From a virus: a DNA stretch of 22,959 nt. A program made the position numbers and the translations under genes. How positions within the stretch are numbered: position 1 is the stretch's first letter; each line of letters opens with the position of its first letter. The DNA is taken from IMG/VR virus record IMGVR_UViG_3300006919_015809, positions 1 to 22,959 of that record; one strand, 5' to 3'. The notes beneath the pieces were generated by a model. It searched no databases, had not been told where the DNA came from, and worked only from the letters and a program-made list of their open reading frames with translations. Shown here piece by piece: positions 1 to 22,959 of the stretch.

Positions 1-29
1 TAATTTGGATTATCTCCTAAAAATGACAT
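1..29 (-). CDS. N-terminal codons of a gene running off the left edge
   Basis: On the minus strand an ATG at 29-27 opens a frame that stays open to the window edge and reads MSFLGDNPN. It begins one base after the TAA of the preceding gene, the tight spacing seen throughout this cluster. Short N-termini of the form M-[AS]-[FY]-[IL]-G-x-x-P are, from memory, frequent in phage tail fibre or structural proteins, which fits a gene lying just after the fibre-like genes. No strong Shine-Dalgarno sequence precedes it. Only nine codons are visible, so the product is not identifiable. Confidence 0.45.
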
Positions 30-30
30 T

Positions 31-555
31 TTATCTATTTTCTATAAAAATTTTAATTGAATTTTGTGGAACTGAGAGAGTTTGACCATTTGTGCTTTTT
101 GCTTTTATTTTAACTAACTCTCCTTCATTAATTTCAACAAAATCTATGAGGTCATTGTTGCTATAACAGTTTGAAATATAGCTTCCTGCTTCCAACACTA
201 AGTCAACATCTTTAATTTCACAACAACAATTTATACTATAAACTCCAGACTTTTTTACTACAATTTCTGAATTTTCAATATCAACATAGTCTGAATCAAT
301 TTCAACAGAGTCTAGAACTAAATTTACATAATCTTGATTTAGTTCTAATGTTGAGCTATTTTTTGATTTATGAACTTTTATCTTATTCTGAATCTGTAAG
401 TAATTTTTATCTGTTGTAATATAAAAATTGTCATTTAGCTTGTCTCTTACTAAACAGTTTTTTGAAAGCTCTTCATTTAAATCTGCTCCAGATGGAAGTG
501 GGTGAATTGGCAACCCCTCTGACTCTAAGTATAAAAGTGTCCAATAAGTATGCAT
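31..555 (-). CDS. Small structural protein, possible C1q/TNF-like jelly-roll
   Basis: A 174-aa protein that I do not recognise by family. The ATG at 555 has a textbook Shine-Dalgarno sequence (AAGGAG, six bases upstream) lying just after the stop of the fibre gene. No signal peptide or membrane segment is visible. The C-terminal half (about residues 95-174) has the rhythm of a C1q/TNF-like beta-sandwich: a GVYSI strand, alternating hydrophobic strands, a GELVKIKA strand, then a final IKIFIEN strand. Such domains are common as trimeric tips or baseplate decorations in phages. A run of three cysteines (NCCCEI) is unusual. Its place between the long fibre-like gene and another probable structural gene supports a virion role; a fibre tip, fibre-associated protein or chaperone are all possible. 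Confidence 0.6.
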   Translation of the reverse strand: MHTYWTLLYLESEGLPIHPLPSGADLNEELSKNCLVRDKLNDNFYITTDKNYLQIQNKIKVHKSKNSSTLELNQDYVNLVLDSVEIDSDYVDIENSEIVVKKSGVYSINCCCEIKDVDLVLEAGSYISNCYSNNDLIDFVEINEGELVKIKAKSTNGQTLSVPQNSIKIFIENR

Positions 556-565
556 TTAAATCTCC

Positions 566-3500
566 TTAGACTATGAACCAATTAGTTCCATCTGAAATTA
601 AAGTTAATGAGCCAAAATTAGAACCGATTTGGTAACTACTTGCACCGTCAATAGTTTCTGCTGAAGGTGTCTCTATGCTAAGCCTATTTGTTGCAGCTTG
701 CCCATCTTTGTCTTTTAATATCACTCTGTCTCCAGATAGGGGTGAACTAGGAAGTGTTCCAGTTAGTGCGCCAGAGCTGCTTTCAAATAGATAAACATTG
801 TTAGCAGTAATACTGAAGTCTGAACCAACAGTGTTAACCTTGTCTCTATACGGAACATTTTCATAGTTTACCCAATTTGAACCATTGTACCTTAGTAGTT
901 GGCCACTTGTTGCAGAGGTTATTGCTACATCTGATAGGTTATCTATTCCAGAAGAAGAAGTCAATGCTCCGAGACTTGTTGCAGTTATTGTAACTGCGCC
1001 AGTTTGGCTGTTCACTGAGGTTACGGGGAAAGTTACACCTGAAGCAACCCAGCTTGCACCGTTGTAGGCAATTACATCCGAACTAGATGCTCCGGCTGTA
1101 TTTACATCAGACAAATCGTTTATTGCATGTGTATGACCAACTTCTGATATACCAGCTTCTGAAAGAGTTACGTTGACTATTGTTGAACCACTATATTGAA
1201 GTATTTCACCGCTTGCTGCAGAAGTTATGGTAACATCAGATAAATCGTCTATTCCAGAAGAAGATGTTAGTGCTCCGAGGCTTGTTGCGGTTATTGTTAC
1301 ATCCCCTGTTTGGCTGTTAACTGAGGTTACTGGGGCTGTTACACCAGATGGAACCCAGTTTGCCCCATCATAAACTAATGAGTCAGCGGTTGAAACACCA
1401 GAAGTGTTCACATCGGAAAGATCATCTATTCCAGAGGATGAAGTAAGAGCCCCTAAACTACTTGCCGTTATAACAACAGTTCCTGTTTGCCCATTAACAG
1501 AATCAACGGGATATGTAATTCCAGATGCAACCCAACTTGCGCCGTTGTAAGCAATTACATCAGTTTGTGATACGCCTGCAGTGTTTACATCATTTAGATC
1601 GTTAAAATCATGACTGTGACCAACTTCTGATACACCAGCTTCTGACAGTGTTCTATTTATAATAGTAGAGCCACTGTATTGTAGTATTTCACCACTTGTT
1701 GCGGAGGCTATAGTAACATCAGATAAGTCATCTATTCCAGAAGACGAGGTTAATGCACCTAATCCACTTGCGGTTATAACCACATCTCCAGTTTGACTGT
1801 TCACAGAAGTTACTGGAGCTGTTACACCAGAAGGCACCCAGTTAGCTCCATTGTAAACCAATGAATCAGCAGTTGAAACACCAGCGGTATTTACATCTGA
1901 AAGATTGTTTATTCCAGAGGATGAGGTTAGAGCCCCGAGGCCACTCGCAGTTATTACAACTGCTCCGGTTTGCCCATTCACTGATGTTACAGGGAAAGAT
2001 ATGCCTGAAGCCACCCAGCTTGCACCGTTGTAGGCAATTACGTCAGTTTGCGTGACACCTGCAGTGCTTACGTCTGAAAGATCATTTAAATTATGACTAT
2101 GGCCAACTTCTGATATGCCAGCCTCTGATAGAGTTCTGTTGATTATAGTGGTGCCACTATATTGTAATATTTCCCCACTAGTAGCGGAAGTTATTTCTAC
2201 ATCGGATAGGTCATCTATTCCAGAGGAAGATGTTAGTGCGCCTAATCCACTTGCGGTTATGGTAACAGTTCCAGTTTGTCCATTAACAGAATCAACAGGA
2301 AATGTTATACCGGACGGAACCCACTGAGATCCACTGTAAACCAAAACATCAGAATTGCTGACTCCTGAAACATTTGTGTCTGATAGTGCTGAGAGAGTTG
2401 TAACTCCTTGAGACGGCGTTACATTTACCCAATCTGATCCATCATACTCTATTGTTTGCCCAGAAGATGCAGAAGTTATTGATACATTTGTTAAGTCTTG
2501 CAAAGCGTGTGAGTGTGAACCAGATGCTAGTTGCGATGAGCCAACTCCAACATCGCCATTAGTGTCAAGTGTCTCATAGGTTACTCTTGAGTCTATTATT
2601 GTGGAAAGACCGCTGGCCACCCATTGATTGCCATCGTATATTAGTGCTTCTGTATTTGAAGCACCTGAAACGCTAGTGTCAGTTAAGCCTGACAGTGATG
2701 CTGATCCGGCAGTTACACCAGATGGCACCCAGTTAGCCCCATCGTAAACAAGTGAGTCTGCTGTTGAAACACCTGAAGTGTTTACATCAGAGAGATCATT
2801 TATTCCAGAAGATGAAGTTAGCGCCCCTAGTGCACTTGCTGTTATAACGACCGCTCCGGTTTGACCATTAACAGAGCTTACTGGAAAACTTATACCAGAT
2901 GCTACCCAGCTTGCACCGTTATAAGCAATCACATTTGCTTGTGTTACACCTGCAGTATTTACATCGGATAAATCATTTATCGCGTGAGTATGCCCAACTT
3001 CTGACACACCAGCTTCTGAAAGCGTTCTGTTTACAATGGTTGATCCGCTGTACTGTAAAATTTCTCCACTTGTCGCAGAGACTATTATTACATCTGATAA
3101 ATCGTCGATTCCAGACGAAGATGTTAGTGCTCCTAGCCCACTTGCCGTTATGGTGACATCGCCAGTTTGGCTGTTAACAGAAGTTACTGGAGCCGTTACA
3201 CCAGATGGTACCCAGTTAGCCCCATCGTAAACAAGTGAGTCTGCTGCTGAAACACCAGATGTGTTAACATCTGATAAATCGTCGATTCCAGACGAGGGTG
3301 TTAGTGCTCCTAGTCCACTTGCAGTTATTAAAACAGTTCCGGTTTGCCCATTTACTGAAATAACGGGGAAACTTATACCGGATGCCACCCAGCCTGCACC
3401 GTCGTAGGCAATTACATCAGTCTGTGCTACACCTGAAGTGTTTACATCTGAAAGATCGTTTAAATCATGACTATGACCAACTTCAGATATTCCCGCCTCT

Positions 3501-5830
3501 GAAAGAGTTCTGTTTACTATTGTGGAATTGTCATATTGCAATATTTCGCCACTAGTAGCAGAAGCTATTGTTACGTCCGATAAGTCTCCAATTACAGATG
3601 ATGTCGTCAGTGCTCCTAAGCCGCTTGCGGTTATAGTAACATCTCCAGTCTGCCCGTTTACCGAGTCAACAGGGAATGCTATGCCAGACGGAACCCACTG
3701 AGACCCACTGTAAACCAAGACATCAGAATTACTGACTCCTGAAACATTTGTGTCTGTTAGTCCAGACAAAGATGCGGCTCCAACTGTTATGCCAGAGGGA
3801 ACCCAGTTGGCTCCATCATAAACTAATGAATCCGCGATTGAGACACCAGATGTGTTTACATCTGATAAATCGTCGATTCCAGAAGAGGAAGTTAATGCTC
3901 CTAGTCCACTTGCCGTTATAACAACATTTCCGGTTTGTCCGTTAACCGAGTCAACTGGATATGTAATTCCAGAGGGAATCCAAACAGAGCCATTGTACAC
4001 AAGAACTTCTGATGGACTTGCGCCAGATACACTTGTATCAGTTAGCCCTGATAGACTAGAAGTTCCAGCAGAGACAGTTGTGTTAATCCATTCTGACCCG
4101 TTGTATTGAATATATTGACCACTTGAAGCTGCTGTAATTGTAACATCATTTAGTTCATCTAATAAAAGTGACACGGACCGAGATAACCCACCAACAGAAT
4201 TGCTAGGCTCATAGCCCCTTAGATCAATTGAATCTAAAAGTGTCCAAGTTCCGTTGTTTGCGTTTTGATGCCTAAGTTTAAGCTCTGTAATTAAAAATGA
4301 ATTATGTGAAAACTCACTAGGTATTGAGTAGTCGCTAATTACATTTACATCGTTAAGTAACTTTGCCTCATTTGTATATGAACCATTTGGCAAGTTAACC
4401 ATTAGTTGGCACATACCTTCTGGGTTTACAACTCCCCATATAACTAGTGTAAAATACTTATTAACTAAGCTTGAATTATTTGAATCTACTAGCAATTCAT
4501 TTAAATCTTGTATTCTTAAGTATGGAGAGCTTGGGTAATTAGTCACAAATGCAACACCGCTAGAAGAAGGTATTCCAAAATCTTTTTGATCAAAATTCAT
4601 TTCGTGAGAGAGTAGAACTTTTCCTGCTGACCCTGAAAACCCAACATTGTCAGCAGTTGATGGATTTGTAGTTATAATTCCACTAAAGCTAACTCCGCTA
4701 AGCCATTTAGCTGATTGGTACTTTATCCAAGTATTAATGTCTGATAAATGTCCAATTTGTCTTTCGTCTTCTATTTCATCAGACCACTCAACAAAAACAA
4801 TTGGGCCATCGGATGCCACGCCTGAGCTTGACTGGATATGAGCCTCTGCAACTCTAACATGAGAACCAGAAGGCGGGAATCCAGTTGTACTTGTTTCTAG
4901 AACTAGTGATGAGCCAGAAACTGAATAGTATGCATAGTTCGCCTGAAGACTTGAATTGTTTCCAGCTATCAATTGGATTGAGTCTCCGCTTCCAACAATA
5001 GTTTGTCCTTGATTTTCTATTGCGGTAAAAGTATTGTTGGCCTCATATCCCGATACTGATAAGTAAACATCTGGTGTAGCTCCAGAAGTGTATATAGAAA
5101 CAGTCAAAGGTGTAGTTGACATGCCGTCGTAAATAGGTGTAGTTTTTGTTAATATATTTGAATTTTGCCAAATTGAACCATTGTATCTTGCTATATCTCC
5201 AGATTGAGCACCTGAAAATGACATATTTGTAAGATCTTCAAAATTGTGAGAATGTAATCCAGATGCAACTTGGCCAGATCCTGCTCCGATGTCTCCGTTA
5301 GAATCTAGTGCCTCATAGGTAACATTAGAATTTATTATAGCTGATAGGCCGCTCGCGACCCAGTTTGCACCATTGTAAATCAAAGCGTCATTTGTTGAAG
5401 GAGTAGATATTATTACATTTGAAAGCTCATCTAGTGTTAATGATACATCACTTGCAACCCAATTTGATCCATTGTAACTTAAAAATTGGCCACTTATTGC
5501 TGAACCAGTTACATTTGAAAGATTTTCAACAGTATTGTTAACATTTTCCCAAAAGACACCATCGTATTGTATTATTTGGCCATTTGTGGGTGTAGTTATG
5601 ATTACGTCTGTTAACCCGTCTAGTCCAATTGCCCCAGATACACCTGAAGACCCCGTAGCAATATCAGATATTAGCAATCTACCAGAAGCGTCAACAGCAA
5701 GAGGGTGTCCCTCTGGGCCATATGCATAAATAAAAGGAGCTGCACTAGAAAGAGAATTTACAACCATTCTTCCAGATGCATCGACTAATATGTGCCTTCC
5801 TTCGGGTCCAAATTGAAATATGTTAGCCAT
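566..5830 (-). CDS. Very long repetitive tail-fibre-like protein (1754 aa)
   Basis: Probable receptor-binding or tail-fibre structural protein. It opens with two copies of a short motif, FGPEGRHILVDASGRMVV (about residues 7-24) and YGPEGHPLAVDASGRLLIS (about 37-55). Residues about 70-225 hold repeats of the type LSNV-x(n)-GQ-L-Y-NGS-WV. A non-repetitive stretch of about 320 residues follows (about 230-560). From about 590 to 1640 come many LSDV...YDGANWVPSG and PV-SVNGQTG-V-ITASGLGAL modules, both widespread in phage fibres. The last 100 residues resemble a common fibre C-terminal beta-domain (GTLPSSPLSGDRVILKDK ... GSNFGSLTLISDGTNWFIV). It is rich in Ser, Gly, Thr and Val, lacks cysteine in most repeats, and has no signal peptide. 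It sits directly downstream of the portal gene. The ATG at 5830 follows an AAGGA about 14 nt upstream. Fibre identity is inferred from repeat style, not from a recognised adhesin fold. Confidence 0.8.
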   Translation of the reverse strand: MANIFQFGPEGRHILVDASGRMVVNSLSSAAPFIYAYGPEGHPLAVDASGRLLISDIATGSSGVSGAIGLDGLTDVIITTPTNGQIIQYDGVFWENVNNTVENLSNVTGSAISGQFLSYNGSNWVASDVSLTLDELSNVIISTPSTNDALIYNGANWVASGLSAIINSNVTYEALDSNGDIGAGSGQVASGLHSHNFEDLTNMSFSGAQSGDIARYNGSIWQNSNILTKTTPIYDGMSTTPLTVSIYTSGATPDVYLSVSGYEANNTFTAIENQGQTIVGSGDSIQLIAGNNSSLQANYAYYSVSGSSLVLETSTTGFPPSGSHVRVAEAHIQSSSGVASDGPIVFVEWSDEIEDERQIGHLSDINTWIKYQSAKWLSGVSFSGIITTNPSTADNVGFSGSAGKVLLSHEMNFDQKDFGIPSSSGVAFVTNYPSSPYLRIQDLNELLVDSNNSSLVNKYFTLVIWGVVNPEGMCQLMVNLPNGSYTNEAKLLNDVNVISDYSIPSEFSHNSFLITELKLRHQNANNGTWTLLDSIDLRGYEPSNSVGGLSRSVSLLLDELNDVTITAASSGQYIQYNGSEWINTTVSAGTSSLSGLTDTSVSGASPSEVLVYNGSVWIPSGITYPVDSVNGQTGNVVITASGLGALTSSSGIDDLSDVNTSGVSIADSLVYDGANWVPSGITVGAASLSGLTDTNVSGVSNSDVLVYSGSQWVPSGIAFPVDSVNGQTGDVTITASGLGALTTSSVIGDLSDVTIASATSGEILQYDNSTIVNRTLSEAGISEVGHSHDLNDLSDVNTSGVAQTDVIAYDGAGWVASGISFPVISVNGQTGTVLITASGLGALTPSSGIDDLSDVNTSGVSAADSLVYDGANWVPSGVTAPVTSVNSQTGDVTITASGLGALTSSSGIDDLSDVIIVSATSGEILQYSGSTIVNRTLSEAGVSEVGHTHAINDLSDVNTAGVTQANVIAYNGASWVASGISFPVSSVNGQTGAVVITASALGALTSSSGINDLSDVNTSGVSTADSLVYDGANWVPSGVTAGSASLSGLTDTSVSGASNTEALIYDGNQWVASGLSTIIDSRVTYETLDTNGDVGVGSSQLASGSHSHALQDLTNVSITSASSGQTIEYDGSDWVNVTPSQGVTTLSALSDTNVSGVSNSDVLVYSGSQWVPSGITFPVDSVNGQTGTVTITASGLGALTSSSGIDDLSDVEITSATSGEILQYSGTTIINRTLSEAGISEVGHSHNLNDLSDVSTAGVTQTDVIAYNGASWVASGISFPVTSVNGQTGAVVITASGLGALTSSSGINNLSDVNTAGVSTADSLVYNGANWVPSGVTAPVTSVNSQTGDVVITASGLGALTSSSGIDDLSDVTIASATSGEILQYSGSTIINRTLSEAGVSEVGHSHDFNDLNDVNTAGVSQTDVIAYNGASWVASGITYPVDSVNGQTGTVVITASSLGALTSSSGIDDLSDVNTSGVSTADSLVYDGANWVPSGVTAPVTSVNSQTGDVTITATSLGALTSSSGIDDLSDVTITSAASGEILQYSGSTIVNVTLSEAGISEVGHTHAINDLSDVNTAGASSSDVIAYNGASWVASGVTFPVTSVNSQTGAVTITATSLGALTSSSGIDNLSDVAITSATSGQLLRYNGSNWVNYENVPYRDKVNTVGSDFSITANNVYLFESSSGALTGTLPSSPLSGDRVILKDKDGQAATNRLSIETPSAETIDGASSYQIGSNFGSLTLISDGTNWFIV
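945..3881 (-). repeat. Higher-order in-frame repeat array inside the fibre gene
   Basis: The codons for S-S-G-I-[DN]-[DN]-L-S-D-V recur with the plus-strand landmark ATTCCA (ATTACA at 3591) starting at 945, 1251, 1428, 1734, 1911, 2217, 2802, 3108, 3285, 3591 and 3876. Spacings are 306, 177, 306, 177, 306, 585, 306, 177, 306 and 285 bases. All are multiples of three. The alternation of 102-codon and 59-codon modules forms a 161-codon (483-bp) super-unit, repeated about five times with one irregular insertion between 2217 and 2802. The copies differ mostly at synonymous positions, so selection appears to act on the protein repeats. Confidence 0.9.
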
Positions 5831-5838
5831 TTTTCTTA

Positions 5839-7866
5839 TTAATCCTTGTCACCTAGAGAAGTTTTGCAAACCGCAAATGCTTTTTGAGTTATCTCTCTTA
5901 AAGCCTCTTTGCTGGGTCTTCTTCCATTTTGCTTTATGTAATTTTCAACTTCTTGTTTTGTAACCTGTCTAACACATCTATCTAGCTTTTCTGGAGCCTC
6001 TGTTTTTGAAAATTTATCATCTTTAGATTTTTCCAATAGTAAACTTGGCACAGAGTTAGTTACAAGCTTTATTATGCTATCTATGTCTTCAGACTTTAAG
6101 CTTCTTGCATCTTTGTATTTTTTTTCTTCAAAAATATGATTCTTTGCTGACTCATAACAGAAATCAAAAGCTTCATCAATCTCTTTATAACTGTAAGTCG
6201 AACAAGAGGCCGCAGTTTCACCAACTGGTCTAGCTGGCTCTTCTGTCACTTCTCTTCTATTCTTTGGGCCAGTTGGGCTCCCGCCTTTTCTTCCATTTTG
6301 TTCTTGGGAAGACGGCAGATTATTTTGCTCTATATCTGCTATTTCTACTATTGTTGGAGGACCATTAGGGTATTGAGGGCCAAACTTGCCAACTCTTAGC
6401 AGTGCAAATGGACTATCTTCTTTTTCAGATTCTCTTATTTTAGCTTCTTCACTCATTCTGCTTACTTCTATTTCCAGATTTTCGCCAAACCTAGAGACCA
6501 TTGTTTCATAAGATAAAGCATTTCTGTCAAAAAGCTCTAATATAAATTTTTTCTCGGTTTCTTCGTTTGCTAAAGACATGTTTGTTAGCTTTATGTGTGG
6601 AGCATTTCTAAAACCCATGTTCTTTGTCACTAGCTCAATTTGCTCATTTAAGAATTCTAACAATATGGACCTACCTGTTTCAAGTCTTTCTAGAAGAGTT
6701 TTAACAGAAAGGTATGAGTTGCTATAATTTCCGCCGCCACCATTTACTAGTATTTCTGCAACACCCAGTCCACTTCTAATGTCATCATCTACTTGCTTAT
6801 ATTTTTCAGCAGAGAAAAAGTCTTTCACTGGCGGGTAGTCGGTCTCTAGAGATATCAAGTCGTCCCAAACTATGGTTTTTGACTTAGATGGGTTCTTCAT
6901 CATTGAAACCATTTTTGTATATTTATTTTTACTTGGGGGTAATCCTGCTGCTGTATCACCTAGTTTTACTATAGTTACAGCACTGGTTACGCCTTCTGCT
7001 ACTGATATATCCATATCTCTTATTAATTTTTTGAACTTTATGTCACCCATAACTCTCCATAGCATGGGGTTAGCCCAACAGCGATAGCCGTCTTTTTTGT
7101 AAAACAACATGCTAAATTTATTTGGATCTAAATCGTAGAGTCCCTTTGTCTTTAGCTTTTCCCAAGCATCTAGCCCTATCGCGTCTTTTATTTTTTTTAT
7201 TTCTTTTGAATTATTGCCGCCACCCTCCATTTTTATAAGCTCTTTACAATCAGACTGGTTGTACTGGTAGGACCACCTATCATTGCCAAGAATGGAGTTT
7301 CCCGTCCTATAAATGCTCAGAGCATCTAAGATTTTATATTTATAAGGAATTATTCTGCTACTAGGTGTGGCTTTATCTTCGAATAAAGAATTTGTGCTTT
7401 TTTCTTTACCAAAGCTTCTTCTGAATTTTTCTATTTCATTTTGGTCTATTTTGCCAGTTAAAGATAATACTGGAACATTTCCGTCCCTATAGATACATTT
7501 TAATATTTGCTCTGAAAGCTCTCTTAGTTTTACTTTCTTAGCCCACTGTTTGAAAAACTTTTCTATTGGCTTTGACTTGTGATATATTTCAATTCCCTCT
7601 ACGCCAAAGTCGCTCATTAAGTCTATAATGTTGCCTATTATTCCAACATTTTCATATGCTTCTCTACATGATGCTATTCTATTTTTAATCTCAGATTCAC
7701 TTACGCCATCTCTTTCTGTGCCTCCATCAAATTTAACTTTACTTCTACCAAAATTTGACTCAGACTTATGAACTATCTCAGCTTCTTTTGCTAAAAACCC
7801 GTCCCAAGCCTTGGCTCTGCGATGTATTGATTTATTGTTGCTATCATTATTTGGCGCATTGGTCAT
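5839..7866 (-). CDS. Portal protein
   Basis: Probable portal vertex protein, the dodecameric ring through which DNA enters and leaves the capsid. The 675-aa product has a portal-like layout. An N-terminal segment with AYENVGIIGNIIDLMSDFGVEG (split here: AYENVGIIGN at 70-79, IIDLMSDFGVEG at 80-91) is followed by a clip/wing-like region. The characteristic SGLGVAEILVNGGGGNYSNS segment lies at about 365-384, and then a long helix with LLERLETGRSILLEFLNEQI. The C-terminal about 190 residues are a Pro/Gly/Lys-rich linker plus a charged helical tail, which makes it longer than many portals. The ATG at 7866 has AGGAGA with good spacing. It lies immediately downstream of the large terminase, the classic packaging-module order. 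Identification rests on pattern and context. Confidence 0.78.
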   Translation of the reverse strand: MTNAPNNDSNNKSIHRRAKAWDGFLAKEAEIVHKSESNFGRSKVKFDGGTERDGVSESEIKNRIASCREAYENVGIIGNIIDLMSDFGVEGIEIYHKSKPIEKFFKQWAKKVKLRELSEQILKCIYRDGNVPVLSLTGKIDQNEIEKFRRSFGKEKSTNSLFEDKATPSSRIIPYKYKILDALSIYRTGNSILGNDRWSYQYNQSDCKELIKMEGGGNNSKEIKKIKDAIGLDAWEKLKTKGLYDLDPNKFSMLFYKKDGYRCWANPMLWRVMGDIKFKKLIRDMDISVAEGVTSAVTIVKLGDTAAGLPPSKNKYTKMVSMMKNPSKSKTIVWDDLISLETDYPPVKDFFSAEKYKQVDDDIRSGLGVAEILVNGGGGNYSNSYLSVKTLLERLETGRSILLEFLNEQIELVTKNMGFRNAPHIKLTNMSLANEETEKKFILELFDRNALSYETMVSRFGENLEIEVSRMSEEAKIRESEKEDSPFALLRVGKFGPQYPNGPPTIVEIADIEQNNLPSSQEQNGRKGGSPTGPKNRREVTEEPARPVGETAASCSTYSYKEIDEAFDFCYESAKNHIFEEKKYKDARSLKSEDIDSIIKLVTNSVPSLLLEKSKDDKFSKTEAPEKLDRCVRQVTKQEVENYIKQNGRRPSKEALREITQKAFAVCKTSLGDKD

Positions 7867-7918
7867 ATATTTCTCCTATAAAGCTATAATAATGCTACAT
7901 ATTATTATACGATTTAAA
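7867..7918 (-). promoter_or_regulatory. Possible promoter between terminase and portal genes
   Basis: This 52-base spacer is the only clear gap in the structural block. On the minus strand it is almost purely A/T and contains a TATAAT at 7909-7904, placed so that transcription would start about 30 bases before the portal ATG. No convincing -35 hexamer is visible. A/T-rich spacers match -10 boxes by chance, so this is a weak call. Confidence 0.3.
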
Positions 7919-9739
7919 TCAAACAGGTGAGTTAAATTCGTCAGCCCAGCCGCCTATAGTGTCTTCTTTATCATATGCTCTTTTCGCCAAATCATTCGCA
8001 CTCATTGTCATATCTTCATACTTTGAAGCCATGTAATTTGACAGTAGTAATGAGCTATATCTATCTTTATGCTTAACGCTGTCGTCAGTTTTTGAATTTT
8101 GTGGCTTTAGATCAAAATGCTTTCTTCCTGAGCTTGTATATGTTACAGTTATTGATAATAGTTCTTTTTTAAGTTCAGCTATTTCATAAATGCAATCATC
8201 GCTCTTTTCGCTCATGTAATCACAAGTTGGCCTCGGAAACATTATTTTTTTATCTTCTATGTTTTTTTGAAGCAAAGAGTTAGCTTCTTCTATCCAATTG
8301 CTAGTAAAAGACTGAAGATTTAATATCTTTATTGCAGATTCATCTCTGTCTTCTGAATCAATTCTAAGAATTTTTGGCTCATTGGCCTTCTTTATGTCTA
8401 AGCCATCTGGAGATTTGTCTACGTTTAAAAGCTCTTCTACAGCCATTCCTCCGCCGCCAGAGTCCATGTTTATGCCAATTACATTAAAATCTCTCATTAG
8501 ACCTCTTATTTTTGCAGCAGCGTAAGAGTACTTTTTATTTTGACATGTCCAATGGTAAACTATTTTATTTGGCTGTCCTATTTCTACTACGCTTATAGAG
8601 AATCTATCTATGGTTCTAGCTGGATCTATTCCCAGTATGTAATGTCTGTCTTGTCTGCCCTTTGTCACTATTTGAAAGCCATCAAGTGAATTTGCGGTAG
8701 CTTCTTTTATATCTTTTGCTTTAAAGAAACCTGCAGAATCATCTGCAAACTGAGCGTTATACTCCATGTCAAATATGTGTTTTGGCATAGTGGCCCTAGC
8801 TGCGTCGATTAGCTTTCTGTCCATTATGCCTTCTTTTAGTTCATCATATCTATATTTTATAATACAATAATCTTTATAGTCTACATCATACTCATGCTCA
8901 GATCCAAGTATGTCGGAAAAGGAATTTGCATTTCCCTGTAATCTATTTGCTATTATTGCAGAATAGTGCTTATATTGTTGATAGAATGGACCATTTGTGT
9001 ATCCAGCAGTTCCTGCTAGTATTATTTTGTTTCCTTGGCTAATTTTTTGAGGGCCTTCTTCTTGTTCTTGCTCGTTTTTTTCGTCTTTGCCTTTTGCTAT
9101 ATCTCTAGATTTTTCATATGGATCTGAAAAAGTTGCTCCAAAGCCTCTAATTACTTTGTTGAAGATTTCGGGGTCTATGCTGTCAAATTCGTCTGCAATG
9201 ATAACATGACCTCGCTCACCTCTAATTTTATCTCCATTTGGACCAAGCGGAAGGGCTGTGATTGTTGACCCACAAACAGAATATCTGCATGTATCATTTC
9301 CAACTCTTGGCTCATGATCTGAAATTAAAGATAATATTGGAGACTTTTTATAAATTCTGATTATTTCTGCAAATATCAACTTAGACTGTCTAAAAGATGC
9401 TGAAACAAGTATTATTCTAGTATTTGGAAACATTACTGCATGATATATTGAATATATTGCAAGCATCATTGTTTTTCCAGCTCCACGAGAAAGAAGAAGC
9501 ATTGGAAATTTGAATTTAAGCATTGCAAGCAACATGCCAAGCTGATGCTCTAGTAGGTTCACATTCATTATGTACTTTATGCCAAAAACAGGAGAGTACA
9601 TAGGGTTTGACATTTTTGCAAACTCTATTAATTCATTTTCTTCTTTTAAATTCTTTGGAATGTCTTTTAAAGGGTTTATAAGACTAGCCTCTGGAGGGAG
9701 ATTTTTTCTCCATTCATAGTCTGGCTTAAATATGCTCAT
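7919..9739 (-). CDS. terL: Terminase large subunit (ATPase-nuclease packaging motor)
   Basis: Packages phage DNA into the prohead through ATP hydrolysis and cuts the concatemer. The 606-aa length is close to T4 gp17. The N-terminal ATPase domain shows Walker A SRGAGKT at residues 84-90, Walker B VIIADEF at 179-185 with the catalytic Asp-Glu pair, and a coupling-motif-like ILAGTAGY at about 240-247. The C-terminal RNase H-like nuclease domain shows ILGIDPARTID with Asp372 and a second acidic site at Asp426 (INMDSGGGG). A third Asp lies in the HKDRYSSLLLSNYMA helix near residue 570. A lysine/glutamate-rich insert lies at about 208-232. The ATG at 9739 overlaps the TAA of the upstream nuclease gene as TAATG, which suggests translational coupling. 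The portal follows downstream. Confidence 0.95.
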   Translation of the reverse strand: MSIFKPDYEWRKNLPPEASLINPLKDIPKNLKEENELIEFAKMSNPMYSPVFGIKYIMNVNLLEHQLGMLLAMLKFKFPMLLLSRGAGKTMMLAIYSIYHAVMFPNTRIILVSASFRQSKLIFAEIIRIYKKSPILSLISDHEPRVGNDTCRYSVCGSTITALPLGPNGDKIRGERGHVIIADEFDSIDPEIFNKVIRGFGATFSDPYEKSRDIAKGKDEKNEQEQEEGPQKISQGNKIILAGTAGYTNGPFYQQYKHYSAIIANRLQGNANSFSDILGSEHEYDVDYKDYCIIKYRYDELKEGIMDRKLIDAARATMPKHIFDMEYNAQFADDSAGFFKAKDIKEATANSLDGFQIVTKGRQDRHYILGIDPARTIDRFSISVVEIGQPNKIVYHWTCQNKKYSYAAAKIRGLMRDFNVIGINMDSGGGGMAVEELLNVDKSPDGLDIKKANEPKILRIDSEDRDESAIKILNLQSFTSNWIEEANSLLQKNIEDKKIMFPRPTCDYMSEKSDDCIYEIAELKKELLSITVTYTSSGRKHFDLKPQNSKTDDSVKHKDRYSSLLLSNYMASKYEDMTMSANDLAKRAYDKEDTIGGWADEFNSPV

Positions 9740-10212
9740 TAAATCGTTCCGGCTACTCGGTAATTATAGGCTTTTATTAATAATGTTCTAGTTATAGCTT
9801 GAGCCATTTTTTTGTTACCTGCGAATATAAAAGGAACATCATACCTCAAACTTAGTGCAATTATTGAGTTAAATATAACGCTACCCTTCATTTGTGTAAA
9901 CTTTTTATATTCAAATATAGAGTCCCAAGTATCTTCTACTATAACATACTTTTTTTCTATATCTTTCATTCTTTCAAGCTCTGCTTCAAATCTCTGTCTG
10001 TGTTTACCAAGATTTAAGCAAAGTTCATTTATTGAGTTTTTTCTTTCAATTGTTATTAAACTTTCATAACCTTTTATTGAATAGTCTCCAGTATCAAGCT
10101 TTGAAAGCTCATATCCATCGCAGCTTGCGCTGGCTCTAAATTTATATGGATCTTTCTCTCTTGTGTCTACTATTATTATGGGTTTTTCGTTGCTGTTTTT
10201 TTCTTCCGACAT
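9739..10212 (-). CDS. ERCC4/XPF-type nuclease
   Basis: A 157-aa single-domain nuclease of the ERCC4 (XPF/Mus81) superfamily. It shows the core signature in order: VDTREKDPY at residues 15-23, a TGDYSI strand at 41-46, and IERKN at 55-59 (the ERKxxxD-type motif, with Glu56, Arg57 and Lys58). After that comes the helix GKHRQRFEAELERM at 69-82 that typically follows in small prokaryotic and viral members. The usual Asp after ERK is replaced here (ERKNSINEL), a mild deviation. There is no helicase domain and no helix-hairpin-helix tail, so substrate choice must come from a partner or the core itself. AGG-type Shine-Dalgarno bases for its ATG at 10212 lie in the last codons of the preceding gene. 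It sits directly before the terminase, which points to a role in DNA maturation, branch resolution before packaging, or recombination. The exact role is inference. Confidence 0.85.
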   Translation of the reverse strand: MSEEKNSNEKPIIIVDTREKDPYKFRASASCDGYELSKLDTGDYSIKGYESLITIERKNSINELCLNLGKHRQRFEAELERMKDIEKKYVIVEDTWDSIFEYKKFTQMKGSVIFNSIIALSLRYDVPFIFAGNKKMAQAITRTLLIKAYNYRVAGTI

Positions 10213-10215
10213 GTG

Positions 10216-10983
10216 TCATTCCTCATCGTCTCTTTCACTAACAAAATTACTTCCTAGATCTATTTCCGAATCATCTCCGGCAAGTATATTTTTGTTTAGT
10301 CTATTATTGTAGGCTTCTTCTGCTATATACTTTAACATTGCAGCTTCGTAACCTATTTCTGCTCTTTTATTTGCGTCTTGAAGCTCCTTTAGTATATTTA
10401 CGAAATTTATGCTCTGATCCTGTCTATTTTTAAGCCTTTGCTCTCTTGTAACATTTAGAGACTTTTGACATTTGTGAATTGTGTCCATGCATTCTTGAAT
10501 TTCTTTAGACCTGTTTGCATTAGAATTGTTTTCTCTGAAGTTTTTTTCATCTTCTAAAAATCTAAACATTCTTATTTCCGCTATAACCATAGTATGAACG
10601 AGATCTTTTTCAGATGATGTCATAGTTTCAATTGTGGGGTCCATCATGAATTCTAAGTATTTTTCTTCATAATATCTTTTTTCATCATCTGTAAGAGATT
10701 TTGAAACAGTTCTATACCCAGCAGTGGCCCTGAGTTCATCTAATATTGCTTTTTTCTTATCTTCTTGGGATAAACTATTTAAATATGACGCTTTTTTTAT
10801 TTGTGATTTTAAATTTTTATCTTTTATTTTAACATTTTGTTTAGTTAAATTTTTTCTTTTCCTATATTGCATTATAGAGTTGAAGTCTCTGTTTAAGACT
10901 TTTCCCATTTCTCTGTCGCTCATAGATAAATAATTTTGCCTGATGAAAGCTTCTTCGCTTTGAGAAAACCTACCTTTATTCAT
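10216..10983 (-). CDS. HTH protein, candidate small terminase subunit
   Basis: A 255-aa protein whose first 45 residues form a SANT/Myb- or GcrA-like helix-turn-helix (FSQSEEAFIRQNYLSMSDRE, then MGKVLNRDFNSIMQYRKRKN), the kind used for DNA binding by many small terminase subunits. The rest is highly charged and helical. It includes a possible oligomerisation region at about 130-230 and ends in an acidic tail (SERDDEE). It lies two genes upstream of the large terminase, with only the ERCC4 nuclease between. Size, HTH position and neighbourhood fit a small terminase that recognises the packaging start. A transcriptional regulator is the main alternative. Its ATG at 10983 follows a purine-rich AGAGGG further upstream than usual. 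Confidence 0.5.
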   Translation of the reverse strand: MNKGRFSQSEEAFIRQNYLSMSDREMGKVLNRDFNSIMQYRKRKNLTKQNVKIKDKNLKSQIKKASYLNSLSQEDKKKAILDELRATAGYRTVSKSLTDDEKRYYEEKYLEFMMDPTIETMTSSEKDLVHTMVIAEIRMFRFLEDEKNFRENNSNANRSKEIQECMDTIHKCQKSLNVTREQRLKNRQDQSINFVNILKELQDANKRAEIGYEAAMLKYIAEEAYNNRLNKNILAGDDSEIDLGSNFVSERDDEE

Positions 10984-11008
10984 CTTTTTTAGTCCCTCTA
11001 TCTTTTTT

Positions 11009-11740
11009 CTAAATTTCAGTAACTTCTTTTCTTAGTTTATTTAATTTTTCTTGGTCTATTTTTTCACAACTGTATTTTTGCTGTATTATTTCTTCAAGAA
11101 TCTTACTAGACTCTTCTGATAGTCTTGAAATTAAGAAATCTTCAATGTCAACTGCTTCAAAAGAAGATTCTGAATAAAATCTCATATTAGAGCCACTGGT
11201 TGTGGCTATGAAGCCACTAGCATCTTTTTCATTTTCTGAATTAGCTCCTAGATAATTACCATATGACATTCCTAAGCTATACTTAGATCTATATAGTTTT
11301 ATATACTTGTTATAAAGAACACAGTTTTCTTTATTTTTGTAGAAAGAGCAATCATGCTCTCCACACCTATGTTCTTTCTTTTTCCAATGCTCACAAGATT
11401 TACATGGTAATTTATGATAATACAAATGCTTTCTTTTTAAGTCTAAAACTATGTTGTCAGCACATCTTGAAAAGTATAAGTTGTATTTTTCGTAATATGA
11501 CTTATCTTTTTGAAACTTAGGCAATGCTTTAATAAATTTTATCATAATCTCTTGTTCTAAATCTTCTTTTGAAAACCAGAAATTATTTCTACTTGAATGG
11601 TATGCAGCCTTACTAGAAGCTATTGACTCTAAGTCTTCCCACATCTTTTCTGGAGTAATTCCGCTAGGTAAATCTATATCTTCCCAATTGAACAAATTAT
11701 AACCTTCTAAGTATTCTAATGCTTTGATGTAGGTATTCAT
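11009..11740 (-). CDS. Sigma-factor-region-2-like protein with Cys-rich insert
   Basis: Probable phage RNA polymerase specificity factor. From the ATG at 11740 it is 243 aa; a TTG two codons upstream is possible, but ATG has GAGG nine bases before it. Residues about 58-106 resemble sigma-70 region 2: DLEQEIMIKFIKALPKF, then an aromatic-rich YYEKYNLYFSRCADNIVLDL and KRKH, the core that binds RNA polymerase clamp helices and the -10 element. Just after lies a cysteine cluster (Cys113, 116, 126, 131, 140) that may bind zinc. The C-terminus begins like region 4 (ISRLSEESSKILEEII) but ends without a helix-turn-helix, so -35 recognition appears absent, as in T4 gp55. Its location next to packaging genes suggests a late-gene sigma. 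It overlaps the preceding gene by about 44 bases. Similarity is by eye. Confidence 0.55.
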   Translation of the reverse strand: MNTYIKALEYLEGYNLFNWEDIDLPSGITPEKMWEDLESIASSKAAYHSSRNNFWFSKEDLEQEIMIKFIKALPKFQKDKSYYEKYNLYFSRCADNIVLDLKRKHLYYHKLPCKSCEHWKKKEHRCGEHDCSFYKNKENCVLYNKYIKLYRSKYSLGMSYGNYLGANSENEKDASGFIATTSGSNMRFYSESSFEAVDIEDFLISRLSEESSKILEEIIQQKYSCEKIDQEKLNKLRKEVTEI

Positions 11741-12269
11741 TAGCAACTACCTCATCGGAAGGTGATATTCCAACAAAATACCTACAAGATTCTTTTATTC
11801 TTTTGCAAAAGCTATTACAACAATTTATGCCTATGCATGTAATGATATCTCTTTCAAGACTATTGTATAGTACCTCTTCAAAGATAAAATCGAAAAAATC
11901 TTCATTTTTTTTAAAAATTTTACAAGAGCTTATTTGTTCATTTTGGTGATTTTGATTTGTATCTACTATTTTAACCAAGAATAGGGGTTCTTGGCTAGTC
12001 TTTGTTACAAATGTCTTTATATCTATACTAGCAAAAGCTTGTTCGTTGAAGCAGGATATTACGCTTGATATGTTCGTGAGTCTACATAAGAAAAAAGCCT
12101 TTGCCCCATTTTTTAACCTATTAATAATCTTATAAATTATTTTTCTATTATAGTAGTGCTCATCTTGAGCGTCTATTAAATATATAGATGTTTCATCATT
12201 GCTACTTAATGCAACGGACATGTTTTCATAAATTGGTTTTCTGATTATATTGAGAGTATCTACTTCCAT
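11697..12269 (-). CDS. Unrecognised protein with degenerate methyltransferase-like features
   Basis: About 190 aa from the ATG at 12269, two bases after the dUTPase stop; an in-frame GTG at 12296 would overlap dUTPase and is less likely. No confident family. The C-terminal part (about residues 135-190) resembles the tail of N6/N4-type DNA methyltransferases, where a strand and FxGxG motif precede a helix and a [GR]-x-F-[IV]-G-I strand. Here these read as ITCIGINCCNSF and CRYFVGISPSDEVVANEYL. An YLIDAQDEHYY segment near residue 30-40 sits where DPPY would be expected, but the catalytic pattern is absent. If the relation is real, the enzyme is dead or has changed function. Cysteine content is high. 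It shares 44 bases with the sigma-like gene downstream. Confidence 0.45.
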   Translation of the reverse strand: MEVDTLNIIRKPIYENMSVALSSNDETSIYLIDAQDEHYYNRKIIYKIINRLKNGAKAFFLCRLTNISSVISCFNEQAFASIDIKTFVTKTSQEPLFLVKIVDTNQNHQNEQISSCKIFKKNEDFFDFIFEEVLYNSLERDIITCIGINCCNSFCKRIKESCRYFVGISPSDEVVANEYLHQSIRILRRL

Positions 12270-12270
12270 A

Positions 12271-12771
12271 TTACTGACCAGAACTTCCAAATCCACCAGA
12301 TCCTCTTTCAGATTGTTCTAGATTATCAACTTGTAAAAATTCTACAGTTGGAAGGGGTACAATTACTAACTGGGCAACTCTATCTCCCACCTTGTAAGCT
12401 TTTACTGGTTTTGTTCCAGAGTAAACATTTCTGTTGGCAAAATCATATATGCTATTTTCAACAGGCTTCATTTCGTTTTGAATAATTTTAAATCTTATTT
12501 TCAACTCACCAGTGTAGCCCGGATCTAGTACTCCAACACCATTACAGAGAATTAATTGCTTCTTTGAAATGCTGCTTCTTGGATATATCAACATCGCATA
12601 TCCTTCTGGAAGAGAAAATGCTAAGCCAGTTCCGTACTCTATGAAGTCTTCTTTAACAGAGATGCTATCTGCGTAAACATCAAAGCCAGCATCTGCAAAG
12701 TGGGCTTTTACTGGAATTTTTGCAGTATCTGATAGTTTTTTAAAGTTTACTTGTAAATTAGTTGATTTCAC
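12271..12771 (-). CDS. dut: dUTP diphosphatase
   Basis: Trimeric-type dUTPase: dUTP to dUMP plus pyrophosphate, keeping uracil out of DNA and feeding thymidylate synthesis. All five signature motifs are present: ADAGFDVYA (26-34), PRSSIS (64-69), GVGVLDPGYTGELKIRF (78-94, with the catalytic Asp83 and uracil-stacking Tyr86), YKVGDRVAQLVIVPL (126-140), and the Gly-rich C-terminal arm RGSGGFGSSG (156-165). At 166 aa it is slightly long because of an insert of about 20 residues between motifs 3 and 4. The start is a GTG with a perfect GGAGG five bases upstream. That site lies in the last codons of the reductase gene, so the two genes overlap by 14 bases and are probably co-translated. With ThyX nearby it completes a dUTP-dUMP-dTMP route. 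Confidence 0.96.
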   Translation of the reverse strand: MKSTNLQVNFKKLSDTAKIPVKAHFADAGFDVYADSISVKEDFIEYGTGLAFSLPEGYAMLIYPRSSISKKQLILCNGVGVLDPGYTGELKIRFKIIQNEMKPVENSIYDFANRNVYSGTKPVKAYKVGDRVAQLVIVPLPTVEFLQVDNLEQSERGSGGFGSSGQ

Positions 12772-14719
12772 AGGTTCCTCCAGTGCAGCTTATCTCTTGT
12801 GAGCCGGTTGTTTGATCTTCTTTTTCAAAGTCGCTAAGCTTAGCATAGTTTATAATTTTTTGATTTTTTAACATTTTGTTATAATCGTCTTCTGAAATTT
12901 CTTCATAAGGAGCTTGCTCGTAGCTACCGCCATCGAAATTTAAAAACGATACACCTGTAATGTACTTCCAGTTTTGATAAACCCAATTTCCAACTTCTAG
13001 CCACTCGTGATCTTTTACATATATTGTAGCACTTGCATTGTGCTCGCACCAGTTTTCCTGAATATGCTTGTAGTGCTCTAGTTGTCTTATCGCATTAAAA
13101 TCTTTTCTAGTAATAGAGCCTTCTGGAGATTTTACAGGGAAAGATACAACCCAAGTATTTACTTTGTCTTCTGACCACCTTTTGCCCTTTTCATAAATGG
13201 TGCAAGCGGTAGTGTCTCCTTCTTGAGCTTTTTTCCAGTCTTTAAGTCTTTGTCCATTTTCAGGAGACATCTGTATCCCCTGAGATTTCATCATTTTGAA
13301 AAGTGGATCTATAGATGATATTCTATATCTTCTTATATAAAATTCTGAATATCTAGGATGTAAGCCTGATGCCGAGTTAACAAGCTGACTAACGGTTCCA
13401 GAAGGCTTTACGCATGTAACGGAAGTTGATATATTTATGCCAAGTATTTTACAAGCTTTTTCACTTATTTTAAGAGCTTTTGCCTTCATTGCTTTAACCA
13501 TTGAGGGGTTTGACATCATTTCGTAATTATCCATCTGGCCTGTTATAGAAACTCCTAGCAATCTCTCCTCTTTGCAGTTTCTCTTCCATCTTGGATTTAA
13601 ATAAGGAAAGTTTATAAAAGTAGACTGAATAGCTCCTAGCCAAGTTGCTGCCTCAATCTTGTCCAAAACATCATCTAAGTCATCATCTTTTCTAATTATA
13701 ACTTCTGACAAATTGCAAAATTGACAACTTCTTAGTAATATTTCTGCACAAGGATTTACTCCTTGTATTCTTTTTGACAATCTTCTTTGCGGAGTTCTTT
13801 TTTTTGCCCCCTCTAAGTTTATTATACCTCTTTCACCAGAGCCACTGTCAGCTAAGTTTGCCCACTCTTTCATAAATCTTATTGGACCCGGCTTTTCATG
13901 ATATACAACAGAATTGTTGGCCATGCTTCTGTGTAAGGGAAATGGCCAGTTTTTTGCTACAGCCATCTCTTCGTCGTTTAAATCGGAAAGAGATATTTGA
14001 CTAGATCTTCTTACTCCGCCAACAACAACTATTTCTGCAATTTTATTTAAAATATCATGACACTCTATAGGCTTCAGCTTTCTGCCTTGAGCATCTGAGA
14101 ATGTTTTTCTAATGAATTCATGTAAAGATATTAGCGGGGCTGGTCCACTGCTTCTTCCTCCGAATGTTTTTAATCTAGCGCCTTTTGGTCTTAGCATTGA
14201 ATAATCTATCTCTAAGTCTCTACCAGAGTAAAGGGCTGTCATTAGGTGCTTAACCGAATCTGCCCATCCTTCTTTTGAGTCTGGTACAACGAAAGTTCCA
14301 ACGCCGTCACCTTTCATTTGCTCTACAATAGGAAGTTTTTCGACATTGTGACTTTCTACTGAGAACCCATATCCTGTTCCACACATGAGTATGTAAAGAC
14401 TCTCTGCAAATGAATCTACGCTATCAATATTCTGAAAAGCGCAGTTGTACATGGTTATATTGTTAGATTCAGCCGCAGCACCAGCAGACCAAATTGCTCT
14501 CATGCTTCCAACTGTTAAAAAGTCTGTTAAATACCTTCTAACTTTTCTAAAGACCTTTTGCGGCACTCTGTCTCCAACATTTTTTTCTAAAAACTCTACA
14601 TATCTTTCAACGGTTTCTTTCCAATTTTCTCTTCGGTTTTCTTCTTCTACCCACTTTGAATAAGTTCTATAGTAAACAAATTTAGATGCTTCGTTTGGAA
14701 AAACAGTTTCGTCAGTCAA
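12758..14719 (-). CDS. nrdJ: Adenosylcobalamin-dependent (class II) ribonucleotide reductase
   Basis: Reduces ribonucleotides to deoxyribonucleotides using vitamin B12 coenzyme to make a thiyl radical. The 653 aa fit the monomeric (Lactobacillus leichmannii-type) class, usually about 740 aa. The catalytic residues keep the family spacing. Cys93 (YNCAF) and Cys335 (QFCNLSEV) form the substrate-reducing pair. VNPCAEILL at 321-329 supplies Asn322, the thiyl-radical Cys324 and Glu326. Cys324 and Cys335 are eleven apart, as in the model enzyme. The C-terminus ends in CTGGTCEIN, the redox-relay pair Cys645/Cys650. The start is a TTG at 14719 with AAGGAG nine bases upstream, overlapping the preceding gene by 8 bases. 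Being B12-dependent, it needs cobalamin from the host or environment, and it works with or without oxygen. Confidence 0.95.
   Translation of the reverse strand: MTDETVFPNEASKFVYYRTYSKWVEEENRRENWKETVERYVEFLEKNVGDRVPQKVFRKVRRYLTDFLTVGSMRAIWSAGAAAESNNITMYNCAFQNIDSVDSFAESLYILMCGTGYGFSVESHNVEKLPIVEQMKGDGVGTFVVPDSKEGWADSVKHLMTALYSGRDLEIDYSMLRPKGARLKTFGGRSSGPAPLISLHEFIRKTFSDAQGRKLKPIECHDILNKIAEIVVVGGVRRSSQISLSDLNDEEMAVAKNWPFPLHRSMANNSVVYHEKPGPIRFMKEWANLADSGSGERGIINLEGAKKRTPQRRLSKRIQGVNPCAEILLRSCQFCNLSEVIIRKDDDLDDVLDKIEAATWLGAIQSTFINFPYLNPRWKRNCKEERLLGVSITGQMDNYEMMSNPSMVKAMKAKALKISEKACKILGINISTSVTCVKPSGTVSQLVNSASGLHPRYSEFYIRRYRISSIDPLFKMMKSQGIQMSPENGQRLKDWKKAQEGDTTACTIYEKGKRWSEDKVNTWVVSFPVKSPEGSITRKDFNAIRQLEHYKHIQENWCEHNASATIYVKDHEWLEVGNWVYQNWKYITGVSFLNFDGGSYEQAPYEEISEDDYNKMLKNQKIINYAKLSDFEKEDQTTGSQEISCTGGTCEIN
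12777..12781 (-). promoter_or_regulatory. dUTPase ribosome binding site inside the RNR C-terminal codons
   Basis: GGAGG at 12781-12777 (minus strand) lies five bases before the GTG start of dUTPase and decides that start. The same bases encode the two glycines and part of the threonine of the CTGGTC redox motif in the reductase. The sequence therefore has to serve both as essential codons and as ribosome binding site. Confidence 0.85.
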
Positions 14720-15851
14720 TTAAAAATTCTCCTTCTTTTCTTAAGTAGTATTGTCCACCTACTATAGCAAAATCTCCTACATTTATGTATTCCCAAATCG
14801 TACTTTTATTCTCTGTATCAACATGAGCTATCATGAAACCATTATTCCAAGGTTGACCGTTTGCATAAGAGGCATCTCTAACATGGAGACAGCCCAACTG
14901 ATGCCAAAGATAGCTTCCATAGGTGTGGTTGTGCATAGAGTATGCTAGATATTTGTGATGATGGCCGTTGACTCCGGGCAGCCCAACTTTATTTCTAGTC
15001 TGAGGATAGTGGTCAACTATGAATGAATCATAATAAACTTTGTTGTTTTTTGCGACTTCTTTTTTTGACTCAGATGCAGTCCAAGTGTGCAAGTCGCCTT
15101 TAGCTATATAATTTATTTTAAATTTATCTAAGCCAAATATATCAGAAATCTTCATTCCATGAATAGAATTTAAAACATCCATTAGCGCTGGTGAATTACT
15201 AATTAGGTGCTTTAGAATTCTTTCATCATGGTTCCCTTCTATTAAGTCGAACTCTGCAGTTTGGCAGGCTTCTCTAATAGGTTTTAATATTTTGTCGTGA
15301 GTAAACTTTATTCTACCAGAAGCATCCCACTCTCTTGGATCTACGAAGTATTTTCCAAATTCTGGAGCATCAAATAAGTCTCCTCCAATAATTATGTTGT
15401 CTGGTTGAACTCTTTTTATTGTGTCAACTAAAACTCTTAAAACAAATGCATCACACATTTTATCATGCACATCTGAAAATATTACACATGTTTTAAATCT
15501 GCCTTTGTTAGCTCTTGGCTTTTTATACTTGCCAGCCCAACTTTTTCTTTCTTTAGATAGATTTTTAATCGCTTCGTATTCTTCGTGTCTAGCAATTAAG
15601 TTTGATATTTTCCTTTGAGACCTTGATGGAATTAGATTTGCTGAAGATTTTAACTGTGTAAAGGTTCCAAAGTGTTTTTCTACAATAGATCTAGGTATGT
15701 TTGTTACTTTTTCCCAACTAATTCTAGTTAGTTCAGTTTCTAGCCCTGAAGCGGCCCATTTTGCTATTTCAATTAAATCACTCTTTGAGAGTCTTTCTTT
15801 ATCAAAACTTTGACCTTTTTCTATTTTCTTAATCCATCTGTTTTTTGACAT
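14712..15851 (-). CDS. Calcineurin-like metallophosphoesterase with DNA-binding-like N-terminus
   Basis: A 379-aa two-metal phosphoesterase. The core from about residue 118 has all the family motifs: SDVHD (126-130), GGDLFD (156-161), GNHDE (206-210), an IVDHYP segment near 278-283, and NGHHHKY (295-301). The first 115 residues are helical and basic. Residues about 45-80 (WEKVTNIPRSIVEKHFGTFT followed by QLKSSANLIPS) resemble the small helical repeats found attached to HNH and homing endonucleases, which bind DNA. That suggests a nuclease or DNA-end phosphatase, but members of this superfamily also act on proteins or nucleotides. It begins at an ATG four bases from the IMPDH-like stop and overlaps the reductase by 8 bases, so it belongs to the nucleotide-metabolism transcript. 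Confidence 0.88.
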   Translation of the reverse strand: MSKNRWIKKIEKGQSFDKERLSKSDLIEIAKWAASGLETELTRISWEKVTNIPRSIVEKHFGTFTQLKSSANLIPSRSQRKISNLIARHEEYEAIKNLSKERKSWAGKYKKPRANKGRFKTCVIFSDVHDKMCDAFVLRVLVDTIKRVQPDNIIIGGDLFDAPEFGKYFVDPREWDASGRIKFTHDKILKPIREACQTAEFDLIEGNHDERILKHLISNSPALMDVLNSIHGMKISDIFGLDKFKINYIAKGDLHTWTASESKKEVAKNNKVYYDSFIVDHYPQTRNKVGLPGVNGHHHKYLAYSMHNHTYGSYLWHQLGCLHVRDASYANGQPWNNGFMIAHVDTENKSTIWEYINVGDFAIVGGQYYLRKEGEFLID

Positions 15852-15852
15852 A

Positions 15853-16908
15853 TTAAAGCCTATCTAGTATGTGGGCACCGTTTTCTCTGTAACCAAGAGC
15901 AGTTAGCTTTGTAAATATAGCCCTTTCTCTAAGTTCTTGTAGATCTTTAGAATTTGAATAAGTCATTCCAGATCTAATGCCTGCACAAATATTGCTAACA
16001 ACTTCTTTAGCTTTACATTTTACAGGAACATGAGTTGCGATCCCCTCTGCTGCAACATCTTTATACGAGTCGCCTCTCCAAGACCTCATTGCAGAAGCAG
16101 AAGCCATTCCTCTAAAAAGCTTCCACTTTGTGCCATCTTCTTTTGTGATAATTTCACCCGGAGTTTCTACAGTTCCGCTTAACATCGACCCTAATATGAG
16201 GGTTGAAGCTCCTGCTGCTAAAGCCTTGACTGCATCTCCGCTATTCTTTATTCCTCCATCACATATTATTGGAACATTGAATTTATTTGCCTCTTGTGAG
16301 CATTCAATCAATGAAGAAAGTAGGGGTACACCAGCTCCAGCTATTTTCCTAGTTAAACAAGCTCCACCGTTGCCAATTCCGACCTTTAGTGAATCTGCCC
16401 CAGCTTCACATAGAACTCTAGTAGTGTCCGCAGTTGCCACATTGCCAGCTATGACTTGATAGTTGTAAACCTCTTTAACATGCTTAATTGCATCAACAAC
16501 TCTACCACATGCTCCATGTGCAACATCTATTGTTACAATTTTATTAAAATAGTCTTCTGGGTCTAACTTTTTAATTTCTTCTAATAGGGGAATATAGTCT
16601 TCTACAATTCCTATTGAAAAAGCAATGTTAATTATTCCAAGATTCATTGCCTTTTTAATTGTTTCAACTATTGTTGAATCAGGCATAAATCTATGTAGAA
16701 TTCCAACACCCCCAGCATCGCTCATGGCTTTCATCATGTTTATCTCTGTAATTGTGTCCATGTTTGATGAAATTACCGGAGTTTCAATTTCTATGTCTTT
16801 TGTTAATCTTGTTTTTAAACTAACATCTTTTCTTGATTTTATATCTGTATATTGTGGAACTAATAAAACATCATCAAATGTTAGTCCAACTTGTTCTCTA
16901 ATTTTCAT
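15853..16908 (-). CDS. IMP dehydrogenase / GMP reductase family protein lacking CBS domains
   Basis: A 351-aa TIM-barrel enzyme of the IMPDH/GMPR family. It has FDDVLLVP (11-18), VISSNMDTIT (45-54), DVAHG (128-132), the phosphate-binding loop with catalytic Cys184 (GIGNGGACLTRK), CDGGIKNSGDAVKALAAGAS (216-235) and FRGMASASAM (265-274). The CBS (Bateman) pair that most bacterial IMPDHs carry is absent; GGVGILHRFM runs straight into the next helix. The flap reads AAEGIATHVP. It lacks the EGKT of GMP reductase and also the clear Arg-Tyr pair of IMPDH, so the direction (IMP to XMP, or GMP to IMP) cannot be settled by eye. The ATG directly abuts the dehydratase stop (TAAATG). Either activity would shift the guanine nucleotide pool during infection. 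Confidence 0.9.
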   Translation of the reverse strand: MKIREQVGLTFDDVLLVPQYTDIKSRKDVSLKTRLTKDIEIETPVISSNMDTITEINMMKAMSDAGGVGILHRFMPDSTIVETIKKAMNLGIINIAFSIGIVEDYIPLLEEIKKLDPEDYFNKIVTIDVAHGACGRVVDAIKHVKEVYNYQVIAGNVATADTTRVLCEAGADSLKVGIGNGGACLTRKIAGAGVPLLSSLIECSQEANKFNVPIICDGGIKNSGDAVKALAAGASTLILGSMLSGTVETPGEIITKEDGTKWKLFRGMASASAMRSWRGDSYKDVAAEGIATHVPVKCKAKEVVSNICAGIRSGMTYSNSKDLQELRERAIFTKLTALGYRENGAHILDRL

Positions 16909-17898
16909 TTAAGCCCTTTGCTGTTCTTTTGAGACTCTCTCTATATCAGCGTCTACCATTTCTCTTATCATTTTTTCGAAGCTTATAATCGGCTCCCAAT
17001 TTAAAAATTCTTTAGCTTTTGAGTAATCGCCTCTTAGATATTTAACATCTGCAGGTCTTTGCTTTCCGATTATTTGAACATGGTCTTTCCAGTTTATCAC
17101 CCCTATTCTTTCAAAGGCTACTTTTAACAAGTCACTTATGCTATTAGATATGTTTGTAGCTATAACAAAATCTTCTGGAGAATCTTGCTGAAGCATTAGG
17201 TGCATGGCTTCAACAAAGTCTCTGCTGTCACCCCAGTCTCTATGAGAATCTAGTCCAAGAAGCTCTACATGTGTCTGTAGTCCTGCTGATATTCTTGCAA
17301 CTGCGTCAGTTACTTTTCTGGTTACAAATTCTAATCCACGAAGCGGTCCCTCGTGATTAAAAAGAATTCCGTTGCAAACGAACATATTGTAAGATTCCCT
17401 ATAGTTAATGGCCATATTGTGAGCATAAACCTTAGCTACTCCATACGGACTACGAGGATAAAAATCTGAGTTTTCGTTTAATATTTCTACCCTGTTTTCT
17501 CCGCCAAACATTTCAGATGACCCAGCCTGATAAATTTTTGCATCTGGCTTATTGTTTCTAACTGCTTCAAATACTCTTGTTGCTCCTAGTCCAGTTACGT
17601 CTGATGTTCCAACTGGGGTTTGCCAGCTTGCACCTACAAATGACTGAGCTGCTAAATTATAAACTTCGTCTGGCTGAAATTCTTTGACAACTCTATCCAA
17701 TGAACCTTGATCTAATAGGTCTGCATGAGTTATTATTAGATTCTCATGGTTTAGTATGCCTAATTCCTCTAGTCTCCAGCGCCGAGGCGTTGAAGATCTC
17801 CGCTCTGTTCCTACAACTCTGTAGCCCATATTTAGCAAGTGTTTTGCTAAATTTGCAGCATCCATCCCTGTTATACCTGTTATAATTGCTGTTTTCAT
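16909..17898 (-). CDS. gmd: GDP-mannose 4,6-dehydratase
   Basis: Short-chain dehydrogenase-fold enzyme converting GDP-D-mannose to GDP-4-keto-6-deoxy-D-mannose, the precursor of GDP-fucose, GDP-rhamnose and related sugars. It has the Rossmann motif GITGMDA at 8-14 (usual GITGQDG, so the last Gly is Ala), GSSEMFG (126-132) carrying the Ser/Glu of the active site, and YGVAK with Tyr152 and Lys156. NHEGPLRGLEFVTRKVT (181-197) and RDWGDSRDFVEAMHLML (220-236) are diagnostic of this family rather than other sugar dehydratases. At 329 aa it is near the shorter family members. No follow-on epimerase/reductase lies in the window, so the 4-keto sugar may be finished by host enzymes or by genes elsewhere in the phage. 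Likely uses are modification of host surface glycans or glycosylation of virion or DNA. Confidence 0.93.
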   Translation of the reverse strand: MKTAIITGITGMDAANLAKHLLNMGYRVVGTERRSSTPRRWRLEELGILNHENLIITHADLLDQGSLDRVVKEFQPDEVYNLAAQSFVGASWQTPVGTSDVTGLGATRVFEAVRNNKPDAKIYQAGSSEMFGGENRVEILNENSDFYPRSPYGVAKVYAHNMAINYRESYNMFVCNGILFNHEGPLRGLEFVTRKVTDAVARISAGLQTHVELLGLDSHRDWGDSRDFVEAMHLMLQQDSPEDFVIATNISNSISDLLKVAFERIGVINWKDHVQIIGKQRPADVKYLRGDYSKAKEFLNWEPIISFEKMIREMVDADIERVSKEQQRA

Positions 17899-17908
17899 AT
17901 TTTTCTTT

Positions 17909-18811
17909 CTATTCCTGCAATGCTATTTTTAAAGCACTTGCTAATTCTCTTATCTGCGTCTGTGCATCTGGTGAGCTTCTTAAAAGTAATATTCTGTCAA
18001 AAGCTCTCTTAGAGGCTGTTAGCCAAACTTTTGACATCATGTTTTGAGTTAAGTTGACTCTAGCTTCTTCTGGGGCAACATCTTTTAAGAATCTATTATA
18101 TATAGATAGCGACTCTTTTGTGTTTTTTAGATGTAGTCTTATATATTTTTCTTGTTTTTCTGTTGGCAAATATTTACCAGCACCCTGTTTGATTGAGTCG
18201 TCTGGTCTAGCCTTAAATCTGTCTATCAAATAGAAGCTTGGTTGGGAGTCTACATATCTTCTGGATACTTCGTTGTATGTGCAGCCAACAGTGCTCTTCA
18301 TTAGTTGTCTAAGAATAAAAATAGGGGCCTCTATAAGTACAGTTTTACTATCTGTTTCTACTAGCTCCTCTGGCTCTATTCCTTGTATTAGAGATAGCTC
18401 TGATTTATGCATTAATGTTAAACATGAGTGTGGGCATTTTTCTGATATAGCCCTAACTATTCTATAGTAATTTTTAATTGGTATCTTGTTTTTAAGCCAA
18501 CCATATAGAGAGTGCTCAATGTAATACTTGGAATCATCCTCTTTTCTAAATATCATATCTGCACTTCTCTCTGGGCAACCCATAAATTCTGCCATATTTT
18601 GGAAGTCTTGTTGGGAAGACATCACAGTCATTGCTCCAAATCTAACATGAGTAAATGGAGTAAAGTGATTGTGTTCAGCTAGATATCTAATAAGCCTAAT
18701 GTCTCTATTTGTAATTTTATTTTTAATTTTGTCAAATGAAACCCTAGCAGCGTTTACTACTGTTAAATCATTGTTTTGGTTATCTATTCTTTTTACTGAT
18801 ATTTTTGACAC
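17909..18811 (-). CDS. thyX: Flavin-dependent thymidylate synthase with unusual signature
   Basis: Makes dTMP from dUMP with FAD, methylene-THF and NADPH. Family marks are AARVSF (21-26), the HNHFTPFTHVRFGAM segment (47-61), the core APIFILRQLM (162-171) and the C-terminal LLLRSSPDAQTQIRELA block carrying the dUMP-binding Arg. The hallmark RHR-x7-S motif is not intact: the stretch at 168-186 reads RQLMKSTVGCTYNEVSRRY, keeping NE.SRRY but lacking RHR. An extra segment of about 95 residues lies between the FTHVRF strand and the core, making the protein 300 aa instead of about 220-250. The start is GTG with AAGGAG upstream. From memory, marine sequences with a similar RQL-K-x(n)-NEVSRRY variant exist, so this is probably a functional subgroup, but activity is not certain. 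Confidence 0.88.
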   Translation of the reverse strand: MSKISVKRIDNQNNDLTVVNAARVSFDKIKNKITNRDIRLIRYLAEHNHFTPFTHVRFGAMTVMSSQQDFQNMAEFMGCPERSADMIFRKEDDSKYYIEHSLYGWLKNKIPIKNYYRIVRAISEKCPHSCLTLMHKSELSLIQGIEPEELVETDSKTVLIEAPIFILRQLMKSTVGCTYNEVSRRYVDSQPSFYLIDRFKARPDDSIKQGAGKYLPTEKQEKYIRLHLKNTKESLSIYNRFLKDVAPEEARVNLTQNMMSKVWLTASKRAFDRILLLRSSPDAQTQIRELASALKIALQE

Positions 18812-18819
18812 AGCTCTCC

Positions 18820-19086
18820 TTATGTATTATCTTCTTGTCTAAAAGGAAAATAAAAGTTATTTCCAAAAGAATCTATTATATCGTCTAAATCCTTGGTTTT
18901 TTTCTTTTTTTTTGTAACTAGTTTTACTTTTTTTTTGCTTACTTTATTCAGTCCTCTAGCTTTTTCAAGTATAATCTCTTGCCTAGCTTTTCTGCTAAAA
19001 TTTTTGCACATATAATTTGAACACAAGAAGAGAATGAAAGATTCTTTTCCATCTCTACCACAAATTGGACATTTGTTATTTTCCAA
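18820..19086 (-). CDS. Small zinc-ribbon protein with Lys-rich tail
   Basis: An 88-aa protein not assigned to a named family. Cys6 and Cys9 (CPICG) pair with Cys22 and Cys27 (LCSNYMCKNF) in a plausible zinc ribbon. A strongly basic stretch follows (KKKVKLVTKKKKKTK, about 50-65) and an acidic/aromatic end. The start is TTG at 19086, eight bases after AAGGGG. The nearby ATG at 19091 is in another frame and does not open a useful gene. Zinc ribbon plus polylysine suggests nucleic-acid or RNA-polymerase binding, but that is inference. It is the first gene after the hairpin-rich gap and runs straight into thyX (stop and GTG nine bases apart). Confidence 0.7.
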   Translation of the reverse strand: MENNKCPICGRDGKESFILFLCSNYMCKNFSRKARQEIILEKARGLNKVSKKKVKLVTKKKKKTKDLDDIIDSFGNNFYFPFRQEDNT

Positions 19087-19377
19087 TGCATAAACCCCTT
19101 TTTTATATGTTAGTCAGAAGATAGAGAATTAATACCCATTTCTGACTGAGCCTTTCCCAACTCTAACATAAATCTAAGTGCAACTTTGTTGCTTCGCACA
19201 AAGAACGAAAAGGCTGGCCTTGGTAGCCCCAAGAAAATTTTTTTTGGCTATGCCAAATCTTAGGTAAACCCAAGAAAAATTAAACATAGTTTATTTAGCA
19301 GTTGTTAAACTAATTAAATCTTTCTTCTCCGGGTGAGAAACCTTTCCAAATCTTATTTTATTTCGCTATGCGAAATC
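19087..19377 (-). other. Gene-free, hairpin-rich intergenic region
   Basis: No convincing gene fits in these 291 bases. They hold many short palindromes: GCAAC-TTT-GTTGC (19180-19192), CTTGG-N5-CCAAG (19219-19233), TTTGGC-TAT-GCCAAA (19243-19257), CTTAGG-TAAA-CCCAAG (19259-19274), TTTAGCA-GT-TGTTAAA (19294-19309), TTCTC-N5-GAGAA (19325-19339) and TTTCGC-TAT-GCGAAA (19361-19375). Several come in pairs that keep loop and flanks but swap stem bases, as expected of conserved RNA structure. The region could be a structured leader for the thyX-to-terminase transcript, or a set of processing sites. No tRNA cloverleaf was seen. Confidence 0.6.
19112..19147. repeat. Inverted repeat upstream of the zinc-ribbon gene
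   Basis: AGTCAGAA at 19112-19119 is repeated inverted as TTCTGACT at 19140-19147, with a 20-base A/T-rich loop. It lies 26 bases before the TTG start of the downstream minus-strand gene, where an operator or a leader hairpin could act. The spacing puts the two arms about 2.7 helical turns apart. Confidence 0.5.
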
Positions 19378-19392
19378 TTAGCTTGCTAAGAT
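19361..19392 (-). repeat. Two adjoining hairpins spanning the stop of the 82-aa gene
   Basis: A perfect 8-bp palindrome, ATCTTAGC-TT-GCTAAGAT (19375-19392), covers the stop codon of the 82-aa gene. It is joined, sharing one base, to TTTCGC-TAT-GCGAAA (19361-19375). On the minus strand the second stem is followed by A-rich rather than U-rich sequence, so this is not a canonical terminator. RNA 3'-end protection or a processing site is possible. Confidence 0.6.
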
Positions 19393-19626
19393 ATCTTCTT
19401 GTATTTTTCTCAGCGGCCAAATTCTATTTTTTGAAACTTTTCTTTCTGGTCCAAATTTAATTTCTTTGATGCTGTATCTTAATTTTTTTATATTTGCGTG
19501 TAAGAACTTTTTTATTTTTATTTCATTAATTGGAGTTGGAAAGAAGTAATCAAACTGAGAAATAAAAGGTGGTTCAAGTCCTTTAGTATCAATGATTACA
19601 GTAACTCTTTTTGCGCTAATTAACAT
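19378..19626 (-). CDS. Hypothetical 82-aa basic protein
   Basis: I do not recognise this protein. It is basic and lacks cysteine, signal peptide and membrane segments. The N-terminal VTVIID and the later INEIKIKKFLHANIKKLRYS suggest a small alpha/beta fold. The ATG at 19626 has only a weak AGGA about 11 bases upstream. It stands alone between two hairpin-rich gaps, the usual setting of small phage accessory genes expressed early. Its AT-rich codons match the phage block. Confidence 0.5.
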   Translation of the reverse strand: MLISAKRVTVIIDTKGLEPPFISQFDYFFPTPINEIKIKKFLHANIKKLRYSIKEIKFGPERKVSKNRIWPLRKIQEDILAS

Positions 19627-19799
19627 GAGCTTAGTGTCCTAAGTAATAAAAGTTTTTTGATATATCGTTCTAAACAAGTTTTGAGTATTTAGCAATGCCA
19701 AATCAATTGGTCAGAAGAGTAAAGTCGCAAACATGTGTTATTTAGTGTGTTTCTGATAGAGAAAAAGGTTTATTTAGCAGGTGCTAAACATCTAAACAT
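19627..19799 (-). other. Short intergenic gap with hairpins related to those at 19,087-19,377
   Basis: No gene. It contains TTTAGCA-GG-TGCTAAA (19773-19788) and an imperfect relative at 19688-19702. Both resemble the element at 19294-19309, including the shared flank TATTTAGCA. No clear -35/-10 pair for the 82-aa gene is visible, though A/T-rich sequence near 19655-19675 could serve. Confidence 0.5.
19766..19788 (-). terminator. Possible weak terminator after the DUF2203-like gene
   Basis: Twelve bases past the TAG of the 152-aa gene, the minus strand forms TTTAGCA-CC-TGCTAAA. TAAACC then precedes a run of five T residues. The stem is A/T-rich and the T-run is displaced by several bases, so termination would be inefficient at best. 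Confidence 0.35.
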
Positions 19800-20258
19800 C
19801 TAAAAGTCTATCAATCGAGAACAAGCTAAATTTTCCTGAAGCTGTCTCCAGTATCTAAATTTATTATCATTTTTAGTAATTGATATGCATACTGGTATAT
19901 TTCTTCTTTTTGAGTAGAAAGTTATAATGCCATTTTTAATACTTGTAAATTCCCCCCCCAGATTTTCTACTTCTAAAACATAGTCGTTGAGAGAGTTTAC
20001 AAGGTTTTTCATTTCAAAAGAGAGTAATTCAAGCGTCCTAAGTAGTTCTTTTTGCTCTTCTTTTTCTAATTCTAGAATGTTGCTGGTGATTACATTTATT
20101 TTTGTTCTAATTAGAATTAGTTTTTCATGCTTTTCTACAGCGCTTTTCATTATTGAGCAAAGTAATGGAGCGAGTTTATTTGCAGAGTTAATATCAAGAG
20201 GCTCAGGCCATGAACTTTCAGGAAAGAAAGTTGCCATGAAACCTTCAGCATCATTCAT
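19800..20258 (-). CDS. DUF2203-like protein
   Basis: From the ATG at 20258 (AAGGA seven bases upstream) the product is 152 aa; a GTG at 20273 in the same frame is possible but deeper in the previous gene. The layout recalls the DUF2203 family. An N-terminal DINSANKLAPLLCSIM helix corresponds to the family's F-T-xx-EAN-xx-LP-L. A long two-helix coiled region follows (about 35-95). The C-terminus reads LGGEFTSIKNGIITFYSKRR and then VCISITKNDNKFRYWRQLQE, matching the family pattern ELG-x-V-K-xxxx-GL-V-DF-P ... C-W-xx-GE-x-x-x-x-W-H. The family's function is unknown. The match is from memory and diverged. Its start overlaps the secreted protein's stop by 8 bases. Confidence 0.5.
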   Translation of the reverse strand: MNDAEGFMATFFPESSWPEPLDINSANKLAPLLCSIMKSAVEKHEKLILIRTKINVITSNILELEKEEQKELLRTLELLSFEMKNLVNSLNDYVLEVENLGGEFTSIKNGIITFYSKRRNIPVCISITKNDNKFRYWRQLQENLACSRLIDF

Positions 20259-20736
20259 CGCATGATCCTTCACAGATAATCAGTGCCGCACAATCATATA
20301 GGTGACGAGGAGGAAATCCATGTGCATGTACCGTAGGCAGAAGAACAAAGCTGCCACATTCAGTGGGTGTGTATGTCAAAGTGGCAAAACCACTGAAGTC
20401 TGCTGAATCTTCAGCCACAATGCTTCTTCCATTGTGGTTGGTGAGTCTGAGTTCAAAGCGAGTGCCCGGAGGCCATCCTTCAAAGAAAATGCCGTAAGTG
20501 AAGGAGCCATCACAACATAGGTTTTCGTTGTAAACAGAATATGCCGGATCATTTGGTCCAGTGTAATCTAATTCATATCCTTCGTAGCTAACCTTGGGCT
20601 TACAAGGTTTAGCTGTACTAAAGTTTTCTTCACTTTGTGAAGTGCTCAAAATTGAGCTTGTGAGATTTTGACTAGCTGAAGCTGATGATACTAGTATATA
20701 TGCAATTATTGCAGAGAACAGTACTAATTTGTTCAT
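20251..20736 (-). CDS. Secreted cysteine-rich protein
   Basis: A 161-aa protein with a clear Sec signal peptide: MNK, a hydrophobic core LVLFSAIIAYILV, and a likely AxA-type cleavage after SSASA (about residue 21). There is no lipobox. The mature part starts with a Ser/Thr/Asn-rich spacer (about 22-42). A compact domain with seven cysteines follows, including a CC pair (LCCDGSF) and a C-terminal C...C-E-G-S-C-D-E, probably disulphide bonded outside the cytoplasm. No known fold is recognised; the strand pattern (FTYGIFFEGWPPGTRFELRL) suggests a beta-sandwich. Its base composition is visibly more G/C-rich than its AT-rich neighbours, a sign of recent acquisition. The ATG at 20736 overlaps the upstream TAA as TAATG. 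Cell-envelope action, such as surface remodelling or superinfection exclusion, is conceivable but unproven. Confidence 0.65.
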   Translation of the reverse strand: MNKLVLFSAIIAYILVSSASASQNLTSSILSTSQSEENFSTAKPCKPKVSYEGYELDYTGPNDPAYSVYNENLCCDGSFTYGIFFEGWPPGTRFELRLTNHNGRSIVAEDSADFSGFATLTYTPTECGSFVLLPTVHAHGFPPRHLYDCAALIICEGSCDE

Positions 20737-20930
20737 TATTGTTGTCCCTCTCCTTGGTCAAAAAAAGATTCTAATCTTCTTTCTTGTTCTTCTCTTTGTT
20801 TTAAAGCAACGTATTCACAAACTTCACAATGTGGATGACCATACTTATCTTTAGTAATACGTCCTATATGTGTAGTTATATAAAAACACCTTCTACATTG
20901 TGTGAAATCTATTTTAAATTTGTTTTTCAT
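20736..20930 (-). CDS. Small four-cysteine zinc-finger protein
   Basis: A 64-aa protein with Cys12/Cys15 (CRRC) and Cys35/Cys38 (CEVC) about 20 residues apart, preceded by His31/His34-type positions (YGHPHCEVC). This is a probable zinc ribbon. The C-terminus is charged and Gln/Glu-rich. The ATG at 20930 has AAGGA five bases upstream and follows a plausible promoter, making it the first gene of the minus-strand transcript. The downstream secreted-protein gene is coupled through TAATG. A host-takeover or transcription-related role is typical of such small phage proteins, but nothing here proves it. Confidence 0.65.
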   Translation of the reverse strand: MKNKFKIDFTQCRRCFYITTHIGRITKDKYGHPHCEVCEYVALKQREEQERRLESFFDQGEGQQ

Positions 20931-20984
20931 ATTTTTCCTTTACTGTATAATCGTATTTTATAGTAGCACAGAAGGGTTGTAAGT
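20931..20984. promoter_or_regulatory. Divergent promoter region
   Basis: These 54 bases separate two divergent genes. On the plus strand a consensus TATAAT at 20946-20951 is preceded by TG, and AGAAGGG lies eight bases before the ATG at 20985. On the minus strand TATAAAAT sits around 20962-20955, about 25 bases before the gene start at 20930. No good -35 box is visible for either, so extended -10 promoters or a phage-specific factor are possible. Confidence 0.55.
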
Positions 20985-21467
20985 ATGCGAAGAAAAAGAA
21001 AATGCGTCGAATGTAGTAAAAAGTTTATAATCTGGTTTTACGATAAACAATTTAAAGACATTTGTAAAGATTGTCACAGAGATCACATCAAGAGAGAGGT
21101 CGCCGAAAAAGATGAATCGTTTTACAAAAATTTTATTCAAAAGAACTCTTTCAAGTGTATATGTGGCAAAGAATATAGCTTAGAAGAAGAAGACTTTTGT
21201 AAACATTCTAATAGACATGTAAAACAATTATTTGACTTTGGTATAAATAGACGCGGAGAAGAGTGGGTCGCAAAAGAGATCAATAAAGCGGCTCGTATTA
21301 GGTGTAAAAATTGCAATAAGACAGCGCCTTCAACATTTGAGTCCCTAGACCCTAGATCAAAGATTATTTTTACTAAACCAGATATTGCTAAGATGATCGA
21401 ACACCAAAATAAAAAAAGAGAAGAAGAGAGAAATTCTAAACATAAAAATTGGTGGGAAGATATTTAA
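20985..21467 (+). CDS. Multi-CxxC zinc-finger protein
   Basis: A 160-aa protein not assigned to a family, and the only gene on the plus strand of the AT-rich part. It carries three Cys-rich sites: CVEC at 7-10 with CKDC at 27-30, CIC at 58-60 with a C-x-H-x-x-x-H segment at 72-78 (FCKHSNRHV), and CKNC at 107-110. The last 30 residues are highly charged (EHQNKKREEERNSKHK). The fold is likely a string of zinc ribbons that bind nucleic acid or RNA polymerase. AT-rich codon use matches the minus-strand phage genes, so it belongs with them and not with the GC-rich array to its right. No terminator is evident after the stop. Confidence 0.7.
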   Translation: MRRKRKCVECSKKFIIWFYDKQFKDICKDCHRDHIKREVAEKDESFYKNFIQKNSFKCICGKEYSLEEEDFCKHSNRHVKQLFDFGINRRGEEWVAKEINKAARIRCKNCNKTAPSTFESLDPRSKIIFTKPDIAKMIEHQNKKREEERNSKHKNWWEDI

Positions 21468-21773
21468 AGTGTTTAATTATAGAGATAGCCGACAAAAGCA
21501 ACCATTTGTAGTTTAACAAATTAAAACCTTCACAAACTCAGAATTGACCCCCCCGCCCCTATCGTCTGGTGTCCGATCCTAGGCTCTATGAACCCCTCCC
21601 CTATACCTTGTCATTCTATCCCGATTCTAATCTTTTCTTTCGACGTAACCCTAGAGTTTTTCAGTACTTATGGCTATCCATCCTAGATTCTTCTCCCGGT
21701 AGCTTGCGCAATCCCCTTGTCTGGAGGGATACTGTTGTAGGCCCTAGCAACGGATCACCGATTGGAGGATACA
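21468..21773 (+). other. Composition junction and leader of the short-gene array
   Basis: The first about 70 bases are AT-rich like the phage. From about 21,548 the sequence switches to C-rich (a seven-C run followed by GCCCC) and stays G/C-rich to about 22,770. I see no convincing gene between 21,548 and 21,773. A frame from a GTG at 21569 is open to 21955 but lacks a ribosome site and its codon positions do not look coding. Four CCTAG/CCCTAG motifs are scattered through it. No clear promoter is visible. Confidence 0.5.
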
Positions 21774-21890
21774 ATGAATCATGGACGATTCAATCCGCAG
21801 GAGTTCATGTTCGTCGTGCAGATTGCGTTTCTCGGAACTGTGCTCCTGTATGTGGGACTTGTCGCTCTCCGATTCAGGAAGAAAAGCTGA
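21774..21890 (+). CDS. 38-aa single-span membrane mini-protein
   Basis: A very short gene with strong start signals: GGAGG exactly five bases before the ATG at 21774. The product begins MNHGRFNPQEFMF, continues with one hydrophobic span (VVQIAFLGTVLLYVGLVAL) and ends in a basic RFRKKS tail, so the N-terminus would face out and the C-terminus in. Third codon positions are G/C-biased like the following genes of the array, unlike the competing longer frame. It is the first of four short genes with similar junctions. Holin-like, regulatory membrane peptide or toxin-like roles are all possible; nothing identifies one. Confidence 0.7.
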   Translation: MNHGRFNPQEFMFVVQIAFLGTVLLYVGLVALRFRKKS

Positions 21891-21904
21891 AAGGAAAGAT
21901 CGAA

Positions 21905-21962
21905 GGGGAGTTGGAAAGGTTCCAGCTCCCCCCCCTTCTCCCCTCTCGAACCTGAAAGGTTC
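21905..21962 (+). promoter_or_regulatory. Repeated leader, copy A (hairpin, C-tract, RBS hairpin)
   Basis: Stem GGGGAGTTGGAA (21905-21916), loop AGG and stem TTCCAGCTCCCC (21920-21931) pair fully with one G-T wobble. A C-run, TTCTCCCCTCTC and a second perfect stem follow: GAACCT-GAA-AGGTTC (21948-21962). The Shine-Dalgarno bases AAAGG lie in that second stem-loop, six bases before the ATG at 21966. Relative to copies B and C, stem bases change in matched pairs. Confidence 0.85.
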
Positions 21963-21965
21963 ACC

Positions 21966-22148
21966 ATGATCAAGTGCGCCCGTTGTGAGGAAACCATTGA
22001 GCGTGAGATTCTGGAGCGTATGCTCCCGATCACCGATCTCGAAGACGTCGTGTGCTCCACTTGTACTTCTCAGGAGTATGCTGAAGGCGGATTCATTCAC
22101 TCTCTCGCCGAAGTGCTCTTCGGAATCGACGAAGAGTGGACTTACTAG
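21966..22148 (+). CDS. 60-aa zinc-ribbon-like protein of the array
   Basis: Second gene of the short-gene array. CARC (residues 4-7) and CSTC (about 30-33) give a C-x2-C ... C-x2-C pair that could bind one zinc. The region between is acidic and helical (EETIEREILERM). The C-terminus ends in EEWTY. No family is recognised. Codon third positions are strongly G/C, unlike the phage block. It is translated from the ribosome site in leader copy A and followed eleven bases after its TAG by leader copy B. Confidence 0.75.
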   Translation: MIKCARCEETIEREILERMLPITDLEDVVCSTCTSQEYAEGGFIHSLAEVLFGIDEEWTY

Positions 22149-22158
22149 AAAGAACCAA

Positions 22159-22217
22159 GGGGGACCGGAAAGGTTCCGGTCCCCCCCCCCTTCTCCCCTC
22201 CCGGACCTGAAAGGTTC
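22159..22217 (+). promoter_or_regulatory. Repeated leader, copy B
   Basis: Perfect 12-bp stem GGGGGACCGGAA (22159-22170), loop AGG, TTCCGGTCCCCC (22174-22185), then a C-run making ten C in all and TTCTCCCCTCCC. The RBS hairpin GGACCT-GAA-AGGTTC (22203-22217) follows with one G-T wobble. The ATG is at 22221. Nearly identical to copy C. Confidence 0.87.
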
Positions 22218-22220
22218 ACC

Positions 22221-22469
22221 ATGCGAATCGACCTGATCCAGCAAGCCAACGCCAAGATCGAAGCTCTCGGAATCGTGACGGACAAGATCGCGAAGCTCCG
22301 CACCAAGAGGAAGGCCCTGATCTTCCGCTTCCTGAATGCTCGTCGGGAGCAGGAACTCAAGCTCCTCAAGCGAGAGGCGAAGATTCTTCGGAGTGAAGCT
22401 CTCGCTTCTCTCGGAATCGCGAAGGACTCCATGAACTGGACCCGGCGGAAGATCGAAACTCTCTACTAG
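22221..22469 (+). CDS. 82-aa helical basic protein of the array
   Basis: Third gene of the array. It has no cysteines. Almost the whole product should be helical, with heptad-like Leu/Ile spacing (IQQANAKIEALGIVTDKIAK, then LLKREAKILRSEALASLG) and many Arg/Lys. It looks like a coiled coil that could bind nucleic acid or oligomerise. No family is recognised. Codons are G/C-rich at third positions. The ribosome site is AAAGG in leader copy B, and leader copy C begins eleven bases after its TAG. Confidence 0.75.
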   Translation: MRIDLIQQANAKIEALGIVTDKIAKLRTKRKALIFRFLNARREQELKLLKREAKILRSEALASLGIAKDSMNWTRRKIETLY

Positions 22470-22479
22470 AGCGAACAAA

Positions 22480-22536
22480 GGGGGACCGGAAAGGTTCCGG
22501 TCCCCCCCCTTCTCCCCTCTCGGACCTGAAAGGTTC
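22480..22536 (+). promoter_or_regulatory. Repeated leader, copy C
   Basis: Same stem as copy B: GGGGGACCGGAA (22480-22491), AGG, TTCCGGTCCCCC (22495-22506), then three more C, TTCTCCCCTCTC and the RBS hairpin GGACCT-GAA-AGGTTC (22522-22536). The ATG is at 22540. The differences from B are the C-run length and one base in the following pyrimidine stretch. Confidence 0.87.
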
Positions 22537-22539
22537 ACC

Positions 22540-22725
22540 ATGAACATGACTCTCACCTACTTCAAGAAGATCGCCGACGTTGGACCGGGCGGAATCAAGT
22601 GTCCGTGCTGCTGCAAGTGGGGTACGTTCGTCGGATCGAAGCAGTCGCCGAAGGTCAAGAAGGCGGTGCGCAAGTGGACCCGCTCCAAGCTCAAGCGAGA
22701 GCTGCAGCGCGAACTGCAAGGTTGA
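22540..22725 (+). CDS. 61-aa Cys-cluster basic protein of the array
   Basis: Fourth and last gene of the array. A CPCCC cluster (about residues 21-25, in GGIKCPCCCKWGTF) could ligate zinc or another metal, perhaps as a dimer since no second pair is present. The C-terminal half is strongly basic and helical (KVKKAVRKWTRSKLKRELQR), suited to nucleic-acid binding. No family is recognised. The ribosome site is AAAGG in leader copy C. An intrinsic terminator follows five bases after its TGA. Confidence 0.72.
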   Translation: MNMTLTYFKKIADVGPGGIKCPCCCKWGTFVGSKQSPKVKKAVRKWTRSKLKRELQRELQG

Positions 22726-22730
22726 CCAGT

Positions 22731-22767
22731 GAGAGGGGAGGGTTTCGGCCCTCCTCTCTTTTTTTTT
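22731..22767 (+). terminator. Intrinsic terminator ending the short-gene array
   Basis: GAGAGGGGAGGG (22731-22742), loop TTTCGG and CCCTCCTCTC (22749-22758) form a G/C-rich stem with a two-base bulge, followed at once by nine T residues (22759-22767). This is a canonical Rho-independent terminator. It contrasts with the hairpins inside the array, which are followed by C rather than T. Confidence 0.92.
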
Positions 22768-22869
22768 GAAAATGAGTGCGGCGACCAGCCGCTAAGCTTA
22801 CCGCTGCGGGCAGCAATTGAAAAAGTAGTTGAGCAAAAACCGTGGAATTCCAATCGGGGGCGAGCCGTT

Positions 22870-22885
22870 TGGCATGATATTTGCA
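22870..22885 (+). promoter_or_regulatory. Sigma-54-type promoter
   Basis: TGGCATGATATTTGCA matches the -24/-12 consensus TGGCAYG-N4-TTGCW in nearly every position, with GG and GC separated by exactly ten bases. Transcription would start near 22,896 and run rightward out of the window. An inverted repeat CAACTG-TGA-CAGTTG (22884-22898) overlaps the -12 element. The 100 bases before it hold no gene, only small palindromes such as GCGGC-N5-GCCGC and GCTGC-GG-GCAGC. No activator site can be named. Chance matches occur, but this one is strong. Confidence 0.6.
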
Positions 22886-22914
22886 ACTGTGACAGTTGTG
22901 TCAGATTGTCGAGT

Positions 22915-22952
22915 CTGTAGTGACACTAATATATTATTAATATATTCTACAG
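22915..22952. repeat. Nested palindrome at the right edge
   Basis: CTGTAG (22915-22920) and CTACAG (22947-22952) enclose AATATATT-ATT-AATATATT (22928-22946), with an unpaired TGACACT on one side. Upstream, TGACA-GTTG-TGTCA (22890-22903) adds another dyad, and TGACAC at 22921 repeats its arm inverted. It could be an operator or leader structure for a gene just outside the window. Confidence 0.5.
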
Positions 22953-22959
22953 TGGGCGA

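Follow-up and report, generated by a model that had tools for sequence, protein, structure and literature searches.

Genomic setting of the locus

The window analyzed here is a whole virus record of 22,959 bases, a fragment of the genome of a tailed phage (an uncultured bacteriophage). The minus strand carries the main ORFs from position 20930 down to 31. Along this strand lie ORFs of 64, 161, and 157 amino acids (aa), a gap (gap B), an 82 aa ORF, a second gap (gap A), an 88 aa ORF, and the ThyX gene. These are followed by genes for an epimerase, IMP dehydrogenase, and others, and then by a portal, a terminase, and a long repetitive fibre. Part of the gene names along this operon are what we take the translations to indicate; the Thy1 assignment of the ThyX gene was confirmed by a Pfam match. 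No tRNA genes were found in the window. The genes and gaps considered below are:

19627-19799, minus strand: gap B, 173 nt, between the 157 aa and 82 aa genes
19378-19626, minus strand: 82 aa gene, separating gaps A and B
19087-19377, minus strand: gap A, 291 nt, between the 82 aa and 88 aa genes
18820-19086, minus strand: 88 aa gene, downstream of gap A, with a TTG start, AAGGGG upstream, and a cysteine-rich start

Gap A contains no ORF of at least 50 aa on the coding strand. Across 19087-19799 there are 13 overlapping ORFs of at least 20 aa and, except for the 82 aa gene, each has at most 47 aa. One of the ORFs inside gap A (19163-19273, minus strand, 36 aa) contains PKIWHSQ, and about 29 of 30 bases of its DNA agree with the beginning of a tail-like ORF on an unrelated contig (L003:1617-1660); this likeness is either chance or a captured gene start.

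The 82 aa protein has no family match, and its model, made from the single sequence (pLDDT 75), has no significant fold match. A second look gave NE1680 (Z 6.5) as the best match, followed by T7 Gp2 (4.9); both are within the noise range stated for the tool, so we draw no function from the structure. The 157 aa protein (19800-20273) matches DUF2203 (E 2.7e-8) and has no match in an annotated phage collection. Further upstream, a short gap between divergent genes (20930-20985) has TATAAT-like sites on both strands and is likely a two-way promoter. Beyond it, a G+C-rich stretch of mini-ORFs (21540-22730), several of them with a hairpin leader around GAAAGGTT, adjoins the AT-rich phage genes.

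Two families of hairpins

The gaps contain two families of short palindromes. F1 is TTTNGC-loop-GCNAAA (exact search pattern TTTNGC-N2..6-GCNAAA), with a loop of 3 or 4 bases and five copies (19243, 19294, 19361, 19688, and 19773), in one of which one arm is imperfect. F2 is CTTRG-loop-CYAAG, with a loop of 2 to 5 bases and four copies (19219, 19259, 19377, and 19630). In the order in which they occur along the minus strand, these and one further stem are:

19773-19788, minus strand: F1 hairpin TTTAGC-ACCT-GCTAAA, an exact pattern match
19688-19702, minus strand: F1 hairpin TTTGGC-ATT-GCTAAA, with a G-U pair on the minus strand and an A/C mismatch on the plus strand
19630-19643, minus strand: F2 hairpin CTTAG-GACA-CTAAG, pair probability 0.92 on the minus strand
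19377-19390, minus strand: F2 hairpin CTTAGC-AA-GCTAAG, joined to the F1 hairpin at 19361 and overlapping the 3′ end of the 82 aa gene
19361-19375, minus strand: F1 hairpin TTTCGC-ATA-GCGAAA, with a stem that extends to 19360-19376
19294-19309, minus strand: F1 copy TTTAAC-AACT-GCTAAA, with one imperfect pair on the minus strand
19259-19274, minus strand: F2 hairpin CTTGGG-TTTA-CCTAAG, joined to the F1 hairpin at 19243
19243-19257, minus strand: F1 hairpin TTTGGC-ATA-GCCAAA, mean pair probability 0.88 on the minus strand and 0.0 on the plus strand (60-nt context)
19219-19233, minus strand: F2 hairpin CTTGG-GGCTA-CCAAG, an exact pattern match
19112-19147, minus strand: hairpin AGTCAGAA...TTCTGACT, an 8-bp stem shortly upstream of the 88 aa gene, pair probability 0.85 on the minus strand

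In the direction of the mRNA, gap B contains two F1 hairpins, the second of them with a G-U pair, followed by an F2 hairpin. Gap A begins with an F2-F1 pair that overlaps the end of the 82 aa gene and continues with a long AT-rich hairpin that absorbs the 19294 copy. After this hairpin come another F2-F1 pair, an F2 hairpin standing alone, and the AGTCAGAA...TTCTGACT stem. The two-hairpin unit (F2 then F1) thus occurs twice in gap A, at 19243-19274 (32 nt) and 19361-19390 (30 nt). The likely ribosome-binding site of the 82 aa gene, an AGGA ten bases ahead of its start codon, lies inside the F2 hairpin at 19630.

The F1 copies fall into subtypes that extend beyond the stem. Those at 19243 and 19361 lie in a direct repeat of 27 nt (24 of them identical) that also takes in an ATCTTAG flank, and those at 19294 and 19773 have 20 of 22 nt in common. 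The 19688 copy resembles a join of the two subtypes, with TATTTAGCA from one and ATGCCAAATC from the other.

An initial annotation of the window had proposed that the two gaps carry one related set of elements next to small genes and that the changes in their stems are matched, and our analysis supports this. Its TTTGGC-TAT-GCCAAA and TTTCGC-TAT-GCGAAA palindromes lie at 19243-19257 and 19361-19375 with the ATCTTAG flank in common, and its TTTAGCA-type copies were confirmed at 19294, 19688 (imperfect), and 19773. The CTTGG-type stems, described as occurring twice with variation, are present and variable, but two was an undercount of the four F2 copies. The same annotation likened the setting of the gaps to the leaders of the G+C-rich array. 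The two do have the GAAAGGTT word in common (one occurrence in gap A on the minus strand, six in the array on the plus strand), but we saw no further link.

Repetition and clustering compared with chance

The hairpins are real, local, and repeated. Exact F1 has four matches in the window, all inside the gaps (the fifth copy, at 19294, departs from the pattern once), and all four exact F2 matches in the window are in the gaps or touch them. An equal frequency in coding or shuffled sequence, which the initial annotation had named as a sign against such a family, was not seen. In coding sequence, exact copies occur only where one touches a gap. In dinucleotide-shuffled gaps, exact F1 has a mean of 0.014 matches with none of 1000 shuffles reaching four, and F2 has a mean of 0.014 and a maximum of one against the four observed, figures that overstate the surprise since both consensus patterns were written after the copies had been seen. 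With the same reservation, shuffles of the whole window never placed four exact F1 matches within 600 nt (0/400; the most in any 600 nt was two), and four F2 matches scattered over the whole shuffled window occurred in 3/400.

Repeat scores that use no consensus agree with these counts. Within gap A, the 27-nt repeat reaches a score of 18, whereas the highest score was 15 among 200 shuffles of the gap and 11 among 60 coding stretches. The repeat across gaps A and B reaches 16, and the best of 200 shuffles gave 12. The plain density of hairpins is raised only mildly and is a weaker signal than the repeats: there are four stems of at least 6 bp against 1.47 in shuffles (61/1000 as high) and 12 of at least 5 bp against 5.0 (19/1000 as high).

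That the palindromes are chance products of AT-rich DNA would fit this mild density and the few whole-window shuffles that reach four F2 matches, but shuffles fail on the common sequence and the clustering (0/1000 for F1, 0/200 for the repeats, 0/400 for four F1 in 600 nt) and on F2 within the gaps. We consider chance an extremely improbable explanation.

Folding, strand preference, and paired changes

Folding was compared on both strands. On the minus strand, whose folding the initial annotation had proposed as a check, gap A (19087-19390) folds at -76.6 kcal/mol against -63.8 kcal/mol in shuffles (z -2.75), with 0/100 shuffles as low; on the plus strand the z-score is -1.43 (6/100 shuffles). 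Gap B on the minus strand gives z -1.85, with 9/200 shuffles as low. In a second run with 30 shuffles each, the gap A minus strand had z -3.86, the lowest of the stretches compared but not far from the 26 others taken from the window, whose z-scores ran from -3.12 to 1.08; the coding stretch 15000-15299 also folds (z -3.12).

Individually, F1 hairpins are predicted to form on the minus strand in four of the five copies (0.88 to 0.99, 60-nt context). The 19294 copy, which has a mismatch on the minus strand and a G-U pair on the plus strand, is predicted as the tip of a longer hairpin at about 19272-19325. The 19377 F2 hairpin has a pair probability of 0.0 on the minus strand locally and pairs in the centroid of a longer stretch. 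Position, repetition, clustering, and a foldability that favors the coding strand are direct observations at this locus.

The variable inner pair of F1 on the minus strand is G-C, C-G, A-U, A-U, and G-U, all of them standard, and the variable pair of F2 is A-U, G-U, G-C, and A-U, with 0/20 F2 cells non-standard. Over all cells counted, 2/55 are non-standard on the minus strand versus 5/55 on the plus strand. Among 500 shuffles of the arms of the five F1 copies, 25 reach the observed covariation score, 54 the paired fraction, and 253 the observed count of pairs with both sides changed. The covariation is internal, coming from five paralogous F1 copies, and is a weak indication of paired change; part of the stem symmetry may have been inherited by duplication.

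These features also bear on whether the palindromes could be DNA operators for a dimeric phage regulator, with no role as RNA. Operators could well look like these dyads, which are 15-16 bp long and lie close together in non-coding DNA beside promoter-like motifs. A rigid dimer rarely tolerates a variable spacer, though, and here the spacer varies between 3 and 4 bases. Also at odds with an operator, the inner pair changes in both half-sites together, two distinct palindrome families are joined head to tail, and no regulator was recognized among the scanned proteins except a sigma-like one (described below). We judge operators to be quite unlikely.

Rfam had no family at gathering score anywhere in the window and, in 19000-19900, two matches up to E 5, both far below gathering score. 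One hairpin with its tail may resemble a Cas9 tracrRNA, and no Rfam match supports this likeness. Between 18800 and 21600, three terminator-like stems were found against 1.2 expected. No F1 hairpin is in the predicted list of intrinsic terminators (a G+C-rich stem followed by a T run); the F2 hairpin at 19219-19233 (plus strand) and another stem at 19192-19180 (minus strand) are weakly terminator-like.

Occurrence in related phages

One near-identical record was found (36,828 bases, 99-100% protein identity, one substitution across the stretch compared). It begins inside the G+C-rich mini-ORF stretch and contains four exact F1 matches, none of them outside these two gaps, and an additional F2-like stem at a distant position. 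Two relatives of 65 kb and 24 kb have 68% TerL identity, and both end inside the epimerase gene, so the hairpin locus itself was not seen in them. The 65-kb relative has one F2-like match and one F1-like match, unpaired at the variable position; the 24-kb relative, scanned for F1, has no exact match. The expectation that the palindromes would flank small genes elsewhere did not hold, since the near-identical 36.8-kb record has no exact F1 outside the gaps and the single F1 match in the 65-kb relative is unpaired. In that same relative, an extra stretch precedes the epimerase in frame (L019:4567-5265, minus strand) and ends like what we presume to be an intein C-terminus. The terminase and ribonucleotide reductase genes of this relative are broken up into blocks as well, which makes several inteins or introns likely there.

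In viral contigs, the F1 pattern with its flank was found in the near-identical record and in one other contig (L003), where it sits within the first codons of an 841 aa ORF whose start resembles what we take to be phage tail proteins. Given this position inside the ORF, we treat that match as chance and reject it as a true copy. Viral-contig searches with the 22-nt F1 subtype pattern and with the 88 aa, 82 aa, and ThyX proteins returned the near-identical record only. TerL gave five loci including the two relatives, and a metallophosphatase-like protein gave the same phages and one distant locus.

An epimerase alignment contained 128 relatives, of which 80 were kept; leaving aside the near-identical record, these provide 79 loci with more distantly related epimerase genes (862,628 bases). 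None of the 79 has matches to the 88, 82, 157, 161, or 64 aa proteins, and only one (L094) has both patterns, with one F1-like and one F2-like match far apart. A scan of genome contigs with the IMP dehydrogenase gave two loci (43% and 30% identity). The annotated phage collection had no DNA match to 18800-20300, and TerL matched 42 of its records, all under 60% identity.

The stems draw no evolutionary support from these genomes, because the two relatives end inside the epimerase gene and the near-identical record is too similar. The hairpins could be neutral or selfish, multiplied by slippage or template switching at hairpins when the phage replicates, with their symmetry kept by that copying. 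The likeness between copies outside the stems (over 27 nt and 22 nt), the 19688 copy that looks like a join of two subtypes, and the lack of a diverged relative that shows conservation are all in keeping with this. Set against it are the tight packing of phage genomes, coding regions free of exact copies except for the one that overlaps the end of the 82 aa gene, and an F2 hairpin exactly on the ribosome-binding site of the 82 aa gene. On balance we find neutral spread unlikely.

CTAAATA motifs and a sigma-like protein

The gaps also contain a late-promoter-like motif:

19292-19298, 19686-19692, 19739-19745, and 19771-19777, minus strand: CTAAATA

The four occurrences are all on the minus strand and none is on the plus strand (shuffle mean 0.106; 0/1000 shuffles reach four); elsewhere in the window there is one per strand. 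Because three of the four double as the right arm of an F1 copy, the F1 and CTAAATA counts are not independent. No seven-mer stood out clearly in a scan for a general promoter motif.

A protein encoded at 11009-11746 is sigma-like. It matches Pfam Sigma70_r2 (E 2.7e-4, 21.1 bits, below the cut-off of 24), and its best structure matches are nearly all sigma factors, although weak (E 8.4e-3 at best, from a model with pLDDT 53). Orthologues with 51% identity occur in two relatives, and there is no match in the annotated phage collection.

The gaps might therefore be promoter regions in which CTAAATA acts as a -10-like element read by the phage sigma factor to switch on the genes downstream late in infection, with the palindromes as by-products or accessories. 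The minus-strand excess of the motif and the sigma-like matches suggest this. CTAAATA, beginning at -12, is the late promoter of the T4-like phage Aeh1 as described in PMC1524935, and phage sigma factors that read one short element exist, as reported for phiEco32 (PMC8948821). However, 0/15 CTAAATA are in non-coding sequence in the 65-kb relative despite its sigma orthologue, and in the near-identical record 4/14 are, just the four gap motifs. The sigma score is under the Pfam cut-off and the protein model is poor. A promoter also leaves the F2 hairpins and the F1 copies at 19243 and 19361, which have no CTAAATA, unexplained. We regard promoter regions as a somewhat unlikely account of the gaps.

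Proposed role of the hairpins

Our tentative preference, held with a little less than even confidence, is that the palindromes are cis-acting mRNA stem-loops (for processing, stability, or translation control) in a long minus-strand operon. Gaps A and B would be untranslated stretches inside this operon, and the two families would have spread by local duplication, followed by paired changes in the stems. The hairpins may mark points for the processing or protection of the polycistronic RNA and may also set the translation of the small genes downstream; the 19630 F2 hairpin, which holds the likely ribosome-binding site of the 82 aa gene, would suit translation control. We infer that the hairpins are transcribed, fold in vivo, and have a control function.

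The loop lengths, 3 or 4 bases in F1 and 2 to 5 in F2, vary as a hairpin allows and count for RNA stem-loops. The minus-strand mismatch at 19294, the low local pairing at 19377, the mild folding of gap B, the absence of an Rfam match, the marginal covariation, and the folding of the coding stretch 15000-15299 count against them. RNA stem-loops are compatible with promoters, and the hairpins possibly lie beside late promoters.

A different RNA explanation is that gap A, rather than being a leader, is an independent non-coding RNA, specific to the phage and about 300 nt long, that consists of the two duplicated hairpin families. The phage sigma factor would express it late from the CTAAATA promoters, and it would act in trans, for instance by occupying an RNA-binding protein of the host or phage as a decoy, or in anti-defence. 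RNA anti-CRISPRs (Racr), which are similar to a CRISPR repeat and expressed as solitary small RNAs, are described in PMC10651486. We think a trans-acting RNA very improbable here.

If functional, the cis-acting stem-loops would be a compact example of a phage multiplying one RNA element within an operon, and the internal duplicates would serve as a built-in test of stem conservation. If neutral, the hairpins show how palindromes spread in untranslated gaps. The locus also points to a phage sigma factor and a possible promoter motif. Within the reach of our searches, all this concerns a single uncultured phage lineage.

Comparison with known systems

A literature search by general terms and one motif found no description of these particular hairpins. 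TIGR arrays were considered as the identity of the set and were set aside because the hairpin spacing is irregular.

The T4-type late promoters (TATAAATA; CTAAATA in Aeh1) resemble the gaps in that the same 7-mer occurs four times on their coding strand, but palindromes are no part of T4 late promoters as described in PMC1524935. A genome-wide placement of CTAAATA upstream of late genes was not seen: no occurrence in the 65-kb relative is in non-coding DNA, and in the near-identical record only the four gap motifs are. These promoters also go with a phage-encoded sigma factor of the gp55 type, for which the candidate here is the sigma-like protein at 11009-11746, with the sub-threshold Pfam score and weak fold matches given above.

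The ESAS elements of cluster K mycobacteriophages are 17-bp inverted repeats with a variable spacer, placed beside a 13-bp start sequence at many genes (PMC3203893). The likeness lies in imperfect, phage-specific inverted repeats upstream of some gene starts. ESAS occur at many genes with 17-bp repeats, whereas the F1 and F2 stems are 5-7 bp and are confined to two neighboring gaps. The 13-bp GGGATAGGAGCCC of ESAS/SAS, compared by its description in PMC3203893, is absent from gaps A and B.

The putL and putR RNAs of HK022, as described in PMC9378689, also have two adjacent stem-loops in a phage transcript and are present twice. A put RNA antiterminates in cis and has about 70 nt with two long stem-loops, while the F2+F1 unit has about 31 nt. 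The translational operators of T4 genes 32 and 43 are similar in having RNA structure just upstream of, or overlapping, a ribosome-binding site. In the account of PMC3014915 they bind the gene's own product and are not repeated families, whereas F1 and F2 are repeated.

Repeated intergenic hairpins in phages are an already known kind of feature, and the T4-type hairpins are the nearest described. In T4 and other phages, CUUCGG hairpins are repeated mainly in intergenic regions, and one known role is the stabilization of a T4 mRNA from its 5′ end (PMC8948821). A UUCG loop is found in 0/9 of our copies (minus-strand loops ATA, ATA, ATT, ACCT, AACT, AA, TTTA, GGCTA, and GACA). Both sets are short stem-loops repeated mainly in phage intergenic regions; by the description in PMC8948821 the T4 CUUCGG hairpins conserve the loop and vary the stem, whereas F1 and F2 conserve the stem and vary the loop.

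Follow-up and report, generated by a model that had tools for sequence, protein, structure and literature searches.

A repeated hairpin leader at three start codons of a small phage operon, with stem changes that keep pairing

Introduction

Why does the same short leader stand before three unrelated small genes of one phage operon, and is it the RNA fold of this leader, rather than its DNA sequence, that is under selection? Repeated start-associated elements have already been described in phages; in the best-described case (ESAS), the inverted repeats do not behave as RNA hairpins. The SAS of cluster K mycobacteriophages is a 13-bp repeat (GGGATAGGAGCCC) lying a few nucleotides from the start codon, and the ESAS are imperfect inverted repeats of 17 bp, set 4-13 bp apart and located upstream of the SAS (Pope et al. 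2011, PMC3203893). These elements number 11-19 across a genome, and the authors found little support for ESAS as mRNA hairpins and reported that differences between the two arms generally fail to keep pairing (PMC3203893).

The operon and its contig

The window (the whole 22,959-nucleotide stretch that was analysed) is an uncultured virus's contig representing a tailed-phage fragment, with family matches to terminase, portal, ribonucleotide reductase and others. The leaders sit near the contig end in a compact plus-strand operon of four small ORFs (38, 60, 82 and 61 aa), which consists of the following features.

21774-21890, plus strand: ORF1, 38 aa, the first gene of the operon, a predicted small membrane protein (MNHGRFNPQEFMFVVQIAFLGTVLLYVGLVALRFRKKS), its membrane character judged by eye
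21966-22148, plus strand: ORF2, 60 aa, with two CxxC motifs, zinc-ribbon-like (below the cut-off)
22221-22469, plus strand: ORF3, 82 aa, lysine/arginine-rich, no convincing relatives found
22540-22725, plus strand: ORF4, 61 aa, with a CPCC motif and a basic tail, no relatives found
22731-22767, plus strand: strong intrinsic terminator at the operon end, 13 pairs and a T run

ORF1 starts from an ordinary GGAGG ribosome-binding site and has no leader hairpin, and ORF2, ORF3 and ORF4 are each preceded by a leader. A family search with ORF1 gave no match, and the best Pfam match of ORF2 was PF17848 with E=0.036, below the cut-off. A long ORF on the minus strand covering the leaders (21744-22556) was considered and taken as a shadow of the GC-rich plus-strand genes.

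The operon (window 21546-22770) shows a third-position G+C of 0.59-0.81 versus 0.22-0.29 in the phage genes, and a codon score of -1.7 to -2.2 versus -0.85 to -1.16. Since this codon usage is very unlike that of the rest of the contig, the operon is either a recent import or the product of a chimeric join. The AT-rich/GC-rich join is present in two contigs, the assemblies of which are possibly not independent, and its presence in both argues for a real import of the operon. Four of the 13 substitutions that separate the window from the second contig, IMGVR_UViG_3300006802_000236, are packed into 34 bases beside the join (21578-21611); given this cluster, joining of the operon to the phage as an assembly chimera is still to be reckoned with.

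Two further features of the contig were recorded. A sigma-54 promoter-like sequence, TGGCATGATATTTGC, occurs at 22870-22884, past the operon terminator; the stretch that follows it is AT-rich and full of palindromes. At the other end, window 566-5830 encodes a repetitive protein of 1754 aa, probably a tail fibre or adhesin, in which a unit of the LSDVNTSGV/VNGQTG type recurs many times in nearly identical form.

Anatomy of the leaders

All three leader copies (A, B and C, before ORF2, ORF3 and ORF4) lie on the sense strand in the short interval from a stop codon to the ATG that follows it, and the ORFs behind them are unrelated. The order from 5' to 3' is fixed: the stop codon, 14, 10 or 10 nt, hairpin 1, a C run with a pyrimidine tract, hairpin 2, ACC and ATG. 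The component parts are as follows.

21905-21931, plus strand: leader A hairpin 1, GGGGAGTTGGAA-AGG-TTCCAGCTCCCC, 12 pairs including one U·G, -20.3 kcal/mol alone, 14 nt past the ORF1 stop
21932-21947, plus strand: leader A pyrimidine tract, CCCCTTCTCCCCTCTC, joining both hairpins
21948-21962, plus strand: leader A hairpin 2, GAACCT-GAA-AGGTTC, -5.0 kcal/mol, 3 nt before ATG
22159-22185, plus strand: leader B hairpin 1, GGGGGACCGGAA-AGG-TTCCGGTCCCCC, 12 Watson-Crick pairs, -24.2 kcal/mol alone, 10 nt past the ORF2 stop
22186-22202, plus strand: leader B pyrimidine tract
22203-22217, plus strand: leader B hairpin 2, GGACCT-GAA-AGGTTC, one G·U, -4.5 kcal/mol
22480-22506, plus strand: leader C hairpin 1, the same stem as in B (GGGGGACCGGAA-AGG-TTCCGGTCCCCC), -24.2 kcal/mol, 10 nt past the ORF3 stop
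22507-22521, plus strand: leader C pyrimidine tract, its C run one base shorter than in the sister contig IMGVR_UViG_3300006802_000236 (G001)
22522-22536, plus strand: leader C hairpin 2, GGACCT-GAA-AGGTTC, -4.5 kcal/mol

The stem of hairpin 1 is separated from the ATG by 33-35 nt, and the tract measures 15-17 nt and is nearly all pyrimidine. Hairpin 2 (GRACCU-GAA-AGGUUC) is a weaker, 6-pair hairpin over the Shine-Dalgarno AAAGG of each leader, and the single difference between its copies, A-U to G·U, retains the pairing. The 9-mer GAAAGGTTC has six occurrences in the window, all within the leaders and two in each, one at the tip of hairpin 1 and the other at the Shine-Dalgarno. Leaders B and C are near-identical over ~80 nt, the end of the preceding ORF included. 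What the letters show directly is a set of parts in fixed order and at fixed spacing, repeated before three unrelated genes with the pairing retained.

Folding predictions gave a formation probability of 0.96 for stem 1, both within the entire operon and in shorter contexts of 60-250 nt. The Shine-Dalgarno had an unpaired probability of 0.43-0.55, i.e. it is predicted to be partly paired. That of the tract was 0.30-0.76 depending on context; the larger folds left only about half of the tract unpaired, and in leader C some contexts made hairpin 2 unstable. The folding energy of the whole leader was only mildly better than that of shuffles (z of -1.3 to -1.7), because the composition already favours G-C pairing. 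Competition between hairpins 1 and 2 for GRACCU was entertained and dropped, since stem 1 (-20 to -24 kcal/mol) far outweighs hairpin 2 (-4.5 to -5). As a separate observation, the tract CTCCCCTCTC, found in leaders A and C (21938-21947 and 22512-22521), shows 10 nt of complementarity to the 5' arm of the terminator (22731-22742), which may be a chance match, one side being purine-rich and the other pyrimidine-rich.

Covariation in the stem of hairpin 1

The initial annotation had described a 12-bp pairing and an AGG loop that are unchanged between copies, three pairs that are altered on both arms between A and B/C, and a fourth pair that passes from a wobble to C-G. The comparison of the copies bears out this description: all three stems have 12 pairs and an AGG loop, the pairs altered on both arms are pairs 5, 6 and 8 (numbered from the stem base), and the wobble is pair 7, U·G in copy A and C-G in B/C. 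From A to B/C, pair 5 changes from A-T to G-C, pair 6 from G-C to A-T, pair 7 from T·G to C-G, and pair 8 from T-A to C-G. These pairs form a contiguous block, and the eight remaining pairs and the loop are the same in A, B and C. All seven substitutions are transitions. The stems of B and C are identical, leaving two distinct stem versions among the three copies.

The divergence is concentrated in this stem, where 7 of 24 positions differ with every pair retained, and outside it 1-2 of the last 37 positions differ. The leader can be written as the pattern GGGGNNNNGGAAAGGTTCCNNNNCCCC. With N at the four variable pairs, the stem motif matched three sense-strand places in the window with zero mismatches, and none of 100 shuffled windows contained a match even with up to 3 mismatches allowed.

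The same annotation had taken the compensatory changes as direct evidence that the RNA structure is selected. The pattern itself is real and selection on the helix is its likeliest cause; the word "direct" has to be given up, as the evidence comes from two distinct stems. The statistical check of covariation, a column-shuffle test, gave no significance (63 of 500 shuffles reached the observed values), because two rows with three or four informative pairs leave it almost no power. Under a null of unconstrained mutation (7 random substitutions over 24 stem positions), the probability that all pairs are kept with at least 3 double changes was 1.4e-4 to 1.6e-4, and under a transitions-only null it was 4.7e-3 to 5.9e-3.

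Because the seven changes are without exception transitions, a path via G·U exists for each double change. This transitions-only pattern, together with the U·G at pair 7 of copy A, favours stepwise selection on an RNA helix as the probable origin of the changes. In addition, both hairpins tolerate G·U pairs, which would disrupt a DNA dyad. It is therefore likely that the RNA fold itself is under selection, in the sense that the fold is preferred over the sequence at pairs 5-8 and that the stem forms in RNA. Coming from two distinct stems in one virus population, the covariation suggests, rather than proves, that the fold matters for expression.

Distribution of the leader

Viral contigs were searched with four DNA patterns of falling strictness and with two protein queries from the downstream genes, and genome contigs were searched with ORF4 and a leader pattern. 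The sole other carrier was IMGVR_UViG_3300006802_000236 (36.8 kb), which is 99.94% identical to the window over 22,743 bases and has the same three leaders, apart from one extra C in the C run of copy C; no copies of the leader or its genes beyond this contig were found in the viral and genome contigs. Searches of a phage collection by blastn and tblastn, and a search of a plasmid collection, found nothing similar to the leader or its genes. One unrelated match, before a capsid-like gene (L005), had only ACCTGAAAGGTTCACCATG in common with the leaders and lacked both hairpin 1 and the C-rich tract; the most plausible reading is a ribosome-binding site that arose by chance or convergence.

No further contig came from a query with ThyX. 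Relatives found through the terminase, L016 and L017 (68% identity), end near window 17.3 kb, and the leader region falls outside them. These two relatives, L017 and L016 (records G003 and G002), carry inserts of ~1.3 kb in the terminase (window 9385 and 9475) and more in the reductase region, which are possibly introns or inteins.

Comparison with known systems

In the way it would work, the leader most resembles the SAS/ESAS repeats of cluster K mycobacteriophages, yet on its sequence it is not a member of them. Like SAS/ESAS, it is a short sense-strand repeat directly 5' of the start codons of non-structural phage genes, in the Shine-Dalgarno position, and the repeat occurs at several translation starts in one orientation (3 of 3 copies at ATG on the sense strand). 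A further likeness, shared with some SAS copies, is an inverted repeat immediately 5' of it (PMC3203893). Unlike the ESAS, the leader has a stem of 12 pairs with a 3-nt loop and no accompanying SAS, there being no match to GGGATAGGAGCCC in 21540-22959 even with 3 mismatches; its arm changes keep the pairing; and it is confined to three copies in one operon, as opposed to 11-19 genome-wide.

The PeSL cassettes of T4-like phages (Arbiol 2010; Comeau 2014), as outlined via PMC4503421, combine an early promoter with a stem-loop. Going by that outline, the leaders resemble them as stem-loop cassettes between small phage genes and differ from them in that no early promoter was seen in the leaders. 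A scan for sigma-70-like sites, which covers this promoter type, found none in 21891-22542. The leaders do not have the form of intrinsic terminators, as poly-C follows the stem on the plus strand. The only intrinsic terminator on the plus strand is that at 22731-22767, and the minus-strand entries include copy B, whose T-rich tail is weak. Rfam gave no match in the window at the gathering threshold, and a lax search returned weak chance matches only.

Early mRNA of phage T7 carries intercistronic RNase III hairpins between its small early genes. The leaders share with them the position of hairpins between small genes, but their stem is shorter (12 pairs) and of other sequence. The tisB mRNA of Escherichia coli has a landing site ~100 nt upstream and needs a pseudoknot (PMC7708055). 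The leader would be like this standby leader (PMC7708055) in its Shine-Dalgarno, predicted to be partly sequestered, and in the combination of upstream structure with a tract predicted to be partly single-stranded, but all its elements lie within ~65 nt.

Discussion

The best explanation, put forward tentatively and with somewhat less than even confidence, is that the leader is an intercistronic RNA module which gives each of the three small genes its own translation start. If the RNA fold is selected, then its role probably lies in translation start or in cistron separation. The strong 12-pair stem-loop, placed 10-14 nt past the stop codon and approximately where a terminating ribosome ends, would separate the cistrons; with less confidence, it may do so by blocking run-on ribosomes or by protecting the 3' end. 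The stem might also keep the 15-17 nt pyrimidine tract free as a landing (standby) site, again a less confident proposal, from which the 30S subunit would open the weak 6-pair hairpin over the Shine-Dalgarno AAAGG. Hairpin 2 would thus temper the Shine-Dalgarno, with ACC-ATG coming next. The standby step specifically is doubtful, being weakened by the predicted folds, the larger of which open only about half of the tract and some of which do not hold hairpin 2 of leader C stably. The lack of a T run after the stem on the plus strand and of a promoter-like site inside the leaders both count for the module.

Mutational homogenisation offers a different origin for the covariation: a single step, either quasi-palindrome template switching or recombination of leader cassettes, would have produced the paired changes, and the RNA fold would not have been selected. 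The changed block consists of four neighbouring pairs, which is compatible with one event, and template switching has been proposed to give multi-base compensatory changes in a single event (PMC8794818). Cassette copying has indeed occurred here, as the near-identity of B and C extends into the end of the preceding ORF. However, copying of one arm yields perfect Watson-Crick pairs, yet copy A holds a T·G in the middle of the block; the consistent transitions (7/7) are not required by copying; and the conservation of the rest of the leader and its placement at start codons are left unexplained. Such an origin is considered unlikely.

Distinctly unlikely, too, is an element of transcription or RNA processing, whether an attenuator, Rho-dependent or of another kind, or a hairpin that marks an mRNA end or a processing site and tunes gene dosage. 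Usual rut sites are much longer than the 15-17 nt C-rich tract, and usual RNase III substrates are longer than a 12-pair stem. These lengths, and the absence of a U tract after the leaders on the plus strand, speak against this element, although a strong hairpin is followed by 15-17 nt of almost pure pyrimidine (C-rich, G-poor) in each leader, and a normal terminator closes the operon, with a 5' arm that complements the tract over 10 nt.

The double changes preserve a DNA dyad as well as an RNA helix, and DNA binding was the preference of Pope et al. for the ESAS (PMC3203893). A protein-binding site repeated along the operon, such as an operator, which is a reading also advanced for the ESAS, is nonetheless distinctly improbable for the leaders: the T·G in copy A breaks DNA symmetry but leaves the RNA helix intact; half-sites bound by a protein would retain their sequence, whereas in the leaders it is their middle that varies; and the 3-nt spacer with a 12-pair stem, the sense orientation and the fixed distance to the ATG suit RNA better.

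It is improbable that the leaders constitute a small translational regulon, in which a phage- or host-encoded regulator reads GAAAGGUUC and the three genes are switched together; GAAAGGUUC stands twice in each leader, at the hairpin tip and at the Shine-Dalgarno, and the tip would act as a mimic of the ribosome site. Very improbable is a PeSL-like mobile or recombination cassette whose repeats serve gene shuffling and whose hairpin is incidental, for although the leader recurs between small ORFs that are unrelated and foreign in codon usage, and B and C resemble recent duplicates, PeSLs consist of an early promoter and a stem-loop, no promoter-like site was found in the leaders, and the most conserved part of the leader is the start-codon-proximal one.

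At present, what is new here is a start-associated repeat whose stem changes keep pairing, as seen in two distinct stems of one virus population. A pairing-keeping hairpin family on three cistrons of a compact operon would provide a clean system for asking whether cistron-by-cistron translation in phages draws on a portable RNA module.
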